In this document: piece after piece, positions 1 through 64,000 of the stretch
Position numbering within the stretch: the stretch's first letter is position 1
Layout: each line of letters begins with the position of its first letter
Assembly: GCF_038594945.1 (NCBI RefSeq)
Contig: NZ_JBCFYD010000001.1
Coordinates: 1,054,001 to 1,118,000, forward strand
DNA: 64,000 nt
Direction: 5' to 3'
Source: Fodinibius sp. Rm-B-1B1-1
GTDB lineage: Bacteria > Bacteroidota > Rhodothermia > Balneolales > Balneolaceae
Made by a program: the position numbers and the translations under genes
Notes under the pieces: model-generated
What the model was told of the DNA's origin: nothing
Databases searched by the model: none
The model's input: the letters and a program-made list of their open reading frames with translations, nothing else

Positions 1-1245
1 AAAGAATTGGTAGGAGCCAAGTTTACCAGCTACGTGCCTGTTTGGTTGGAGCAGGATCAATTGCATATTGCCAAGCAGCAAATCGGAAATAGCTTAAAAC
101 ATGAGTTGGTTCATGTAATGACCAAACAGTTTGGCAACTGGTTTAATGCCAGTTGGAGTATCGGCTTAATTGAGGGTATAGCCGTAGCTATCGATGGTGG
201 CTCTTCGTCGACTTCTACGATTGATCAACTGGTAGTTTCTGAAAAGCCGTATCCATCAGCCCAGGAGTTGCAGCAGACGTTTTCGTTTTGGGGATTTTAC
301 GGCGGACGTTCGGGGGTTAATTATACGACCAGTGGTTCGTTTGTGCGCTTTTTAATGAAGCGCTATCCAATTGAGTCTCTAAAGGAGGCATACCAAACAG
401 GATCTGTAGAAGAAGCATATCAAGCGGATTGGCAAACGTTAACGGATGAATGGCAGGCTGTACTTGATACCGTGGAAACGGACACCATAGACCAACAGGT
501 GGCACGACGCACTTTTGGGATGCGATCGCTATTTGAGAAAGAGTGTCCTCATATAGTGTCTGATTTGGCTATAGCACGTGATAGTTATGAATTTTATCTG
601 GCGGAAAGAGATACAGGACAGGCGCTCAAATTTTTGGACCGGGCGCTGGTTCAGGCTGATAATGCCCTGCCCTTAAAAACCGAATGGAGTTATCGAAACT
701 TGGTCAGTGGCAATCATGGGAAAGTACAACAAGCCGCCACTGCAAAGGATACGACGGTAGACTTACAGTTTCTTTATGCGGATGCGTTTGCCCTGACAAA
801 AGATTTTGAAAAGGCACGGGGACACATGGTGGAAGGAGAAAGATTGTTTGAGGAAAATCCCGATTCGTTGTTAAAACCGGCATTAAAAACTCGAAGTGAC
901 AGCCTCCAATGGAGGATTTATCGGGATCTGACATATGGTGATTTGCTGCCCAATGCTAAAATGTTTGAAGAGGCGTTATATCGCACAAAAATCAGGAGTA
1001 TCCGAAAAGCAATAGATCAGCAGCGTTGGAAAGAGCTCAAAAGTTATGCGAATTTGCTATTAAAAGAACCGCTACAGCAAAAATATTTTGATGACTATCA
1101 GCGACTTATGCATCATTTAGCATTTCAAGGAAAAAGTGATTTAGTCGAACGTTTTATGGAGAAACTTTTGGCAATGTCGCTTCGGGATCGTTACCGGGAA
1201 CGTTTGCAGGAAGAGCGGGAATGGTTACAGTTTTTGGGTAGGTGA
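1..1245 (+). CDS. Peptidase MA-like zinc metallopeptidase, 5'-truncated by window edge
   Basis: The reading frame is open to the first base, so the N-terminus lies outside the window; the TTG at base 7 is unlikely to be the real start. Counting from that TTG, HELVH at residues 32-36 and a Glu at about 56 in LIEG form the HExxH...E zinc-binding pattern of gluzincins of the peptidase MA type. From about residue 165 the protein is helical and tetratricopeptide-like, with alternating charged and hydrophobic residues, which suggests a protein-binding tail. No membrane segment is seen in the visible part. The substrate is unknown. Zinc protease fold is well supported by the motif; activity is inferred. 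Confidence 0.75.
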   Translation, partial: KELVGAKFTSYVPVWLEQDQLHIAKQQIGNSLKHELVHVMTKQFGNWFNASWSIGLIEGIAVAIDGGSSSTSTIDQLVVSEKPYPSAQELQQTFSFWGFYGGRSGVNYTTSGSFVRFLMKRYPIESLKEAYQTGSVEEAYQADWQTLTDEWQAVLDTVETDTIDQQVARRTFGMRSLFEKECPHIVSDLAIARDSYEFYLAERDTGQALKFLDRALVQADNALPLKTEWSYRNLVSGNHGKVQQAATAKDTTVDLQFLYADAFALTKDFEKARGHMVEGERLFEENPDSLLKPALKTRSDSLQWRIYRDLTYGDLLPNAKMFEEALYRTKIRSIRKAIDQQRWKELKSYANLLLKEPLQQKYFDDYQRLMHHLAFQGKSDLVERFMEKLLAMSLRDRYRERLQEEREWLQFLGR

Positions 1246-1320
1246 TAAGGTTTTTGATTTCAAAGAGCAGAGCTTTTTGTATTTTGCTTAAAACAAATAT
1301 ATCCAATAAAAAATATAGGG

Positions 1321-1749
1321 ATGAAAAAGCTAATATTGCTTGCATTGTTGATGGGTTGGTCGTTAGCAGGACTGGCGCAGGATAAGGATTCAACAAAGAT
1401 AACCGAGCCCGAAACGTTTGAAATGCAAGAGGGAGATACCACCTACGTGATGCAAAAATACTTTATGGTATTTTTAAAATCAGGGCCGAAGCGAAGTCAA
1501 GGCAAGGAGGAGGCAATGGAAATTCAGGAAAAGCACTTGGCTTATTTGCAAAAAATGGCTAATGAGGGAAAGACAAGTATAACGGGGCCGATGGCTGGTG
1601 AAGGAGACATTCGCGGTATCGTAATTTATAATACTGCTACGGCAGAAGAAGCTCGAAAGTTAGCGGAGGGAGATCCTGCCGTGCAGGCCGGACGATTGGT
1701 TGTTGAAGTACACCCGTGGTGGGCAGCTAAAGGCTCAAAACTTAAATAA
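1321..1749 (+). CDS. Secreted YCII-related domain protein
   Basis: A 142-residue protein with a clear Sec signal peptide (MKKLILLALLMGW then LAQ, cleavage near residue 20). The mature part is a YCII-related dimeric alpha/beta domain: a strand YFMVFLKSGP, a helix with the partly conserved EKHLAYLQKMANEG, the GPMAG turn and a final strand before VHPWW. The family is related to muconolactone isomerase-like enzymes but most secreted members have no known reaction. It stands just upstream of ferritin with a 9-bp gap, so the two are probably cotranscribed. Function not assigned. Confidence 0.82.
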   Translation: MKKLILLALLMGWSLAGLAQDKDSTKITEPETFEMQEGDTTYVMQKYFMVFLKSGPKRSQGKEEAMEIQEKHLAYLQKMANEGKTSITGPMAGEGDIRGIVIYNTATAEEARKLAEGDPAVQAGRLVVEVHPWWAAKGSKLK

Positions 1750-1758
1750 GAGGTTATT

Positions 1759-2253
1759 ATGATTAAGCAAAAAGTTCAAGACGAGGTCAACGCCCAGATT
1801 CAGGCTGAATTTCAGTCTGGATGGCTGTATCTGGCTTTTGCGGCGTGGTTTGAAAGCAAAAATCTGGATGGTTTTGGTCACTGGATGCGAATGCAGTGGC
1901 AAGAAGAGCAGGAACACGGAATGAAGTTTTATGATCATCTGTTGCGACGCGGCGGTGAAGTGGAATTAAAGGGGATTGAAAAGCCAGAGATTTCCGCTGA
2001 AAATGCAGTCGACATTTTCGAAAAGGTGCTTGAGCACGAACGTCATATCACAAAGAGAATCCACAGTTTGTATGATTTGGCAAAAGAAAAGGACGACTAT
2101 CCGCTGCAAACGTTGTTACACTGGTTCATCGACGAACAAGTAGAAGAGGAGGAAAACGCGGAAGCAATTCTTGAGCGATTAAAGTTGATTGGAGAAGAGG
2201 GAGCCAGTTTATATGTGTTGGATCGAGAATTAAGCCAACGCGATGCCGAGTAA
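1759..2253 (+). CDS. ftnA: Bacterial non-heme ferritin
   Basis: 164 residues, the usual length of bacterial ferritins. Ferroxidase ligands sit at the same numbers as in E. coli FtnA: Glu17, Glu50, His53 (in EEQEHGMKF), Glu94 and Gln127, with Glu129/130 available for the third iron site. No heme-binding Met at the bacterioferritin position was recognised. It oxidises Fe(II) and stores the mineral inside a 24-mer shell in the cytoplasm. An AGAGG stretch precedes the ATG. Its last 11 bases overlap the next gene, so the two are translationally coupled. Confidence 0.95.
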   Translation: MIKQKVQDEVNAQIQAEFQSGWLYLAFAAWFESKNLDGFGHWMRMQWQEEQEHGMKFYDHLLRRGGEVELKGIEKPEISAENAVDIFEKVLEHERHITKRIHSLYDLAKEKDDYPLQTLLHWFIDEQVEEEENAEAILERLKLIGEEGASLYVLDRELSQRDAE

Positions 2254-2803
2254 CAACCCAGATAACGTTACCGTTAGTTTTGGCATGGCCAATGTTGGTG
2301 CCCTGATCACTACCTTGCCGATTTGTGCAGCATTTTTATGGGGTTATATCGGTTTATTCGGTTGGGAGGCCATTTTTTTGCCCTTACTTTCGGCTGCCGA
2401 TATTTTGGTAATAATGGCTGTAATTGTAGTGGGAATTGTTGCTCACGAAGGTATTCACGCTCTTAGTTGGTCGTGGTTTGATGGGATTCCGCGTCGCCAT
2501 ATTCACTTCGGATTTAAGTGGAGTACGATTACGCCCTATGTGCATTGCGATGTTCCGATTACAACACGAAATTACCGTTGGGGTACTGCTATGCCGGGTA
2601 TCATTTTAGGGTTTCTGCCTTCCTTTGCAGCTATGGCTACACAAAACATTTGGATGTTATATTTTGGCTTAATATTTACGATGGCTGCCGGTGGTGATTT
2701 TTTGATTTTGTGGTTGTTGCGAAAAATCGATGCCGATACCATGGTTCAGGATCACCCCGAGCTGATCGGATGCCAAGTTGTTAACTCCAATCAACATAGT
2801 TAA
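2243..2803 (+). CDS. DUF3267-type membrane protein with HExxH motif (putative zincin)
   Basis: 186 residues with about four to five hydrophobic segments. HEGIH at residues 68-72, directly after a transmembrane helix, is the putative zinc site of the DUF3267 family, which is thought to be an intramembrane metalloprotease-like family without a proven substrate. A further conserved stretch (FGFKWSTITPYVHC, then PGI) follows, as in the family. The ATG lies inside the last codons of ferritin (11-bp overlap) and it stops 3 bases before the next gene, so it belongs to the same operon. Protease activity is inferred from the motif only. Confidence 0.78.
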   Translation: MPSNNPDNVTVSFGMANVGALITTLPICAAFLWGYIGLFGWEAIFLPLLSAADILVIMAVIVVGIVAHEGIHALSWSWFDGIPRRHIHFGFKWSTITPYVHCDVPITTRNYRWGTAMPGIILGFLPSFAAMATQNIWMLYFGLIFTMAAGGDFLILWLLRKIDADTMVQDHPELIGCQVVNSNQHS

Positions 2804-2806
2804 CCA

Positions 2807-3475
2807 ATGAGTAGAAAGAAGTTTATTCCACATACCGATTATAAAGAATATCCAGTTGCGGAGATGCGCAGGCGGGCGCGGTCATTTTATGAAGATATGA
2901 AGCGGCGCCGGACAATTCGGGAGTTTTCGGATCGACCGGTGCCCGGGGAAATTATTAAAGATTGTATTCGCACGGCCGGGACGGCTCCGAATGGTGCAAA
3001 CAAGCAGCCGTGGCATTTTGCAGTTGTTAGCGATCCTGAGGTAAAAAAGGAAATTCGTGAGGCTGCGGAGGAAGAGGAACGAGAGTTTTACGAGCGTCGT
3101 GCTACTGATGAATGGTTAGAAGCGTTAGCTCCCCTTGGCACCGATGCCGACAAACCTTTCCTGGAAGAAGCGCCCTACCTTATTGCGATTTTTTCTAAGA
3201 GTTATGGCATTAAAGAGAATGGTGAAAAAGAAACGCATTATTACGTCAAAGAATCAGTGGGAATTGCTACGGGAATGTTGATTACGGCTATCCATAATGC
3301 GGGATTAGCATCACTTACGCATACACCCAGTCCTATGGGGTTTCTCAATGATATATTAGATCGCCCAGAAAATGAGCGCCCGTTTTTGCTGTTGGTGGTT
3401 GGCTATCCTAAAGAAGATGTTAAAGTGCCTGATATTAGTAAAAAGTCACTGGATGAGATCAGTAGTTTTATCTGA
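2807..3475 (+). CDS. Nitroreductase-fold flavoprotein, iodotyrosine deiodinase-like
   Basis: 222 residues. The FMN-binding Arg motif [14 protein letters not shown] lies near residues 33-46, followed by [14 protein letters not shown], both typical of nitroreductases. The C-terminal part ([10 protein letters not shown], then [16 protein letters not shown]) is the pattern seen in the iodotyrosine deiodinase (IYD) branch, whose bacterial members reductively dehalogenate halophenols using FMN. The middle lid (residues 80-130, Glu/Arg rich) also fits IYD. The natural substrate here is unknown. It is the last gene of the ferritin operon; about 300 bp without an intact gene follow. Confidence 0.82.
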
Positions 3476-3581
3476 TGCTTTGTGTTATTGGGATATTGGG
3501 AATAAGTTATTTTTTTAAGCTGAATAGGCTTTAGGTATGTTTAGGAGTAAAGGCAAGGTAGTTTAATTGGATGGTGTATTG

Positions 3582-3689
3582 CGACGTTCTTTATTGACAA
3601 GGACGATATCAGTGTACAACTCAATACTTTGGTAAAATGCGTCCCGGTATTATTTAGTTCGACATCGTAGATGAGGAAGATCAATCCAG
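3582..3689 (-). pseudogene. Decayed fragment of tyrA (prephenate dehydrogenase)
   Basis: Read on the minus strand, this 108-bp stretch aligns with positions 7386-7495 inside intact tyrA at roughly three quarters identity by eye, with small indels. One frame gives QSIELYTDIVLVNKERR against QSAELYADIVFANEERR in TyrA; nearby the frame shifts and stops appear. Most base differences are transitions, and the fragment is more AT-rich than tyrA. Weaker similarity may extend to about 3570 and 3735. It lies in the 296-bp gap between the nitroreductase and the kinase genes; nothing else was recognised in that gap. Confidence 0.8.
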
Positions 3690-3771
3690 ACCATCCTCTT
3701 GTATTTATTGGATGTTTTTGATTCATGGATGAATCGCTTAGGTTACGTTTAAAAATAAAAACTGTTATCCA

Positions 3772-6039
3772 ATGGATTGGAAAGATGATTTAAGTTCCCA
3801 GCTGGCGCCATTTTGGACGGATAAGAGTGTAGCGTTAAATAAGATTATCGATTCCTTTCCAGAAATTATAATCTTGGCAAATCCTGACTTAACGATATTA
3901 GCTGTAAATAATACTGTTGACCCCATGCTGGGTTTTGAGCCTTCCGAATTAACCGGTCAAAAAGTAACAAGCATTTATGCAGATACTGATGATCTTGAAA
4001 AGCTGAAGCAAACAGGATTTTTTGGAGATCCGGACGTACAAAACATCACTTTTGAAGCCGGATATAAGAAAAAGAGTGGAGGGGTTTGGGAGGGCGAAAC
4101 CGTATTAAAAAAGGTGAATGATGATAATGGGGATTTAATTGGTTATCTGGGTGTTTTGCGAGATATATCTGTGCGCAAGCGGCATGAGAGGGAAATAGAA
4201 AAGTTTTTCTCATTGCCCCTGAACCTGATGTGTACAGCGACGCCGGATGGGTATTTTAATGAAATCAATGACCAGTTTAGCAAAGTGCTGGGATATTCAA
4301 AAGAAGAACTGATTAGCCGCCCGTTTGTTGAGTTAATTCATCCCAACGATGTGGAACCGACCATGGAAGAGATTGGTAAGCTGGAAGCTGGGGAGCGGGA
4401 TGTAACGGTAAATTTTGAAAACCGATTCCGACGCAAAGATGGTTCCTATTGCTGGCTGGCTTGGACATCTACCTTTGACGAAGAAAGTGGGCTCCTTTAT
4501 GCGATAGCTCAGAATGTGACCGACCGCAAAGAACTGGAGCGGAATCTTATTGAAGCACGGGAAAAGGCCGAAGAAGCAAACAGGGCCAAGAGCCAGTTTG
4601 TGGCAAACATGAGCCATGAGATTCGCACACCGATGAACTCCATCCTGGGTTTTGCGGATATGATGAAAGAGCTGGTAGACAGTGATTTGGAGAAAGAATA
4701 TATCGAAAATATTCGAAAGAGTGGCAAAAACCTGCTGAAACTTATCAATGACGTATTGGACCTGTCAAAAATAGAGGCTGGTAAGAAACAGGTTAATATC
4801 CGTCCGGTTGATGTTGCGCGTGTTGTAGATGAGATGAAAAGCATGTTTGCCCTTCAGGCCGGAGACAAAGGAGTGGAGATTCGAACAAACATTGCTGATG
4901 ATCTGCCGGCCTCGTTGCTGATTGACGAGATGAAACTCCGGCAGATCCTGTTGAATTTGGTGGGAAATGCGGTAAAATTCACCGAGAAGGGATATGTTGA
5001 GATAGGAGTGCGAGTAAAGAAATTTGATGAGATTGAGAGCATGGTAACCCTGGAAATCTATGTCAAAGATACGGGGATGGGGATTACTAAGGGTAAACAG
5101 GAGACGATATTCCATGAATTTGAGCAGGAAGATGAAACCATCGCGGACAAGTTTGGGGGTACCGGCTTGGGGCTGTCAATTTCTAACCGTCTTGCTCGGC
5201 TCATGGATGGTACGGTGAAAGTTGAAAGTGAACGGGGAAAGGGAAGCACTTTCATCCTTACTATCCCAGAACTGAGCATATCTTCAGTGGTTGAAGAATC
5301 CAGGGAAATTCCTGACGCCAGCTATGAGATGACACTCAAGGAGGGAAGGATTATGGTAGTCGACGATATAGAACTGAACCGGCAGCTTATTGTTGAATTT
5401 TTAAGAGATTATCCTATTGAAGTACTGGAGGCAGTCAATGGAATTGAAGCTGTAGATATAGCCAGTGAGAAAGAATTGGATCTTATTTTTATGGATATCA
5501 AAATGGTCCAAATGGATGGAGTAGAAGCGATGAGGCGGATTAAGGAACAGGGAAAAGAAGTTCCGATTGTTGCTCTGACTGCTTCTGCATTTGATGTTCA
5601 CAGCAGTAGAGATGGGAAGCGCTGGTTTGACGGATATTTGAGAAAGCCTGTCAACCGTTCTCAGATTTTACAACAGCTGGTGAGGTACATCGGTCTGAGT
5701 GAAGAGTCTGATGGAGAAGCAAGTGCTGGAGTGGATGGGAAACAGCCAGAAGAGGCAGCGGGCCCATCAGTCAGTAAGCAGGAAAAAAAGGAGCTGGTTG
5801 AACAGTTGGAAAATGAAGTATCGAGTTTCGTGGAAGAGTTGGATACTGATTCCATCGTAATGGATCAGTACAAAGAGCTTCTCAGCCGCGCGAAGACTAT
5901 TGAAGAGAATATACCAGAACAACGGCTTGCTGAGTTTAATAAAAAACTCAAATCGGCGATTCAGTTATTTGATATCGAACAAATACGCAGCTTGGCAACG
6001 AAAGACTATCCTGAGCTCTTAGATGAGCTTAAGAAGTAG
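3772..6039 (+). CDS. Hybrid sensor histidine kinase, PAS-PAS-HisKA-HATPase-REC
   Basis: 755 residues, cytoplasmic with no membrane segment. Two PAS domains (about 20-140 and 143-255), then a coiled linker, then the H-box MSHEIRTPMNSILGF with phospho-acceptor His282. The ATPase part shows the N-box (LRQILLNLVGNAVKF), G1 (DTGMGI) and G2 (GGTGLGLSI). A receiver domain follows with acidic Asp531/Asp532, phospho-acceptor Asp575, Thr603 and Lys625. The last 100 residues are helical and may act as an Hpt-like or docking tail, but no clear Hpt His motif was seen. It is followed 36 bp later by a second kinase in the same direction; together they could form a phosphorelay. The signal is unknown. Confidence 0.93.
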   Translation: MDWKDDLSSQLAPFWTDKSVALNKIIDSFPEIIILANPDLTILAVNNTVDPMLGFEPSELTGQKVTSIYADTDDLEKLKQTGFFGDPDVQNITFEAGYKKKSGGVWEGETVLKKVNDDNGDLIGYLGVLRDISVRKRHEREIEKFFSLPLNLMCTATPDGYFNEINDQFSKVLGYSKEELISRPFVELIHPNDVEPTMEEIGKLEAGERDVTVNFENRFRRKDGSYCWLAWTSTFDEESGLLYAIAQNVTDRKELERNLIEAREKAEEANRAKSQFVANMSHEIRTPMNSILGFADMMKELVDSDLEKEYIENIRKSGKNLLKLINDVLDLSKIEAGKKQVNIRPVDVARVVDEMKSMFALQAGDKGVEIRTNIADDLPASLLIDEMKLRQILLNLVGNAVKFTEKGYVEIGVRVKKFDEIESMVTLEIYVKDTGMGITKGKQETIFHEFEQEDETIADKFGGTGLGLSISNRLARLMDGTVKVESERGKGSTFILTIPELSISSVVEESREIPDASYEMTLKEGRIMVVDDIELNRQLIVEFLRDYPIEVLEAVNGIEAVDIASEKELDLIFMDIKMVQMDGVEAMRRIKEQGKEVPIVALTASAFDVHSSRDGKRWFDGYLRKPVNRSQILQQLVRYIGLSEESDGEASAGVDGKQPEEAAGPSVSKQEKKELVEQLENEVSSFVEELDTDSIVMDQYKELLSRAKTIEENIPEQRLAEFNKKLKSAIQLFDIEQIRSLATKDYPELLDELKK

Positions 6040-6075
6040 TCATAGCGATTTATAATATTTACACAAGGGTGCGAT

Positions 6076-7233
6076 ATGGAAGAGAGCATTGAGAAAAAGA
6101 ATGGCGATTTTTTGATTCTTATAGCTGATGATATCCCCAAAAACATTCAGCTCCTTGGTAAAGTTTTGGATAACAATGGATATCAGGTGGTGGCTGTGAC
6201 TGAGGGAGATCGGGTGTTGGATACAGCCAAAAAGCATAATCCCGATTTGATCTTGCTTGATATCATGATGCCCGAAAAATCAGGTTATGAGGTGTGCAAA
6301 GAACTGCAAGCTAATGAGGAGCTTTCAGAGATCCCGATAATTTTTTTGACAGCTCGTTCCGATGAGGAAGATATAATCAAGGGACTAAATTTGGGCGGAT
6401 CTGACTATGTGACCAAGCCGTTCAACAGCGGGGAGTTGTTGGCGCGCATCGATACACATCTCAGCTTAAAAGAGGCGCGTGACCAGATTGTCGAACAACG
6501 AGAAGAGCTTCAACAACTCTCAGAAACAAAAGACAAACTGTATTCGATAATAGCACATGATTTAAAAGGAGCCCTGTTTGGAATCTCGGGAATAGCTGAG
6601 ATACTTGAGGATGACCTTAAACAGCAAGATGTTGATGAAGAGATAAAGGATAACATTGCTTTAATTCATCAGTCAGCTCATTCGGCTAATCAGCTGCTTG
6701 AGAATCTTTTGGTTTGGACTCGAATGCAGACGGATCTTTTAGAGATAAACGAAGCCCGGTTTTCGCTGTCTGATTGTATTCGGGAGTGCATCGAGTTGTA
6801 TGATGTACAGGCCAGGGAAAAACAAATTCAGTTTGAATTTGAGTCCGAGGCTATAATGGTGCATGCTGACAGGGAGATGATCTCGACGGTATTCAGGAAT
6901 TTGATATCCAATGCGATCAAATTCTCCAATGCTGGTGATACTATCCACATAAAAGCCGATTCCACCAATGGTACCAGAAAGGTCACGGTTAGGGATGAAG
7001 GTGTTGGAATGACGGAAGAGGTACGCCAAAATATTTTTAATCCGGGTGATCGTCCCAAGCGGGAAGGTACTGAACGGGAGAAAGGAACCGGACTGGGCTT
7101 ATTGCTTTGCAAGGAATTTGTTGAAAGACATAACGGAGAAATTTCCGTGGAAAGTGAACCGGATGAGGGAACTGTATTTAGGATTACCTTGCCTGAAGAA
7201 GCCGTTATGCAAAACGGTCAGCCAGCCGGTTGA
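6076..7233 (+). CDS. Receiver-histidine kinase hybrid (REC-HisKA-HATPase)
   Basis: 385 residues in reversed order from the upstream kinase: an N-terminal receiver (Asp18/Asp19, phospho-acceptor Asp62 in LLDIMMP, Lys114 in TKPF), a coiled coil at about 130-155, the H-box around His161 (IIAHDLKGAL), then N-box (RNLISNAIKF), G1 (DEGVGM) and G2 (GTGLGLLLC). No sensor or membrane domain is present, so its input is probably phosphate from another kinase, with the neighbouring hybrid the obvious candidate. No output DNA-binding regulator is encoded nearby. Its last 29 bp overlap the 3' end of the convergent tyrA gene. Confidence 0.92.
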   Translation: MEESIEKKNGDFLILIADDIPKNIQLLGKVLDNNGYQVVAVTEGDRVLDTAKKHNPDLILLDIMMPEKSGYEVCKELQANEELSEIPIIFLTARSDEEDIIKGLNLGGSDYVTKPFNSGELLARIDTHLSLKEARDQIVEQREELQQLSETKDKLYSIIAHDLKGALFGISGIAEILEDDLKQQDVDEEIKDNIALIHQSAHSANQLLENLLVWTRMQTDLLEINEARFSLSDCIRECIELYDVQAREKQIQFEFESEAIMVHADREMISTVFRNLISNAIKFSNAGDTIHIKADSTNGTRKVTVRDEGVGMTEEVRQNIFNPGDRPKREGTEREKGTGLGLLLCKEFVERHNGEISVESEPDEGTVFRITLPEEAVMQNGQPAG

Positions 7234-8338
7234 TGAGGTACCCGCTTTCTTTTAAGGCTTGAGATGCAAAGGTACCAAAGAAATCAGTGACCGCTTCGAA
7301 CTCTTTTATAAAACCTTCCTTGTCATCATTTTTAACCATCTGTGCCAGCTTTTCGTTGTGCTCAATAAAGTTAAGGAGTAGCTCTCGACGTTCTTCATTG
7401 GCAAAAACGATATCGGCGTACAGCTCAGCACTCTGGGCAAAAATACGTCCCGTCATCATTAGTTCGGCACGATAGATAGGCGATGAATAATCCAGGATAT
7501 CCTGCGGTTTTAGGTCGTAGGTTTTCATGAAGGAACCGTGCGTGAGGGCTACAAAGTGACGCAATCCTTGCACCATGTGCATCACGTGATCGTGTTTCTC
7601 AGCATCGGCTTCTACTACACGCATGCCCCAAAGTTTAGATTGTTCTACAATCCACTGCGAGGCTTTTTCATTGCGTACGGGACAAACAACCATCAACTGT
7701 TTGGAGAGGTTATCCACATCAGGTCCGTGCATAGGGTGTAACCCCAAAACCGGACCGTCATGGGCTTTTTGCATAGCCTCAATAGGCTCAGTTTTATTAC
7801 TGGTAAAATCAGCTAAAATAGTTTCTGAGTTAAGTTTGGGAGCCAGCCGCTGAATAACATCCACCGTAATGTTGATAGGTACCGATACAATAGCCAGATC
7901 AAGTTTGGGGGCAATTTCTTCAAGTTCATGCCAATTATGCTTGTCAATTTTGTAGATGTGATGTCCCGTCTGCTCGATAATGCGTGCATAGAGACTACCC
8001 ATACCGCCTTTTGCTCCTACAATGAGGATATGTTTTGGCTCCTCGGTAGCGCTGGGAAATTCATTGCTGGACTGACTGGCCCGGGAAGAGGCCATGATCA
8101 TCCGCAGAAAATCTTCGGCCCAGTCTGGGTCGAGGTCGTGTTCAATGGCCATTGCCCGAAACTTTTCTGTCTTCTCATCTTCTCGTTTGGGAGCAAAAAT
8201 CGGGAGCTGATTTTTGATTTTTTTGTCAATGACTTCATGCACAATCTCTCGTCGCTCAGCCAAAAGTTCGAGGAGCTTGGAATCTATTTCATCAATGCGA
8301 TTGCGTTGGGGTCCGAGTTTCTTTTCTTTGGGTGTCAT
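7205..8338 (-). CDS. tyrA: Bifunctional chorismate mutase / prephenate dehydrogenase
   Basis: 377 residues. An AroQ-type chorismate mutase domain (about 11-95, with NRIDEIDSKLLELLAERR) is fused to a prephenate dehydrogenase domain that starts with the NAD(P) loop GAKGGMG at 108-114 and contains HPMHGP at 201-206. This is the E. coli TyrA architecture; it converts chorismate to prephenate and then to 4-hydroxyphenylpyruvate for tyrosine synthesis. Transcribed away from uvrB, with a 324-bp divergent gap, and convergent with the kinase gene (29-bp overlap). A decayed fragment of a tyrA copy lies at 3582-3689, on the far side of the kinase pair. Confidence 0.94.
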   Translation of the reverse strand: MTPKEKKLGPQRNRIDEIDSKLLELLAERREIVHEVIDKKIKNQLPIFAPKREDEKTEKFRAMAIEHDLDPDWAEDFLRMIMASSRASQSSNEFPSATEEPKHILIVGAKGGMGSLYARIIEQTGHHIYKIDKHNWHELEEIAPKLDLAIVSVPINITVDVIQRLAPKLNSETILADFTSNKTEPIEAMQKAHDGPVLGLHPMHGPDVDNLSKQLMVVCPVRNEKASQWIVEQSKLWGMRVVEADAEKHDHVMHMVQGLRHFVALTHGSFMKTYDLKPQDILDYSSPIYRAELMMTGRIFAQSAELYADIVFANEERRELLLNFIEHNEKLAQMVKNDDKEGFIKEFEAVTDFFGTFASQALKESGYLINRLADRFA

Positions 8339-8570
8339 ATTTTCTTAAATCTGTAGAACTGCGTGTTATGCTGATTGTAGTATCAGCAATGAAAGCGGCC
8401 TAAAATACAAATTTATTAATCGTGAAATAAATATATAGGTAGATTTTAAAACGAGTTGGAAGCTGAAAATTAAATAGAAGCTTTACTGTTAATTTCCCGA
8501 AAAATATGGGATTTTAAGAGAATGATTTAGCGCTATTTTCGTTTTGTAACAATATGAATAGTAATTGATA

Positions 8571-8641
8571 AAAACCCTTTGGGTTTTGCAGAGCGTTAAT
8601 CATCTGTTATTTGTTTAGCATCTTTGAAACCCCAAGGGTTT
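8571..8641. repeat. Two AAACCC/GGGTTT dyads between tyrA and uvrB
   Basis: Bases 8571-8587 form a perfect 7-bp dyad (AAAACCC, spacer TTT, GGGTTTT) and bases 8627-8641 form a second one (AAACCC, short spacer, GGGTTT). Their centres are about 55 bp apart, that is five helical turns, in the divergent region before uvrB. The second ends 21 bp before the uvrB ATG. They could be paired operator sites or a short intergenic repeat. The rest of the 8339-8662 gap is AT-rich with no other recognised feature. Confidence 0.5.
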
Positions 8642-8662
8642 AAAAATTATAAAAATTTATCT

Positions 8663-10714
8663 ATGTCCCATTTTGATTTACAATCACCCTGGCCGCCGGC
8701 AGGAGACCAACCCCAAGCTATTGAACAGCTGGTAGAAGGTGTTGAAAACGGCGATAAATATCAGACGCTGCTTGGTATTACGGGATCGGGGAAAACGCGT
8801 ACGGTATCGGGTGTGATTGATGAAGTTGAGCGTCCTACGCTGGTAATGAGTCATAATAAAACCTTGGCTGCACAGCTGTATCGTGAGCTCAGTGATTTCT
8901 TTCCTGATAACAGGGTGGAGTTTTTTATCTCGTATTACGATTACTATCAGCCTGAGGCGTATATATCGTCACAGGATAAATACATCGAAAAAGATTTGTC
9001 GATTAATGATGAAATCCAGCGACTTCGATTGCGTGCCACGAGTTCGCTGCTTTCTGGGCGACGCGATGTTATTATTGTTTCTTCGGTGAGTTGTATCTAT
9101 GGTATTGGGTCGCCATCAGAGTATGAAAAGCTGATTATTAATCTCGAAACAGGCACAGAAGTTCCCAGAAATAAACTGCTGTACGATCTTGTTGATTTGC
9201 ACTACACGCGGAACGATCGTGAATTTGATCGGGGGACATTCCGGGTGAGAGGTGACGTTGTAGATCTGTATCCGGCCTATGCCGAAGACGGATTGCGTAT
9301 TCATTTTTGGGGTGATGAGATTGAGAAAATGGAAATTGTCGACCCCGAAAGTGGAAACGTGCTGGATACCGTGCAGGAGTTTCGCATTTATCCGGCATCG
9401 CATTATGTAACCACCGAAGATCGGTTGCAGGAATCCATCAATCAGATTCGCGACGAGTTGGATTGGCGCATTGGAACACTGAATGATGAGGGTAAATATC
9501 TCGAAGCCAAGCGATTGGAGCAGCGTACGCTCTTCGATATCGAGATGATGCAGGAGATTGGCTATTGCTCGGGCATTGAGAACTATTCGCGTTATCTGAG
9601 TAATCGTAAGCCCGGCGAACGTCCGTACTGTTTATTTGATTATTTTCCCGATGACTTTCTGCTGGTTGTAGATGAGAGCCACCAGACCGTGCCGCAGATT
9701 TCGGCCATGTATGGTGGTGATCGATCCAGAAAAATAGATTTGGTGGATCATGGATTTCGACTTCCATCAGCGATGGACAACCGCCCCCTTACGTTCGAGG
9801 AGTGGGAAGAGGTCACAAATCAGGCAATATTTGTGAGTGCTACGCCCGGCGACTATGAACTTGAAAAGAGCGGCGGCGTATTTGTCGAGCAGATTGTGCG
9901 CCCAACCGGACTAATGGAACCTGAAATAGAAGTTCGTCCTGTAGATAATCAAATTGATGATCTGCTGGAGCAAATTCAGGAACGTGTTGCCAAAGGAGAT
10001 CGTGTGCTGTGTATTACGCTGACTAAGCGGCTCAGCGAAGAGCTTAGTGAGTATCTTAAAAGTGTAGGTATTTCTGCCGCCTACATGCACAGTGAGCTCA
10101 ATGCCATGGAGCGGGTAGAAGTGCTCTTTAAGTTCCGTCGCGGAGACTTTGATGTGCTTGTAGGTATTAACTTGCTGCGGGAGGGTATTGACATTCCTGA
10201 GCTTAGCTTGGTAGCCATTTTGGATGCCGACAAGGAAGGGTTTCTCCGATCAGAGACGTCGCTCTTTCAGATTATTGGTCGGGCAGCCCGAAACGTTGAA
10301 GGAAAAGCGATCCTGTATGCCGATAAGATTACCGATAGCATGCAGACCGTAATTGATGAGACTGAACGGCGTCGTAAAATTCAGAAAGAATACAACGAAG
10401 AGCACGGTATAACTCCCAAGACTATAGAAAAGGAGTTGAAACCACTGGTTGATCCGGCCCTGATTTCAAATAAGGACTTTGATCTGGATGATCAGGATGG
10501 CGACGAAGAGGATCCGCTCGAAGTGGTTAAAGTGGCCGACGAAGGTATCAAATACAAGGCCAATCCCGCCATGAAAGAAGTTACTTTTGATGACAAAGAA
10601 GAGTTTCTGGAATATCTTCACGATTCGATGCGCACAGCCGCACAAAACATGGAGTTTGAGGAGGCCGCACGCATCCGTGATCAAATAGAACAATTGGAAA
10701 ACGAATTAGATTAA
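8663..10714 (+). CDS. uvrB: Excinuclease ABC subunit B
   Basis: 683 residues from the ATG at 8663; an in-frame TTG 13 codons upstream exists but reads into the AAACCC/GGGTTT dyad and is not conserved-looking. Walker A GSGKT lies at 41-45, the DNA-inserting beta-hairpin region (YYDYYQPEAYI) near 92, DESH, SATPGDYE and GRAARN mark the helicase motifs, and a C-terminal UVR domain (EEAARIRDQIEQLE) binds UvrA or UvrC. It verifies DNA damage after UvrA loading in nucleotide excision repair. No LexA-like CTG-N10-CAG box was found upstream, unlike dinB in this window. Confidence 0.97.
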   Translation: MSHFDLQSPWPPAGDQPQAIEQLVEGVENGDKYQTLLGITGSGKTRTVSGVIDEVERPTLVMSHNKTLAAQLYRELSDFFPDNRVEFFISYYDYYQPEAYISSQDKYIEKDLSINDEIQRLRLRATSSLLSGRRDVIIVSSVSCIYGIGSPSEYEKLIINLETGTEVPRNKLLYDLVDLHYTRNDREFDRGTFRVRGDVVDLYPAYAEDGLRIHFWGDEIEKMEIVDPESGNVLDTVQEFRIYPASHYVTTEDRLQESINQIRDELDWRIGTLNDEGKYLEAKRLEQRTLFDIEMMQEIGYCSGIENYSRYLSNRKPGERPYCLFDYFPDDFLLVVDESHQTVPQISAMYGGDRSRKIDLVDHGFRLPSAMDNRPLTFEEWEEVTNQAIFVSATPGDYELEKSGGVFVEQIVRPTGLMEPEIEVRPVDNQIDDLLEQIQERVAKGDRVLCITLTKRLSEELSEYLKSVGISAAYMHSELNAMERVEVLFKFRRGDFDVLVGINLLREGIDIPELSLVAILDADKEGFLRSETSLFQIIGRAARNVEGKAILYADKITDSMQTVIDETERRRKIQKEYNEEHGITPKTIEKELKPLVDPALISNKDFDLDDQDGDEEDPLEVVKVADEGIKYKANPAMKEVTFDDKEEFLEYLHDSMRTAAQNMEFEEAARIRDQIEQLENELD

Positions 10715-10721
10715 AATAGGA

Positions 10722-10804
10722 ATAGAACGCAGATGTTACGGATAAGGCAGGTGTCCTGCAGATAACTGTGCAAAACCGCTTAATCTGTGTCATCAGTGTT
10801 TTAT
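10722..10804. repeat. Imperfect intergenic palindrome (Bacteroidota-type REP-like element)
   Basis: The left arm (10722-10750, containing AACGCAGATG and GGATAAGGC) is the imperfect inverse of the right arm (10776-10804, containing CCGCTTAATCTGTGTCATC), about 29 bp each. Such AACGCAGAT...ATCTGCGTT palindromes are widespread between genes in this group of bacteria. It fills nearly the whole 103-bp gap between uvrB and the next gene and may serve as the uvrB transcript end, although no T-run follows. Confidence 0.6.
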
Positions 10805-10817
10805 AACAACAGATAAA

Positions 10818-11369
10818 ATGAGCACTTTAGCATATCTTAAAAGTTTTTTCAAAGACAAGGATGTAGCTTCGGTGACCCCTACATCCCGATTTTGTGTGCG
10901 CACCGTGTGTCAGCCTATCGACTTTTCGCAGGATATTACCTTAGTAGAATACGGAGCCGGAGCTGGTGTATTTTCACACTATCTTCTTGATAATATGACG
11001 CCTGGTTCGCAGTTGCATCTGTTTGAGACTAATGAAATACTCTTTGAGAAGTTACAACAGATTGATGACTCACGAGCTCATTTCTACGATCAAAGTGTAG
11101 AATATGTAGCTGATCTTCTGCCCGAAGAAATCGTTGGAGAGGTCGATTTTATAATATCAGGTATCCCCTTTTCTTTTTTGGATGCAGAAGTCAAATTGGC
11201 CATTCTGGACCAGAGTTATCGCTTGTTGCGTGATGGCGGGGAGTTCTTGGCCTATCAAACATCAGGACATCTTGAGGATCCACTTCAAGACATCTTCGGC
11301 AACGTAAAAACCTCTTGGGAGTGGCGTAATATTCCCCCAATGACGGTATATGAGTCCATAAAGCAGTAA
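10818..11369 (+). CDS. Class I SAM-dependent methyltransferase, phospholipid N-methyltransferase-like
   Basis: 183 residues. The SAM-binding motif I is VEYGAGAGVFSHYLL (about 43-57), followed by an acidic strand end LFETN, then DFIISGIPFSFL as motif IV. The layout and length resemble bacterial PmtA-type phosphatidylethanolamine methyltransferases and rRNA dimethyladenosine transferases; a short hydrophilic N-terminus precedes the fold. The substrate is not proven. No other lipid gene adjoins; a convergent small membrane protein starts its stop codon 10 bp downstream. Confidence 0.7.
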   Translation: MSTLAYLKSFFKDKDVASVTPTSRFCVRTVCQPIDFSQDITLVEYGAGAGVFSHYLLDNMTPGSQLHLFETNEILFEKLQQIDDSRAHFYDQSVEYVADLLPEEIVGEVDFIISGIPFSFLDAEVKLAILDQSYRLLRDGGEFLAYQTSGHLEDPLQDIFGNVKTSWEWRNIPPMTVYESIKQ

Positions 11370-11378
11370 GAAAAACAG

Positions 11379-11792
11379 CTATTTTTTCTCAGAGAAATAG
11401 ACTTTGAAAATCGCTGTGCCGAGCATAAGTATCCCAAAAACAATACCTGCCATAAGAAGTGGGGAAAGTGGAGTTGATATCCGGTGAAAGGCATAAACCA
11501 GCATGGGATAGATGAATAACATCCCCAACAAGTTGCTTATGATAATCCAAGAAGTATGAGAGGTTATGTAGAGCAGTAGCAGTATTGGAATTATTAGCAA
11601 CCCATTGATGATAAAGTAGATGGGCATTAAAGCAAGTCCGGTTAGCGAAGTTAAAGGTTCATAAAAATAGACGAGTTCGAGCAGAACAATCTGGGGAATG
11701 GGAAAGAAAGAGGTAACGAATAAAATGCCCGTAAAAATGAGCGTAATAAATACGGTACGGTTTTGAAGGTACTGCGTTAGCATAAATCTCAT
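11379..11792 (-). CDS. Small polytopic membrane protein, unknown function
   Basis: 137 residues with four predicted transmembrane helices (about 13-33, 44-67, 68-92 and 108-130) and a short basic C-terminus (FSEKK). I do not recognise a family. ATG at 11792 or a second ATG three codons in could be the start. Convergent with the methyltransferase gene. The region 11793-12066 upstream contains an AT-rich promoter-like stretch, the short dyad CCCTA/TAGGG near 11966 and an imperfect TGATCA-centred dyad at 12008-12021, the latter closer to hppA. Confidence 0.6.
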   Translation of the reverse strand: MRFMLTQYLQNRTVFITLIFTGILFVTSFFPIPQIVLLELVYFYEPLTSLTGLALMPIYFIINGLLIIPILLLLYITSHTSWIIISNLLGMLFIYPMLVYAFHRISTPLSPLLMAGIVFGILMLGTAIFKVYFSEKK

Positions 11793-12066
11793 TGCCTGGA
11801 AATTATTTATGGGATTTCAAAAACCAGTTCTAATTGATAAGTCAATTCATCATGGATAAGAGATAATATCAGAAAAGTTTAATGGCTTCCATATTTCTCA
11901 TTTTTTAAAAGTGGTAAAGATAGCTCCAAGGGTGGAAAAATATTTCATTTAAGAGAACTAACCCCTATACTTAGGGCCTTCCTAATACCGACAGGGAGAT
12001 CAATAAACTATTGATCAGTAGCCCCTTATTATATTTAAAGCAGAAGATTAATTAACTGAGAAAAAA

Positions 12067-14040
12067 ATGTCGACGATTATTGTAAGTGCAGGTTTGGCAA
12101 TCTTAGCGTTGATTGCGTGCCTGGCAATTTATAAATCTATAACAAGCGCTGATGCAGGAAATGAACAAATGCAAAATCTTGCTGCAGATATCAGCGGTGG
12201 TGCTATGGCTTTCATCGGTCGTGAATACCGGACATTGGGTATTTTTGCAATAGTTATTGCCAGTTTGCTGTGGATTTTTGTAGGAGGATGGACGGCTCTT
12301 TGTTTTGGTATCGGGGCAACCTTTAGTGCAACGGCAGGATTTATTGGTATGAAATCTGCTACTAAAGGAAATGTTCGAACAGCCGCTGCGGCAGGAAATA
12401 GTTTGGCTGATGCGCTAAGAATCGCTTTTCGAAGCGGAGCCGTGATGGGGCTTGCTGTAGTAGGGCTTGGATTGCTGGGACTTACCGGTCTACTCTATAT
12501 CGGTACCGAAACTATTGGATTAGAAGCGATTATTCTTTCCCTTTTTGGATTTAGTTTTGGTGCTTCTACCATTTCGCTCTTTAGTCGTGTTGGCGGTGGG
12601 ATTTATACTAAGGCGGCCGATGTTGGAGCTGATATTGTTGGGAAAATTGAACAGGGAATTCCCGAAGATGATCCCCGAAATCCTGCTACTATCGCTGACA
12701 ACGTAGGCGACAACGTAGGTGATATCGCCGGAATGGGCGCTGACCTGTACAGTAGTTATGTTGGAAGTATGATTGCTGCTATGGCACTTGGCCTTGCACT
12801 TACCGAATCACATGTATTTTTTCCCATCGCTCTTGGAGCACTTGGAATTATAGCATCTATTGCCGGAATGTTCTTGGTTCGTGCCAATGATGAGGAAACG
12901 CTGCAGAAAGTGTTACGTTACAGCTTTTTATTTGCTGCATTTGCCGTGTTGGTTGGTTCATGGTTTCTTTCGGATTATTATTTCGATAGTACTACGATGT
13001 TCTGGGTTGTATTTATGGGACTCGGTGCCGGAGTCGTTATCGAGCTGTCAACCGAATACTACACCAGTAGCCACTTTAAGCCGGTGCAAAAATTGGCTAA
13101 AGCCTCAGAAACCGGAGCCGCAACAAATATTATTGAAGGGCTTGGGCTTGGATTTATGTCTACCGGGATTCCGCTGCTCGTTATTGTGGCAGTTGCATAC
13201 GGAAGTTATGTGATGGCTGATTTCTATGGTATTGCGATCTCAGCTGTTGCTATGCTGTCCACATTGGGTATTAGTTTGGCTATTGATGCGTACGGTCCGG
13301 TGGCTGATAATGCCGGTGGTATTGCCGAGATGTCGTCGCTACCATCAGAAGTGCGTGAGCGTACCGATGCCTTGGATGCAGCCGGAAATATGACTGCAGC
13401 TATTGGAAAGGGTTTTGCAATTGGAAGTGCCGGACTGACAGCGTTGGCTTTCTTTAGCGCCTATGCGTCTCGGGCAGGATTAGATGCGATCAGCCTATTG
13501 AATATTGAAGTATTGGCAGGTGTATTCTTAGGTGTGTTGATGCCGTTTATCTTTACCAGTTTAACTATGACAGCCGTAAGTCGTGCGGCGTTTGAAATGA
13601 TTGAAGAAGTGCGTCGGCAGTTCAAGGAGATGCCCGGAATCCTAAAAGGAGAAACGCGTCCCGATTATCGACGATGCGTAGATATTAGTACTATTGGGGC
13701 ATTGAAGCAGATGGTTGTACCCGGGTTTCTGATCATTATTCCTCCAATTATTGTGGGACTGGTGCTCGGTACGGAGTCATTGGGAGGTATGATTATCGGC
13801 GCGCTTGGAACAGCGATGTTGTTGGGTATTGCGCTCAGTAACTCTGGTGGTGCTTGGGATAACGCTAAAAAATATATTGAAACAGGGCAGCACGGTGGAA
13901 AAGGATCGGAGGCGCACTCTGCATCCGTTATTGGTGATACGGTAGGTGATCCTGCCAAAGATACCAGTGGTCCGTCGCTCAACATTCTCATTAAGCTAAT
14001 GAGTATTGTAGCGCTGACATTATTGCCACTTTTCCTCTAA
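12067..14040 (+). CDS. hppA: Membrane-bound ion-pumping pyrophosphatase, K+-dependent type
   Basis: 657 residues with about 16 membrane helices. The substrate loop DVGADIVGKIEQ, followed by DDPRNPATIADNVGDNVGD, lies near residues 185-225, and a second acidic cluster DTVGDPAKD near the C-terminus. At about 440-445 the motif GNMTAA carries Ala where K+-independent H+-PPases have Lys, so this belongs to the K+-dependent subfamily, members of which pump Na+ or H+ using pyrophosphate. The pumped ion cannot be told from sequence by eye. Single-gene unit with a strong terminator after it. Confidence 0.95.
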   Translation: MSTIIVSAGLAILALIACLAIYKSITSADAGNEQMQNLAADISGGAMAFIGREYRTLGIFAIVIASLLWIFVGGWTALCFGIGATFSATAGFIGMKSATKGNVRTAAAAGNSLADALRIAFRSGAVMGLAVVGLGLLGLTGLLYIGTETIGLEAIILSLFGFSFGASTISLFSRVGGGIYTKAADVGADIVGKIEQGIPEDDPRNPATIADNVGDNVGDIAGMGADLYSSYVGSMIAAMALGLALTESHVFFPIALGALGIIASIAGMFLVRANDEETLQKVLRYSFLFAAFAVLVGSWFLSDYYFDSTTMFWVVFMGLGAGVVIELSTEYYTSSHFKPVQKLAKASETGAATNIIEGLGLGFMSTGIPLLVIVAVAYGSYVMADFYGIAISAVAMLSTLGISLAIDAYGPVADNAGGIAEMSSLPSEVRERTDALDAAGNMTAAIGKGFAIGSAGLTALAFFSAYASRAGLDAISLLNIEVLAGVFLGVLMPFIFTSLTMTAVSRAAFEMIEEVRRQFKEMPGILKGETRPDYRRCVDISTIGALKQMVVPGFLIIIPPIIVGLVLGTESLGGMIIGALGTAMLLGIALSNSGGAWDNAKKYIETGQHGGKGSEAHSASVIGDTVGDPAKDTSGPSLNILIKLMSIVALTLLPLFL

Positions 14041-14064
14041 GGAAAATAACGTTATTTAGATACA

Positions 14065-14098
14065 AAAGGCCTGTTCGTTAACGAGCAGGCCTTTTTTT
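14065..14098 (+). terminator. Rho-independent terminator of hppA
   Basis: A perfect hairpin: AAAGGCCTG at 14065 pairs with CAGGCCTTT ending at 14094, with the palindromic TCGTTAACGA inside, followed by a run of T to 14098. It starts 24 bp after the hppA stop. Confidence 0.92.
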
Positions 14099-14213
14099 AT
14101 TGAACTATATTTAAATCAATAATCAGCCTCGGAAAACTGCCGCCTTCCGCAAAGTCATTGTTATTAGTGAACACCGGATAGGGATATTCTCCGCTTTCAT
14201 AACGTCTTCGTTT
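14097..14213 (-). pseudogene. Coding-like scrap, C-terminal fragment of unknown protein
   Basis: Minus-strand open frame of 38 codons ending in TAA at 14099-14097, preceded immediately by an in-frame TAA and with no start codon. The translation has protein-like texture (RRRYESGEYPYPVFTNNN, then SFPRLIIDLNIV) but I cannot name a family. It could be the tail of a decayed gene. The hppA terminator overlaps its end. Confidence 0.3.
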
Positions 14214-14360
14214 TTATTGATGGTTGCATGGTTATCATTAAAGCACGTAGCATGATCCTAAATATAGTATTGTCTAATTAGTTTGGGGGGTTATGGTTGC
14301 AAGGCCAAATAACCAATTCACAGATTACCTAATAACGAAGCCGTCTACAGGATAAATGAA

Positions 14361-14528
14361 CTAACCTGTCCACCTTTGGCCCGCGGTTTCGCCCATTCTC
14401 TTCTTATCCTTTTGATCAGAAGCCAGTATGAAGTATTCCTGTACATGACATGAGCCACGATTTGGAAATTCAATGTAGTTACGAAGGGAGCAAGTGTTTT
14501 CTGATACGATATGGATAAAGACCTTACA
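14361..14528 (-). pseudogene. Second coding-like scrap, unknown protein
   Basis: Minus-strand open frame of 55 codons between stops, no ATG. The translation includes RNYIEFPNRGSCHVQEYFIL and then ASDQKDKKRMGETAGQRWTG before TAG, again with the look of a real protein end. No family was recognised. Together with the previous scrap it accounts for part of the 535-bp gap between hppA and ltrA; nothing else was recognised there. Confidence 0.25.
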
Positions 14529-14575
14529 CTAATTACTAATTGTAAAGAATATTACCATATGGAGGGAATGTATAT

Positions 14576-15745
14576 TCACTGATGTCGCCGAAAAATAATC
14601 TCATTGCAACCAACAATACCCGCAGTAATTAACCCGGTTACTAAGATGGTTGAAGATATAAAACTTGTGGCTAAAACTGCGCCCGCACCAGCCAGGAAAA
14701 GTATAGCTTGAGCAGTTCCCATTTTATGTGGCCGCAGATGAAATAACCAAAGCATAACGAGGAAGAAGGCAACGGGAACAGTTATTACAGTGGAAGCTAC
14801 AAAATTGCTTATTGCGGTATGTGCTGAAACGTGATCAATATTGACAGCTAAACCGGCACCTACAGCCGCAACAGAAGCAAAAATAAAGTAGTGGCCGTAT
14901 CCCCAGATAAAAGCTATTTTTCTGGAGTTAAGAAACTGATGAGCTGATTTTGAGAAATACAGCCACCAAAAGGAAAACAGGATAAGTAATCCGCCGGCAA
15001 TTACGGACAGCAGTGCATTAAATTCTGTTCCCTGTTCATTAAGGGTTACTTGTACAGCATTGGTAGCTGCAAGCACTGATTCACCTAATACAATGATGGT
15101 TAAAAGACCGTAACGCTCTGCAATATGTCCCGGATGCCAAGGTGTTGGATCTGAATATTCAGCCCAGGCGGGGACAGCTAATTCAATACCTGCCATTATT
15201 ACAAATCCCCAGACGGGCCAATAGTTTGTCGCAAACATAATGCCCCATCCAACCATCGCCACACTTATCCCAATAGCATAGCGTAAATTCGTTTTCTTGC
15301 GGTCAGGGTCGTGGAAAGCAGCTCTTACCCAAAGGCTTGCTAAAGCAACCCGCATTACAAGGTAACCAATAAATATGGTATTGAAATTTTGATTGATAAA
15401 TCCCTGTTGAACGCCAGCTGCCAGAATTAAAGCTCCTGTAATTTGTACGAATGTAGCAATACGAAAGGGTAAATCATCATTGTCATAAGCCGAAGCAAAC
15501 CATGTAAAATTCATCCAGGCCCACCAGATAGCAAAGAAGACCATCGAAAAACTAATAATTCCCGATACAAGGTGATTTTCTGCTATGGAATGATGTAATT
15601 GGGCGGCAGCCTGTGCTATGGCTACTACAAAACAGAGGTCAAAAAATAATTCTAAAAATGAGGCCTGACGATGCTCTTGATTAGGATCTCTTGGTTTCAT
15701 CAATTGAAACCAGGTATTGCCATTAGATATATTTTGAGGTTCCAT
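14576..15745 (-). CDS. ltrA: Low temperature requirement A (LtrA) family membrane protein
   Basis: 389 residues with about ten to twelve transmembrane helices. The N-terminal hallmark of the LtrA family is present: ELFFDLCFVVAIAQAAAQL (about 28-46), followed by WWAWMNFTWFASAYDNDD. The family was named from Listeria growth at low temperature but its biochemical role is not known. Intact, with ATG at 15745. Directly upstream on the same strand is a wrecked DsbA-family gene whose stop is only 5 bp from this start, so ltrA was probably the distal gene of a dsbA-like/ltrA pair and may have lost its original promoter context. Confidence 0.9.
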   Translation of the reverse strand: MEPQNISNGNTWFQLMKPRDPNQEHRQASFLELFFDLCFVVAIAQAAAQLHHSIAENHLVSGIISFSMVFFAIWWAWMNFTWFASAYDNDDLPFRIATFVQITGALILAAGVQQGFINQNFNTIFIGYLVMRVALASLWVRAAFHDPDRKKTNLRYAIGISVAMVGWGIMFATNYWPVWGFVIMAGIELAVPAWAEYSDPTPWHPGHIAERYGLLTIIVLGESVLAATNAVQVTLNEQGTEFNALLSVIAGGLLILFSFWWLYFSKSAHQFLNSRKIAFIWGYGHYFIFASVAAVGAGLAVNIDHVSAHTAISNFVASTVITVPVAFFLVMLWLFHLRPHKMGTAQAILFLAGAGAVLATSFISSTILVTGLITAGIVGCNEIIFRRHQ

Positions 15746-15750
15746 ACTGA

Positions 15751-16140
15751 TTATGAAAGGTTGTCAATTGTTTGTTGTAGTTCTTTATAATTTAACTCCT
15801 CATTATAAATGTTTCTATGGATAAAAAATGTTGGTGTAGTCTCCAACACTTTGAGTTTTGTAGCAACCTGATTCCGAAATTTGCGCTGTTTAGAATCAAT
15901 ATTAAACTGACTCACATCAAAATCAATTTAACCAGTACTTCCCTCTATTTCTCGGCTATTCAACTGGTTCAAGTTTTATACAATAAATCATGCATATCTC
16001 AAAACTGTCCCTGGTTTTGAGTAGCGAGAGCTTCTGCTGTCAGTAGGGGGGGCGAAGGGGAAAGTATGGAAAGTAAAATAGATATGCCCTTTTACGTTAT
16101 CGTCCTCTCCAATTTTTTAAGGGTCGGATTGCCATATATT
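15751..16140 (-). pseudogene. Shattered DsbA-family thioredoxin gene
   Basis: Read on the minus strand, pieces of a DsbA-like protein appear in order but in different frames: IRPLKKI and a FHTFPL piece, then AEALATQNQGQF*DMHDLLYK (an in-frame TGA where Trp is expected), IAEK with several stops, then DVSQFN, FRNQVATKLKVL, TPTFFI and IYNEELNYKELQQTI up to a normal TAA at 15753-15751. These match the order GKFWEMHDLLY, YAEKLGLD, GTPTFFI, Y-x-G in DsbA/NhaA-associated thioredoxins. At least five stops, frameshifts and a deletion before TPTFFI are visible, and the N-terminal CxxC part is missing. Clear pseudogene. Confidence 0.85.
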
Positions 16141-16158
16141 ACTCTACGTTTTGACAGA

Positions 16159-16773
16159 CTATTCTTCTATAAATTTATTCACCCAGTTATATAGCGCTTC
16201 CAGGTATTTGCCCAAATATTTTCGAGTTGCTTCATCGGTTAAATTTCCATCATCGTCAAATTTCTGATGGGCGCGAAAGACCAGTATCTCTGGTTGAGGC
16301 ATGCAGTACGAATTGGTGAATTCAAAAGCCTGCCGCAGCTGACTTTGTCCCCGCGCCGATCCCGTCATGCCGGGAGAGGCCCCCAGAATGCCTACTGGTT
16401 TTTCATTGAGTGGGGCATTTTGAGTAGGACGTGAAGCCCAGTCCACAGCATTTTTGGTTACCGCTGGGACTCCATGGTTATATTCGGGAGTTGCAATCAA
16501 TAGTCCATCCGCTTTGCGAATAGCTTCTTTAAATTCCGTTACTTGTTTGGGATTGCCTTGTGCTTCCACATCTGCATTGTATAGCGGAATCCCTGCAAGG
16601 TCAAAAATAGTAATATGCATTGATTTAGGGGCAAGGTCTTTTGATGCCCGCAGTACTGCTTTATTATAAGACCCTTTTCGAAGGCTGCCCGCAAATGCTA
16701 AAATCTCGATGTCTTTATTGTTCTCTGAGTCTGTCATAGGTGCAAGTGATTTAATTTGAATGACATGTTCCAA
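16159..16773 (-). CDS. NADPH-dependent FMN reductase
   Basis: 204 residues from ATG 16773; a second ATG at 16737 would give 192 residues and places the first strand closer to the N-terminus, as usual in the family. The FMN phosphate loop GSLRKGSYNKAV and the later PEYNHGVPAVTKNAVDW are the signatures of the flavodoxin-like NADPH:FMN reductase (YieF/ArsH-like) family, which reduces quinones, chromate or azo dyes. Cytoplasmic, single gene. It sits between a DsbA relic and another broken gene, and is intact itself. The region 16774-17054 upstream is AT-rich and holds no recognised feature. Confidence 0.9.
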   Translation of the reverse strand: MEHVIQIKSLAPMTDSENNKDIEILAFAGSLRKGSYNKAVLRASKDLAPKSMHITIFDLAGIPLYNADVEAQGNPKQVTEFKEAIRKADGLLIATPEYNHGVPAVTKNAVDWASRPTQNAPLNEKPVGILGASPGMTGSARGQSQLRQAFEFTNSYCMPQPEILVFRAHQKFDDDGNLTDEATRKYLGKYLEALYNWVNKFIEE

Positions 16774-17054
16774 TGCAGGTTAGTCCAATGTTATAAAGAC
16801 AGATGTACACGGTTCATTGGGTTAAAGAATTTATTAGATGAAAAATTTAGACTATTGTATCTAAGGGAATCATGGGAAAAGGCTTCCCGCTGCCTACTAA
16901 TTCTTAAGTTTCACAATAGAGGTTAAGTTGCCTATCTACTTAGTTAGAAGTAAAGCTAAATTCGTTATCAAGATATTTGTTTTAGATACTGATTGTTAAT
17001 AAAGGTAACATAAATATTATTTGTGAGATTGTTGGTCCAAGGCTATAGCTTGGT

Positions 17055-17459
17055 TCAGTTTTTTTGATCTTGATATTCAATTTCTATAAGCGCTTCAATG
17101 GCAAATACCATAAAAAGATTTGAGGCGAGATGGTCTATTTCCCGGAGTCAAAAAGCTTTTGATAATACCATACGGGTATTTAAGTAATCTTTTTTATAAT
17201 CGCCATCCTCAGATTTTTCGCAGGCTTCTATTAGATGTTGAAGCGTGATTTCAATTTGCTTATAACCATTAATAGATATTGATAAGAAATGGGGCTCTGC
17301 AATTGCATGCCAAGGGACCTCATCAAATTCTTTTGTTTTTTCATAATCAGGGGCTAAATAAAATTCCTGACTATAAAACATTTCTTTTTCTTCAGTTCCT
17401 ATAAGTACTATCCAAGATTTTCGCTGATTGTATTGGAAGAATTTATCCTTACCTAACAC
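17055..17459 (-). pseudogene. Unknown protein gene with an in-frame TGA near the 3' end
   Basis: A GTG-started frame of 103 codons (17459-17148) has good protein texture (SWIVLIGTEEKEMFYSQEFY, PWHAIAEPHFLSI, helical C-terminus). It stops at TGA 17150-17148, but the same frame continues for 30 codons with equally protein-like sequence (LREIDHLASNLFMVFAIEAL) to a second TGA at 17057-17055. The simplest reading is a gene interrupted by one nonsense mutation; a naturally short 103-residue product is the alternative. The family was not recognised. A GTG start and no ribosome-binding site also argue for decay. Confidence 0.45.
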
Positions 17460-17904
17460 ATTTATTAATGTTCACACTTCTTATAATTGTTTATTAGTAG
17501 TGTCAGCTTGAGCAGCATGTCCAGTTACTTTTTCCTTTTTAAAGACACCAAAGTCAGGTTTTTTGTCACTTCTATAGCTATAATTTAAAAATTCCTGTCT
17601 TTTCAGAAATCTGATCTACTTCAAAATTTAAAAAGTAAAGATGATGGCCTTGAGAAAAAGGCGGAGAGAATTTTAGGGAAAGTTTATGCAGGTATTGAGT
17701 CAGAAAAGGAGGATTCAGAGATTGCTCAAAAATGAATCCTAGGTTTGCAAAATATAAAGAGAGCAGTTAGATGAGTTTAAAAAGTATAGAAGCTTTGAAC
17801 AGAAGGCTATATTATCTCGAGAGTAATATAGGTTGAGCATATTTAAAATGTTTATAAAATAAATAAGTCCATACCTAATTGTAGGTCATGGACTTATAGA
17901 AAAG
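17460..17904. other. Gene-poor stretch with coding-like scraps, both strands
   Basis: No intact gene. On the minus strand about 17484-17620 a frame without a start reads RQEFLNYSYRSDKKPDFGVF and ends NKQL-stop. On the plus strand about 17590-17735 another reads KSKDDGLEKKAERILGKVYA and ends EIAQK-stop, and near 17775-17830 a third ends FEQKAILSRE-stop. None has a start codon or a recognised family. They look like remnants of genes lost next to the tRNA, but chance open frames in AT-rich DNA cannot be excluded. Confidence 0.3.
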
Positions 17905-17978
17905 TACGCCCGAAAGGATTCGAACCCTTAACCTTCTGATCCGAAGTCAGACGCTCTATCCAGTTGAGCTACGGGCGC
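17905..17978 (-). tRNA. tRNA-Arg, anticodon UCG
   Basis: On the minus strand the sequence folds into a full cloverleaf: acceptor arm GCGCCCG with CGGGCGT (first pair G-U), D arm with AGCTCAACTGGATAGAGC, anticodon arm TCTGA-CTTCGGA-TCAGA giving anticodon TCG, and T arm with GGTTCGAATCC. 74 nt including discriminator A; CCA is not encoded. Reads CGA and probably other CGN arginine codons. It bounds the degenerate 14-18 kb zone. Confidence 0.96.
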
Positions 17979-18201
17979 ATATCGTTTTAAAAGGATTCTA
18001 AATATCTCGCTTTGGTAGACAAATTACAACCGTCAAATATCGATTAACATAAGGGTGGGGGAAGGTGTAGGAAAATTAAGTGTAACTGTTGTTCATATCT
18101 TTTTACGTGAGGAATTAGCAATTATCGAACGATTGGCGTTAATTGTTAATTCAATATGATGCCGGTGTGAATAAGAATATTAGCTATTAAAAGGTCATAT
18201 T

Positions 18202-19338
18202 ATGTATAAATATTTATCGATATTTCTCGTTGCAATTTTAATGACAGCTTGTAATGCCAATACTGATACGGAAAATGAGGAGGATAGTGTTAAACAGGAG
18301 TATAACACCGAAACGATTATCTCTGAAATTGATGTCCCTTGGGGGATGGATTGGCTGCCCAATGGTGATATGTTAGTAACGGCACGAAGCGGTGACTTAT
18401 GGTTGTATAGAAATGGTAGTTTAGTTGATGAATCTATTGGCGGTGTTCCCGAAGTTTGGGCACGAGGTCAAGGCGGTTTGCTTGATGTAAATGTGCATCC
18501 CAACTACGAAGAAAACGGGTGGATATATATTACCTATTCCAATTCCGAAGGAAGTGGAGCAGGCGCAAATACGGCGCTAATGCGGGCTAAGCTTAATAAT
18601 GATCGAACAGAACTCGTGGATAAGGAAGTGCTGTATAAAGCGGAGCCTAACACCGAACGTGGTCAACACTTTGGTAGTCGGATAGTATTTGATAATAATG
18701 GACACGTTTTCTTTGGGATAGGAGATCGAGGAGCTCGTAATGTTAATCCGCAGGATATAAGCCGAGACGCCGGAAAAATTTATCGGTTAAATGAAGATGG
18801 AAGTATTCCCGAAGATAATCCATTTGTAGGTGAAGATGGGGCCAAGGAAGCGATATTTGCGTATGGTAACCGTAATCCCCAAGGCATGGACTTACATCCT
18901 GAAACAGGACAGCTTTGGGAGCATGAGCACGGCCCACGGGGAGGCGATGAAATCAATATTATTGAAGCAGGTAATAACTATGGATGGCCTGAAATCTGTT
19001 TCTGTATTGATTATGATGGAACCGAAATTACCCCCGACACAGCCAAGGCAGGCATGGAGCAACCCGAGTGGTATTGGGATCCTTCCATTGCTCCTTCAGG
19101 GATGACCTTCGTAACCGGCGATAAGTTTCCCGAATGGCAGGGCGATATTTTAGTAGGCTCACTTAAGTTTGGCTATGTAATGCATGTTGATGTCGAAAAT
19201 GGAGAAGTCGTTGGAGAGGAGAAGGTATTTGAAGATATCGGCCGAGTACGAAATGTGAAGCAGGGACCAGATGGCAATATCTATGTTGCTACAGAAACGG
19301 ATAGTGGTGTTGTTCGTATTTCTCCAGCCAATGAATAG
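18202..19338 (+). CDS. PQQ-dependent aldose sugar dehydrogenase-like lipoprotein
   Basis: 378 residues with a lipobox (LMTAC, lipidated Cys17), so anchored in the envelope facing the periplasm or surface. The mature part is a six-bladed propeller of the soluble glucose/sorbosone dehydrogenase family (YliI/Asd-like): VPWGMDWLPNGDML, GQGGLLDVNVHPNY, GQHFGSR, GDRGARN, YGNRNPQGM, HEHGPRGGDEINI and NYGWP are all family landmarks. The His, Arg and acidic residues that bind PQQ and calcium fall in those motifs. It oxidises aldose sugars in relatives that receive PQQ; no pqq biosynthesis gene is in the window. Single gene with terminator. Confidence 0.92.
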   Translation: MYKYLSIFLVAILMTACNANTDTENEEDSVKQEYNTETIISEIDVPWGMDWLPNGDMLVTARSGDLWLYRNGSLVDESIGGVPEVWARGQGGLLDVNVHPNYEENGWIYITYSNSEGSGAGANTALMRAKLNNDRTELVDKEVLYKAEPNTERGQHFGSRIVFDNNGHVFFGIGDRGARNVNPQDISRDAGKIYRLNEDGSIPEDNPFVGEDGAKEAIFAYGNRNPQGMDLHPETGQLWEHEHGPRGGDEINIIEAGNNYGWPEICFCIDYDGTEITPDTAKAGMEQPEWYWDPSIAPSGMTFVTGDKFPEWQGDILVGSLKFGYVMHVDVENGEVVGEEKVFEDIGRVRNVKQGPDGNIYVATETDSGVVRISPANE

Positions 19339-19368
19339 AGATTAAGCCTTGATATTTGATGTATTAGT

Positions 19369-19401
19369 ACTGGCGCAAGTTTAAAGCTAGCGCCAGTTTT
19401 T
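19369..19401 (+). terminator. Terminator after the sugar dehydrogenase gene
   Basis: Perfect 8-bp stem ACTGGCGC (19369-19376) with GCGCCAGT (19390-19397), a partly paired loop, then TTTT. It ends 25 bp before the stop codon of the convergent downstream gene, so it may serve both. Confidence 0.85.
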
Positions 19402-19425
19402 ATATGGGAAAGGAATAAGAAATAT

Positions 19426-20421
19426 CTACTCTTGTACTACCTCTTGCTCTTCTAAGTTATCAACTTCTTCCACGGGGTCAAGCTTAAGATAGTCAACTAA
19501 GTCCTCTTGCATGTCATCGCGGATGCGTTCCGGGTGAGTTATCTTAGTATAAAAAACGGTGAAGTAGATAACTTTGATACCGGTAACGGTTCGTTCAAAA
19601 ATGTTGCTGAAAAGCTTGCCAACCCAGAAAGCAAAAATAATGGGAACAAAGCTGAAGGCAACATCATCGCCTCCAATATCAATAGTGGAGGATGGAAATA
19701 GTTCGCTTCCAAAATATCCCAGTGCTGCGGAGATAATAAATAGGATAGTATAGGCCGGTATGGTAACATGACGTACAACTCTCCCTAAAAAATCGATGCC
19801 AAATATTCCTACCAAAGATTCAGGTACCCGCTCTTTGAGCTTTTTCATCTCTTTAACGGCTGATGTGATATCCAACTTGTCGACCGCCACCGAGGGCAAC
19901 AGGTAATGGTTTGCCAGGTCCCAAACTTCTTCAAGTCCGGCGATAAAAAGGCGAATAAGCATCTTTATAATCCCGCCACCGAAAAATTTACTTTTGTTGA
20001 CGAAGCTCATGAGGATGTCGATCCAGGCAATTTTTCGTATATGCCACTTTAGCTCTTTGCTGGCAGTAGTGGCCCCTTTGTAGGAGGGATCATTGCCGAT
20101 AACGGTTTCATAAACAATCCAGCTCATGCGCATTTCTTGTTTGTTGTCATAAAAATGTTTGTATAAAAAGAGTAAGAATCCCAGAAAGAAGGAACCCAAC
20201 GCATAACCCAGATGGTTGTACTGCCATAAAAAGAATCCGGCAAAAATGAATGTGATCATAATAGAGTGATACACGACCATCCGAATCCATGGCTTTACGA
20301 TATCCTTATCTTTTCCAACAATGGTGAGGGTGCTTTTGGCAAGGTTACCCACTGATTTAAGACGTTCGGTATATGGCAGTGAATCAAATGATTGATTGGC
20401 TTTCTCAAAATCGAAACTCAT
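19426..20421 (-). CDS. Membrane protein of unknown function
   Basis: 331 residues. Two hydrophobic segments near 47-85 and two more near 222-275 suggest four transmembrane helices, with a large soluble middle part (about 90-215) rich in basic and aromatic residues (EMRMSWIVYETVIG, KELKWHIRKIAW) and an acidic C-terminal tail (DPVEEVDNLEEQEVV). I recognise no named family. Convergent with the sugar dehydrogenase and divergent from the dienelactone hydrolase, so transcribed alone. The 244-bp gap upstream (20422-20665) shows only AT-rich promoter-like DNA. Confidence 0.75.
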   Translation of the reverse strand: MSFDFEKANQSFDSLPYTERLKSVGNLAKSTLTIVGKDKDIVKPWIRMVVYHSIMITFIFAGFFLWQYNHLGYALGSFFLGFLLFLYKHFYDNKQEMRMSWIVYETVIGNDPSYKGATTASKELKWHIRKIAWIDILMSFVNKSKFFGGGIIKMLIRLFIAGLEEVWDLANHYLLPSVAVDKLDITSAVKEMKKLKERVPESLVGIFGIDFLGRVVRHVTIPAYTILFIISAALGYFGSELFPSSTIDIGGDDVAFSFVPIIFAFWVGKLFSNIFERTVTGIKVIYFTVFYTKITHPERIRDDMQEDLVDYLKLDPVEEVDNLEEQEVVQE

Positions 20422-20665
20422 ATGTACCCCAGTGTTTAGTTAATTATTTATATCTCTTGATATCCAGATGAATCTAATGTTATTATTTTGTTCCTAACTA
20501 AGTTCATTCATTGTACAGATCATATGATTAACCCTCAAACTTAGCTCTTTTAATATTTTTTACAGATGATATATTTCTGCTGACAGGTAGTAAATACGAG
20601 ACCATGCAACTTTTTGGCTCATATTTTGATTAAAAAGGTATAACCATAATAAAAAAGAGGGAACC

Positions 20666-21508
20666 ATGTTTCAGTTTAGAAGGGTGTTTTTTGTATTGGG
20701 ATTGGGACTGCTATTGACAGCGTGTAGTGATAGTCCGAAAGAAGATTTTATTGATCGGATGGATAAGGAGCACCAAGGGGACGCGCCTGTAGAAAATGCT
20801 GCCCAAAACCTTAGTCAATCAACTGAGGTGACGGGAGAGGAAGTCCAATATGCGACTGTAAATGGTCAGGAGATAACCGGCTATCTTGCAAAGAGCGATA
20901 AAGGTACAGCATTGCCCGGTATTATTGTGATCCACGAGTGGTGGGGATTGAATGATAATATTCGCATGATGACAGACAAGCTGGCCGGAGAAGGATATAC
21001 AGCTTTGGCAGTGGATTTATACAAGGGGAAGGTGGCTGAATCGCCAGATAGCGCGGGGACGTTTGCACGATCTGTAAATGATGATGAGGCAGTCGATAAT
21101 CTGACCCAGGCATATGGCTTTTTGATGGAGAAAGAGGGTGCCAATAATATTGGTGTCATTGGCTGGTGCTTTGGCGGGGCATGGTCGTTGCAAACGGCAC
21201 TTACTCATCCTGATAAAATTGATGCTACGGTAATTTATTATGGTCGGTTAGTTACCGATACCGAGCAACTGAAGAAGTTACAAATGCCGGTTTTGGGCAT
21301 CTTTGGTGAAGAGGATGAAGGGATTCCTGTTGAGCAGGTCAAAGAATTTGAGTCGGCTTTGAATGAGGTTGATGTAGAAAATAATATCCATATTTATGAA
21401 GGAGCGGATCATGCTTTTGCCAATCCATCCGGAACACGCTACAACAAACAGGTGGCCGAAGATGCGTGGGATAAAACGATTCGTTTTTTCGAAGATAATT
21501 TAAAGTAA
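20666..21508 (+). CDS. Dienelactone hydrolase family lipoprotein
   Basis: 280 residues. Lipobox LTAC with Cys20, then an acidic linker and an alpha/beta hydrolase of the dienelactone hydrolase family. The nucleophile is Cys168 (GWCFGG), the acid Asp217 (EEDEG), the base His249 (GADHAF), and the Glu that controls the Cys nucleophile is Glu91 in HEWWG. Family members hydrolyse cyclic lactone esters, but envelope-anchored ones rarely have a known substrate. AGAGGGAACC precedes the ATG, a good ribosome-binding site. Single gene. Confidence 0.92.
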   Translation: MFQFRRVFFVLGLGLLLTACSDSPKEDFIDRMDKEHQGDAPVENAAQNLSQSTEVTGEEVQYATVNGQEITGYLAKSDKGTALPGIIVIHEWWGLNDNIRMMTDKLAGEGYTALAVDLYKGKVAESPDSAGTFARSVNDDEAVDNLTQAYGFLMEKEGANNIGVIGWCFGGAWSLQTALTHPDKIDATVIYYGRLVTDTEQLKKLQMPVLGIFGEEDEGIPVEQVKEFESALNEVDVENNIHIYEGADHAFANPSGTRYNKQVAEDAWDKTIRFFEDNLK

Positions 21509-21561
21509 ATTAAAAAATTTTGATTGGGGTATAGATTTCCGAGTCCCGATAGTAAGTATAA

Positions 21562-21590
21562 CCCACACAGGGGTGAGAGTCCTGTGTGGG
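21562..21590. terminator. Hairpin between convergent genes
   Basis: Perfect 10-bp stem CCCACACAGG with CCTGTGTGGG and a 9-nt loop, placed between the dienelactone hydrolase stop and the nitroreductase stop. No T-run follows on either strand, so it may be a transcript-end hairpin processed with Rho or by nucleases. Confidence 0.5.
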
Positions 21591-21607
21591 CTAATACTAT
21601 ACTTCTT

Positions 21608-22216
21608 TTAGTTATTTTTCCATTCTCCATCAAAGACAATATTATCGAGCTTTTTGCGCTTACGCGGGGAGGTTTCTTGTTGTTGAAGCTTTTCATCTAA
21701 GGATTCTGGATTGCCCTTATGGCCAATCGCAAACATGGTTTTGGGGGTAATGTTCTCAGGGAGATCATATATATTTTTAGCTCGCTCGGGAGAGATTCCG
21801 GCCATTTGGTGTACATAAAGATCGTGTCGGGTAGCCTCGAAGGTTAGGTGGGCGATAGCTTGTCCCAAATCATGTGCGGCATGGGGATTCTCACGGCCAT
21901 CCAAATCAAAAGTGGTTTTAGTAAGAGCCAGAACTAAAACGGGGGCTCCTTTTGCCCAACCTTCATTAAATTCATTCATCACGGATGCCAGTTTGCTATA
22001 GGCCTCTTGATCTTCCTTGCGTGCAACGATAAAGCGCCAGGGTTGTTCATTGTAGGATGAGGGGGCCCAGCGTGCGGCTTCAAAAAGTTGGGTCAATATA
22101 TCATCATCGATTGGCTTTTCTGAGAATACACGGGGGCTCCATCGTTTTTGAAGGAGTTCGTGAATAGGGTATTCTGTATCGGCTAATTTTGTAGGTTGTT
22201 CTTCTGTAGGTTGCAT
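21608..22216 (-). CDS. Nitroreductase family protein
   Basis: 202 residues. KRWSPRVFSEKPID (about 24-37) carries the FMN-phosphate Arg, followed by EAARWAPSSYNEQPWRF, and the C-terminal half has HDLGQAIAHLTFEA and MAGISPERA, typical of the HBAN/YdgI-like subgroup. An oxygen-insensitive FMN enzyme using NAD(P)H; substrates could be nitro compounds or quinones. It is divergent from a flavin reductase gene and the two share a 140-bp promoter region with a 22-bp dyad (22238-22259), suggesting shared redox control. Confidence 0.9.
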   Translation of the reverse strand: MQPTEEQPTKLADTEYPIHELLQKRWSPRVFSEKPIDDDILTQLFEAARWAPSSYNEQPWRFIVARKEDQEAYSKLASVMNEFNEGWAKGAPVLVLALTKTTFDLDGRENPHAAHDLGQAIAHLTFEATRHDLYVHQMAGISPERAKNIYDLPENITPKTMFAIGHKGNPESLDEKLQQQETSPRKRKKLDNIVFDGEWKNN

Positions 22217-22237
22217 ATAGTTGGTTTATCGCTTGTT

Positions 22238-22259
22238 ATTAGTTTAATGTTGAACTAAT
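22238..22259. promoter_or_regulatory. Inverted repeat in the divergent nitroreductase/flavin reductase promoter
   Basis: ATTAGTT (22238-22244) and AACTAAT (22253-22259) are perfect 7-bp arms with an 8-bp spacer. The site is 22 bp upstream of the nitroreductase ATG. Size and symmetry suit a MarR- or Rrf2-like dimeric regulator; no such regulator gene is in the window. Confidence 0.45.
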
Positions 22260-22356
22260 TAACAAGGTCGTTTTGGTTATAATTCCATTGATTTTTGAAT
22301 GGTTAATCTTTTAAAAGCATTCCTTTAGTGAGTATTAATCAGAAAATATTTGAGCT

Positions 22357-23028
22357 ATGAGTCAAAAGGTAGAAATTTTAGAGATTGAAGAGGTTACCCA
22401 CAATGTAAGAGCGTATACTTTTGAAAAACCCGATGGCTACTCTTTTACGCCGGGACAGGCTACAGAGGTTGCTATTGATAAAGAAGGGTGGCGCGACGAA
22501 AAGCGTCCTTTTACATTCACCAGCCTGCCAGATGATGATTACTTGCAATTTGTGATCAAGAGCTATCCTGATCATAATGGTGTTACTGAGCAAATTGGTT
22601 CGCTTGAAGAGGGGGATCAATTTATTATTGATGATGCCTGGGGTGCAATTGAATATACAGGTGAAGGCGTTTTTCTGGCAGGTGGAGCCGGGGTGACGCC
22701 ATTTATTGCTATTCTCCGGAATCTCTATGATAAGGACGAGATCGAATCAAATATGCTCATCTTTTCAAATAAGACAGAGAATGATATTATCCTGAGGGAA
22801 GAATTTGAAGAGATGTTGGGCGATCAGTTTATCAATGTGATTACGGATGAACCTACCGATGAGCATATTTTTCTGGATGGATTTATTGACAAGCAATTTT
22901 TGGCTGAGCAGATCGATGATTTTGATCAGCCGTTTTATGTGTGCGGCCCTCCTGCTTTCAATGATGCGATGATCAAATATTTAAAAGAATTGGGAGCCGA
23001 TCCCGATGCGTTGGTGTTTGAAGAATAA
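22357..23028 (+). CDS. FAD-dependent flavin/ferredoxin reductase-like oxidoreductase
   Basis: 223 residues with the ferredoxin-NADP reductase fold. FAD motif RPFTFTS (about 49-55), the NAD(P) loop GGAGVTPFIAIL (about 108-119), and the C-terminal CGPPAFND that contacts the nicotinamide. No iron-sulfur Cys cluster or transmembrane domain is present, so it passes electrons to a separate partner. Divergent from the nitroreductase across a dyad-containing promoter region. Confidence 0.9.
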   Translation: MSQKVEILEIEEVTHNVRAYTFEKPDGYSFTPGQATEVAIDKEGWRDEKRPFTFTSLPDDDYLQFVIKSYPDHNGVTEQIGSLEEGDQFIIDDAWGAIEYTGEGVFLAGGAGVTPFIAILRNLYDKDEIESNMLIFSNKTENDIILREEFEEMLGDQFINVITDEPTDEHIFLDGFIDKQFLAEQIDDFDQPFYVCGPPAFNDAMIKYLKELGADPDALVFEE

Positions 23029-23123
23029 TACGGGGGAATTTTTTGAGTTTTGGAAGATAAACGATATCCTGTCAAACTCTGTTTAAACCATGAAGTAATT
23101 CCAAACCAAAGTATTTGTAAATT

Positions 23124-23528
23124 ATGAAGTTAGTTGATCCTAACGGTAACGAAGTCACAAGTAAAGAGAATGCCGATGCCAAAGAGCTGGAAAAGCAGAT
23201 GTCTAATAAGATTGAGTCGCTGCTGGAACCAGTAATGAATAAGATTAAGTTGTCCGGCGCGCAAGTTCCCCAGCAACAGCTGATGCAATTAAGTTCTGCA
23301 GCACAGCAAATGTTGCACAACCGAATGATTTATAACCTGTTACAAAAGGTGGGCATTGAGGATCTCGACGAAGTGCTTTCCGAAGATGATGTTGAGGAAC
23401 TTTCTACCTCACTAAAGAACCAGGTAAAAATGGTTGACGGTGATGAAGCGCAAAATGCTCAGCAGCAGATGAAGCAGAAAATGCAAGAGATGCAGCAACA
23501 GCAGCAACAGAACAATCCAGATAATTAA
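23124..23528 (+). CDS. Conserved-looking hypothetical protein with Gln-rich tail
   Basis: 134 residues, no signal peptide or membrane segment. Predicted helical throughout; the last 25 residues are mainly Gln and Met (QQQMKQKMQEMQ, then a run of Gln), and a shorter VPQQQLMQLSSAAQQ lies in the middle. I do not recognise the family. The N-terminus MKLVDPNGNEVTSKE suggests a short beta turn before a long helix. It is 95 bp after the reductase and followed by an intergenic repeat. Confidence 0.65.
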   Translation: MKLVDPNGNEVTSKENADAKELEKQMSNKIESLLEPVMNKIKLSGAQVPQQQLMQLSSAAQQMLHNRMIYNLLQKVGIEDLDEVLSEDDVEELSTSLKNQVKMVDGDEAQNAQQQMKQKMQEMQQQQQQNNPDN

Positions 23529-23540
23529 GCTGCAAACTCA

Positions 23541-23627
23541 TGTCACCCTGAACTCGTTTCAGGGTCTGTTATGAGAACAGATGCTTAGAAATACTGAGGA
23601 AAGTTCAGTACATAATTTAGCATGACA
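23541..23627. repeat. Bacteroidota-type intergenic palindromic repeat
   Basis: Bounded by TGTCA (23541-23545) and TGACA (23623-23627). It begins with ACCCTGAACTCGTTTCAGGGT, itself a hairpin, and ends with GTTCAG...AGCATGACA, the form of the widespread TCATCCTGAACTCGTTTCAGGATCT family of repeats in Bacteroidota and relatives. It occupies the gap between two convergent genes. Confidence 0.7.
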
Positions 23628-23640
23628 AAGTATTGGTGTT

Positions 23641-23669
23641 CGTCCGACTGCTAAACCAGCAGTTGGACG
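23641..23669. terminator. Hairpin at the 3' end of queA
   Basis: CGTCCGACTGCT (23641-23652) pairs with AGCAGTTGGACG (23658-23669): 12 bp with one G-T pair and a 5-nt loop. It begins 5 bp beyond the queA stop on the minus strand. There is no strong T-run. Confidence 0.6.
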
Positions 23670-23674
23670 AAATT

Positions 23675-24676
23675 CTAAAGTATCAGCATGGCGTCGCCGA
23701 AGGAGTAAAAACGATATTCCTCATCGATGGCATGCTGATATATTTTTTTCATTTCATCATAGCCGGTAAAGGCGGCTACCAACATCAGCAAAGTACTTTT
23801 GGGCAGGTGAAAGTTCGTGATGAGTGCATCAGTAGCCTTGAATTGAAAACCGGGGCGAATAAAAATATCCGTATCCATTTTTGTGGCTGTAAACTGCTGA
23901 TGTTCTCGGAGTGATGATTCCAGAACACGTACGCTGGTAGTTCCTACCGCTGTAATATGTTCAGCCTTATTTAGTTGGTCAGCAGTTTCTTTAGTGATTT
24001 TAAACCATTCCGAATGCATGGTGTGGTCATCAATGCTATCAGCTTTGACTGGTGCGAACGTCCCAAGTCCTACATGTAGCGTTACTTCGGCTTGGTTGAT
24101 ACCTTGCTTTTCAAGCGTCTCCAGCAACTCATCTGTAAAATGAAGTCCGGCAGTGGGTGCAGCTTTGCTTCCCAGATCATCCGCATACACCGTTTGGTAC
24201 TTTTCTGATAACGATTCGTTCTGTTCTATGTAGGGTGGAAAAGGGGTATGTTTGTGTTTGTTGTAAACAGGATTGTTAAGGGCGGGTGTTAGTTTTAACG
24301 TTCGCAAACCCTCTTCATCGATATCCAATACTTCGGCTGAAATGTTTTCCGTAAGTTGAAGCGTTCTTCCTTTTTTAAATTTCTTGCCGGGCCGTACCAT
24401 TGCTTTAACCGTGGTGTTGTTGGCGGCATTGAGGACAAAGATTTCTTTTTTGCCCTCATCAAAAAGCAGGCGGCATTTTTCTACTTTACTGTTGTTAACA
24501 ACCAGTGTGGTATTTTCTGGAAGGTAATCTGAAATATTATAAAAGCGATCGTCGGTGATAGTGCCCGTGGCACTATCATATACAAGCAGTCGGGAATGAT
24601 CTCGGGGATCAGCCGGTTGCTGGGCGATAAATTCATCGGGGAGATCGTAATCAAAATCGGAAAGGGTATAGCTCAT
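23675..24676 (-). CDS. queA: S-adenosylmethionine:tRNA ribosyltransferase-isomerase
   Basis: 333 residues, usual length. Family landmarks include the N-terminal DFDYDLPDEFIAQ, then RDHSRLLV, LVVNNSKV, the central APTAGLHFT (about 170-178), LHVGLGTFAPVK and the C-terminal NFHLPKSTLLMLVAAF. It transfers and isomerises the ribosyl part of SAM to make epoxyqueuosine at wobble G34 of tRNAs for Asp, Asn, His and Tyr. Transcribed in the same direction as dinB, 103 bp downstream of it. Confidence 0.97.
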   Translation of the reverse strand: MSYTLSDFDYDLPDEFIAQQPADPRDHSRLLVYDSATGTITDDRFYNISDYLPENTTLVVNNSKVEKCRLLFDEGKKEIFVLNAANNTTVKAMVRPGKKFKKGRTLQLTENISAEVLDIDEEGLRTLKLTPALNNPVYNKHKHTPFPPYIEQNESLSEKYQTVYADDLGSKAAPTAGLHFTDELLETLEKQGINQAEVTLHVGLGTFAPVKADSIDDHTMHSEWFKITKETADQLNKAEHITAVGTTSVRVLESSLREHQQFTATKMDTDIFIRPGFQFKATDALITNFHLPKSTLLMLVAAFTGYDEMKKIYQHAIDEEYRFYSFGDAMLIL

Positions 24677-24779
24677 TTGGAAATATTTTGGCCGTAGAAT
24701 TACACGGATTATTTTTCACGGCTAAAGATAAGGAAAAATAATGGGTTTCAAGAGTTAGAGACGTAGTAAATATCTCCTC

Positions 24780-25880
24780 TCAGTACTCACCACTTTTATC
24801 AAATGGTATTTCCAGCTGTTCGAAGATGCCTTTTTCATTAAGGTTTAGATTCGATAGCGTGATGCCGAGCAGGCGGACTTTTCGTTCCCCCACCTTAGTT
24901 TCTTCAAGTAGGGAAATAGCGGTGTCGGCAATATCTTTAGCTTCATCAATATAGTGGCTAAAAGAGGTACTTCTGGTGATGGTTTCAAAGTCATCGTACC
25001 GTACCTTAAGCGTAACCGTTTTACCAGCCGCATTTTTGGATTTCATATTTTTTGAAATCTTTTCGGACAGTTCGCGCAAAAAATTATTGATCCAACCCAG
25101 GTCGTCAACATCATCAGAAAAAGTACGCTCCTTGCCAATGGATTTTCGGATTCGATGCGTTTTAACTTTACGGTTGTCAATGCCCCGAACAATGCGGTAG
25201 TAATAGCGTCCTGTTTTACCAAATTCATTGACGAGTTCAATTTCTGACCATTCCTTAAGATCCTTGCCGGTGTGAATGCCCAGCGATTTCATTTTTGATT
25301 CAGTTGCTTCTCCAATCCCATAAAATTCTCCTATTTCTAATTTTTCCAGGAAGTCTTCAGCATCTTCAGGTAAAATTACCGCAAGTCCATTGGGTTTATC
25401 GAGATCTGATGCCACCTTGGCCAGAAATTTATTATGAGCTACCCCGGCCGAAGCGGTAAGGCGTGTTTTTTCTTTGATGCGCTTGCGGATTTTTTTAGCG
25501 ATCAGTGTTGCTGAGGGTAAGTTAATATGATTCTCGGTTACGTCGAGGTATGCCTCATCCAGTGAAAGAGGCTCAACGAGATCCGTAAATTCAAAGAAGA
25601 TTTCACGAATCTGTTCCGAAACTTTTCGGTAGACTTCAAAACGTGGTTTTACAAAAATGGCATTCGGACATAATCGGATGGCTTTTGCTGCTGGCATGGC
25701 AGAATGAACGCCATACTTACGTACCTCGTAGCTGGCTGCTGCAACTACGCCGCGTCCTTCGGGAGATCCTCCCACAATGAGCGGTTTACCGCGGTATTCA
25801 GGAAAATCGCGCTGCTCCACCGATGCATAAAAGGCATCCATGTCGATGTGGATTATTTTTCGGATATCGGCGTTGGTCAT
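24780..25880 (-). CDS. dinB: DNA polymerase IV (Y-family)
   Basis: 366 residues. Catalytic Asp13/Asp15 lie in HIDMDAFYASVE and Asp108/Glu109 in SLDEAYLDVT, with the helix-hairpin-helix region near 180-215 and a little-finger domain up to 350. Near the C-terminus EQLEIPF fits the QLxLPF-type sliding-clamp motif. It performs translesion synthesis. A 7-4-7 inverted repeat with CTG-N10-CAG, as in LexA boxes, lies 20-37 bp upstream of the ATG, so SOS control is likely. A separate dnaN gene is present at 52991. Confidence 0.97.
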   Translation of the reverse strand: MTNADIRKIIHIDMDAFYASVEQRDFPEYRGKPLIVGGSPEGRGVVAAASYEVRKYGVHSAMPAAKAIRLCPNAIFVKPRFEVYRKVSEQIREIFFEFTDLVEPLSLDEAYLDVTENHINLPSATLIAKKIRKRIKEKTRLTASAGVAHNKFLAKVASDLDKPNGLAVILPEDAEDFLEKLEIGEFYGIGEATESKMKSLGIHTGKDLKEWSEIELVNEFGKTGRYYYRIVRGIDNRKVKTHRIRKSIGKERTFSDDVDDLGWINNFLRELSEKISKNMKSKNAAGKTVTLKVRYDDFETITRSTSFSHYIDEAKDIADTAISLLEETKVGERKVRLLGITLSNLNLNEKGIFEQLEIPFDKSGEY

Positions 25881-25899
25881 TGGTGGAGATAAATCAGTT

Positions 25900-25917
25900 A
25901 CTGTAAGATATTACAGT
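25900..25917. promoter_or_regulatory. LexA-box-like operator upstream of dinB
   Basis: Perfect inverted repeat ACTGTAA-GATA-TTACAGT on the plus strand. It has the CTG-N10-CAG form of the gammaproteobacterial SOS box and sits 20-37 bp upstream of the dinB start, where it would block transcription. No lexA gene is in the window. Confidence 0.65.
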
Positions 25918-26007
25918 TAGGCAAGTAATTATAAAAATAGGTTCCAAAATCGGTTAAAAAAGTATATTTTTTGTCCAATTCATTTTAAACTAAAATAATT
26001 TGATGCG

Positions 26008-26271
26008 ATGGAAGAATTAAATGGAACCATGATTTTCTGGTTTATTGCACTTGGTTTGGTGGCTGGGGCAATTGTTAAGGTGAGTATCTGGAAACAGGGA
26101 GTCGAGCTTCTTCCCAATCTTGGTTTCGGAGTAGCTGGTTCGGTAGTGATTGGGAGTATGGCCATAGTTATTGGCATGCCCGGAAGTTTGGCGTTTTCTT
26201 TTTTAGGCAGCTTAGCAGTACTGTTTATTTTGAATGTTTTTTATCTGCAGTCTGAGGAGCAACATGCCTGA
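26008..26271 (+). CDS. Small membrane protein, unknown
   Basis: 87 residues with three hydrophobic segments (about 8-22, 35-55 and 58-78) that are Gly- and Ala-rich, for example GFGVAGSVVIGSMAIVIGMPG. Size and Gly pattern recall the GlsB/YeaQ/YmgE family of stress-related small membrane proteins, but the resemblance is weak. It is divergent from dinB across the LexA-like site, although that site lies nearer dinB. A terminator follows about 100 bp later. Confidence 0.65.
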   Translation: MEELNGTMIFWFIALGLVAGAIVKVSIWKQGVELLPNLGFGVAGSVVIGSMAIVIGMPGSLAFSFLGSLAVLFILNVFYLQSEEQHA

Positions 26272-26372
26272 TCTCTGGAGTTGTTTTACGAACTATGAGT
26301 ATTTTCTGTAAGCGATTGGATTCTTTTCCAAATTTTACTTAATTGGAAACAGGGATTGTGATGAGTTGTATG

Positions 26373-26401
26373 GGGTTCTGGTTTCGGCCAGAACCCTTTT
26401 C
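26373..26401 (+). terminator. Rho-independent terminator
   Basis: Stem GGGTTCTGG (26373-26381) with CCAGAACCC (26388-26396), loop TTTCGG, then TTTT. It ends the transcript of the small membrane protein gene. Confidence 0.88.
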
Positions 26402-26474
26402 TATTTGTAGTTATTGTAACTTATGATTTTACGGGTCGTGTAAAAACGTAAGTTACGACCATATAGAAATAGTT

Positions 26475-27209
26475 ATGAGTAGTGATCAAGACCGTTCTCT
26501 CGAAGAGCTGAAAAGGTTAAACAAACAGTTCGACCAGCAGTTATCTGAGTTCAAAAAGTCGAAAAGCAGAAAACAAACCACATCCTGGAAAAGATTCTTT
26601 GTAAAGTTTCTGCTGCTTATTATGGGGCTGTTCTTACCATTCATTATTCTTGTCAGAACATCCGTCTATTTTTACCAGGATTATCAGGCTAATGGTTGGT
26701 TAGCTTTGGGGATAGGTTGTTCGGCAACAGTATTGTTGTTGATGGTTTATGGGGGCACTTTCATTTATAGGTTTGGGATAGGTAAAAGGGCGTTTCGCTT
26801 GTTTTCTCAGGGGATATTGGTATTGGTTGTTGCGTATGCCTTTTATGGGATGATGTACTATTCAAGCCTTAATACCAAAACGGATGAGATACATTCTTAC
26901 TATCGGTCCTTGCATCCAATTATACGTGTGGCGTTAACCACGGTAACATTAGCTAACAGTGATATGATTGTTACAGATATCCAACGGGTTCCCGAAGATT
27001 ACGACCGGATGGGCCTGCCTGAAAATGAGCAATCTTTGCATTATGTACAGTCTTCAGGTTATGTGCATGCTGTTGATTTGCGCACAAAGGGAAGGGCTGA
27101 ATGGCAAAACAATATACTTCGTTTAACATTTAGGATGTTAGGCCTATCTACCATTCGACATTATGGAACGGCCGATCATCTGCATGTATATTTATCTGTG
27201 CATAAATAA
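26475..27209 (+). CDS. Membrane-anchored protein of unknown function, faintly M15 peptidase-like C-terminus
   Basis: 244 residues. A charged N-terminal helix (1-38), three transmembrane segments (about 43-68, 75-100 and 108-128), then a soluble domain of about 110 residues. The soluble domain contains HYVQSSGYVHAVDL and, near the end, ADHLHVYL. The AVDL and HLHV pieces recall the zinc ligands of M15 DD-peptidases (SxHxxGxAxD, then HxH), but the spacing is not canonical. Function is therefore open; envelope location is likely. Confidence 0.6.
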   Translation: MSSDQDRSLEELKRLNKQFDQQLSEFKKSKSRKQTTSWKRFFVKFLLLIMGLFLPFIILVRTSVYFYQDYQANGWLALGIGCSATVLLLMVYGGTFIYRFGIGKRAFRLFSQGILVLVVAYAFYGMMYYSSLNTKTDEIHSYYRSLHPIIRVALTTVTLANSDMIVTDIQRVPEDYDRMGLPENEQSLHYVQSSGYVHAVDLRTKGRAEWQNNILRLTFRMLGLSTIRHYGTADHLHVYLSVHK

Positions 27210-27294
27210 ACTTTCTTGGGCTGTTTTAAAATATTTGCTTTACATTATACGTACAAATGTAAACTAAGGAAAAGAGAGGGGGGCAGGCATTCTT

Positions 27295-27819
27295 ATGAAA
27301 AAGAAATCGACATATTCGATTTGGTTAGAACCCACTGGTGATGTTGCGTATAATTATAAGCAGCGAATAAAAAAATTGAGCGAAAAACATGGAACCCCAA
27401 AATTTTCGCCCCATATAACGCTGGTAGGGGGACTTGAAGCAACAAATGCAGAATTGGTCCCATTGATAGATACATTGGCATCATCCGTAACACCATTTAG
27501 CCTTACTCTTACTAAGGCCGGATATTTAAACACTTTTTATCAAGCACTTTTTATTCATATTGCAGAAAACGAACAGCTTTTAAATTTGCGAAAAAATGCT
27601 TGCCAGCTATTCGATTGTAACAAAAATGAGGAGTATATGCCTCATTTAAGCTTGCTTTATGGAGAATTATCCTCAAAAGAGAAAGAGGTGATTCTTAATA
27701 ACATAGGGCGGGAATTTTATACTGATTTTATGGTGAAAAAGGTTGTTCTGATGAATACAGATGGAACACCCCCAAGGTGGAGAAAAGTTCATACATCAAT
27801 GTTTAAACAGGCAGAATAA
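27295..27819 (+). CDS. 2H phosphoesterase, cyclic phosphodiesterase-like
   Basis: 174 residues with the two HxS/T motifs of the 2H family: FSPHITLVGG (about 38-47) and YMPHLSLLYG (about 114-123). The order and spacing fit the cyclic nucleotide phosphodiesterase (Cpd1) branch, which opens ADP-ribose 1'',2''-cyclic phosphate or nucleoside 2',3'-cyclic phosphates. Cytoplasmic. No RNA ligase or tRNA-splicing gene adjoins, so the physiological role is unclear. Confidence 0.82.
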   Translation: MKKKSTYSIWLEPTGDVAYNYKQRIKKLSEKHGTPKFSPHITLVGGLEATNAELVPLIDTLASSVTPFSLTLTKAGYLNTFYQALFIHIAENEQLLNLRKNACQLFDCNKNEEYMPHLSLLYGELSSKEKEVILNNIGREFYTDFMVKKVVLMNTDGTPPRWRKVHTSMFKQAE

Positions 27820-27910
27820 AATGTTGACACTCTGTAATAATATTGCGATTGTCGATCATAACATGAATGGATAACAGCAGCTTTTTTCATTATTAAGAAG
27901 GTATTTTCGT

Positions 27911-29314
27911 ATGTCAGATTATGAATTTTTTGATCAGGTAAATAAAGGGTTCGATCGTGCCGCTAAGTATTCCGAATATGATCAGGGACTATTAGATCAG
28001 ATAAAAATATGTAATAACGTTTATCACATTACATTTCCGCTTGAGCGTGACGATGGATCTATAAAGGTGATACATGGATGGCGGGTAGAGCACAGTCACC
28101 ATAAGTTGCCAACCAAGGGAGGTATTCGGTTTAGCACGACTGTGAATGAAGATGAAACTATGGCATTGGCAGCATTGATGACCTACAAATGTGCCGTGGT
28201 TGATGTTCCCTTTGGAGGTGCAAAAGGCGGGATTAAAATTGAGAGATCGGAATATTCGGATGCGGAAATTGAACGTATTACGCGTCGTTATACGTATGAG
28301 TTGATCAAGAAGGATTTCTTAGGTCCGGGATCGGATGTGCCGGCTCCAGATTATGGTACGGGCGCTCGTGAGATGGGATGGGTTCTCGATACCTACCGCC
28401 AGTTAAAATCTGATATTAATGCCGAAGCATGTGTAACGGGTAAGCCGATTCCCCAAGGCGGGGTGCGCGGACGTACCGAAGCTACTGGACGTGGCGTTTA
28501 TTTTGGGGTTCGAGAAGCGTGCCAGAATAAAGAAGATATGAAAGAGCTGGGGCTTGAACCCGGTTTGGAAGGCAAGACATTTGTTATTCAAGGGCTTGGA
28601 AATGTTGGTTATCATGCCGCTCAAAATATGATTCAGGGTGGAGCTGTTTTGGTAGGTGTTGCTGAAATTGAGGGCTCAATTTATGATTCAGGTGGTATCG
28701 ATCTTGAGGCTCTAATGGAGTACCGCGATGAAACGGGTTCCATTATGGGATTTAATGATACTAAGGCATTTGAAGATAATACCGCTGTATTAAAGGCGGA
28801 ATGCGATATTTTGATTCCAGCAGCGCTCGAAAATCAGTTGCATGCCGATAATGCTCCTGATATTAAAGCAAAAATAATTGGTGAAGCAGCCAACGGACCT
28901 ACAACTGACGAAGCACATAATATTCTCAAAGAAAAAGGTGCCCTCATTATTCCGGATAGTTATCTCAATGCCGGTGGTGTTACGGTCTCGTACTTTGAAT
29001 GGCTGAAAAACCTATCGCATGTTCGCTTTGGTCGTATGGAAAAACGCTTTGAAGAAAGTAGCTATCGCAAGATATTGAATGTTATTGAAAACATATCTGA
29101 CCGAACCTTTACGGAGGAGGAGATGGGCGTCTTAGCTCAAGGGGCTGACGAAAAAGACCTCGTTGATTCGGGATTGGAGGAGACAATGATTAATGCCTAT
29201 AACGAACTTAATGAACTACGCAAAAGGCACGATATTGATCTTAGAACAGCAGCCTTTTTAAGTGCTATCGATAAAGTGGGTATCATCTATAACCAGATGG
29301 GTATTTTTCCATAA
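27911..29314 (+). CDS. gdhA: Glu/Leu/Phe/Val dehydrogenase, glutamate dehydrogenase
   Basis: 467 residues. KLPTKGGIRF and FGGAKGGI contribute the catalytic Lys residues (Lys69, Lys93 and Lys105 region); GPGSDVPAPDYGT carries the catalytic Asp; GLGNVG is the dinucleotide loop. It interconverts glutamate with 2-oxoglutarate and ammonia. It is longer than most 420-residue bacterial NAD-type enzymes owing to an extended C-terminal helical region. A 32-residue membrane ORF and a sodium symporter follow. Confidence 0.94.
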   Translation: MSDYEFFDQVNKGFDRAAKYSEYDQGLLDQIKICNNVYHITFPLERDDGSIKVIHGWRVEHSHHKLPTKGGIRFSTTVNEDETMALAALMTYKCAVVDVPFGGAKGGIKIERSEYSDAEIERITRRYTYELIKKDFLGPGSDVPAPDYGTGAREMGWVLDTYRQLKSDINAEACVTGKPIPQGGVRGRTEATGRGVYFGVREACQNKEDMKELGLEPGLEGKTFVIQGLGNVGYHAAQNMIQGGAVLVGVAEIEGSIYDSGGIDLEALMEYRDETGSIMGFNDTKAFEDNTAVLKAECDILIPAALENQLHADNAPDIKAKIIGEAANGPTTDEAHNILKEKGALIIPDSYLNAGGVTVSYFEWLKNLSHVRFGRMEKRFEESSYRKILNVIENISDRTFTEEEMGVLAQGADEKDLVDSGLEETMINAYNELNELRKRHDIDLRTAAFLSAIDKVGIIYNQMGIFP

Positions 29315-29357
29315 TTGATAGTACTTTAGTACCCTCAGGTTTGGATTAATTACTGTT

Positions 29358-29456
29358 ATGAGTTCGTTCACCCTTATCATGTTTGTGGTACCGATCCTGA
29401 TTATCGGTTTATCCATCGTATTATCTTATCGAATAAAATTTAGTGACGATGGATGA
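29358..29456 (+). CDS. 32-residue membrane microprotein overlapping a symporter gene
   Basis: ATG at 29358, stop TGA at 29454-29456; product MSSFTLIMFVVPILIIGLSI followed by VLSYRIKFSDDG. One transmembrane helix with a short basic then acidic cytoplasmic tail. Its last 8 bases overlap the ATG (29449) of the SSS symporter, implying translational coupling. Tiny membrane proteins encoded just before SSS symporters are known in other bacteria as accessory subunits, so a partner role is inferred. No homologue can be checked here. Confidence 0.55.
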   Translation: MSSFTLIMFVVPILIIGLSIVLSYRIKFSDDG

Positions 29457-30939
29457 AACGCAGGCCATTTCGCTGGCGGTAGATGAGTATGCCGTCGGGG
29501 CTTTTATCGGATATCTGGTGTTATTATTTGGCATCGGTATTTATTCATCCCGTTTTTCGTCTGAGGGAATCAGCGAATTTTTTATTGGCGGACGCCAGAT
29601 GAACCGATTTGTTGTAGCCCTGTCGGCTGTGGTCTCGGGTCGGAGTGCCTGGCTTTTGGTAGGGGTAACCGGCATGGCGTATGCCCAGGGTGCCACAGCA
29701 GTATGGGCGGTGATGGGGTATGTCATCGTTGAACTGTTTCTTTTTCTGTATTACGCAAGGCGACTCCGAAACTTTTCTGAGGCCTATAACTGTATTACGG
29801 TACCTGACTTTTTTGCCGAGCGATTTAATGATAAAAACGGCTACCTACGCATTGCACTTGTAGTAGTATTCTTGATTTTTATGATCAGCTACGTGTCGGC
29901 GCAGTTTGTGGCCGGTGGAAAAGCATTTGCATCCAGCTTTGGCCTAACGCAAACCAATGGTGTTATTCTCACCGCCGTAATTATTATGGGATATACGGTT
30001 CTGGGTGGATTTTTAGCGGTGAGCCTTACCGATATGTTCCAGGCTATATTTATGGTGTTTGCGCTGGTGGTTCTTCCCTTTATTGCAATTTGGGATGCTG
30101 GAGGTCTCTCGCAGGTATTATCACAGTTGGGCAGTATGGAAGCCGGGTTTGTCGATCCATTAGCCATTGGATTTGGTGGGTTACTTGGTTTCCTGGGGAT
30201 TGGTTTAGGGTCACCGGGTAACCCTCATATTCTGTCTCGTTATATGTCTATTGATGATCCCAAGCAGCTACGGTGGTCAGCAGTTATTGGTACCATCTGG
30301 AATGTGTTGATGGGATGGGGCGCTATATTTATTGGATTGGCAGGCCGCGTTTATTTTCCCGAAGCAGAACTATTACCAGCTGCGGACACAGAAAATCTCT
30401 ATCCTGCTTTAGCACAACAGCATTTGCATCCCGTAATTTTTGGAGTGGTAGTTGCTTCCATTTTTGCGGCCATTATGTCCACGGCCGATTCGCAGCTGTT
30501 AGTTGCAGCTTCATCAGTTGTCCGGGATTTGTATGACAAGATCATTAAAAAGGGACAGCAGATTACGCAGCAGAAATTAGTGCTTTATAGCCGTATCGTT
30601 GTGGTTGTGCTTGTAGCAATATCGCTACTATTTAGCTTGATTGCCCAAGAGTTGGTCTTTTGGCTCGTACTTTTTGCATGGGCAGGGTTAGGTGCTGCTA
30701 TTGGTCCCACGTCAATTCTCGCGCTGTATTGGAGGGGGACCACACGCAAAGGCATTTTTGCAGGCTTGATTACGGGGACGTTGGTAACCATTGGGTGGTA
30801 TTATGTGCCGGTGTTAAAGGATAACCTGTATGAATTGATACCCGCTTTTGTATTAAGCTTATTTGCTACGTGGGCTGTAAGTCGATTTACCCAGAAGCCA
30901 TCAAATATTGAAGAGGTATTTGTAGAGTTTGATAAGTAG
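29449..30939 (+). CDS. Sodium:solute symporter (SSS family)
   Basis: 496 residues from ATG 29449 (a GTG two codons earlier is possible). About 13 transmembrane helices. The N-terminal SEFFIGGRQMNRFVVALSAV, the SGRSAWLLVG stretch and GSPGNPHILSRYMS (the counterpart of the G-x-PH motif of PutP) place it in the proline/PutP-like branch of SSS. The Na2-site Ser/Thr region IMSTADSQLLVAAS is intact. The substrate could be proline or another osmolyte; next to gdhA, an amino acid is plausible. It ends 9 bp from the stop of the convergent transglutaminase-like gene. Confidence 0.9.
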   Translation: MDETQAISLAVDEYAVGAFIGYLVLLFGIGIYSSRFSSEGISEFFIGGRQMNRFVVALSAVVSGRSAWLLVGVTGMAYAQGATAVWAVMGYVIVELFLFLYYARRLRNFSEAYNCITVPDFFAERFNDKNGYLRIALVVVFLIFMISYVSAQFVAGGKAFASSFGLTQTNGVILTAVIIMGYTVLGGFLAVSLTDMFQAIFMVFALVVLPFIAIWDAGGLSQVLSQLGSMEAGFVDPLAIGFGGLLGFLGIGLGSPGNPHILSRYMSIDDPKQLRWSAVIGTIWNVLMGWGAIFIGLAGRVYFPEAELLPAADTENLYPALAQQHLHPVIFGVVVASIFAAIMSTADSQLLVAASSVVRDLYDKIIKKGQQITQQKLVLYSRIVVVVLVAISLLFSLIAQELVFWLVLFAWAGLGAAIGPTSILALYWRGTTRKGIFAGLITGTLVTIGWYYVPVLKDNLYELIPAFVLSLFATWAVSRFTQKPSNIEEVFVEFDK

Positions 30940-30948
30940 TGGATAGAC

Positions 30949-32598
30949 TTAAAGGTCAAATATTTCGCTCGGTTTTGTGTTTCGGTATTGGGGCATGATA
31001 ATTCCGACATCAGCGCCAAAATAAGTTGGGTCAGATACGTAATAGCGTTTTCCCTCATGGATGATGGGTTCATTAACACGGTCCCCGGAGGGTTCTTGTC
31101 CAGAGGGAAAATGAACAGCAATGGTGAGGTGCTTGGGATATCGCAGCACAAGGTAGTCCAAGTCTGTTAGTTCATTGAGCAAATAACCAAACATAATCGA
31201 TCGGTCATCACAGTCCGATGCCGGGTAGTAAATGGTTTCAACCGGAAACATCTTCTTTTCGTAATTAAATTGATCCCTGTCGGTTTCATATTCAAAAGAG
31301 CGTTGAGTAAAGCGAAGTAGTAAATTAACCTGTTCCAGGATCGATTTCCCCTGTAACAACGGCCGCAAAGATTTGACTAATTGGGTATATGTTTCTCCCT
31401 CAAAGTTACTATTAAAATAGAGATCTAAGCCGGCTTGTGGATATTCTTTAAAGTAGTTTATGGCTTTCATATCAACGGGCAGGCTAATCTTGTAGGTGGA
31501 ATCTCGAAAAGTGAATTGCAGGTCTCTTTGTTGTTTTTCTTGTGGGAAGGGAGGGAAGCCATCAAATAACAGGTCGAGTGATTTCTTTTGGCCCTTGCCA
31601 TGACTACCCTGATAGGTATAAAAGCTTGAGGGGAGTTCAGGATTATCTTTATCAAATTTCAGGTTATAATATCGGGTTCCATCTATAGTTGCTGATTTTT
31701 GATAAGTGTGTGGCGTTGCTGCAACAAGTACATAGAGTTCCGATTCTTTATAGGCAATTTTTGTATCAAAATTTGATTGGGTAAGCATAAACCACGTGAA
31801 TAAAACAGCTTCGTTTGTCCCTGGCCCATAAATTTGAGACCCTATATTGTTTAATAGTTGCGCATATCCATAATCATTTAATGATAGCTGAGATCGCACT
31901 TGTTGTATTTGTGTAAGAAAAGATGGATAGTCTTTTGTACTTAAGTGTTTCCAAAAGTCAGCAATAGCTTTTTGGTTAACCTGGTTTCCCAATTGTTTTT
32001 CATAGGCAGCGTAATATTTATAATCAATGGGGATCCCAAAATAATTTAATTGCTTTGCGTGAATCTCTGCTTGTTCAATATTAGGGGTAAAGTTCGGGGA
32101 AATGCCTTTGGATGGATTAACCCCTACTGATTTTTTAGTGTTTGGTTTATCTTTATGTGAAGCCGTTTGGGATTGGTTATTTTGATTTTGTCGTAAATCG
32201 GAAGTTGTATTTTTCTTTTTATTATCAGCAGAAGTACGTTTTTCAGTTTTTTGAATAGTCTTGTTCTGTTGGTTGCCCGTAGCAGGGTCTTTGCGTTCTT
32301 TTGACTTTTGAGGTTTGGGAGTAGGAGGCGATGGTTTTTCTACCGAAGGAATAGTTTTTGGTTTAGGTTCTTCGTAGAAGTCGGGACTATTTTGAGATTT
32401 AAAATCTTCCCATTCTTTTTGCAGGGTCTCATAAAACTCTTTGTCATATTCATTTTGAAACTCGTCAAACTCATTGAGGTAATTTTTCTTCCATTCCTCA
32501 AAGTCTTGTGCCTGGGCAACATTCGTTGTAATCCCAAAGACGAGTAACACTATTACCAAGCGTAAAAAATTATATAGCATATTAGGCTGGAACATCAT
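30949..32598 (-). CDS. Secreted transglutaminase-fold protein with acidic/aromatic N-terminal module
   Basis: 549 residues. Signal peptide (cleavage near AQA, residue 30, no lipobox). Next comes a helical segment with regularly spaced Trp/Phe/Tyr among Glu and Lys (about 32-68, for example FEEWKKNYLNEFDEF), then a low-complexity Pro/Lys/Gln/Asn linker (75-170). The C-terminal part is a papain/transglutaminase-like domain with Cys463 (ASDCDDRS), His496 (TIAVHF) and Asp523 (VSDPTY) as the likely triad. It may cleave or cross-link peptides in the periplasm. Divergent from the lpoB-like lipoprotein cluster, whose terminal transglycosylase has a similar N-terminal helical segment. Confidence 0.8.
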   Translation of the reverse strand: MMFQPNMLYNFLRLVIVLLVFGITTNVAQAQDFEEWKKNYLNEFDEFQNEYDKEFYETLQKEWEDFKSQNSPDFYEEPKPKTIPSVEKPSPPTPKPQKSKERKDPATGNQQNKTIQKTEKRTSADNKKKNTTSDLRQNQNNQSQTASHKDKPNTKKSVGVNPSKGISPNFTPNIEQAEIHAKQLNYFGIPIDYKYYAAYEKQLGNQVNQKAIADFWKHLSTKDYPSFLTQIQQVRSQLSLNDYGYAQLLNNIGSQIYGPGTNEAVLFTWFMLTQSNFDTKIAYKESELYVLVAATPHTYQKSATIDGTRYYNLKFDKDNPELPSSFYTYQGSHGKGQKKSLDLLFDGFPPFPQEKQQRDLQFTFRDSTYKISLPVDMKAINYFKEYPQAGLDLYFNSNFEGETYTQLVKSLRPLLQGKSILEQVNLLLRFTQRSFEYETDRDQFNYEKKMFPVETIYYPASDCDDRSIMFGYLLNELTDLDYLVLRYPKHLTIAVHFPSGQEPSGDRVNEPIIHEGKRYYVSDPTYFGADVGIIMPQYRNTKPSEIFDL

Positions 32599-32865
32599 AG
32601 TTGTCTCCCCCTCATTAAAGATGAATTATTCGAATAAATAGTAACATCAAAGATTCAGAGTTACAAAATTTAATAGAGCGGGTATGTGTATTGTTAAATG
32701 AGGATTGCTGCTTTAGGGGATTCTTACCAAAGTATAATAGGCGTTTGGCTAAGAAAATGAGTCAGAAGTAGGATTTTAATTTGAAATCTTATATTAAAAA
32801 TCGCATGTTCACAGGTGATTAAAAGTAACGGGTACAACCATAAATAAATTTAAGAGAGTCACCTT

Positions 32866-33462
32866 ATGGCCTTATCACGAATTATTATTGGTACAATTTT
32901 AGCAGGATTTCTTCTTTGGGGTTGCAGTCCCTCACAAAGTGTACAACGGGTAGATCCCAACTCCCAGTCCGATCTCTCGGGAAAATGGAATGACACTGAT
33001 GCACGGATGGTGGCAGAGGATATGACTTCTGATATCTTATCAGCTGCTTGGTTGCAGAATGTAGAATCTCCGGTTTTGATTGTTGGAGGTATCCGTAATA
33101 ATACAAGCGAGCATATCCGAACGGATATTTTTATTAAAGAAATGGAACGAGCTATTGTTAATAGTCAGAAAGTAGAGATTGTTGCAGATCCGGAACAGCG
33201 AGAGCAAATAAGGGCAGAACGGGATGATCAGCAACAGCATGCCACCTATGAATCAGCGGCTTCTCTTGCTCGGGAGTTGGGAGCAGATTATATGCTTGTT
33301 GGAAACATAGATGCAAATATTGATAAGAATTTAGATGGAACGCGGGCTGCTAAGTTTTATACGGTTAACCTTGAGTTGATAAATGTTGAGTCTAACAGGA
33401 AGGCTTGGATAGGAAATAAAAAAATTAAGAAAATGATTGAGCGAAATAAGGTAAAGTGGTAA
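32866..33462 (+). CDS. lpoB: LpoB-like penicillin-binding protein activator lipoprotein
   Basis: 198 residues. Lipobox LLWGC with Cys20. The mature domain follows the LpoB family pattern: DARMVAEDMTSDIL (about 45-58), PVLIVGGIRNNTSEHI, FIKEMERAIVNS, LGADYMLVGNI and YTVNLELINVESNRKAWIG. In E. coli LpoB is an outer-membrane lipoprotein that reaches through the peptidoglycan to activate PBP1b. No PBP gene is in the window. First gene of a cluster of five envelope genes. The 267-bp gap upstream (32599-32865) is the divergent promoter region shared with the transglutaminase-like gene; nothing specific was recognised there. Confidence 0.85.
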   Translation: MALSRIIIGTILAGFLLWGCSPSQSVQRVDPNSQSDLSGKWNDTDARMVAEDMTSDILSAAWLQNVESPVLIVGGIRNNTSEHIRTDIFIKEMERAIVNSQKVEIVADPEQREQIRAERDDQQQHATYESAASLARELGADYMLVGNIDANIDKNLDGTRAAKFYTVNLELINVESNRKAWIGNKKIKKMIERNKVKW

Positions 33463-33618
33463 GTCATTCATTGTCACTGAGTTTAGCACGATAGTTATCA
33501 GTATGTGGCACGATGTGTCGCAATCATTCAAGAGAGAGTAAGCATGGGGTGGTTCAGTTGGCAGGGGTTTAATTGCCTTCTAAAGTTAATTGGCAAAAAA
33601 TATGAGTGATCAATTATT

Positions 33619-34941
33619 ATGTTAGGAGGTCGCGTTAAAAGAATCTTGATACTCTTCGTTTTGGCCGGTCTTATTACGGGATGCGGGTCACAAAAGTTGA
33701 TGAATGGCCAAAAACAAATGAGAACGTCTTTTCAGTCGGGTGATTATGAACGTGCTGATTTTATAGCCGATAGCTTAAAAGAGAATGAGATTTACGAGGA
33801 AAAAGATCGTGTGCTTTATGCTCTCGAAAAGGGAACTATTAATTACTTTAAGGGAGATTATGAACAGAGTGTGGAGTCTTTTACCAATGCCGAAGAATAT
33901 ATAGACCAGTTTTTTAGCAAAAGTATAAAGACTGGAATTGGTGCCTTTTTGAGCAATGATACCCAGCTTAACTATAACGGAGAGGTGTATGAGGATGTGT
34001 ATTTAAATGGTTTTAAAAGCCTGGGATACTTGAAAATGGATGACTTCCAGGGGGCCATGGTCGAAGCACGTCGAATAACGGAGAAATTAGAAGAGGCCGA
34101 ACAAAAGTATGGTGAGTATGCGACTTCAATGGCCGAATCGGATACAACAGATCAGAATATTAAATGGGAGGCGGGTACCTCAAGCATTCATGCAAGTCCT
34201 CTAAGCCATTATATTGCAAGCGCCCTTCATGCCAAAGCGGGAGAAGAAGATGGGGCACGTATTGAAATGGATAACCTTAAAGAGGCGATAAAGAATCATC
34301 AGGCTATGCCGGATTCGAAGCTTAAATTCGACTCGTCTTTTGCTAAGGTTCAGCGACCAGATACTTACAATACAATGTTAATGGCTTTTTGCGGAAGTGC
34401 TCCTGATAAGGTTAATATTAGTATCAATACTGATATCAACAGAGATGGGAAGGGGGTAAAGATTGCCATTCCCAAATTAGTAATGCAGCCCTCTTCGGTA
34501 AGTGTGATTGAAGCTGTTGTAAATGATACGATGCGAACGGAGCTCAAAATTATTGAAGAAATGGATAAGGTCGCTCGGGAAACATTTGAAATTAAAAAAC
34601 CTATTATTATTGCCCGGGCCACAATCAGGGGGATTTTAAAATCTGTTGCCCAGAAAGGTATCACAGATATGGTAGAAGATGAATATGGTGAAGTGGCAGG
34701 AAGCATAGCCGGTTTTTTAGGAGGAAGAGCGCGGGAAGCATCCGAACAGGCTGATCTTAGGGGATGGCAAACGATGCCGGGGAAGATTTACACCAACGTT
34801 ATAAAACTGTCTGCCGGAAAGCATGATGTTACATTTAATTACTACTCTTCAGCTGGTGAATTACTTTATTCTGAGGCGCGAAATATAACGATAAATGAAC
34901 GGGAGCGCCTTGAACCGATAGCTTCTATTTATTCAAATTAG
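33619..34941 (+). CDS. COG3014-family lipoprotein, TPR-like
   Basis: 440 residues. Lipobox LITGC with Cys22. The first 240 residues are TPR-like helical repeats (DYERADFIADSL, then FKGDYEQSVESF, LKMDDFQGAMVEA); the C-terminal half is a beta-rich domain with RGWQTMPGKIYTNVIKL near the end, the pattern of COG3014. The family is uncharacterised but often sits beside LpoB and LPP20 genes in other bacteria, as here. A hydrophobic Ala/Gly stretch (VAGSIAGFLGG) at about 355 is not long enough to be a sure membrane helix. Confidence 0.82.
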   Translation: MLGGRVKRILILFVLAGLITGCGSQKLMNGQKQMRTSFQSGDYERADFIADSLKENEIYEEKDRVLYALEKGTINYFKGDYEQSVESFTNAEEYIDQFFSKSIKTGIGAFLSNDTQLNYNGEVYEDVYLNGFKSLGYLKMDDFQGAMVEARRITEKLEEAEQKYGEYATSMAESDTTDQNIKWEAGTSSIHASPLSHYIASALHAKAGEEDGARIEMDNLKEAIKNHQAMPDSKLKFDSSFAKVQRPDTYNTMLMAFCGSAPDKVNISINTDINRDGKGVKIAIPKLVMQPSSVSVIEAVVNDTMRTELKIIEEMDKVARETFEIKKPIIIARATIRGILKSVAQKGITDMVEDEYGEVAGSIAGFLGGRAREASEQADLRGWQTMPGKIYTNVIKLSAGKHDVTFNYYSSAGELLYSEARNITINERERLEPIASIYSN

Positions 34942-34967
34942 AAACATGTTGAATTAAGTAATCTCTT

Positions 34968-36008
34968 ATGAGCAATCAATTTTATATCCATCAGATATAC
35001 CTGGTATTAGGATTGGTATTTTTGGCTTTTACAAGCAGTTGTTCAGTAACGGCCGAAGCCCAAAACTCCGATTTGCCGAAATGGGTTAACAATCCCTCAA
35101 ATCAATTCAGTGAAAACCAATATCTGATGGCTGTTGGTTCATCGCCTACCCGGGAAGGGGCTCGTACTCAGGCGCAATCGAATTTGGCCCAAATATTTGT
35201 GTCTGAAGTCGAGGTAAATGAATCTTATGTAAATGAGTTTGAAGAGATAACAGATTCGGAAGAAGGGATCAGTGTCAGGGAAAATACGAACCTTATTACC
35301 CGGTCCGAAGTTAATTCTAACCAACAGATGCGCAATGTTGAAATAAGAGAAGTTCATGAAGCTCCAAATGGTACTTTTTATGCACTTGCCCTTATGGATC
35401 GGATGGAGACTGCGCAACTTTACAGTCGGGAAATTGAGAGCAATAGAGATAACATTAATGCTTTGCGTAAAAAAGCGTCTAATACCGAGAGTAGTTTAGA
35501 TCGATTGATTTATTCGAAGCAAGCGTTGGCCGCAGCTCAAGTGAATGATATGTTAATAAATCAGCGAGCGGTGTTAACGGGACAGGGCTCTGGAAGGGAG
35601 GCTCTGTTGGCAGAAATCACACAAGATTTTAGGGAGGCGAAGAAGGAATGCACCGTTAAATTAGTTGGTGAGTTACCAAGAGAGGTGCAATCAGAAATTA
35701 CCAGGAAGTTACAAAATGCTGGGTTTGAGATGGCGAATAACAGTAGTCCGGTTATTGAAATGAAGGCGAATTTAAGGATGGAACCAGTTGATCTAAATAG
35801 GCCGAAATATGAATTTATTCAGTGGGCCTTGCAGGTTGAGGCGCAGAATAAAGAGAATGGTCAATGGTTTAGCACGTATATGAGTGAGGGTCGTGAGGGA
35901 AGTATGAATGAGAAGTATGCACGCCAACGCTCTATTCAGGCTGTCCAAGAGAAATTATCCTCAGAATTTATGGACTATATTAATAAGGAGTTATTATCTG
36001 TCGATTGA
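34968..36008 (+). CDS. LPP20-like lipoprotein, long form
   Basis: 346 residues. Signal peptide with lipobox FTSSC, Cys25. Residues about 30-150 resemble LPP20 lipoproteins: LPKWVNNPSNQF, YLMAVGSSPTREGARTQAQSNLAQIF, and a late VEIREVHEAPNGTFYALALMDR. The C-terminal half (from 200) is a separate domain with KLVGELPREVQSEITRKLQ, possibly a PEGA- or SPOR-unrelated ligand-binding fold. 26 bp after the COG3014 gene, so the same operon. LPP20 proteins are surface lipoproteins in Helicobacter; the function here is unknown. Confidence 0.8.
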   Translation: MSNQFYIHQIYLVLGLVFLAFTSSCSVTAEAQNSDLPKWVNNPSNQFSENQYLMAVGSSPTREGARTQAQSNLAQIFVSEVEVNESYVNEFEEITDSEEGISVRENTNLITRSEVNSNQQMRNVEIREVHEAPNGTFYALALMDRMETAQLYSREIESNRDNINALRKKASNTESSLDRLIYSKQALAAAQVNDMLINQRAVLTGQGSGREALLAEITQDFREAKKECTVKLVGELPREVQSEITRKLQNAGFEMANNSSPVIEMKANLRMEPVDLNRPKYEFIQWALQVEAQNKENGQWFSTYMSEGREGSMNEKYARQRSIQAVQEKLSSEFMDYINKELLSVD

Positions 36009-36126
36009 TAAATGTGATTTTCAGGCAATTTTTTTTAAACTGTATTCCGATTATTGAAGGTCTTAATAATAAGTTCATCAATATGGACTACATTCATTAC
36101 ATCATCTAATATAAATAGGGATCATT

Positions 36127-36717
36127 ATGAAAACACGTATACTACTTACTTTTTTAGTAGCTGGATTTTTAGCGTTCGGCTGCAGTAGCTCAGAAAATGT
36201 GCAAGACAATGCGGGTAGCGATTTGCCCAGCTGGTACACGAATCCGCCAAGCAGTGATAGCGAATATATGTATGCTATTGGTGAAGGGACCTCTTCTCGT
36301 AGAAGTATGGCGCGGAAGCAGGCGATGCAAAATGGACGTGCGGCACTTACGTTAAAGCTTGAATCTGAAGTGAGTGCTATGCAGAAAAACTTTGCAGAAG
36401 AAACCACTTCTGGGGCAAATAGTAATTACAGTGAGGTTTTTACTGATGTTTCAAAATCTGTGGGTCAACAAACACTGCGTGGTGTAGATGTGGACCGAAG
36501 CAAGTTTTATACACGTGATAACAATACCAAGCATGAGGTATTAATGTTGGTTCGTTTGCCTGTTGGTGAAGCTGCAGATGCTTTGAATCAGGCTCTTGAA
36601 AATACATTATCGAAGGATGAAGAGATGTATACCAAGTTTAAGGCTTCAAAAGGGTTTGAAGAGATGAAACAATCCATTGAAGAAATGAAGGAAGGAAATA
36701 TGCCATCAGGGAATTAG
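36127..36717 (+). CDS. LPP20-like lipoprotein, short form
   Basis: 196 residues. Lipobox AFGC with Cys19. Mature domain starts LPSWYTNPPSSDSEYMYAIG and GTSSRRSMARKQAMQNGRAAL, closely parallel to the N-terminal domain of the preceding gene, so the two are probably ancient paralogs. The C-terminal tail is helical and charged (FEEMKQSIEEMKEGN). Separated from the preceding gene by 118 bp and followed by a terminator, so it may be expressed at higher level than its neighbours. Confidence 0.85.
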   Translation: MKTRILLTFLVAGFLAFGCSSSENVQDNAGSDLPSWYTNPPSSDSEYMYAIGEGTSSRRSMARKQAMQNGRAALTLKLESEVSAMQKNFAEETTSGANSNYSEVFTDVSKSVGQQTLRGVDVDRSKFYTRDNNTKHEVLMLVRLPVGEAADALNQALENTLSKDEEMYTKFKASKGFEEMKQSIEEMKEGNMPSGN

Positions 36718-36736
36718 AAATTTCCCAGGAATAATA

Positions 36737-36776
36737 ATATCTCGACCCGGTTATTTCCGGGTTGGGATATTTTTTT
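36737..36776 (+). terminator. Rho-independent terminator within the envelope cluster
   Basis: A 14-bp stem with two G-T pairs: ATATCTCGACCCGG (36737-36750) with CCGGGTTGGGATAT (36757-36770), loop TTATTT, then six T. It separates the lipoprotein genes from the transglycosylase gene, which must have its own promoter or receive readthrough. Confidence 0.88.
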
Positions 36777-36842
36777 ATAGGCTTGATTGAATTGGTAGAT
36801 GTTTCAATGAGGTTAAAAATGTTAATTTGAGAGAGGTCCGTT

Positions 36843-38051
36843 ATGTATAGGCGACCAAAAAGGGTGGGGACAATAGAGGGGAAGGTGGTACTTCTTGTTG
36901 CTTTTCTTGTGTTAAATGTATCATCAGTGTTTGCCCAAGGATACGAAGATTATAAAGAAGAAATGGAAGAGGGCTATAACGAGTATGTTGAAGATATTGA
37001 AAATGGAGTAGCTTCCTCAGAAGAAGATTATGAGGCGTACCAGAAAAAAGTGGAGAAAGAATTCAATGCATTTAAAGAGGAGATGCTTAAGAAATGGGGT
37101 GATTTTAAAGAGCGCTCCAAAAAAGAATGGGTAGAATATAAAGAGAACGGGACTCTTCGAATTTCAACGGATTTTGAAGAGGGGACTGGCCAGGTTGAGG
37201 TGATAGCTGAAAGCAAGGAAGAGGCCGAGAAAATAAAAGAAGAAATGCCGGAAAAGGTATCGGGTGCTATGAAGTCAAAGGGCACTCAGGAGGGGTTTGA
37301 AACCGATAGCGTGCCTAATAAAGAAGTCACTGATGAAGCTGTTTTAGAAGGTCAGTTAGATAAGTCCGAAGATCAGACTGTGGATGAGTATGCCGAGGAA
37401 GTAGCAGAGAAGAATACGAAAACCAAGGAGGTTCAGGGCGATGACGGAGAAACTCGTTATGTGGTATATGTGGATTTCCAATTAGCTGATGATCATATGC
37501 AGAAACGGGCGAAAAAAGTTGAAGATTTTGTGTATAAGTTCTCGGAAGAGCACAATATTGATCCTGCGTTTACCTTTGCCATCATACATGTAGAGTCGCA
37601 CTTCAATCCCACTGCTGCTTCACATGCCAATGCGTATGGTTTGATGCAGTTAGTACCTACTACGGGTGGCCGGGATGCATATCGCAGAATCTTTAATGAA
37701 GATGGGATTCCAACCAAAGAGTTCTTGTTTGAGCCAAGTAATAATATCCAGATGGGAACGACCTTTTTAGATATTATGGAATCAAACTATTTTGATCGGG
37801 CTGACAATAATACTACTCGCGAATACTTGATAACAGCTGCCTATAACACTGGGGCCGGGAATGTTTCTGTTGCTTATACTGGAGATACGAATCTTTCCAA
37901 AGCTTTTTCAAAAATAAACAGCATGTCGCCTGAGGAAAACTATAATTATTTGCGAAAAAATCTGGAATATGCAGAGGCGCGAAACTACCTTAAGAAGGTA
38001 ACGACCCAACGAGAAAAGTACAGTCAGTGGAAGCGTCAGGCAGAAAAATAG
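36843..38051 (+). CDS. MltC-like lytic transglycosylase (DUF3393 plus SLT domain)
   Basis: 402 residues with GAGAGGT before the ATG. Signal peptide (cleaved near FAQ, residue 32, no lipid Cys). Residues 33-160 contain acidic helices with spaced aromatics (YEAYQKKVEKEFNAFKEEM), then WGDFKERSKKEWVEY and STDFEEGTGQVEV, matching the N-terminal DUF3393 domain of MltC. The C-terminal SLT domain has catalytic Glu251 in HVESHFNP, NAYGLMQL and ITAAYNTGAGNVSVAY. It cleaves glycan strands to 1,6-anhydromuropeptides. It lacks the lipid anchor of E. coli MltC, so it would be a soluble periplasmic enzyme. Last gene of the envelope cluster. Confidence 0.9.
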   Translation: MYRRPKRVGTIEGKVVLLVAFLVLNVSSVFAQGYEDYKEEMEEGYNEYVEDIENGVASSEEDYEAYQKKVEKEFNAFKEEMLKKWGDFKERSKKEWVEYKENGTLRISTDFEEGTGQVEVIAESKEEAEKIKEEMPEKVSGAMKSKGTQEGFETDSVPNKEVTDEAVLEGQLDKSEDQTVDEYAEEVAEKNTKTKEVQGDDGETRYVVYVDFQLADDHMQKRAKKVEDFVYKFSEEHNIDPAFTFAIIHVESHFNPTAASHANAYGLMQLVPTTGGRDAYRRIFNEDGIPTKEFLFEPSNNIQMGTTFLDIMESNYFDRADNNTTREYLITAAYNTGAGNVSVAYTGDTNLSKAFSKINSMSPEENYNYLRKNLEYAEARNYLKKVTTQREKYSQWKRQAEK

Positions 38052-38212
38052 GATAGTTTATTCTTCAATTAGTATTCTATTTCTTCGAGATCGATTGCCC
38101 AATTTACCATTTTCAATACGTGTCTTTTAGATGTTAAACAGTATTGTAATTCCTTCAATTTTGCGTTAACTATAATTAGCTGAAAATAAATTTTAGTCTA
38201 AATAATCGGCTT

Positions 38213-40084
38213 TTGGATACAATTTTGTCAGAAAGTGATAAGGAGTGCTGGAAAGAGGGTAGTTGTTATAATGCTCACTCTTTGATGGGGGCACAAGTTG
38301 TCGAAGATGGAGTGGCGTTTGCCGTATGGGCTCCTCATGCTCACAGTGTAAGTGTCGTGGGTGAGTTTAACGAATGGGATGGGCGACGGAATCCAATGCA
38401 GAAAGATGAAGAAACCGGTATTTGGACAGCGAAAATTTCCGGGATTGACCAGTGGACATTATACAAATTTGAGTTAAAGACGGGTGCAGAAGCCCCACCT
38501 TTTTTGAAGTCGGACCCCTATGCATATGCCATGGAAGTACGTCCAAAGAATGCTTCTTTGGTGTATGATCTATCAGGTTTTGAATGGGGGGATGAAGAAT
38601 GGATGGAGGAAAGGGGGAATCGCCAGTCCTTTCAAAAGCCAATATCGATTTACGAAGTCCATCTTGCATCCTGGAGGCGGAAAGGGGCAGATAATAACGA
38701 GTATTTAAGCTACCGGGAGTTAGCTCACGAGCTGATTCCTTACGTAAATGATAGTGGTTTTACCCATGTTGAACTCATGCCCATTGCAGAACACCCATAC
38801 GATCCCTCTTGGGGATACCAGGTGACCGGTTATTATGCACCAACCAGTCGCTTTGGAGACCCAAAGGATTTTATGTACTTCGTCGATGAATGTCATAAAA
38901 ACGGCATAGGGGTTATTATGGATTGGGTTCCGGGACATTTTCCCAAGGATGAACAAGGGTTGCAGATGTTCGACAGTACACCGCTTTACGAATATGGTGA
39001 TCCCCAAAAGCGGGAGCAGAAAGATTGGGGAACCTATATTTTTGACTACGGGAAAAATGGTGTCCGAAACTTTTTGTTATCGAATGCACATTACTGGTGT
39101 GATAAATATCATATTGATGGTTTGCGAGTAGATGCCGTGGCTTCTATGCTGTATTTAGATTATTCAAAAGGGCCTGAGGAATGGAGCCCAAATAAATATG
39201 GTGGCAATGAACATTTAGAGGCGATACGTTTTCTAAAGGATTTTAACGTAATGATTCATCGAGAGTTTCCCGGCATCCTAACGTTCGCCGAAGAGTCAAC
39301 ATCGTGGGCAGGGGTTACCACGCCCGTACATCACGATGGATTGGGATTTGACTATAAATGGAATATGGGATGGATGAACGATACGCTGGAGTATATTCAA
39401 AAAAGCGCTGGCCAGCGCAGTAATGATCCCAATAAAATAACTTTTCCGATGATGTATAATGAATCGGAAAATTTTGTGCTCCCCTTTTCGCATGATGAAG
39501 TTGTGCATCTTAAAAAGCCACTTGTTTGGAAGAGTTCGGGAGATGAGCCTGAACAGTTTGCTAATCTACGATTGTTATTTACGTATTTCTACGGACATCC
39601 CGGAAAAAAGCTGCTATTTATGGGAGGAGAGTTTGCCGAGACCAGTGAGTGGGCTGAGGATCGATCCCTGCATTGGCATTTGTTAGAGCATAATCGTCAC
39701 CAGGGAATAAAAAAGTTGGTAGATGACTTAAATGCGTTATATAAGTACGAACCTGCATTGCATCAATTAGATAAAGATCCGGCAGGTTTTGAATGGATTG
39801 CGTTAGGAAAAGAACGGCCATCTGTCTTTTCATTTTTACGAAAAGCACAAAATCCAGCGGATCATTTGTTATTTATATTGAACTTTTCAGATCAAAACGT
39901 AGAAAACTTTTCTGTTGGGCCCTTTCAGGGAGAGCAATATGAGATTATCTTAAACACTGAATCGGAGTATTATGGAGGGACTAACGAGGGGGGACATTAC
40001 GGTTTGGGGGCTAACCAACATGTTTGGATGGAGCCATTTTCTGCTCTTGTTCTAAAGCCCATACAGCAAATATCGGATAAATAG
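38213..40084 (+). CDS. glgB: 1,4-alpha-glucan branching enzyme
   Basis: 623 residues if the TTG at 38213 is the start; no good ATG precedes the conserved part, and the start remains uncertain. A CBM48 domain (VAFAVWAPHAHSVSVVGEFN) is followed by the GH13 barrel. Catalytic residues are Asp307 (GLRVDAVAS), Glu360 (FAEEST) and Asp428 (SHDEVV). PIAEHPYDPSWGYQVTGYYA is diagnostic of branching enzymes. It makes alpha-1,6 branches in glycogen. It is shorter than E. coli GlgB (about 730) because it lacks the extra N-terminal domain. No glgC or glgP is nearby, but a GlgA-like fragment lies 1 kb downstream. Confidence 0.94.
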   Translation: MDTILSESDKECWKEGSCYNAHSLMGAQVVEDGVAFAVWAPHAHSVSVVGEFNEWDGRRNPMQKDEETGIWTAKISGIDQWTLYKFELKTGAEAPPFLKSDPYAYAMEVRPKNASLVYDLSGFEWGDEEWMEERGNRQSFQKPISIYEVHLASWRRKGADNNEYLSYRELAHELIPYVNDSGFTHVELMPIAEHPYDPSWGYQVTGYYAPTSRFGDPKDFMYFVDECHKNGIGVIMDWVPGHFPKDEQGLQMFDSTPLYEYGDPQKREQKDWGTYIFDYGKNGVRNFLLSNAHYWCDKYHIDGLRVDAVASMLYLDYSKGPEEWSPNKYGGNEHLEAIRFLKDFNVMIHREFPGILTFAEESTSWAGVTTPVHHDGLGFDYKWNMGWMNDTLEYIQKSAGQRSNDPNKITFPMMYNESENFVLPFSHDEVVHLKKPLVWKSSGDEPEQFANLRLLFTYFYGHPGKKLLFMGGEFAETSEWAEDRSLHWHLLEHNRHQGIKKLVDDLNALYKYEPALHQLDKDPAGFEWIALGKERPSVFSFLRKAQNPADHLLFILNFSDQNVENFSVGPFQGEQYEIILNTESEYYGGTNEGGHYGLGANQHVWMEPFSALVLKPIQQISDK

Positions 40085-40167
40085 TTTAACAAACTGTTCT
40101 TATATCAACAGATGATCCGAGGATGAATAAAGCTTGTTAAAGATTTTATTAAAAAGGTTCATTTTAG

Positions 40168-40175
40168 TATATTTG
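40168..40175 (+). promoter_or_regulatory. Candidate Bacteroidota-type -7 element upstream of comA
   Basis: TATATTTG matches the TAnnTTTG element used by the primary sigma factor in Bacteroidota. It lies 32 bp before the ATG. A convincing -33 TTG is not seen at the expected distance. Confidence 0.35.
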
Positions 40176-40206
40176 TCCGTTTAAATTGTCAAATTTATAA
40201 TCTCCA

Positions 40207-41025
40207 ATGGCTTTTAAGCTCAATCACCTACCAAAGCGTACCGAAAAACCCCGCGAAAAAGGAATAACGCTGGTCTTAGATAAAGGTTTCAGCGTTCGAC
40301 AGGTTGAAGATCTTTGTGAGACTTCTTCCAATTATATTGATATAGTAAAACTTGGTTGGGGAACGAGTTACGTAACTCAAAATCTTGAGGAGAAGCTGGC
40401 GGTTTACGATAACGCCAATATCCCGGTCTATTTTGGGGGAACTCTTTTCGAGGCATATGTGCTGCGAGATCAGCTTGATGCTTATATGGAATTGTTAGAT
40501 CGATTCAATATTGAGCATGCCGAAGTTTCAAACGGTACGATCTGGTTGTCAGATCAGCGAAAGGTAGAGATTATTCAGAAAATGAGTAAGCATTTTACTA
40601 TCCTGTCCGAGATAGGTAGTAAGAATCCAAATGATATTATCCCTCCATATAAGTGGGTTAAGATGATTGAGCGTGAGCTTGATGCCGGTGCATCAAAAAT
40701 TATTTGCGAGGCACGTGAAAGTGGTACTGTTGGGGTATTTCGACCCAATGGTGAGGTGCGATCCGGACTTATTGATGAGATTGCTGATCAGGTGCCTGTA
40801 GAAAATCTGATTTTTGAGGCGCCACAGAAAGAGCAGCAGGTATGGTTTATCCGTAAGTTTGGGAGTAACGTAAACTTGGGTAATATACAGCCATCCGAAG
40901 TAATTCCTGTCGAAACTTTGCGTTTAGGTCTTCGTGGGGATACTCTTTTTGATTTTTATTCCCTTGATGATGAAGAGATGAGTCAGCTTTATTCGGATCA
41001 AGAAAAAAGCGAGACCGACGAATAA
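40207..41025 (+). CDS. comA: Phosphosulfolactate synthase
   Basis: 272 residues, TIM-barrel. Landmarks are the N-terminal KPREKGITLVLDKG, VKLGWGTSYV (about 48-57), IPVYFGGTLFE, SNGTI, GASKIICEARESG, and FEAPQKEQQVWFI, then LGNIQP and ETLRLGLRGDTL. The enzyme adds sulfite to phosphoenolpyruvate to form (R)-2-phospho-3-sulfolactate, first step of coenzyme M synthesis in methanogens; in bacteria of this group the product more likely feeds sulfolactate or sulfonolipid (cysteate) synthesis. No comB or comC gene is adjacent. The acidic tail (DEEMSQLYSDQEKSETDE) extends beyond the usual family end. Confidence 0.9.
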   Translation: MAFKLNHLPKRTEKPREKGITLVLDKGFSVRQVEDLCETSSNYIDIVKLGWGTSYVTQNLEEKLAVYDNANIPVYFGGTLFEAYVLRDQLDAYMELLDRFNIEHAEVSNGTIWLSDQRKVEIIQKMSKHFTILSEIGSKNPNDIIPPYKWVKMIERELDAGASKIICEARESGTVGVFRPNGEVRSGLIDEIADQVPVENLIFEAPQKEQQVWFIRKFGSNVNLGNIQPSEVIPVETLRLGLRGDTLFDFYSLDDEEMSQLYSDQEKSETDE

Positions 41026-41063
41026 TTAAGTAAGATTAACAACGAATCTATTAGATTTTATCC

Positions 41064-41882
41064 ATGAAAGTATTATACGCTGCCGCTGAAATATCTCCGT
41101 TCGCTCGAATGACACACACCGCTGACTTGCTCCGGTTTTTGCCGGCCTCGTTACAAGATAAGGGGTACGAAATTCGAATTTTGTTACCTAAATATGGCAC
41201 CATTAATGATCGTAGGAATCGACTGCACGAGGTTATTCGCCTTTCTGGTATCGAAATAGAAGTCGGTGAAAAGATCGAAAGCATGCGCATTAAGGTTGCA
41301 AGTATCCCTAATGCAAAGTTGCAGGTGTACTTTTTGGATAATGACACCTATTTCAAGCGGAAAGCAATGTTCATGAATCCAGATACCAATGAGCATTATG
41401 ATGATAATGATGAACGCATAGTCTTTTACAGTAAGGGTGTGTTAGAAACGGTTGCGAAATTGGGTTGGGAGCCTGACATTATCCATTGTCATGATTGGGC
41501 AGCGGGATTGATTCCCTTGCTTGCGAAGGAGAAGTACAACGATTTAGATCTTTTCAAGGATACTAAAGTTGTGTACAATATCCACCACCCCGAAAACAAT
41601 GGTGTATTTAATAAAAAGCTGTTGGATTTGGTTGGTTTGCCCGAATCTGTAAACAAGGACAATCTTATCGAGGGTGATAACGTTGACTTGCGTACTCTTG
41701 GTTTAAAATACAGTGACCACGTGGTAACCGGCAACCATATAACAGACGAGTTAGATGATCTGTTTGAGCAGTTGGACATATCGGCCAGAAAGATTCAGGG
41801 ATCACCTGAAGATGTTTCCGATAAGTTCGCAGCTTACTACGATGAGATTGCCGGAGATGAAGAAGAAACTGAAGAATCATAA
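41064..41882 (+). CDS. Glycogen/starch synthase N-terminal domain protein (GT5-like, no C-terminal lobe)
   Basis: 272 residues against about 480 for a full GlgA. It matches only the N-terminal Rossmann lobe: MKVLYAAAEISPF, GYEIRILLPKYG, PDIIHCHDWAAGLIPLL and VVYNIHHPENNG. The ADP-glucose-binding K-x-G-G-L motif after the first strand is replaced by RMTHTADL, and the C-terminal lobe with the second half of the active site is absent; the protein ends in an acidic tail. It is probably not a synthase. Short proteins of this kind are typical in Bacteroidota and sit next to DUF4270 lipoproteins, as here. It may be a regulator or sugar-binding protein. Confidence 0.85.
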   Translation: MKVLYAAAEISPFARMTHTADLLRFLPASLQDKGYEIRILLPKYGTINDRRNRLHEVIRLSGIEIEVGEKIESMRIKVASIPNAKLQVYFLDNDTYFKRKAMFMNPDTNEHYDDNDERIVFYSKGVLETVAKLGWEPDIIHCHDWAAGLIPLLAKEKYNDLDLFKDTKVVYNIHHPENNGVFNKKLLDLVGLPESVNKDNLIEGDNVDLRTLGLKYSDHVVTGNHITDELDDLFEQLDISARKIQGSPEDVSDKFAAYYDEIAGDEEETEES

Positions 41883-41900
41883 ATATAGAGCAGTATTTCA

Positions 41901-43163
41901 TTGCAAACATATTTAAACAATTCCTTTCACGACCTTAATTTCGTCCATTTAATTGTAGCTTTAGTTGTTTTAGCAGGGCTTAGCGCGTGTGAGAATCCGG
42001 GCTCGGTGGGCGGTGATATTACCGATCCAACGGCCGATGTTGTCCGGGATACGTTAATGGTGGATAATCTTCGTTCAATCGATGCCACATCGTATTCTGG
42101 GGAACTTAATTTCTTTTCTGCGGGAAGCTATGACGACCCGCTTTTAGGAGCATTAAACGCCACGGGATATATAAAGCCATTCCTGCCTTCTGAAAATGAT
42201 ACAATGAGGGCAGATGGTGAAATGCTTATGCGGCTGATGTTTGATGCAGAACAAGTATATGGGGATTCGTTGAGTTCTCAGCAGTTTGATCTATATGAAA
42301 TTGGCCAATTTTGGCGCCATCGTGCTCTTAAAGTGAATGATGAACTTGATCTTGAATCGCAAAAGGTGGGGGAATTCACCGTAGGAGGGGCTGACTCTAT
42401 GGTAATTAACCTTTCTGATATAGCTCCTGATTGGGTGGATAAGTACCGTGCCTATGCACAGGAATCCAAAGAGGATACGACCGGTCAAGCAGATTCAACG
42501 TACATTTATGAGGCTCATGGATTGGCGTTAGTCCCACAGAATAATGGTAAAATAATTCCGATACATAGCGATTCTACAAACTTTATCATCCAGCATCCCG
42601 AAGCCGATACTTTTTCTGTTGGCTTAAGTAGGTGGGGATATCATCTTAGTCGTGGACAAGATTCTTCACCACAGGGGACGTTGCCTTTGCACAGCACATA
42701 CGAAAGTGTGTTAAACTTTGATAATTTTGGACTCTCAGAAATAGATATTGAACCTGCCGGTTTATCCAGGGCTGTACTTGTACTGCATGAAGATACCGAA
42801 GCGTTAGAGCAGAGTCTTAATGGAGAGCCACCAGCAGCAAAAAGGGCTAAAGAACAAACCGCCTTTTTGCAATTGGCAAATCCTGATGGATTGCCCGAAA
42901 ATATTGACCCGGGTGCTCCGTTAAATACTCCTTCACGGCTACAGGGTACGTATCTTCCAGAAGATGGGACTTATCGCTTTGATATAACTGCACTGGTTGA
43001 AAATATAATCCGAAATGGATTCCCAGAAGATCGTGAGTTTTTTGTGACACTGCCTAATGATGGAGCTATAAAATCTACTTTGATCATGGGTTCTGGCGAT
43101 CAGGTTTCTGATAGCTTAAAGCCTAAAATTATAATTACCTCTTTAAAAAATATTAACAATTAG
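41901..43163 (+). CDS. DUF4270-like lipoprotein
   Basis: 420 residues from TTG 41901, the only start that keeps the whole signal peptide; lipobox GLSAC with Cys30. The rest is predicted beta-rich with no known enzyme motif (LSRWGYHLSRGQDS, AVLVLHEDTEALEQ, FDITALVENIIRNG). Sequence texture and position directly after a GlgA-like gene match DUF4270 of Bacteroidota, but assignment to the family is by context and general pattern. Exported to the outer membrane or surface. It overlaps the next gene by one base (TAGTG). Confidence 0.65.
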   Translation: MQTYLNNSFHDLNFVHLIVALVVLAGLSACENPGSVGGDITDPTADVVRDTLMVDNLRSIDATSYSGELNFFSAGSYDDPLLGALNATGYIKPFLPSENDTMRADGEMLMRLMFDAEQVYGDSLSSQQFDLYEIGQFWRHRALKVNDELDLESQKVGEFTVGGADSMVINLSDIAPDWVDKYRAYAQESKEDTTGQADSTYIYEAHGLALVPQNNGKIIPIHSDSTNFIIQHPEADTFSVGLSRWGYHLSRGQDSSPQGTLPLHSTYESVLNFDNFGLSEIDIEPAGLSRAVLVLHEDTEALEQSLNGEPPAAKRAKEQTAFLQLANPDGLPENIDPGAPLNTPSRLQGTYLPEDGTYRFDITALVENIIRNGFPEDREFFVTLPNDGAIKSTLIMGSGDQVSDSLKPKIIITSLKNINN

Positions 43164-44452
43164 TGTTGAAAAAGTTACTTTCTATAGCGGCACTACTGAT
43201 TTTTGTTGCATCCACAGCTTTTGCGCAATCCGAAGATGGTAAAGCTTCAAGCGGATCCATTTATTCTAAGATTGGTATTGGCTATCCTGTTGATTTAGGA
43301 AATACGGCTGCCCAATCGATGGGATTGATGGGGGTATCGTTTAGTGAAACCTTTGTTGGAACGATGGCTAATCCTGCCCATTGGGGAGGTACTGTCTATG
43401 GTCTCGGGGCAGGGAGTATTGGTTTGGATTCGTATAGTGCCAGTACTAATACGGCAACGGCAGAGAATACAAATTTTTCAGTTGGACAGTTTCAGCTACA
43501 GCTTCCAATTATCCGGGGTGAATTGGGATTGTCTGGTTCTTTTTCGCCTGTTACTGAAGCCAAATATCGTACATTTGAGGAACAGACCAGTATAAATTCA
43601 CAAGGTGAACCGCTTGGTTATAATATTGAAAATAGAGGAACAGGAGGATTAAATCGGGGTGAGCTGGGGCTTGGATGGCAAATTAATTCAAATATATCTG
43701 TTGGCTACGCGGCTTCGTTATATTTCTTGTCAATGGATGATTCTTATGTGGCACGATTTCCACAATCGCCATACAGAGATGCAAATTTTGCGATTGAAAC
43801 CAGTGGATATGGATTTGGCCACCGATTAGGCACATTTATCCGGTTACCTGATTTTTTGCAGGATGATGACCAGCTGGGAGTAGGGCTGAGTGTGAACTTT
43901 CCGCTGGAGTTAAATTCTGAAAGGAAGCAGACTGGTAAAATTGATAATGGAGCTGTAAATCTGACTAAAAATTTGCAAAATGGCGATGGGCCTATTAAAC
44001 TACCAACGAAGGTTGGTGGTGGTGTAAGCTATAGTCCCAGCAACCTGCTTATGGTAGGTGTTGAAGGGTTATATGAAGGTTGGTCAGCTTACGAAAATGA
44101 TTTCAAGCCATCTGAAAACCAGATGTTTACTGATCGATACAAAGTTGGCATGGGAGTACAGTATTTACCATATGCATCGGGGTCAACAAAGTTTTTGTCA
44201 CAGTTTAAATATCGAGCGGGGGCTTCATACGATACCGGTCATTTAGATATTGATGGCCAGCAAATTAATACATTGAAATTTGCATTGGGGCTTGGAATTC
44301 GATCGCCAAGATCAAATTCTTCCATTGATTTAAGTTTGGAATATGGAATTCGGGGAACACAAAGCTCTAATTTGGCTAAAGAAAATATATGGGGCGTGCG
44401 TATGACCTTGAATTTAGCAGAAATCATGTTTTTCCGCCCAAAACTTCAATAA
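43163..44452 (+). CDS. Outer-membrane beta-barrel protein, FadL/OmpP1-like
   Basis: 429 residues, GTG start at 43163 (TTG follows). Signal peptide to AFAQ (about residue 22). Alternating amphipathic strands rich in Gly, Ser, Tyr and Phe run to the end, which closes with an aromatic residue region (MFFRPKLQ). The N-terminal part (GYPVDLGNTAAQSMGLMGVS, MANPAHWG) fits the hatch region of FadL/TodX-type or PorV-like barrels. The cargo is unknown. Coupled to the preceding lipoprotein, suggesting the two form an outer-membrane complex. Confidence 0.75.
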   Translation: MLKKLLSIAALLIFVASTAFAQSEDGKASSGSIYSKIGIGYPVDLGNTAAQSMGLMGVSFSETFVGTMANPAHWGGTVYGLGAGSIGLDSYSASTNTATAENTNFSVGQFQLQLPIIRGELGLSGSFSPVTEAKYRTFEEQTSINSQGEPLGYNIENRGTGGLNRGELGLGWQINSNISVGYAASLYFLSMDDSYVARFPQSPYRDANFAIETSGYGFGHRLGTFIRLPDFLQDDDQLGVGLSVNFPLELNSERKQTGKIDNGAVNLTKNLQNGDGPIKLPTKVGGGVSYSPSNLLMVGVEGLYEGWSAYENDFKPSENQMFTDRYKVGMGVQYLPYASGSTKFLSQFKYRAGASYDTGHLDIDGQQINTLKFALGLGIRSPRSNSSIDLSLEYGIRGTQSSNLAKENIWGVRMTLNLAEIMFFRPKLQ

Positions 44453-44512
44453 TAAAATAAATTGCTTTAGAAACAGTTTTAATTCTGAACCATACAGTAA
44501 ATTGAAAGCATT

Positions 44513-45850
44513 ATGAGAAAACTAATACTATCAGCTGCTCTTTTGGTATTAAGCAGCAGCCTGTCGTTCGCACAGAGTGAACAAGCATCTGTGGAACCAC
44601 CAAGTGGTATGAGTGAGATACAGGCATACTCGATTTTTTACGAAAATTATAAGAACGATTCCTATGAGGAGTCTATTAAGTTTGGGCGTTGGATGTGGCA
44701 AGGCATGCCCGAAACTATCGAAGGCTATTCACGATTTGACTTAAAACGGAATTTGGGTCGATTAGTAACGGCTTATAACGAGGTTGCCCAGAAGAAAGAA
44801 GATCCCTCATTAAAAGAAGCATATGTAGATACGGCGCTTCAAATTTTTGACAAGGCTTTCAACAAGTATTCTGATGATACTGATGCGAAGTTTGATTGGT
44901 ATATCAAGCGTGGGCGGTTATTCCAAACCCATTCTGATATGATAGATAACGCTTCGCTTAAAGCAGCGGAAGATTATCATGCAGCATTTAAGTTAAAGCC
45001 AGAAGAGTTGACGAAGACTGCAAATGGTTATTATGTGCAACGAATCCTTAATGAGTTTTCTTCAGCCGGAAAAAAAGATGAGGCTCTTGCCGTTATTGAA
45101 GAGTCCGAGCCTTATGCTTCTCAAAAATTACTTAACTCATTTAGTGATATAAGAAATAACTTATTTGAATCTCCTGAAGAACGTATTGCCTTTTTAAAGG
45201 GTGAGCTTGAGAAGAATCCTGAAGATGAGGAAATATTGAGCCAGTTGCGTGATATTTATCAGGATCAAGAGATGGCATCGGAAGCCCGTAAAGTGAGTGA
45301 GAAACTTTACGAGTTGAATCCTAATTTTGATAACGTAATGGCTGTAGCAAAAGCTGCCAGAAGTAATGCTAATTACGATATGGCCATTAAGTATTATAAG
45401 GAAGCTATTGATAAAGCATCTACTGATAAGGAGCGTGCAGAAATTGCTCTTAATATTTCTGATGCGTATCTAAATAAAGATGAATTGCAAAGTGCACGTC
45501 AATTTGCACGTGAAGCACTTGACTATAACAGTGGTTGGGGGGATCCTTATATACAAATTGCTGATATTTATGCAAGAACGGTGAGTGTATGTACGGGAGA
45601 TCGAAAGTTGACTCCAGAAGATAAGGCAGTATATTGGTTAGTGTTGGATTATTTAGATAAGGCAAAACAGACAGATCCTAATACTGCTAATGAAGTAGAG
45701 CGTAAATACGAATCTTACGAACCAGTAACACCAAGTAAATCAGAGCAATTTTTCTGGAAGCCACCATTAGAAGAAGGGGAATCTTTTGATATTGACTCTT
45801 CACTGATGGATTGCTACGCATGGATCAACGAAACAACAACGGTCCGATAA
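44513..45850 (+). CDS. Exported tetratricopeptide repeat protein
   Basis: 445 residues. Signal peptide ending SFAQ (about 21). The mature part is almost all helical: an N-terminal region with SIFYENYKNDSYEESIKFGRWM, then several TPR units between 170 and 380 (for example YDMAIKYYKEAIDKA and LQSARQFAREALDY). A Cys pair (VCTGD near 362 and MDCYAW near 434) could form a disulfide. This kind of periplasmic TPR protein is common in Bacteroidota, with no assigned role. It ends a four-gene run that starts with the GlgA-like gene; a terminator follows. Confidence 0.82.
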   Translation: MRKLILSAALLVLSSSLSFAQSEQASVEPPSGMSEIQAYSIFYENYKNDSYEESIKFGRWMWQGMPETIEGYSRFDLKRNLGRLVTAYNEVAQKKEDPSLKEAYVDTALQIFDKAFNKYSDDTDAKFDWYIKRGRLFQTHSDMIDNASLKAAEDYHAAFKLKPEELTKTANGYYVQRILNEFSSAGKKDEALAVIEESEPYASQKLLNSFSDIRNNLFESPEERIAFLKGELEKNPEDEEILSQLRDIYQDQEMASEARKVSEKLYELNPNFDNVMAVAKAARSNANYDMAIKYYKEAIDKASTDKERAEIALNISDAYLNKDELQSARQFAREALDYNSGWGDPYIQIADIYARTVSVCTGDRKLTPEDKAVYWLVLDYLDKAKQTDPNTANEVERKYESYEPVTPSKSEQFFWKPPLEEGESFDIDSSLMDCYAWINETTTVR

Positions 45851-45895
45851 GTTTTTAAAATCGGTAAAGATTCTTATCTTTATCTCTTCATTTGG

Positions 45896-45926
45896 GCAGT
45901 ACAGCGTTTATGCTGTACTGCTTTTT
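45896..45926 (+). terminator. Rho-independent terminator after the TPR gene
   Basis: Perfect 10-bp stem GCAGTACAGC (45896-45905) with GCTGTACTGC (45912-45921), then five T. Confidence 0.92.
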
Positions 45927-46026
45927 CCACCTCTCAATTCTTAAATCACAACAACACTCCTGCCTTCTGTGTTATTAGTTAACCTTATATAACAAGTGCA
46001 GGTGTTAAGACAAATTATTGGATGTA

Positions 46027-47220
46027 ATGGGACGTTCACGAAATAATAATCGCGGTCGCAAGAAAAATAAAAATGTATTTATACCTCGATTTAATGAAAG
46101 AGGTAATGTGCAGGTGGCCGGTCGGTACGAAGGCGTAGTTGAAATTAACGCCAAGAATTATGGTTTTGCTCGTAAAAAAGACCATGAATTTAGTTATGAG
46201 CCTCAAGACCCTTTCTTAAAACCTGATGAGGTTAAAAGGCATAATTTACGTCCTGGTTTGGAAATTGAAGGGGAATACGAGGAAGATGATCGGGGACATC
46301 GCCACATTCATTCTATAGAAAAGATAAACGGGCGCGATCCGATGGAATGGCAAAGGGCTACTCGGTTTGAGCTTCAGACTCCAATTATGCCCAACGAACA
46401 TATAAAGTTGGGGGTTGATCCGGATAATATTGAAATGCGCGTCTTAGATTTAATAGCCCCCATTGGTAAAGGGCAACGAGCATTACTTGTTGCGCCCCCT
46501 CGAACGGGAAAAACAGTTTTGTTGAAAAAGATTGCAGAATCATTAACCGAGAACCATCCAGATATAAGTACCGGAGTCTTGTTGGTAGATGAGCGTCCGG
46601 AAGAGGTCACTGACTTCCTGCGTTCTACTGACGCAGAGGTATTTGCATCATCTAACGATAAGGAGACGGAAAGTCATGTTAGAATAACAGAATTGGCCTT
46701 AGGCTATGTAAAACGTAAGGCCGAAATGGGAGATGATGCGGTGCTGCTCATTGATTCGTTAACTCGCCTTGGACGTGCCTATAATAATGTACAGGAAAGT
46801 AGTGGTCGTACCCTTTCTGGCGGACTCGATATACGAGCCCTTGAAATTCCCAAGAAGATTTTTGGCTCGGCCCGAAAAATTGAAGGAGGAGGTTCGCTGA
46901 CAATTATTGCTACTTGCCTTATCGAAACGAACTCTCGTATGGATGACCTCATTTTTGAAGAGTTTAAAGGAACTGGAAATATGGAGGTTGTACTTGACCG
47001 GGAATTGTCAAACGACCGTATTTATCCGGCCATTAATATCAGTGCTTCGGGAACTCGTAACGAAGACAAATTTATTGGGGATTCGATGGAGGAGCGAAAT
47101 ATGGTTCGGCGCTATCTGCTCAAGAAATCTCCTAAAGAATCAATGCAGAGCCTTTTGAAGGTACTGCGAAATACCGATAGCAATGAGGAACTGCTCAATC
47201 AAATTGCAGCGATGGTATAA
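46027..47220 (+). CDS. rho: Transcription termination factor Rho
   Basis: 397 residues from ATG 46027; an in-frame TTG three codons earlier is a less likely start. After a short basic N-terminus (SRNNNRGRKKNKN) comes the RNA-binding cold-shock-like domain, then the motor: Walker A PPRTGKT (about 157-163), LLIDSLTRLGRA (Walker B), the R-loop RKIEGGGSLTI and GTGNMEV. It lacks the usual N-terminal helical Rho_N domain and the long acidic/basic insertion of many Bacteroidota Rho proteins; this is a minimal form. The hexamer unwinds RNA-DNA hybrids to end transcription, which fits several hairpins here without T-runs. Confidence 0.95.
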   Translation: MGRSRNNNRGRKKNKNVFIPRFNERGNVQVAGRYEGVVEINAKNYGFARKKDHEFSYEPQDPFLKPDEVKRHNLRPGLEIEGEYEEDDRGHRHIHSIEKINGRDPMEWQRATRFELQTPIMPNEHIKLGVDPDNIEMRVLDLIAPIGKGQRALLVAPPRTGKTVLLKKIAESLTENHPDISTGVLLVDERPEEVTDFLRSTDAEVFASSNDKETESHVRITELALGYVKRKAEMGDDAVLLIDSLTRLGRAYNNVQESSGRTLSGGLDIRALEIPKKIFGSARKIEGGGSLTIIATCLIETNSRMDDLIFEEFKGTGNMEVVLDRELSNDRIYPAINISASGTRNEDKFIGDSMEERNMVRRYLLKKSPKESMQSLLKVLRNTDSNEELLNQIAAMV

Positions 47221-47243
47221 TGTTGATGATAGGATATCAGCAG

Positions 47244-47573
47244 TTAATATACGGGGAGACTGCTATCAATTTCACGGGCCCATTCATTAATGCCACCCTT
47301 TAAATTCTTAACATTAGTGAATCCTTCTTGGGAAAGAAATTTACAGGCCTTGGCACTTCTTGAACCACTACGACAAAGACAGATAATTTCCTTTTCTTTT
47401 TGATCTGCGAGCTCATTAACACGCTCTGATAGCTCATCCACAGGGATTAGCCGTGAATTTTCAATATCAATTTTAGATTGATATTGTTCAAAAGGTTCTC
47501 TTACATCTAAAAGAATAAAATTCGTATTGCTGTCAATTTTTTCTTTGAGAGATTGTACAGAAATTTCTTCCAT
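47244..47573 (-). CDS. Single-domain rhodanese-like protein
   Basis: 109 residues, no signal peptide. LLDVREPFEQ and the active loop with Cys67 in CLCRSGSRS (six-residue loop typical of sulfurtransferases), then NLKGGINEWA. It probably carries a persulfide on Cys67 in sulfur transfer. GlpE/PspE-like size. Convergent with rho, 23 bp apart, with no clear terminator between. Confidence 0.93.
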   Translation of the reverse strand: MEEISVQSLKEKIDSNTNFILLDVREPFEQYQSKIDIENSRLIPVDELSERVNELADQKEKEIICLCRSGSRSAKACKFLSQEGFTNVKNLKGGINEWAREIDSSLPVY

Positions 47574-48374
47574 GATTAGTTCAAAATGATTTTATGATCC
47601 TCGCAGGATATATAATATGAAGCGAGACTATATTTGTATTAACTGTGATTGGATTTTATAAATGAGAAACGAAAAATAAATCTATTTATGGTCATTTCCC
47701 ATCAAGTTATACAGATTTTATAACTAAAGGAGTTATATGTTTGTGCCTAAAGGTAGGATTCGAGAATGTTGGTGGCAAATAAAGGCGAAGGGTTTGAGTA
47801 GATAATTTACAAGCCCTCGCTAATAAAGTATGCCATTTCCGCACAGGGACCTGTTTATATCTTTTTCTCAAAAAAGTTTGAACTAAAAAACAACCTCCTT
47901 ATTAAAAAGTATAGGCACTTCTCTTCTTAATGGTTTAACTAAAACCATCCATAAATAATTGCCATGGAACCGGTTCCAGAATCGGTATGTGGCTTGCTAA
48001 AAGAGGTTTCCATCAGTTCTTTTAATAGTCTAAATTGGTGTTACTTTGTGTTCGATATTTCGTGCCTCTTTGCCCTACAGGTAACCTCTTGCAGCAATTA
48101 AAGTATCTGATGAGTATGTCTATTACTTGCGTTTAAAAATGTAACCGTTGGTTATACCCTGTTTTCTGATTTATCCAAAAGGCTAATATTAAACTTGGGG
48201 AATTACGTAAATTCTGAGAATATTTTTCAAACTTAATAAGATGAGAAAATCTATCGGTCAGAGACGGATTATATCTCCCAATCTATATGGCCATAAAAGA
48301 ATGGAAAATTCATAAAACTGTCGAAAAGCAATTAGAATGTTTTACTTCTAAAGTAATAATCTCAATAACCTATA
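47574..48374. other. 800-bp gene-poor intergenic region
   Basis: No open frame here has convincing protein texture. It is AT-rich and contains a perfect 14-bp palindrome at 47965-47978 (listed separately), AAGGAG followed by a 22-codon frame at 47737-47805 and a 24-codon frame starting 48241. It separates a rhodanese gene (leftward) from namZ (rightward), so both promoters lie here. Length and lack of genes suggest either lost genes or a regulatory or small RNA region. Confidence 0.5.
47965..47978. promoter_or_regulatory. LacI-family-type palindromic operator candidate
   Basis: TGGAACCGGTTCCA is a perfect 14-bp palindrome with central CCGG, fitting the AACCGGTT/AACGTT-type cores bound by LacI-family regulators of carbohydrate genes. 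It is about 400 bp upstream of namZ. No LacI-family gene is in the window. Confidence 0.45.
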
Positions 48375-49646
48375 ATGATTTCTATGTTCTCAAAAATCAA
48401 TATGCTTATAAGTTTTGTTATGGCAGTTGCCATAATGGGCTGCCAAAGTACTGAAAAGCAAAGTGATCCCCACGTAATGACCGGGGCCGCTAACCTCACT
48501 GAACAAAACTATGAGCAATTGCAGGGCAAAAAAGTTGGATTGGTTACGAATCACAGTGCCGTAGTTGATGGCACACTGTTGATTGATCTGTTGCACGAGG
48601 CCGAGGGGGTGGAGCTGACAGCTCTCTTTAGTCCCGAGCATGGAATTCGCGGTGATGCGGATGCTGGAGAATATGTTGGGGATACCATAGATGAAAAAAC
48701 AGGTATTCCTATTTACAGTCTGTATGGTGAGACAAGAAAACCCACTGAAGAAATGCTCCAAGATGTAGATATATTGGTTTTTGATATGCAAGATGTGGGA
48801 GCGCGTTTTTACACCTATATTTCTACAATGGGATATACCATGCAGGCAGCAGCAGAAAATGATATTGCCTATCTGGTTTTGGATCGTCCTAACCCATTGG
48901 GCGGAAACATGGTGGAGGGTTTTATTCCAGAGCTCGAGTCTGATTCATTTGTAGGGCTATACCCCATCCCGGTTACGCATGGTATGACGACGGGCGAACT
49001 GGCCAAGATGATTAAGGGGGAGGGTTATTTGGATAACCTCGATAATTTAGATTTAGAAGTGGTAAAAAATCAGGGATGGCAGCGAGATATGCTCTGGCCC
49101 GATATGAATTTGGAGTGGATTCCTCCAAGTCCAAATATTCCTAATTTTGAGACGGCGTTGATATATCCTGGGGCATGCCTGTTTGAGGCAACGCATATAA
49201 GCGAAGGACGAGGTACTAAAAGTCCGTTTATTCTTATCGGTACACCTTGGGCTGATGGCCAAACATTGGCAGAGGAACTAAATAAAAAAAGTCTGCCCGG
49301 CCTGGAATTTGAGTCATCCTCTTTTATCCCTGAAAGCATCGAGGGGATGTCAACGAATCCTAAATTAGAAGGAGAAGAGTTAGAAGGTATCAAGTATAAA
49401 GTAACCGACAAGGAAAAGGTAGAACCCGTGGCGGCAGGAGTTCATGTGCTGCTGACTTTTTATAATGCAGCCCCCGATTCGGTAAAAAAAGATTTCTTTA
49501 GAGCTAAACGACTAAATACGTTGGCCGGTTCCGAAAATTTCCATGATATGGTGGTTCGGGGAAAATCGGCTGAAGTAATTATTGAACAGTGGAAAGACGA
49601 AATCCAATCCTTTAAAGAGAAAAGAAAACCGTATTTACTGTACTAA
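48375..49646 (+). CDS. namZ: DUF1343 lipoprotein, exo-beta-N-acetylmuramidase NamZ-like
   Basis: 423 residues. Lipobox IMGC with Cys23. The DUF1343 (GH171) core begins GKKVGLVTNHSAVVDG, with FSPEHGIRG carrying the conserved Glu88, then VFDMQDVGARFYTY, DRPNPLGG, HGMTTGELA and WIPPSPNIP, and SEGRGTKSPF. NamZ releases terminal MurNAc from peptidoglycan fragments. Lipid anchoring places it at the envelope. No murQ, anmK or MurNAc transporter is adjacent. Confidence 0.92.
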   Translation: MISMFSKINMLISFVMAVAIMGCQSTEKQSDPHVMTGAANLTEQNYEQLQGKKVGLVTNHSAVVDGTLLIDLLHEAEGVELTALFSPEHGIRGDADAGEYVGDTIDEKTGIPIYSLYGETRKPTEEMLQDVDILVFDMQDVGARFYTYISTMGYTMQAAAENDIAYLVLDRPNPLGGNMVEGFIPELESDSFVGLYPIPVTHGMTTGELAKMIKGEGYLDNLDNLDLEVVKNQGWQRDMLWPDMNLEWIPPSPNIPNFETALIYPGACLFEATHISEGRGTKSPFILIGTPWADGQTLAEELNKKSLPGLEFESSSFIPESIEGMSTNPKLEGEELEGIKYKVTDKEKVEPVAAGVHVLLTFYNAAPDSVKKDFFRAKRLNTLAGSENFHDMVVRGKSAEVIIEQWKDEIQSFKEKRKPYLLY

Positions 49647-49670
49647 ACAGTGGGTAGGGTCAAAGTAAAG

Positions 49671-49702
49671 AACAAGAAGAGGCGTAGCTTACTCTTCTTG
49701 TT
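49671..49702. terminator. Hairpin at the convergent namZ/lptB ends
   Basis: AACAAGAAGAG (49671-49681) pairs perfectly with CTCTTCTTGTT (49692-49702). The right arm overlaps the last codons of lptB (Glu-Glu-stop). No T-run is evident. Confidence 0.4.
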
Positions 49703-50456
49703 GTCCACCATAGCGATCAAGTTTGAATTGGTTGCCAAGGTAAAGCCGACGGGCTTCTTCATCTTCAGCCAGCTGATCGGCCGAGCCTTCTTTAAGGATA
49801 TTCCCTTCAAACATCAGGTACGCGCGGTCAGTAATGGCCAGGGTCTCATGGACATTATGATCAGTGATGAAGATACCGATGTTTCGGTATTTGAGGTCGG
49901 CAACTATTTCCTGTATATCTTCAACCGCAATAGGGTCAACGCCGGCAAAGGGCTCATCTAAGAGGATGAATTTGGGATCGGTAACCAAGGCCCGGGCAAT
50001 TTCGGTGCGTCGTCGCTCTCCGCCCGACAGACTGTATCCTTTGCTATCAACAACACGTTCGAGCCCGAATTCTTCAATAAGTTGATCAACACGTTGTTTG
50101 ATTTTTTTATCGGTGAAGTCAAAGAATTGAAGAATTGATTCCAGGTTTTCGCGAACAGTAAGGTTACGAAAAACACTTGCTTCCTGCGAAAGGTATCCTA
50201 CTCCCAACCGGGCTCGTTTGTACATTGGCATGCCGGTCAAATTTTTATCATCCAGAAAAATTTGTCCTTTGTTGGGTGTAACCAGCCCGACAAACATATA
50301 GAAAGTCGTGGTTTTACCGGCGCCGTTGGGACCAAGAAGGCCTACAATTTCTCCCTGGGTAACATCTATAGAGACATCCGAAACCACCGTACGTTTTTTA
50401 TAGCTTTTAGTAAGACCTCGACTATAAAGCGTTTTGTTTGATGATTGGTCCGGCAT
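49689..50456 (-). CDS. lptB: LPS export ABC transporter ATP-binding protein
   Basis: 255 residues. Walker [13 protein letters not shown]-loop [13 protein letters not shown], signature [15 protein letters not shown], Walker [16 protein letters not shown] and switch His in [14 protein letters not shown] and GVDPIAV are characteristic of LptB. It powers extraction of lipopolysaccharide from the inner membrane by LptFG. This supports a Gram-negative envelope. Last gene of the miaA-purS-clpS-purQ-lptB run (15-bp gap after purQ). Confidence 0.95.
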
Positions 50457-50471
50457 AATCAGCAGGCTGAT

Positions 50472-51173
50472 TTAAGCTACAGCAAGTTCATTAAGAACGG
50501 ATTTAAAAATATGCTTTCCGTCATCTGAACCAATAATTTTTTCTACGGCGCGCTCGGGATGTGGCATCATTCCCAATACGTTTCGTTGTGTATTGCAGAT
50601 GCCGGCAATATTGTCTACCGATCCATTGAAATTGGCTTCTTCGGTTGCATTGCCATCTGCGTCGCAATAGCGAAAAACAACCTGGTCGTTATCATTGAGC
50701 TCTTTTAATTGATCTTGGTCTGTAAAGTAGTTCCCTTCACCATGTGCTACCGGAATTTGTAAAACGGTATTCTTTTTGATGTTACGGGTGAAGAGCGTAT
50801 TCGAAGTTTCGCAGCGCAGATGGGTTTGTTTGCATACAAATCGGAGGTCTTTGTTATGCAACATGGCCCCGGGCAGCAGGCCGGCCTCCAGCAGAATCTG
50901 AAATCCATTACAGATTCCTAAAACGGGATTGCCTTTTTGAGCAAAGTCGATGACTGATTGCATGATAGGTGAAAAGCGAGCTATGGCCCCCGATCGGAGG
51001 TAGTCTCCGTAGGAGAATCCGCCGGGAACTAACAAAAAGTCAATATCCGACAGATCAGTATCTTTATGCCATAAAAATTTCGTTTTCGCATTCATGATAT
51101 GCGCCAGCGCGTGATACGCGTCGTGGTCGCAGTTTGAGCCGGGAAATACAATTACGCCAAATGTAGCAGACAC
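50472..51173 (-). CDS. purQ: Phosphoribosylformylglycinamidine synthase, glutaminase subunit
   Basis: 233 residues. Class I glutamine amidotransferase with [19 protein letters not shown], nucleophile Cys in [10 protein letters not shown], and the His/Glu pair in GMMPHPERA. It supplies ammonia to PurL in the fourth step of purine synthesis and works with PurS, encoded two genes upstream. The large purL gene is not in this window. The start is 3 bp after the clpS stop, indicating tight cotranscription. Confidence 0.96.
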
Positions 51174-51176
51174 GAT

Positions 51177-51518
51177 TTATCCTTTTATTTCGGTGACAAG
51201 TTGAATTTCTTTAAGTACGCCGTTGACTTCGAAGCAGTCCTCAAAAGGACCTTCATAGACTTCAGCTTTACCTTCGTTGTGAACTTTATACGTCAGTTCT
51301 TCTGCATGATCTTGTGAGCAGCCCAAGGCCTTTATAAGCTGTCCAATCACCTCATCAAAGGTGTGGATGTCATCATCATACAGAATAACTCTCCACGGAG
51401 TTTTTTCGTCTTCATCTTCCTGCTCTTTCTCGAGTACATCAACGTCAATGTCGGGCGACTGTTCTTGTTGTTGGCCACCCGAGTCAGATCCTAATAAGCT
51501 AAACTGCAGATCGATCAT
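51177..51518 (-). CDS. clpS: ClpS-like adaptor protein
   Basis: 113 residues. An acidic, Gln/Glu/Asp-rich N-terminal extension (15-40) precedes the ClpS core WRVILYDDDIHTFDEVIGQL (about 42-61), then AEELTYKVHNEGKAEVYEG. ClpS binds N-degron substrates and delivers them to ClpA or ClpC. The core DDD-x-HTF replaces the usual NDD-x-TPM, a variant common in this phylum. It lies between purS and purQ (12-bp and 3-bp gaps), which is an unexpected location. Confidence 0.88.
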   Translation of the reverse strand: MIDLQFSLLGSDSGGQQQEQSPDIDVDVLEKEQEDEDEKTPWRVILYDDDIHTFDEVIGQLIKALGCSQDHAEELTYKVHNEGKAEVYEGPFEDCFEVNGVLKEIQLVTEIKG

Positions 51519-51530
51519 AGCTATAGCTAA

Positions 51531-51779
51531 TTAGTTTTCGTGAATCTCAATGTCAAAGTCTTCCATAACTTCGTTAGCCAATAACTTAGTACAGGCCTCT
51601 TCGGCAATAGCCTGTGCCTCACTTTCGTCAGAGGCATCAATATCGAGCTCAATGCGCTTACCTATGCGCACTTGATTAACCTCATTGAGACCGAGGTTCT
51701 TGAGCGCATTGTGCGCCGCTTTTCCCTGGGGATCTAAAATTGACTTGCGAAGTGTTACGTTTACAGTAGCCTTATACAT
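51531..51779 (-). CDS. purS: Phosphoribosylformylglycinamidine synthase subunit
   Basis: 82 residues, standard PurS length. MYKATVNVTLRKSILDPQGKA and GLNEVNQVRIGKRIELDID are the conserved strands and helix of the family; the C-terminus (MEDFDIEIHEN) closes the sheet. It bridges PurL and PurQ. 39 bp after miaA. Confidence 0.95.
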   Translation of the reverse strand: MYKATVNVTLRKSILDPQGKAAHNALKNLGLNEVNQVRIGKRIELDIDASDESEAQAIAEEACTKLLANEVMEDFDIEIHEN

Positions 51780-51818
51780 CGTTATGAAAAAATTGTGCGG
51801 TTGTAAATGAAGCTAAAG

Positions 51819-52748
51819 TTAATCTTTATTTGACTTAGCTGCTAACTGTGAATGGATATAATTCTGAGCCTCGTCATAGGTCGTAGTTTCAAGGTCTATC
51901 CAGTTGATAAAATCCCACCGCCGAAACCACGAAAGCTGCCGCTTGGCATATCGACGGGTTTGTGTTTTCATGTCTTTAAGCATTTTATCGCGCGAAACTT
52001 CATCATGTAAATAAGCAATGGCCTCTTTATAACCAACGGTATTAAGGCCGGGATCTTCTAACGTGTATCCTTCATCCAGAATTGCCCGAACTTCATCCAG
52101 AAAACCGTGCTCAAACATAAGGTCTACGCGACGGTTAATGCGGTCATAAAGATTTTGTCGTTCGCGCTGCAATCCAAAAACGATCATATCATCAGGAACA
52201 GTGATTGTGTTGTCATCAGAATGAAAAGAGCTGAACGGCCGACCGGTTTGCATCCATACATCCAGAGCACGGACAATACGCTGGGTGTTCATGCCATCCA
52301 TTTTTTGGGCATACTCAGGATCTACTTCTTTGAGCTTTTGGTACAGAGATTCAATGCCTTCTTGCTCAATTTTAGCCTCAAGCTTGGCAATATTTTCTTC
52401 ATCGGCTTCTGGAACATCATCCAGTGGTTGGATAACACACTGAACGTGCAACGTACTGCCACCTACGAAAAAAGCATTTTTGTCGCGAGATAAAATATCT
52501 TTTTTCCATTCCATTGCTCGCTCATAAAAATTGACTACACTGTCTTTTGTAGCGGGATCGATGATAGAAAGGTTATAATGGGGGACGCCGGCTCGTTCAT
52601 CTTCCGCAGGAGTGGCCGTGCCGATGTTCATATATTTGTAGCACTGTCGGGAATCCGTAGAAATAATTTCGGCATTGAGAGTTTGTGCCAACTCGACGGA
52701 GAGGGATGTTTTGCCCACGGCCGTGGGTCCCAATAAAACTATTTGCAC
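51819..52748 (-). CDS. miaA: tRNA dimethylallyltransferase
   Basis: 309 residues from the GTG at 52748, placed directly before the first strand (QIVLLGPTAVGKT). The frame is open further upstream to 52865 but that part has no family-like sequence. P-loop GPTAVGKTS, then DSRQCYKYMNIGTATP (usual DSRQVYR), PHYNLSIIDP, GGSTLHVQ and a C-terminal QTRRYAKRQLSWFRR. It prenylates A37 of tRNAs reading UNN codons. First gene of the miaA-purS-clpS-purQ-lptB operon. The GTG start may keep expression low. Confidence 0.93.
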   Translation of the reverse strand: MQIVLLGPTAVGKTSLSVELAQTLNAEIISTDSRQCYKYMNIGTATPAEDERAGVPHYNLSIIDPATKDSVVNFYERAMEWKKDILSRDKNAFFVGGSTLHVQCVIQPLDDVPEADEENIAKLEAKIEQEGIESLYQKLKEVDPEYAQKMDGMNTQRIVRALDVWMQTGRPFSSFHSDDNTITVPDDMIVFGLQRERQNLYDRINRRVDLMFEHGFLDEVRAILDEGYTLEDPGLNTVGYKEAIAYLHDEVSRDKMLKDMKTQTRRYAKRQLSWFRRWDFINWIDLETTTYDEAQNYIHSQLAAKSNKD

Positions 52749-52990
52749 GTAATAGGATAGCCTAAAATCTACAATTTTAGCGAAAGGGAATATAAGAAAA
52801 AATGCTTCCTTTTTAGAGTATATTTGAAGATCAATAAGTGAAAAATGGCAGCAAAAAAATCCCAAAAAATAGTTGCAGAAAGCACGGGTTATATGGTTGC
52901 TAAGAGAGTGAGTATTTATTAGTATATGGTACTTATTATTCAGATGAATTTTTGTGATCTGACGAACGCTTAGCCTAAAAATATTTATCT

Positions 52991-54106
52991 ATGAAATTCA
53001 ACGTATCAAGCAGTGAACTGGTAAAGGCATTATCTGCTGTTTCTGGGGCAGTGCCTAACAAAGCAACGCTCCCAATTCTGGAAACAATTTTATTTGAGAG
53101 TGATGGAGAAAAGTTGCGACTAACGGCTACCGATCTTGAGATTTCAATTCTTGAGTCGATGAGTGCCGATATTGATGAGGGGGGCGCTGTGGCGATTCCA
53201 GCCCGTCGTCTCATTGATACGCTCCGCCAACTGCCGGATATACCGGTATCTTTTGAGGTTGATGAAAAGTTTAATATCAAGTTCCGTACCGATAAGGGTA
53301 CGTATAAATTAGTGGGCGAAGATCCCGATGAATTTCCCGAAGTACCTAATTTAGATGAGGGCCATACTCTGGAAAGCACACGGGAGGTTATTTCAACTGC
53401 CATTGATAAAACGCTTTTTGCCGTATCCAATGATGATTTACGTCCGGCCATGATGGGTGTTTATTTCGATATTGGAAGTGACGAAAGTAAGTTTGTGGCA
53501 ACGGATGGGCATCGCCTCGTTAAATATATCAAAGAAGATCTTACCAGCGATAAAGACGTTGATTTTATTGTCCCCGAAAAGGCGTTGAACCTTGTTCAAA
53601 AAGCACTGCATGACGAAGAGTGTGTGTTGACAATCACCGAAGATCATGTACGCTTTAAAAGCGGAAATACGATTGTTATTACGCGACTTATTAATGAGCA
53701 GTATCCCAATTATGAGTCGGTGATCCCCAAGGACAATGAGAAGACGCTTGTTATTAATAAAGAGCAAATGCTGGCTACGGTAAAACGTGTATCTATTTTC
53801 TCAAGTTCTACGACACGCCAGATTCGATTGCAGCTCAACCCCGATAAGCTTACGATTCGGGCCGAGGATATCGATATGAGCAGCGAGGCAAAAGAGACGA
53901 TTGCTTGTGAGTATAGTAACGATGAAATGGAGATCGGCTTTAATGCTAAATATCTTGCTGATGTGTTGGGTAATGTTGATGATGAAGAGGTCTATTTTGA
54001 GTTTTCTACTCCTAACAGAGCTGGAATTGTAAAGCCGTCGGAAGAGGATGAAAATGAGCGTATTTTAATGCTCGTTATGCCGGTTATGCTCAATACCTAT
54101 GCGTAA
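52991..54106 (+). CDS. dnaN: DNA polymerase III beta subunit (sliding clamp)
   Basis: 371 residues. MKFNVSSSELVKALSAVSGAV starts the first of three clamp domains; LRPAMMGVYFDI, ATDGHRLV and the C-terminal MLVMPVML lie at the expected places, the last replacing the usual MPMRL motif. The ring tethers polymerases to DNA. It is not next to dnaA or recF: no DnaA-box cluster (TTATCCACA) was found in the 126 bp upstream. The last 8 bp overlap the following gene, an unusual coupling of the clamp with a SAM hydrolase. Confidence 0.96.
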   Translation: MKFNVSSSELVKALSAVSGAVPNKATLPILETILFESDGEKLRLTATDLEISILESMSADIDEGGAVAIPARRLIDTLRQLPDIPVSFEVDEKFNIKFRTDKGTYKLVGEDPDEFPEVPNLDEGHTLESTREVISTAIDKTLFAVSNDDLRPAMMGVYFDIGSDESKFVATDGHRLVKYIKEDLTSDKDVDFIVPEKALNLVQKALHDEECVLTITEDHVRFKSGNTIVITRLINEQYPNYESVIPKDNEKTLVINKEQMLATVKRVSIFSSSTTRQIRLQLNPDKLTIRAEDIDMSSEAKETIACEYSNDEMEIGFNAKYLADVLGNVDDEEVYFEFSTPNRAGIVKPSEEDENERILMLVMPVMLNTYA

Positions 54107-54905
54107 TGTAATCACTCTTACGACCGATTTTGGCCTTCAGGATTATTATGTGAGTGCCATGAAAGCTGTTATGCTTAATATAGCAGCTGATGCACGATTG
54201 GTTGATATCTCACATGAAATCCCATCGCAAGATATTATGGCGGGTTCCTGGATCTTAAAAAATTCGGCTATGCTGTTTCCTTCCGGTACTGTGCATACGG
54301 TTGTGATTGATCCCGGGGTGGGTACTGAACGCGATCCTGTAGCCTTAAAAATTAATGACCAGTTTTTTGTTGGGCCGGATAATGGGATTTTTTCTCTCCT
54401 CACTTCGGATAAAGACTACCAAGCTGTACGGTTAACGAATGAGGATTATTGGAGAGAGAATCCCTCCAACACTTTTCATGGTCGTGATATTTTTGCGCCG
54501 GTGGCGGCCCATCTGAGTGAGGGCGTACCATTAGACGAACTTGGTGATCCGATTGATGAACTGGTAACTTACCGCTGGACCGTACCCATTGCAGACAAAG
54601 ATGGTTTGGAAGGGATGGTTATTCATATTGATAAGTTTGGGAACTTGGTTACTAATATTACTGAGGAACTTTTGGAAGAGGTAATTGGAGACAAACAAGT
54701 GCGTATTTATGTAGGCAATACTATTCTGGACGAAATTGCCACAACATTTGGTAAGGTAACCGAAGGAGAGCCCGTAGCCTATATTGGCAGTTCCGGGATG
54801 TTAGAAGTGGGCATTAATAAAGGTAATGCAGAAGAAATGTTGAGTGTTCAAAAAGGGGCACAAATTTCACTGATCCTGCAAAAAGAAAGTCAGCCGGAAT
54901 CGTAA
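54099..54905 (+). CDS. S-adenosyl-L-methionine hydrolase (DUF62, SAM hydroxide adenosyltransferase)
   Basis: 268 residues. N-terminal ITLTTDFGLQDYYVSAMKAV with the conserved Asp, then DISHEIPSQDI, VVIDPGVGT, PDNGIFSLL, FHGRDIFAPVAAHLS and HIDKFGNLVTNI. The family cleaves SAM to adenosine and methionine with hydroxide; fluorinase and chlorinase are relatives but their specific loops are not evident. The start lies inside dnaN (8-bp overlap). Confidence 0.93.
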   Translation: MRNVITLTTDFGLQDYYVSAMKAVMLNIAADARLVDISHEIPSQDIMAGSWILKNSAMLFPSGTVHTVVIDPGVGTERDPVALKINDQFFVGPDNGIFSLLTSDKDYQAVRLTNEDYWRENPSNTFHGRDIFAPVAAHLSEGVPLDELGDPIDELVTYRWTVPIADKDGLEGMVIHIDKFGNLVTNITEELLEEVIGDKQVRIYVGNTILDEIATTFGKVTEGEPVAYIGSSGMLEVGINKGNAEEMLSVQKGAQISLILQKESQPES

Positions 54906-54995
54906 CTCCCACCTTATTGTTTGCGTATCAGGTTGCGTTGCATCGGTGATAGAATCATCGATTTTTTTAATCGACATCAATGGTTGCAAACAGTT

Positions 54996-55802
54996 ATGGC
55001 TCTTGAAATACGATCTCCCAAATACGAGCGTGCATCTATAACAATTCCTGCTGAGGTTGCTGACCTGCAGAAAAATTTTAATGGCACTATTTGCTCTAAC
55101 AAAGGCGACGAGTACGAGATTCGGAATAACATCATTGATCTACTTGGGGATGAGCATGGAGAGATGACGTGGGCGCAGAGTTCGAATCACTGGAAGGTGA
55201 CTGCAGCTGTTTATGAGGATATCTGGCGAAAGCGATCACTTTCGCTTTTTTCGGGTGAAGAGTTTCCTATCCAAAAAGAAAAAGAATTACTGATCGATTG
55301 GCTACAACCTGAACCCGGTAAATCATATATGGATATTGGTTGTTCTACGGCGCTCTACGGACGCCTTGTAAAAAGGGACCAGCCTGATGCTGAGATAGTT
55401 GCACTCGATTTTTCTAAGCAGATGCTCAGCGAAGCTCGGCTTAAATCAGAGGCAGAGCAAACGGATTTGTATTTGTTACGAGCTGATGCCCGTTACCTTC
55501 CATTTTTTGGAGCTACTTTTGATGGATTAATGATGGGGGGTACGCTTAATGAGCTGACGGATCCACTGAAAGTATTATATGAGGCGCGAAGAGTGATTAA
55601 GAAAGAGGGTGTTTTTTTTATGATGCATCTCATTAAATCACCCACATGGTATATTCGGTTGATGCAGGATTCTGCTGGGTTGGGTGGGTTGTCATTTTGG
55701 ACGGTGGATGAAAGTAACCAGATGTTTGAACGTGCTGGTTTTTCAATGGTTGATCAGTTTACTAAGGGTATTGTTTGCTTTACAAAGTTGATTCCTGCCT
55801 GA
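54996..55802 (+). CDS. Class I SAM-dependent methyltransferase
   Basis: 268 residues from ATG 54996; an in-frame TTG at 54921 would add 25 residues of uncertain value. N-terminal CSNKGDEYEIRNNIIDLL is a Trm112-like introduction (one Cys left, so no zinc ribbon), then motif I YMDIGCSTALYGRLV, ALDFSKQML, LRADARYLPF and GGTLNELTDP. The methyl acceptor is unknown. It follows the SAM hydrolase gene by 90 bp. Confidence 0.82.
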   Translation: MALEIRSPKYERASITIPAEVADLQKNFNGTICSNKGDEYEIRNNIIDLLGDEHGEMTWAQSSNHWKVTAAVYEDIWRKRSLSLFSGEEFPIQKEKELLIDWLQPEPGKSYMDIGCSTALYGRLVKRDQPDAEIVALDFSKQMLSEARLKSEAEQTDLYLLRADARYLPFFGATFDGLMMGGTLNELTDPLKVLYEARRVIKKEGVFFMMHLIKSPTWYIRLMQDSAGLGGLSFWTVDESNQMFERAGFSMVDQFTKGIVCFTKLIPA

Positions 55803-55975
55803 GTAGAGTTAAAATTGCGGGGCGGCTAAAATAGTTTTTCTGTAAATGGAAAAAGCGTCGCATTTAATTTTTTTCGGGTCTCGAATTAATTTAATTACCT
55901 TCTCTCTCTATAGCTTAAATATGCTATCGTAATTATACGAACTTTTTAGAAGGCAACAGTGTAAAAAGCAAAACC

Positions 55976-57205
55976 ATGACGAAAAAACTATCGTATCCCA
56001 AGCATAAAATTAATGTTTTACTACTCGAAGGCGTTCATAAAGATGCTGTGAAGCTATTCGAAGAGGAAGGCTATAATGTAACATATCAGACCTCGTCAAT
56101 GTCAGAAGAGGAGTTGCACAGAGCCTTGGAGCGCACTCAAATTATTGGCATTCGCTCCAAAACAGATATGACGAAATCGATTATTGATAACGCTTCAAAC
56201 CTGCTGTGTATTGGAGCCTTTTGTATTGGCACTAACCAGATTGATTTAGATGCTGCATGTAAGAACGGTGTTGCTGTTTTTAATGCGCCATATAGCAACA
56301 CACGGAGTGTGGTGGAGCTGGCTATTGCCGAAATGGTACTTCTTATTCGCAATTTACCCGATAAGATAATGGCTATGCATCAAGGCCGATGGCAAAAGTC
56401 GGCTGAATATAGCCATGAACTCCGCGGTAAAAAGCTGGGTATTGTGGGATACGGTAATATTGGTAGCCAGCTAAGCGTATTGGGCGAAGCCATGGGGTTG
56501 GACGTGTATTATTACGATCTGGAAGATAAGATGCCTCTTGGTAATGCCACCCGTACTTCTTCTATGGAAGAGTTGTTTAAAACTGTTGATATTGTGAGCG
56601 TACATGTGGATGGGCGCCCGTCTAACAAGGAACTTATTGGCGAAGAAGAATTGAGCTGGCTGCACGATGAGGCTGTTTTTTTAAACTTGGCTCGAGGCAA
56701 GGTAGTAAATACCGAAGCTCTGCGTGAGGCCATCGATTCCAAACGTATTTTAGGTGCCGGCATAGACGTATATCCCGAAGAGCCCAAAACTAATGACGAG
56801 CCTTTTGAAGATGTGATGTCCGGGGCACGCAACACTATTCTTACTCCGCATATTGGTGGAAGCACGATGGAGGCCCAGAAGCATATTGGAAATTTTGTAC
56901 CCCATAAAATTATGGATTTTATTAATGCTGGTAATACCTCAGGCAGTGTAAATCTGCCCAATTTAAAGCTGCCTGGTTTTGAGGACTCTCACCGCTTTCT
57001 GCATATTCATGCCAACAAGCCGAATATTATGGCCACCATTAACAATATCCTGGCCCGGTACGACATTAATATTGATGGGCAGTACCTCCAAACGAATGAA
57101 ACGGTAGGTTATGTTATTACCGATATTGATACCGATTACAACAAAAAAATAATTGATGAGCTAAAAAATGTGGAGGGCACGATCCGTTTTCGGGTCTTGT
57201 ATTAA
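55976..57205 (+). CDS. serA: D-3-phosphoglycerate dehydrogenase
   Basis: 409 residues, nearly the length of E. coli SerA. LLEGVHKDAVKLFEEEGY, IGIRSKTDMT, GAFCIGTNQIDL, NAD loop GYGNIGSQ (about 161-168), catalytic Arg in NLARGKVVN, Glu in GIDVYPEEP and His in TPHIGGST. A C-terminal ACT domain (from about 338) can bind L-serine for feedback inhibition. First step of serine synthesis. Single gene. Confidence 0.96.
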   Translation: MTKKLSYPKHKINVLLLEGVHKDAVKLFEEEGYNVTYQTSSMSEEELHRALERTQIIGIRSKTDMTKSIIDNASNLLCIGAFCIGTNQIDLDAACKNGVAVFNAPYSNTRSVVELAIAEMVLLIRNLPDKIMAMHQGRWQKSAEYSHELRGKKLGIVGYGNIGSQLSVLGEAMGLDVYYYDLEDKMPLGNATRTSSMEELFKTVDIVSVHVDGRPSNKELIGEEELSWLHDEAVFLNLARGKVVNTEALREAIDSKRILGAGIDVYPEEPKTNDEPFEDVMSGARNTILTPHIGGSTMEAQKHIGNFVPHKIMDFINAGNTSGSVNLPNLKLPGFEDSHRFLHIHANKPNIMATINNILARYDINIDGQYLQTNETVGYVITDIDTDYNKKIIDELKNVEGTIRFRVLY

Positions 57206-57411
57206 ATTCCCTACTGTAATTGGCATATTTTCATAAGTAGTTGTCTGGCTAATTTTGCCCGTGGTCATGTTATGCTTGGATGAGAGAAGAAAATCCAAGA
57301 AGTTATTTGGAGATGGAAGTCAGTGGCAGATAAGGGAATAATCTTATGTTATTAAGTCCCCTGCAACCTGCCTCTTTCATCCCAAATCCCCCTTGTAACT
57401 TGCATCCTAAA

Positions 57412-59052
57412 CTACATCTGCTTAGGTGCAGAAATACCAAGTATCTCCAATCCATTGGCAAGTACTTGAGCTGTTGCTTTGGCCAGGGCCGAACGGGCTT
57501 GTACAAGTTTTTTCTCTTCACCCAGAATACGACAATCATGATAAAAGGACGTAAAGGTTGAAGCCAGATCTTCAAGATAATTGATCAATCGATGGGGCTC
57601 GCGACTGTCGGCAGCACTTTGAACCATTTCGGGAAATCGAAGCAAACTTTTGATGAGTGCTGTTTCTGATTCGTGGGTAAGCAGCTCTAATTTGGGCTGA
57701 TCCTCGACATTGAAGTCATACTCTTGTGCAACTTTTCGCAATATACTGTGAATACGTGCGTGGGCATATTGGAGATAAAAAACGGGATTTTTTTCGCCTG
57801 CTTCCTTGGCTTGTCCCACATCAAATTCGAGATGCGTATTGGGATCGCGCATCTCAAAAAAGAAGCGCGTCACGTCAGCCCCCACTTCATCCATGAGGTC
57901 ATCGAGTGTTACAAAGTTCGCTTTACGTGTACTCATTTTAAATGGATTGCCATCTTTAACAAGCGTCACAAACTGATAAACAATGACATCTACTTTGCTG
58001 GGATCATAGCCGAGTGCCTCAATACCCGACAATACATCGGGATAGGTATCGATATGATCAGCCCCAAAAACATCGATGCATTGATCATAGCCGCGATCAA
58101 GCTTGTTGGCATGATAAGCAATATCCGGCAGTCGATAGGTTGGTTCGCCCGTACTTTTTATAAGCACCGTATCCTGATCTTTGCCAAACTCCGTTGTACG
58201 GAACCAGGTTGCTCCATCTTTATCATAGGCTAAATTCTTTTCGCGAAGGGTTTCCACCGTTTTGTCAATGGACCCATCCTCATATACTTCTTTTTCATTA
58301 AAGAAGGAGTCCATTTCAATATTCATCCGCTTGAGCGTGGCTTGAATCTCATCAAAAATAACCTGCTCAGCTTTATCCTTGAACGGATCTACTTCGTTGG
58401 TATCAACAAGATTTTCGCCATGTTCGTCAATAAGTTCTTGGGCAATGTCCTTGATGTATTCACCTTCATAACCATCTTCTGGCAGGTTGGCCTCATGTCC
58501 TAACAGTTGTAGATAACGCGTGCGGACACTTTCACCAAGCTTGCGCATTTGTCGGCCAGCGTTATTAAAATAATATTCTCGGTCGACGTTTGCGCCGGCC
58601 CATTCCAGCAGGTTGGCAACGGTATCGCCTAATACTGCATTACGTCCATGTCCCACTGTAAGTGGACCGGTAGGATTGGCGCTGACAAATTCTACAAGGA
58701 TACGCTGTCCTTTTAGCGAAGCTGATTTTCCAAACTCGTCACCCTCCTTAAGAATGTCTGATAGCTCGTCAAAAAGATAGTTCTCGGAATAGCGGAAGTT
58801 GATAAATCCGGGCCCTGCAATTTCAACGGCTTGTAGTTTTTGTTCATCATATTCGAGTCCCTCAACAATCTGATCGGCGATCTTGCGTGGATTCATCTTG
58901 AGTACGCTGGCCAGATTCATGGCGATATTAGAGGCGGCATCACCGTGTTCAGGTTGGTTGGGTTTTTCGATCTGAATTTCGGGAATGTCGTTATCGCTGA
59001 GGTTAAATTGTTGCAGCGAATCGTAGATAATAGAACGCAGGTAATCCTTCAT
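57412..59052 (-). CDS. argS: Arginyl-tRNA synthetase
   Basis: 546 residues. Class I: SANPTGPLTVGHGRNAVLGD contains the HIGH-equivalent (about 130-149); the KMSKS-equivalent is KMSTRKANFVTL. The N-terminal Add-1 domain (1-100) and the C-terminal anticodon-binding DALR domain (about 430-546, ending LEILGISAPKQM) are complete. It charges tRNA-Arg, including the UCG isoacceptor at 17905. Confidence 0.97.
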   Translation of the reverse strand: MKDYLRSIIYDSLQQFNLSDNDIPEIQIEKPNQPEHGDAASNIAMNLASVLKMNPRKIADQIVEGLEYDEQKLQAVEIAGPGFINFRYSENYLFDELSDILKEGDEFGKSASLKGQRILVEFVSANPTGPLTVGHGRNAVLGDTVANLLEWAGANVDREYYFNNAGRQMRKLGESVRTRYLQLLGHEANLPEDGYEGEYIKDIAQELIDEHGENLVDTNEVDPFKDKAEQVIFDEIQATLKRMNIEMDSFFNEKEVYEDGSIDKTVETLREKNLAYDKDGATWFRTTEFGKDQDTVLIKSTGEPTYRLPDIAYHANKLDRGYDQCIDVFGADHIDTYPDVLSGIEALGYDPSKVDVIVYQFVTLVKDGNPFKMSTRKANFVTLDDLMDEVGADVTRFFFEMRDPNTHLEFDVGQAKEAGEKNPVFYLQYAHARIHSILRKVAQEYDFNVEDQPKLELLTHESETALIKSLLRFPEMVQSAADSREPHRLINYLEDLASTFTSFYHDCRILGEEKKLVQARSALAKATAQVLANGLEILGISAPKQM

Positions 59053-59098
59053 GAAATATGTATTGGCAAATTTTTAATTAGCCGTAAATATAAGTAGT

Positions 59099-59518
59099 TG
59101 AATTAGGAATTGAGAATTAGGAATTAGGATTTTTCAGAGTTTTTATGATTGAGCCAATAATTTTTAAGAGTTTATTACATTCATCGATTAAAGTGTTAGC
59201 AAGTTTAAAATCAATTAGATCAGAATCACGAAGTAAGCGGAGCCAGTAATAAGTTTCTCGGGCTTCTTTGTATGAAATTGAAATTTTTGCTTTAAAATCT
59301 CTTCGACTTTGTGCACCAATGGCTTCTTCTATATTAGCTCCAATTGATGTACTACTTTTAAGAATCTGTTTCGATAAAACATACTCATTTTATTTGTCAA
59401 TAAGCGTTTGGTTTAGTTGAATTATATGTAGTGCAAAATTATAACTTTTCTTTTGAATAATATTTTCTTTCTTCATGATATTTTAATTCCTAATTCGTCA
59501 TTTTTAATTCTCAATTCA
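59099..59518. repeat. Inverted repeats flanking the four-helix-bundle pseudogene
   Basis: Left arm 59099-59129 contains GAATTGAGAATTA and GAATTAGGAATT units. Right arm 59484-59518 carries their complements (TAATTCCTAATTC and TAATTCTCAATTC), separated by a short insertion. The right arm overlaps the end of radC, whose stop is at 59513-59511. Arms of this AATTAGGAATT type often surround four-helix-bundle genes in Bacteroidota and relatives. Confidence 0.7.
59117..59476 (-). pseudogene. Four-helix bundle (23S rRNA IVS-type) protein gene with a nonsense codon
   Basis: Frame from ATG 59476 to TAA 59119-59117 is 119 codons. The translation is clearly the four helix bundle (S23/Avd-like) family: QILKSSTSIGANIEEAIGAQ, RRDFKAKISISYKEARETYY and WLRLLRDSDLI. 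One in-frame TAA at codon 29 (59392-59390), in helix 1 (LIDK then NEYVLSKQ), breaks it. The pieces before and after are otherwise in one frame. Inverted repeats flank the gene, and the right one ends at the radC stop. The family is often carried as a mobile or intervening element; this copy appears recently inactivated. Confidence 0.88.
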
Positions 59519-60230
59519 AGAGCCCTTTGGCACGGAAGCTGGTATATCCATCGCCGGCAATGATGATGTGATCGTCAACCGGAATGCCCAGCAGTTTTCC
59601 CGATTTTGAAATACGTTTGGTAAGCTGGATATCAGCCTTTGACTCTTTGTTATTGCCACTGGGGTGGTTATGTAGCAACAAAATGCTGTTGGCTTCATTC
59701 ATCACGGCCTGACGCATGACTTCCGCCGGATCCACAATGGTAGCGGTAGATCCACCGGAGCTAACTTTTTTATACCCCATCACGATTTTGGCATTATTCA
59801 AAAACGCTACCATGAATACCTCTTTGGTTAAGTCACGCAGTTTGGGTCCGAAATAGGCAACCGCATCTTCGGGAGAAGTGATCTGCACTTGTTCGCCCAG
59901 ACTGGCCATCTGGATACGACGCGATAACTCAAATACAGCTTCCAGGGTTAGCGATTTCACTTTGCCCATGCCGGGGATTACTTTTAAGTCTTGCCATTCT
60001 TTACGAGCGAGGTAACGTAATCCATCAAAATGGTCAAGCAAGGCTTGCGACATCTGAATGACATTCATCTTTTGGCTGCCTGTGCGTAATAAAATGGCAA
60101 GAAGTTCTGCATCTGATAAACTTTCACTGCCATAATTGGTAAGCTTTTCGCGTGGTTGTTCATCGGGATTCATTTCTTTAACGGTACGTTTTAGAAAATC
60201 GTTAGCTTCGAACTGCTCTTGGTCGGACAT
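59511..60230 (-). CDS. radC: RadC family protein (JAMM/MPN domain)
   Basis: 239 residues. N-terminal helix-hairpin-helix-like region (LSDAELLAILLRTGSQ, GMGKVKSLTLEA), then the JAB domain with LLHNHPSGNNKESKAD, giving the His-x-His...Asp zinc motif, and VDDHIIIAG. The family is called a DNA repair protein but its function is unproven. The last codons (KGLLN-stop) coincide with the inverted repeat of the neighbouring mobile-type element, which suggests insertion right after the gene. Confidence 0.93.
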   Translation of the reverse strand: MSDQEQFEANDFLKRTVKEMNPDEQPREKLTNYGSESLSDAELLAILLRTGSQKMNVIQMSQALLDHFDGLRYLARKEWQDLKVIPGMGKVKSLTLEAVFELSRRIQMASLGEQVQITSPEDAVAYFGPKLRDLTKEVFMVAFLNNAKIVMGYKKVSSGGSTATIVDPAEVMRQAVMNEANSILLLHNHPSGNNKESKADIQLTKRISKSGKLLGIPVDDHIIIAGDGYTSFRAKGLLN

Positions 60231-60449
60231 GATACTCTCTTTTTTAATTTGGATTTATTAGTAAGAGCAGTCTCGACGATGAACCTTACAGAAAAGTTGT
60301 GGGGAATAGGTGTAAAAGCTGCTTTTAACAACCTTTTAAAGTTTAAAGCTGTTAATTTTAAACTATCTGCAAGATTTTAACGCAACATTCAAGTTATTTT
60401 TCGTAAGAAAACCTCAGAACCAAAAGGTAACAACTTAAAAACGTAATAC

Positions 60450-62714
60450 ATGTGGCAAGTAAGGCTATCACAGAAATTGATATTAACAATGCTATTCATT
60501 TGTATCTCATTGATCAATGTGCAAGCTCAGCCACCGCTTGATACGCTTGAACAGGTCAATCCCTATCCCATTGAATCCGATTTTAATATTTCTGCAGATT
60601 TAGAGCATCCCGCTTGGCAGAAGGCAAGTTCTGTTTATATAAAATACCAGGTACAGCCTAATGACAACGTCAAGGCTCAAGTAGATACCGAGGTTAAAGT
60701 ATTGTACAGTAAAGAAAATTTATACATTGCATTTATAAATGAGGATCCCAATCCTCAAAATATACGGGCGAATATTTCTGATCGTGATAACGGCTTCCAG
60801 GATGATTATGTGGGGATCATTTTGGATCCTTTTAACAATAATCAGCAGGCATACGAACTTTTTGTCAATCCGTTGGGTATCCAGATGGATGGTATGCGTA
60901 TGGGAAATAGTGAGGATATGAATTTTGATATGCTCTGGTATTCGGATGGAAAAATTACGGATTTAGGGTATCGGACCGTAATGAAGATCCCATTTAAAAG
61001 TCTCAACTTTCCTGATAAGAATATACATAATTGGTCTATTCAGTTTATTCGAAATTATCCCCGGAATAATAGATATCAATTTGTATGGAGTAAGGTAGAT
61101 CTGGACAACTCATGCCTGGTATGTCAAAATGGTCAATTAACAGGAATGAAAAGTATCAAAAACTCCAACACGATTGAGTTTTTGCCCTATGGTATGAGTT
61201 ATCAGAGTAGTGTTATTAATGATGCAAGTGATCCGAACTCCGGTTTAGATCATGGTAGGATAACCGGACGAATTGGAGGTAGTGTTATGTATGAACCTAC
61301 TTCAACAACCTCGTTGAATGCTGTAGTTAATCCTGATTTTAGTCAGGTTGAAACGGATGCCTCCCAAATTTCTGCAAACGAAACGTTTGCTCTCTATTAT
61401 TCCGAAAAACGTCCGTTTTTTTTGAAAGGAAATGACCTTTTTAGTACTCAAGAAAATCTATTTTATTCGCGGACGATTAACCGTCCGATTGCTGCTGGTA
61501 AAGTAACGCATCAAGCCCAAGATTATAGTATTGCTTTTTTGACTGCTTATGATCGGGAGGCACCGATTATTATTCCCGGCTTGTATGGAAGCTCACTCGT
61601 ACAATCAGATGTAGAAGCCTATAATAATGTGTTGCGTGGAAAATATAATTTTGGGACAGAATCACATGTCGGTGGATTGTTAACAACCCGTAATCAACAG
61701 GAAGGACATAATTATGTAGGCAGTGTTGACTGGAGTTTCTTATTAACTGATAACTACTATTTTAGCGGACAAGCGGCCTACGCAAATACTAAAGAGTTGG
61801 ATGACCAGTCATTATTTGACGATTCAAGAATGCTTGGCCGGGGTTCTTATAATGCTGCTTTTAATGGAGAGCAGTTTAGTGGTACATTGCTCTCCACCGA
61901 ATTCTCCAGACAAGCAAAATTCTATAATTTTTCTTTAGGATATACTTCGTATTCCCCTACTTTTCACACCCAAAGCGGATTTATTAACCAAGTAGATCGG
62001 CGCAGCTTTGATGCATCTCAGAGTTTTTCTTATTACCCGGGATGGGATTGGTTGTCAAGCGGAACGATAAGTACAAGTGGAACATGGAGATACGATTTTT
62101 CAGGACAATTTCAGGAGCGATATATCTTTACAAGATGGAGTAATAACTTGGGAGGGCAGACTAATATATCTGTTAGCTATTTGCCTGTGAATGATGAACA
62201 TTTTCGGGGTCAATTTTTTACGAAGATGAATCGCTGGATGTTTGATGTGAGAACGGCCCCACTAAACGAGATTTCATTAAGTGGCAGTGTGGATTTTGGT
62301 AAATATGTTAATCGGCAAGAAAACCCTACGTTGGGTAAAGGGTATAGTATTTCGGCGGATGCTACCCTAAAGCCTACTGCTCGATTAGAGGTGGAGTTTA
62401 GCTACAATTATTCTACCCTTTCAGCAGTTGATGGAGAGGGGCATTATTTTAGTGGTGATATCTACCGGTTAAACAGTAAATATAACTTTTCGAAAAAACT
62501 GTTTGCTCGTTTAATTACCGAGTATAATTCTTTTAATGAGCAGCTTCAGCTCTATCCATTAGTATATTACAAGGCTAATCCCTTCACCAAATTTTATATT
62601 GGGATGACTGATAATCTGAACCATTTTGATCAACCCGGCCCCGATGGTTCTACCGGATTTAAAGAAATTAATCGGCAGTTTTTTGTAAAATTTCAGTATT
62701 TGATTCGTAGTTAG
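60450..62714 (+). CDS. DUF5916 protein with N-terminal CBM9-like domain and outer-membrane barrel
   Basis: 754 residues. Signal peptide ends near NVQAQ (27). Residues about 40-215 form a family 9 carbohydrate-binding-like sandwich (ISADLEHPAWQKAS, VKVLYSKENLYIAF, DRDNGFQDDYVGIILDPF). The rest matches DUF5916: EFLPYGMSYQSS, NPDFSQVETDASQISANETFA, SEKRPFFLKGNDLF, then a series of beta strands ending FVKFQYLIRS, with the aromatic-rich end of outer-membrane barrels. Role unknown; it may bind glycans at the surface. Transcribed alone. Confidence 0.88.
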   Translation: MWQVRLSQKLILTMLFICISLINVQAQPPLDTLEQVNPYPIESDFNISADLEHPAWQKASSVYIKYQVQPNDNVKAQVDTEVKVLYSKENLYIAFINEDPNPQNIRANISDRDNGFQDDYVGIILDPFNNNQQAYELFVNPLGIQMDGMRMGNSEDMNFDMLWYSDGKITDLGYRTVMKIPFKSLNFPDKNIHNWSIQFIRNYPRNNRYQFVWSKVDLDNSCLVCQNGQLTGMKSIKNSNTIEFLPYGMSYQSSVINDASDPNSGLDHGRITGRIGGSVMYEPTSTTSLNAVVNPDFSQVETDASQISANETFALYYSEKRPFFLKGNDLFSTQENLFYSRTINRPIAAGKVTHQAQDYSIAFLTAYDREAPIIIPGLYGSSLVQSDVEAYNNVLRGKYNFGTESHVGGLLTTRNQQEGHNYVGSVDWSFLLTDNYYFSGQAAYANTKELDDQSLFDDSRMLGRGSYNAAFNGEQFSGTLLSTEFSRQAKFYNFSLGYTSYSPTFHTQSGFINQVDRRSFDASQSFSYYPGWDWLSSGTISTSGTWRYDFSGQFQERYIFTRWSNNLGGQTNISVSYLPVNDEHFRGQFFTKMNRWMFDVRTAPLNEISLSGSVDFGKYVNRQENPTLGKGYSISADATLKPTARLEVEFSYNYSTLSAVDGEGHYFSGDIYRLNSKYNFSKKLFARLITEYNSFNEQLQLYPLVYYKANPFTKFYIGMTDNLNHFDQPGPDGSTGFKEINRQFFVKFQYLIRS

Positions 62715-62734
62715 CAAGCATGTCAGGTTGTATC

Positions 62735-63523
62735 TTAGAACTCCTTTTTGTGAAGGAAATAGTAACTTGCCAATCCAAAAGGCAGGTAGGTGACAACAGA
62801 AAAGACGAGTAGGTTACCATCGATCGTTGAAAAGCCACCCATCAGTAACTTGCTGGTAATCTGTTCAAAACCGCCGGCACTGGGTATGAGATAGCTACAT
62901 GTAGTGATTAGGATATCAGCAAAGGTACCCTCCCAGCCGAGGTTTTTTAGGAACTGGTCAATATTTAAAAAAAGACTGGAGAATCCGGTAAGGAAATATC
63001 CCAATATAACACCGGCCAGATAGGAATTTGAGAATAACAGAAATAGCGAAATCGTAATGTAATAGGCCAGAATAATTAGTGGTAAAAAGAGAAAGATCCC
63101 CAGAAAAAGCTGGTAGGGGAAAATGCCAGCTTTGACAATTGTTAATATACTTAGCAGCAGGATGGTGATACCGGTGTAGGCACACACGCTTAGGAGCATA
63201 CTTGCATAGTCGGAGAGGAACATCTCGGTTCGAGAAATGGGTTTGGATAGCAGCAACGAGGCGCGTGCGGGTTTCAGGTTCTTGGCCAACGGACTGGGCA
63301 GACCAATGATAGCGATGAGGGTGATTAGGGAAATCAAAAACTGGTTGATAAACATGCCGGAAGGTATTTGGAGATCGCCAATATGAATGATAAATGAATA
63401 GCTGTTTTGAGTGGCGGATACATCTCCCCAGACAATAATGCTGGCAACAAATAATAGCACGATACCCGGCCAGGCCCATAAAGTTTTATTTTTGAGATGC
63501 GTTTGCAGCAGATAGCGGATCAT
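62735..63523 (-). CDS. ABC transporter permease (ABC-2-like)
   Basis: 262 residues with six predicted transmembrane helices (about 17-35, 55-80, 107-130, 138-170, 175-195 and 235-255). No signal peptide. Its ATG overlaps the stop of the ATPase gene by 4 bases (ATGA), so the two form one exporter unit. The conserved Arg/Ser-rich loop (ARASLLLSKPISRTEMFLSD) before the third helix is common in multidrug and gliding-motility-type ABC-2 permeases. Cargo unknown. Confidence 0.82.
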   Translation of the reverse strand: MIRYLLQTHLKNKTLWAWPGIVLLFVASIIVWGDVSATQNSYSFIIHIGDLQIPSGMFINQFLISLITLIAIIGLPSPLAKNLKPARASLLLSKPISRTEMFLSDYASMLLSVCAYTGITILLLSILTIVKAGIFPYQLFLGIFLFLPLIILAYYITISLFLLFSNSYLAGVILGYFLTGFSSLFLNIDQFLKNLGWEGTFADILITTCSYLIPSAGGFEQITSKLLMGGFSTIDGNLLVFSVVTYLPFGLASYYFLHKKEF

Positions 63524-64000
63524 AAGGTAATAGTACTTTTAGTTTCAAAATGGCTGAGATAGTAATCTTCGACCGACGCAAACTGCTCTTGCATTTCGGT
63601 TTTAGTCGCTGAATTGATGATGCTCCCATCTTTGATGAGATACAGTGAATCGCAGATTTTGTCGATATCTGAGAGAATATGTGTTGTAATCAGGATGGAG
63701 ATGTTACGTTCATTTTGTAGGGTGAAAATATAATCGATGACGGCCTTTTTCTGTACGGCATCGAGTCCGTTGAAAGGTTCGTCGAGAATGTAAAACTGGT
63801 CATCCGCCAGAAAGGTGTGCATCAGCGCGGCCGTTTGGGTCATTCCCTTGGACAAGTTTTTTATCTTTTTGTCCAGAAAGTTTACGTTAAAAGCATCTGA
63901 TAAATCCGTAATTTTCTGCTCAATATTGACCACGGGCTTGTCTTTTAGCTTGGCGAAACTGTGGAGCATTTGTTGTACAGTAAAATTATCGGGAAAGGAG
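63520..64000 (-). CDS. ABC transporter ATP-binding protein, 5' part beyond window
   Basis: The frame is open to the last base, and codons before the first ATG (63969) read FPDNFTVQQM, so the start is outside the window. Visible are the signature region NLSKGMTQ (LSKGM in place of LSGGQ), Walker B FYILDEPFNGLD and the switch His in TTHIL. The Walker A motif is beyond the edge. Partner of the permease at 62735. Confidence 0.9.
   Translation of the reverse strand, partial: SFPDNFTVQQMLHSFAKLKDKPVVNIEQKITDLSDAFNVNFLDKKIKNLSKGMTQTAALMHTFLADDQFYILDEPFNGLDAVQKKAVIDYIFTLQNERNISILITTHILSDIDKICDSLYLIKDGSIINSATKTEMQEQFASVEDYYLSHFETKSTITL

What the first reader, a model, noticed from the sequence alone, without database searches (positions are those of the whole stretch)
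30949..38051. Envelope module: transglutaminase-fold protein, LpoB-like, COG3014, two LPP20-like lipoproteins and MltC-like transglycosylase
Six neighbouring genes all encode exported proteins. One is a PBP-activator homologue and one a glycan-cleaving enzyme, with a papain-fold protein at the far end. LpoB, COG3014 and LPP20 genes travel together in other bacteria, but no joint function is established and addition of the transglutaminase-like protein and an MltC-like enzyme suggests a complete synthesis/cleavage complex at the outer membrane. This is the best candidate in the window for an undescribed system.
Basis: partly seen in the sequence, partly recalled or inferred. Interest (0 to 1): 0.78.

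Follow-up and report, generated by a model that had tools for sequence, protein, structure and literature searches.

The report
Lipoprotein-docked cell-wall enzyme gene cluster
Six neighbouring genes encode four outer-membrane lipoproteins and two periplasmic enzymes, apparently a cell-wall remodelling module with relatives in several bacterial phyla, whose enzymes share a short segment that looks like a common docking tag.

Summary
Gene order is TG(-), then LpoB-like, COG3014, LPP20a, LPP20b and MltC-like (+). Four products look like lipoproteins. TG and MltC are exported but not lipidated. TG is a papain/transglutaminase-fold enzyme, closest in fold to LapG, with an invariant Cys-His-Asp and no Pfam or NCBIfam family.

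The set is not strain-specific. Seven of 12 same-genus genomes have the same array. In 128 genomes of the order TG, LPP20a, LPP20b and MltC are largely present or absent together, even where unlinked; flagella and LpoB track them much less. Elsewhere LPP20 genes crowd around TG (47 of 204 ORFs within 1 kb, 7 of 375 beyond 4 kb).

New here: TG and MltC share a short segment at the mature N-terminus. It also occurs in FecR-domain proteins and one M23 endopeptidase encoded beside TG elsewhere.

Best reading: an outer-membrane lipoprotein scaffold that recruits soluble peptidoglycan enzymes through this segment. Docking and substrate are inferred. An E. coli-type LpoB-PBP1B circuit is doubtful (no UB2H match in this genome). 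A terminator-like hairpin precedes mltC, so it is not one simple operon.

The parts
30949..32598 (-). TG: exported papain/transglutaminase-fold protein (549 aa), N-terminal segment, disordered linker, catalytic-type domain about residues 390-549 (C463, H490, D523)
   Evidence: alignments; AlphaFold2 model pLDDT 86.2; fold matches to LapG
32437..32508 (-). Shared segment in TG: residues 31-54, the part that aligns with MltC (profile taken over residues 30-78)
   Evidence: hhalign to MltC N-terminus score 29.9 against a maximum of 20.1 in 100 column shuffles
32866..33462 (+). LpoB-like lipoprotein (198 aa)
   Evidence: Pfam LpoB 2.3e-33; TIGR02722 90.7 bits, below its 110.55 cut-off
33619..34941 (+). 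COG3014-type lipoprotein (440 aa): helical TPR-like N-terminal half, mostly beta C-terminal half
   Evidence: AlphaFold2 model pLDDT 69.8; TPR matches, LpoP Z 13.0 tied with generic TPR folds
34968..36008 (+). LPP20a lipoprotein (346 aa; LPP20 domain plus C-terminal region)
   Evidence: Pfam LPP20 2.7e-11
36127..36717 (+). LPP20b lipoprotein (196 aa), the partner most tightly associated with TG
   Evidence: Pfam LPP20 1.2e-8; co-occurrence with TG 28 both, 1 TG only, 6 LPP20b only, 93 neither
36736..36771 (+). Intrinsic-terminator-like hairpin between LPP20b and mltC
   Evidence: a hairpin in the same gap in 7 of 7 same-genus loci that hold the array, T tail weak in L123 and unclear in L127
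36843..38051 (+). MltC-like lytic transglycosylase (402 aa), not lipidated; Mltc_N 67-225, SLT 234-344, catalytic-type Glu251 invariant in 19 of 19
36936..37007 (+). Shared segment in MltC: residues 32-55, the part that aligns with TG

Best explanation
This is an outer-membrane lipoprotein module that holds soluble periplasmic peptidoglycan-active enzymes at the outer membrane. LPP20a, LPP20b and, in this genus, the LpoB-like and TPR-containing COG3014 lipoproteins form the membrane-anchored scaffold (inferred). Two secreted enzymes without lipid anchors, the MltC-like lytic transglycosylase and the LapG/transglutaminase-fold TG protein, carry a similar segment at their mature N-terminus (shown) and are recruited by it (inferred). 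MltC opens glycan strands (from its family). TG cuts or makes an amide or isopeptide bond, most likely in peptidoglycan peptides or between peptidoglycan and an outer-membrane protein (inferred). The module then remodels or tethers the wall below the outer membrane. Shown: gene content, recurrent co-location and co-occurrence, intact catalytic-type residues, predicted fold, shared segment. Inferred: docking, complex, substrate, regulation.
For: (1) Same gene order in 7 of 12 same-genus genomes (COG3014 doubled in one); in G154 the same site holds only LPP20b and a TG remnant with 4 stop codons. (2) 128 genomes of the order: TG-LPP20b 28 both/1/6/93 neither; MltC-LPP20b 23/0/11/94; LPP20a-LPP20b 24/10/1/93; TG-MltC 21/8/2/97. 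Controls: TG-LpoB 21/8/30/69, TG-flagellar rod protein 18/11/35/64. In G143 and G089 the genes lie on three contigs and still co-occur. (3) Outside this genus LPP20a is present or absent in place between COG3014 and LpoB. (4) Other phyla: 52 of 79 TG loci hold an LPP20 gene; 47 of 204 ORFs within 1 kb of TG against 7 of 375 beyond 4 kb. LpoB-COG3014-LPP20a-LPP20b-LPP20c-X-TG in Calditrichota L191, L195 and, with the same five genes before TG, L230; LpoB, LPP20, COG3014, LPP20b, a 145-aa ORF, TG and MltC together in Gammaproteobacteria L200; TG-LPP20-LPP20-MltC in Deferribacterota L229. (5) Segment: reciprocal profile hits. In 80 further loci the MltC-segment profile hits 50 of 79 TG, 5 of 5 MltC (two of them in the profile) and 6 of 984 other ORFs, all 6 beside TG or within 0.7 kb: 5 FecR-domain proteins and one M23 endopeptidase. 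After its own 8 members, a profile from FecR C-termini lists TG proteins in all 52 further rows shown (one a TG fragment). (6) TG fold: LapG, TglA, pseudomurein endoisopeptidase PeiP, transglutaminases. (7) COG3014 is TPR-like, LpoP top but tied.
Against: MltC is missing in 8 of 29 TG genomes, and LPP20a in 8 of 29. MltC is strong (E<1e-20) in only 5 of 80 cross-phylum loci, two of them same-genus. 27 of 79 TG loci have no LPP20 hit at E<1e-5 (many contigs are short); none of the 3 Cloacimonadota, 3 Campylobacterota or 2 Fidelibacterota loci has LPP20 within 1 kb. Seven of 32 TG proteins in the first alignment lack the N-terminal segment, four of them from genomes that do have LPP20b (G005, G016, G079, G087). 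On a 31-genome tree TG gives only 4 independent pairs; the partner goes the same way in 3.0-3.8, never the other way, and the sign test (p 0.125-0.25) cannot reach significance. The aligned segment is 22-24 residues, charged and helical, so convergence is possible; single-profile E-values are modest (best 3e-4 for the MltC profile on TG), and the FecR profile at i-E<1 also gives 35 'other' rows, 8 of them its own members. Foldseek gives no match at E<=0.001 for either model. Nothing here shows TG or LPP20 acting on peptidoglycan. A terminator-like hairpin separates mltC.
Confidence: 0.5

Rival explanations
1. LapG-like surface control: TG is a periplasmic cysteine protease that trims a surface adhesin or other outer-membrane protein, and the LPP20 lipoproteins are its regulators or substrates; MltC is a bystander.
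For: LapG is the best fold match (NCBIfam LapG at E 0.0062, 15.8 of 320 bits, in one relative). TG-LPP20b is tighter than TG-MltC and more widespread. HvyA (PMC4241560, passages) is a periplasmic transglutaminase-like protease that restricts the capsule.
Against: No giant adhesin gene is among the ORFs of the window. The segment is shared with wall enzymes (MltC, one M23). The LapG match covers about 131-148 of 549 residues.
Confidence: 0.22
2. E. coli-type synthase activation: the LpoB-like protein stimulates a class A PBP, with COG3014 as an LpoP-like second activator; the other genes are accessory.
For: LpoB family hit; COG3014 TPR fold with LpoP as top match, tied with other TPRs; LpoB in 51 of 128 genomes.
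Against: No UB2H match in G000 at E 0.001. 63 of 128 genomes match, 26 over the cut-off, but mostly in 1044-1226-aa frames that I take for Mfd. LpoB equivalog score below the cut-off. 30 of 51 LpoB genomes lack TG. The genome's PBPs were not examined, and UB2H need not be the only contact.
Confidence: 0.13
3. Flagellar accessory: LPP20/FlgP-like lipoproteins with a lytic transglycosylase serve a flagellar basal disk or hole-making.
For: HP1456 (Lpp20) interacts with FlgP and FapH in H. pylori (PMC11756786, passages). In two relatives TG lies beside a tandem array of which the one gene scanned is a flagellin. Unstratified association p 0.0096.
Against: G081 and G153 have the module but no rod-protein hit, while G151, G152, G156 and G157 have rod proteins but no module. 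The H. pylori hp1456 deletion left flagella, motility and motor structure as in wild type.
Confidence: 0.05
4. Unrelated envelope genes that happen to lie together, with co-occurrence due to shared ancestry and habitat.
For: Few independent transitions on the tree; terminator-like hairpin between units.
Against: In genomes such as G143 and G089 three unlinked loci are all present; recurrent clustering in several phyla; segment hits confined to TG, MltC and genes beside TG.
Confidence: 0.1

Closest known systems
LpoB / LpoP outer-membrane activators of PBP1B (LpoB E. coli, LpoP P. aeruginosa)
   Same: LpoB-family lipoprotein; the TPR lipoprotein COG3014 has LpoP as its top, tied, fold match
   Different: No UB2H match in this genome; combined with LPP20 lipoproteins and two enzymes; varies independently of them
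E. coli MltC lytic transglycosylase
   Same: Mltc_N and SLT domains, NCBIfam MltC 188 bits, Glu invariant
   Different: Below the MltC equivalog cut-off (375 bits); no lipobox; extra N-terminal segment shared with TG
LapG / BTLCP periplasmic cysteine proteases (also HvyA)
   Same: Papain/transglutaminase-type fold over about residues 390-549, Cys-His-Asp
   Different: Window TG has no NCBIfam LapG hit; long N-terminal part with the segment; next to LPP20 lipoproteins
H. pylori HP1454-HP1457 / LPP20 lipoproteins and HP0018
   Same: LPP20 lipoprotein (HP1456) in one operon with HP1454; HP1457 is an LpoB homologue; HP0018, in one predicted operon with the hp1457 homologue in many enterohepatic Helicobacter species, has MltD and AmiA as potential co-IP partners (PMC11394524, PMC11756786, passages)
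   Different: No transglutaminase-like or MltC gene mentioned in the passages seen; function unresolved
NlpI (E. coli TPR lipoprotein adaptor for wall hydrolases; recalled, not tested)
   Same: Works-like analogy: a TPR outer-membrane lipoprotein that gathers hydrolases
   Different: No sequence relation tested; COG3014 matches TPR folds in general

Membership tests
LpoB PBP1B activator | LpoB domain in a lipoprotein | tested here: met
   Pfam LpoB 115.6 bits against cut-off 22.3; lipobox-like Cys20 read from the sequence
LpoB PBP1B activator | LpoB equivalog score (TIGR02722) | tested here: not met
   90.7 bits against 110.55
LpoB PBP1B activator | Partner PBP with a UB2H domain in the genome | tested here: not met
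   No UB2H match in G000 at E 0.001 (97.7% complete genome); matches in 63 of 128 genomes lie mostly in 1044-1226-aa frames, five in shorter frames
LpoB PBP1B activator | Stimulates a class A PBP | not testable with these tools
   Needs biochemistry
MltC | Mltc_N plus SLT domains with catalytic Glu | tested here: met
   (E251 invariant in 19 of 19)
MltC | Lipoprotein anchor (recalled for E. coli MltC) | tested here: not met
   A31-Q32 invariant in 19 of 19; no lipobox Cys in the window protein
MltC | MltC equivalog score (NF008670) | tested here: not met
   188.4 bits against 375
LapG / BTLCP | Papain/transglutaminase fold with Cys-His-Asp | tested here: met
   C463, H490, D523 invariant in 65 of 65; LapG 4fgo/4fgq/4fgp Z 9.4-9.5, rmsd 3.5-3.8, 131-134 aligned; chain E of 4u65, taken to be LapG, Z 11.0, rmsd 5.3, 148 aligned
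LapG / BTLCP | Sequence-family membership | tested here: not met
   Window TG has no NCBIfam hit although a LapG model exists; no LapG-named family among the Pfam families listed for A1 (25 of 26 shown) or A3
LapG / BTLCP | Calcium-dependent cleavage of a LapA-type adhesin under LapD control | not testable with these tools
   Needs biochemistry
LPP20 lipoproteins | LPP20 domain above Pfam cut-off | tested here: met
   44.2 and 35.7 bits against 25.9
FlgP-type flagellar disk protein | Presence tracks flagella | tested here: not met
   Module without rod-protein hit in G081 and G153; rod proteins without module in G151, G152, G156, G157

The most novel reading that the evidence does not exclude
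A previously undescribed, widely distributed outer-membrane 'wall-remodelling dock': LPP20 lipoproteins form an assembly that captures diverse soluble wall enzymes (MltC-type transglycosylase, M23 endopeptidase, the TG cysteine amidase or transpeptidase) and a FecR-domain protein through one exchangeable FEEWKKQQ-type helical segment, with TG making or breaking covalent links between peptidoglycan and the outer membrane.
Probability: 0.25. Interest if true: 0.85.

Novelty: new variant of a known kind. Interest (0 to 1): 0.62.

Why it matters
How lipoproteins in the outer membrane control enzymes in the wall below is known in detail mainly for a few proteobacterial cases (recalled). A lipoprotein-enzyme module that recurs in several phyla, with a short segment shared by different wall enzymes, gives a concrete, testable docking hypothesis. 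It also suggests a function for LPP20 and COG3014 proteins; COG3014 occurs in none of the papers searched.

Tried and rejected
Flagellar association: tested and largely rejected by within-genus contrast. UB2H partner: no match in G000. In the MltC order survey 52 genomes matched at 1e-5; 29 had best E from 8.2e-6 to 4.0e-10, mainly over the SLT region, and were dropped before counting; I kept the 23 below 1e-50, a threshold set after seeing the gap. Dropped likewise: G247 for LPP20b (7.5e-6), G154 for LPP20a (1.9e-6, the hit is its LPP20b), G154 for TG (pseudogene). Up to 14 first-look candidates per genome were scored for MltC, so absences hold at that sensitivity. COG3014 was searched in the phylum sample only (148 genomes), not in the order survey. 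Phylogenetic test: underpowered; quick tree, four gappy rows, one long row (G232), part of the printed output cut. PDB sequence search with the TG profile: nothing significant, LapG 4fgo at E 1.3. PDB sequence search with LPP20a: nothing relevant; with LpoB: E. coli-type LpoB at 0.018 at best. Terminator-like sites: 4 found against 5.1 expected; promoter-like sites 13 against 20.5, so only the hairpin recurring in 7 of 7 loci is used. Bacteroidota TGs of about 870-930 aa: no wall-enzyme fusion; one (L224) passes the Pfam cut-off for a beta-propeller repeat, others are weak or empty. A strict pattern for the segment matches 21 of 109 TG, 5 of 23 MltC and 7 of 1757 other ORFs, of which one looks unrelated, the rest being a TG fragment, four FecR and the M23. 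Papers: COG3014 (0), LPP20+MltC (0), LPP20+LpoB (1), MltC+transglutaminase (2, unrelated by listing), LPP20+transglutaminase (6, unrelated by listing). 'Not in print' means only this open library. PMC12096838 (passages): its 'inactive transglutaminase' is fused to seven transmembrane helices, a different thing; the same screen found that loss of a LapG-like protease raises vesiculation. Names are MAG titles; L165 (Flavobacteriales) and L166 (Nitrospirota) carry near-identical COG3014 proteins, so some phylum labels are probably wrong.

Full report
What is there. The window holds six exported-protein genes at 30949-38051: TG on the minus strand, then LpoB-like, COG3014, LPP20a, LPP20b and MltC-like on the plus strand, between a sodium:solute symporter gene and a glycogen-branching-type enzyme gene. 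Pfam supports LpoB, two LPP20 proteins and an MltC-type SLT enzyme with Mltc_N. The TG and COG3014 proteins fall in no Pfam or NCBIfam family. From the sequence, four products carry a lipobox-like Cys; TG and MltC do not. In 19 MltC sequences A31-Q32 is invariant, so this MltC is a soluble secreted protein, unlike the E. coli lipoprotein (recalled). A strong hairpin with a T run separates LPP20b from mltC, and a hairpin recurs in that gap in 7 of 7 same-genus arrays. TG is divergent. The set is thus probably three transcription units, not one operon.

Is it strain-specific? No. Seven of 12 genomes of the genus have the same array between the same flanking genes, one of them with COG3014 doubled. 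Four (G151, G152, G156, G157) have none of the five genes searched at order level; COG3014 was not searched in them. G154 keeps the flanks and LPP20b with a TG remnant holding four stop codons; LpoB, COG3014, LPP20a and mltC are gone from the site. L162, an uncultured Aliifodinibius contig with the same array, names the group.

Co-occurrence. In 128 genomes of the order (counted): TG-LPP20b both 28, TG only 1, LPP20b only 6, neither 93; TG-MltC 21, 8, 2, 97; TG-LPP20a 21, 8, 4, 95; MltC-LPP20b 23, 0, 11, 94; LPP20a-LPP20b 24, 10, 1, 93 (in each: both, first only, second only, neither; LPP20b first would read 10 and 1). Controls are weaker: TG-LpoB 21, 8, 30, 69; TG-flagellar rod protein 18, 11, 35, 64. 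In G143 and G089 the genes lie on three different contigs and still co-occur. Outside this genus LPP20a is present or absent in place between COG3014 and LpoB. The genomes are related, so I built a quick tree of 31 of them from ten syntenic proteins: TG changes 4 times, LPP20a and LPP20b 3 times each, MltC 5, flagella 6. TG gives 4 independent pairs; MltC goes the same way in 3.8 of them on average and LPP20a and LPP20b in 3.0, none the other way, but so few pairs cannot reach significance (p 0.125-0.25).

Other phyla. Of 79 loci with a strong TG hit, 52 hold an LPP20 gene at E<1e-5 and 27 do not. LPP20 genes make up 47 of 204 ORFs of 100 aa or more within 1 kb of TG, 30 of 322 at 1-4 kb and 7 of 375 beyond. 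LPP20 within 1 kb by label: Pseudomonadota 28 of 33, Bacteroidota 4 of 14, Calditrichota 2 of 7, Ignavibacteriota 1 of 3, single loci of Nitrospirota, Caldisericota, Myxococcota and Deferribacterota; none in 4 Balneolota, 3 Cloacimonadota, 3 Campylobacterota, 3 unassigned, 2 Fidelibacterota and single loci of three more. At E<1e-10, 36 of 79 loci have LPP20 within 1 kb, and 67 of 73 LPP20 genes at any distance in these loci share TG's strand. LpoB, COG3014 and LPP20 lie with TG in 8 of 79 loci, COG3014 with LPP20 in one more. MltC is strong (E<1e-20) in 5 of 80, two of them same-genus. LPP20b and MltC lie close together without TG nearby in G232, G235 and G093. A third LPP20-type protein (LPP20c, mostly 240-284 aa) often sits between or beside LPP20b and TG.

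The shared segment. Right after the signal peptide TG has an FEEWKK-type segment; MltC has a similar one. Their alignments match by hhalign over 24 columns at 85.5% (score 29.9; maximum 20.1 in 100 column shuffles). With no Balneolota rows on the TG side it is 56.7% over 22 columns (score 25.0; maximum 17.6 of 200 shuffles). Among 1358 ORFs of the unnamed loci, the best non-self hits of each profile are members of the other family. In the 80 loci the MltC-segment profile, at a lax threshold (listed E up to about 0.4, best 3e-4 on TG), hits 50 of 79 TG, 5 of 5 MltC (two of them in the profile) and 6 of 984 others. All six lie beside TG or within 0.7 kb: five FecR-domain proteins with the segment near the C-terminus and one M23 endopeptidase with it at the N-terminus. 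The TG-segment profile hits 77 of 79 TG, 2 of 5 MltC and 9 of 984 others, eight beside TG or within 0.7 kb and one (L166) further off. A profile built from eight FecR C-termini lists, after its own members, TG in all 52 further rows shown (one a TG fragment); at i-E<1 it gives 96 TG rows, 18 MltC, 35 other (8 its own), 2 COG3014, 1 LPP20b and 1 unrelated. Across 65 TG proteins D52, L59, W63, K79 and P84 of the N-terminal region are invariant, most of them beyond the part that aligns with MltC. Against it: 7 of 32 TG proteins lack the segment, four of them in genomes with LPP20b. The segment is short and charged, so convergence cannot be excluded.

Folds. The TG model is good (pLDDT 86.2). Foldseek gives no match at E<=0.001; LapG leads at 4.2e-3. 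By VIA residues about 390-549 match LapG (Z 9.4-9.5; 11.0 for chain E of 4u65, which I take to be LapG), TglA (9.0), pseudomurein endoisopeptidase PeiP (8.1) and transglutaminases (8.0 and less). C463, H490 and D523 are invariant. The COG3014 model is fair (pLDDT 69.8): TPR-like helices, then mostly beta. LpoP is the top VIA match (Z 13.0, rmsd 1.7, 104 aligned) but tied with generic TPR folds, which tend to score high for helical repeats; Foldseek's best is a TPR at 4.4e-3.

Mechanism. The reading I favour is an outer-membrane scaffold of LPP20 lipoproteins, with LpoB and COG3014 in this genus, that docks soluble wall enzymes through the segment. Anatomy, co-occurrence, predicted fold and shared segment are shown; docking, complex and substrate are inferred. 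The wall is the likeliest target because the segment-bearing partners with known chemistry are a transglycosylase and an M23 endopeptidase. LapG-like control of surface proteins is the main rival. An E. coli-type LpoB-PBP1B circuit is less likely: G000 has no UB2H match, and the matches in 63 of 128 genomes (26 over the cut-off) lie mostly in 1044-1226-aa frames that look like Mfd (the Mfd reading is mine).

Known work. H. pylori has an LpoB homologue (HP1457), and an LPP20 protein (HP1456) in one operon with HP1454. HP0018, in one predicted operon with the hp1457 homologue in many enterohepatic Helicobacter species, had MltD and AmiA as potential co-IP partners; the hp1456 deletion left motility and motor unchanged (PMC11394524 and PMC11756786, passages). 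HvyA is a precedent for a periplasmic transglutaminase-like enzyme whose catalytic residues are needed (PMC4241560, passages). No held paper names COG3014 or holds both LPP20 and MltC. I rate it a new variant of a known kind: lipoprotein control of wall enzymes.

Noticed in passing
L083:2137-7973 and L086:9887-16944 (G046, G127): TG lies directly beside a tandem array of five (L083) or six (L086) ORFs of 316-318 aa; the one scanned by Pfam is a flagellin.
   Followed up: partly
L127:8704-11563 (G158): COG3014 is duplicated inside the array; G158 also has two further LpoB copies elsewhere, one with an in-frame TAG.
   Followed up: no
L124:1674-3707 (G154): The genome that lost the array keeps a divergent LpoB-COG3014 pair at another site; its LpoB match shows one TAG.
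   Followed up: no
L122:5172-5945 and L127:4767-5519: In two same-genus genomes an LPP20c-like gene sits between mltC and the branching-enzyme gene, on the opposite strand; the window has none there.
   Followed up: no
L239:8685-11342, L231:10007-12661, L224:1079-3700, L226:1142-3928, L241:9968-12568: Bacteroidota TG homologues of about 870-930 aa have a C-terminal extension; L224 passes the Pfam cut-off for a beta-propeller repeat.
   Followed up: partly
L165 and L166: Near-identical COG3014 genes in contigs titled Flavobacteriales and Nitrospirota; one MAG is probably mis-binned.
   Followed up: no
G163 C3:51073-52260 and G180 C124:1528-2670: MltC matches with one in-frame stop each in genomes that bear other module genes, perhaps decay or sequencing error.
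   Followed up: no
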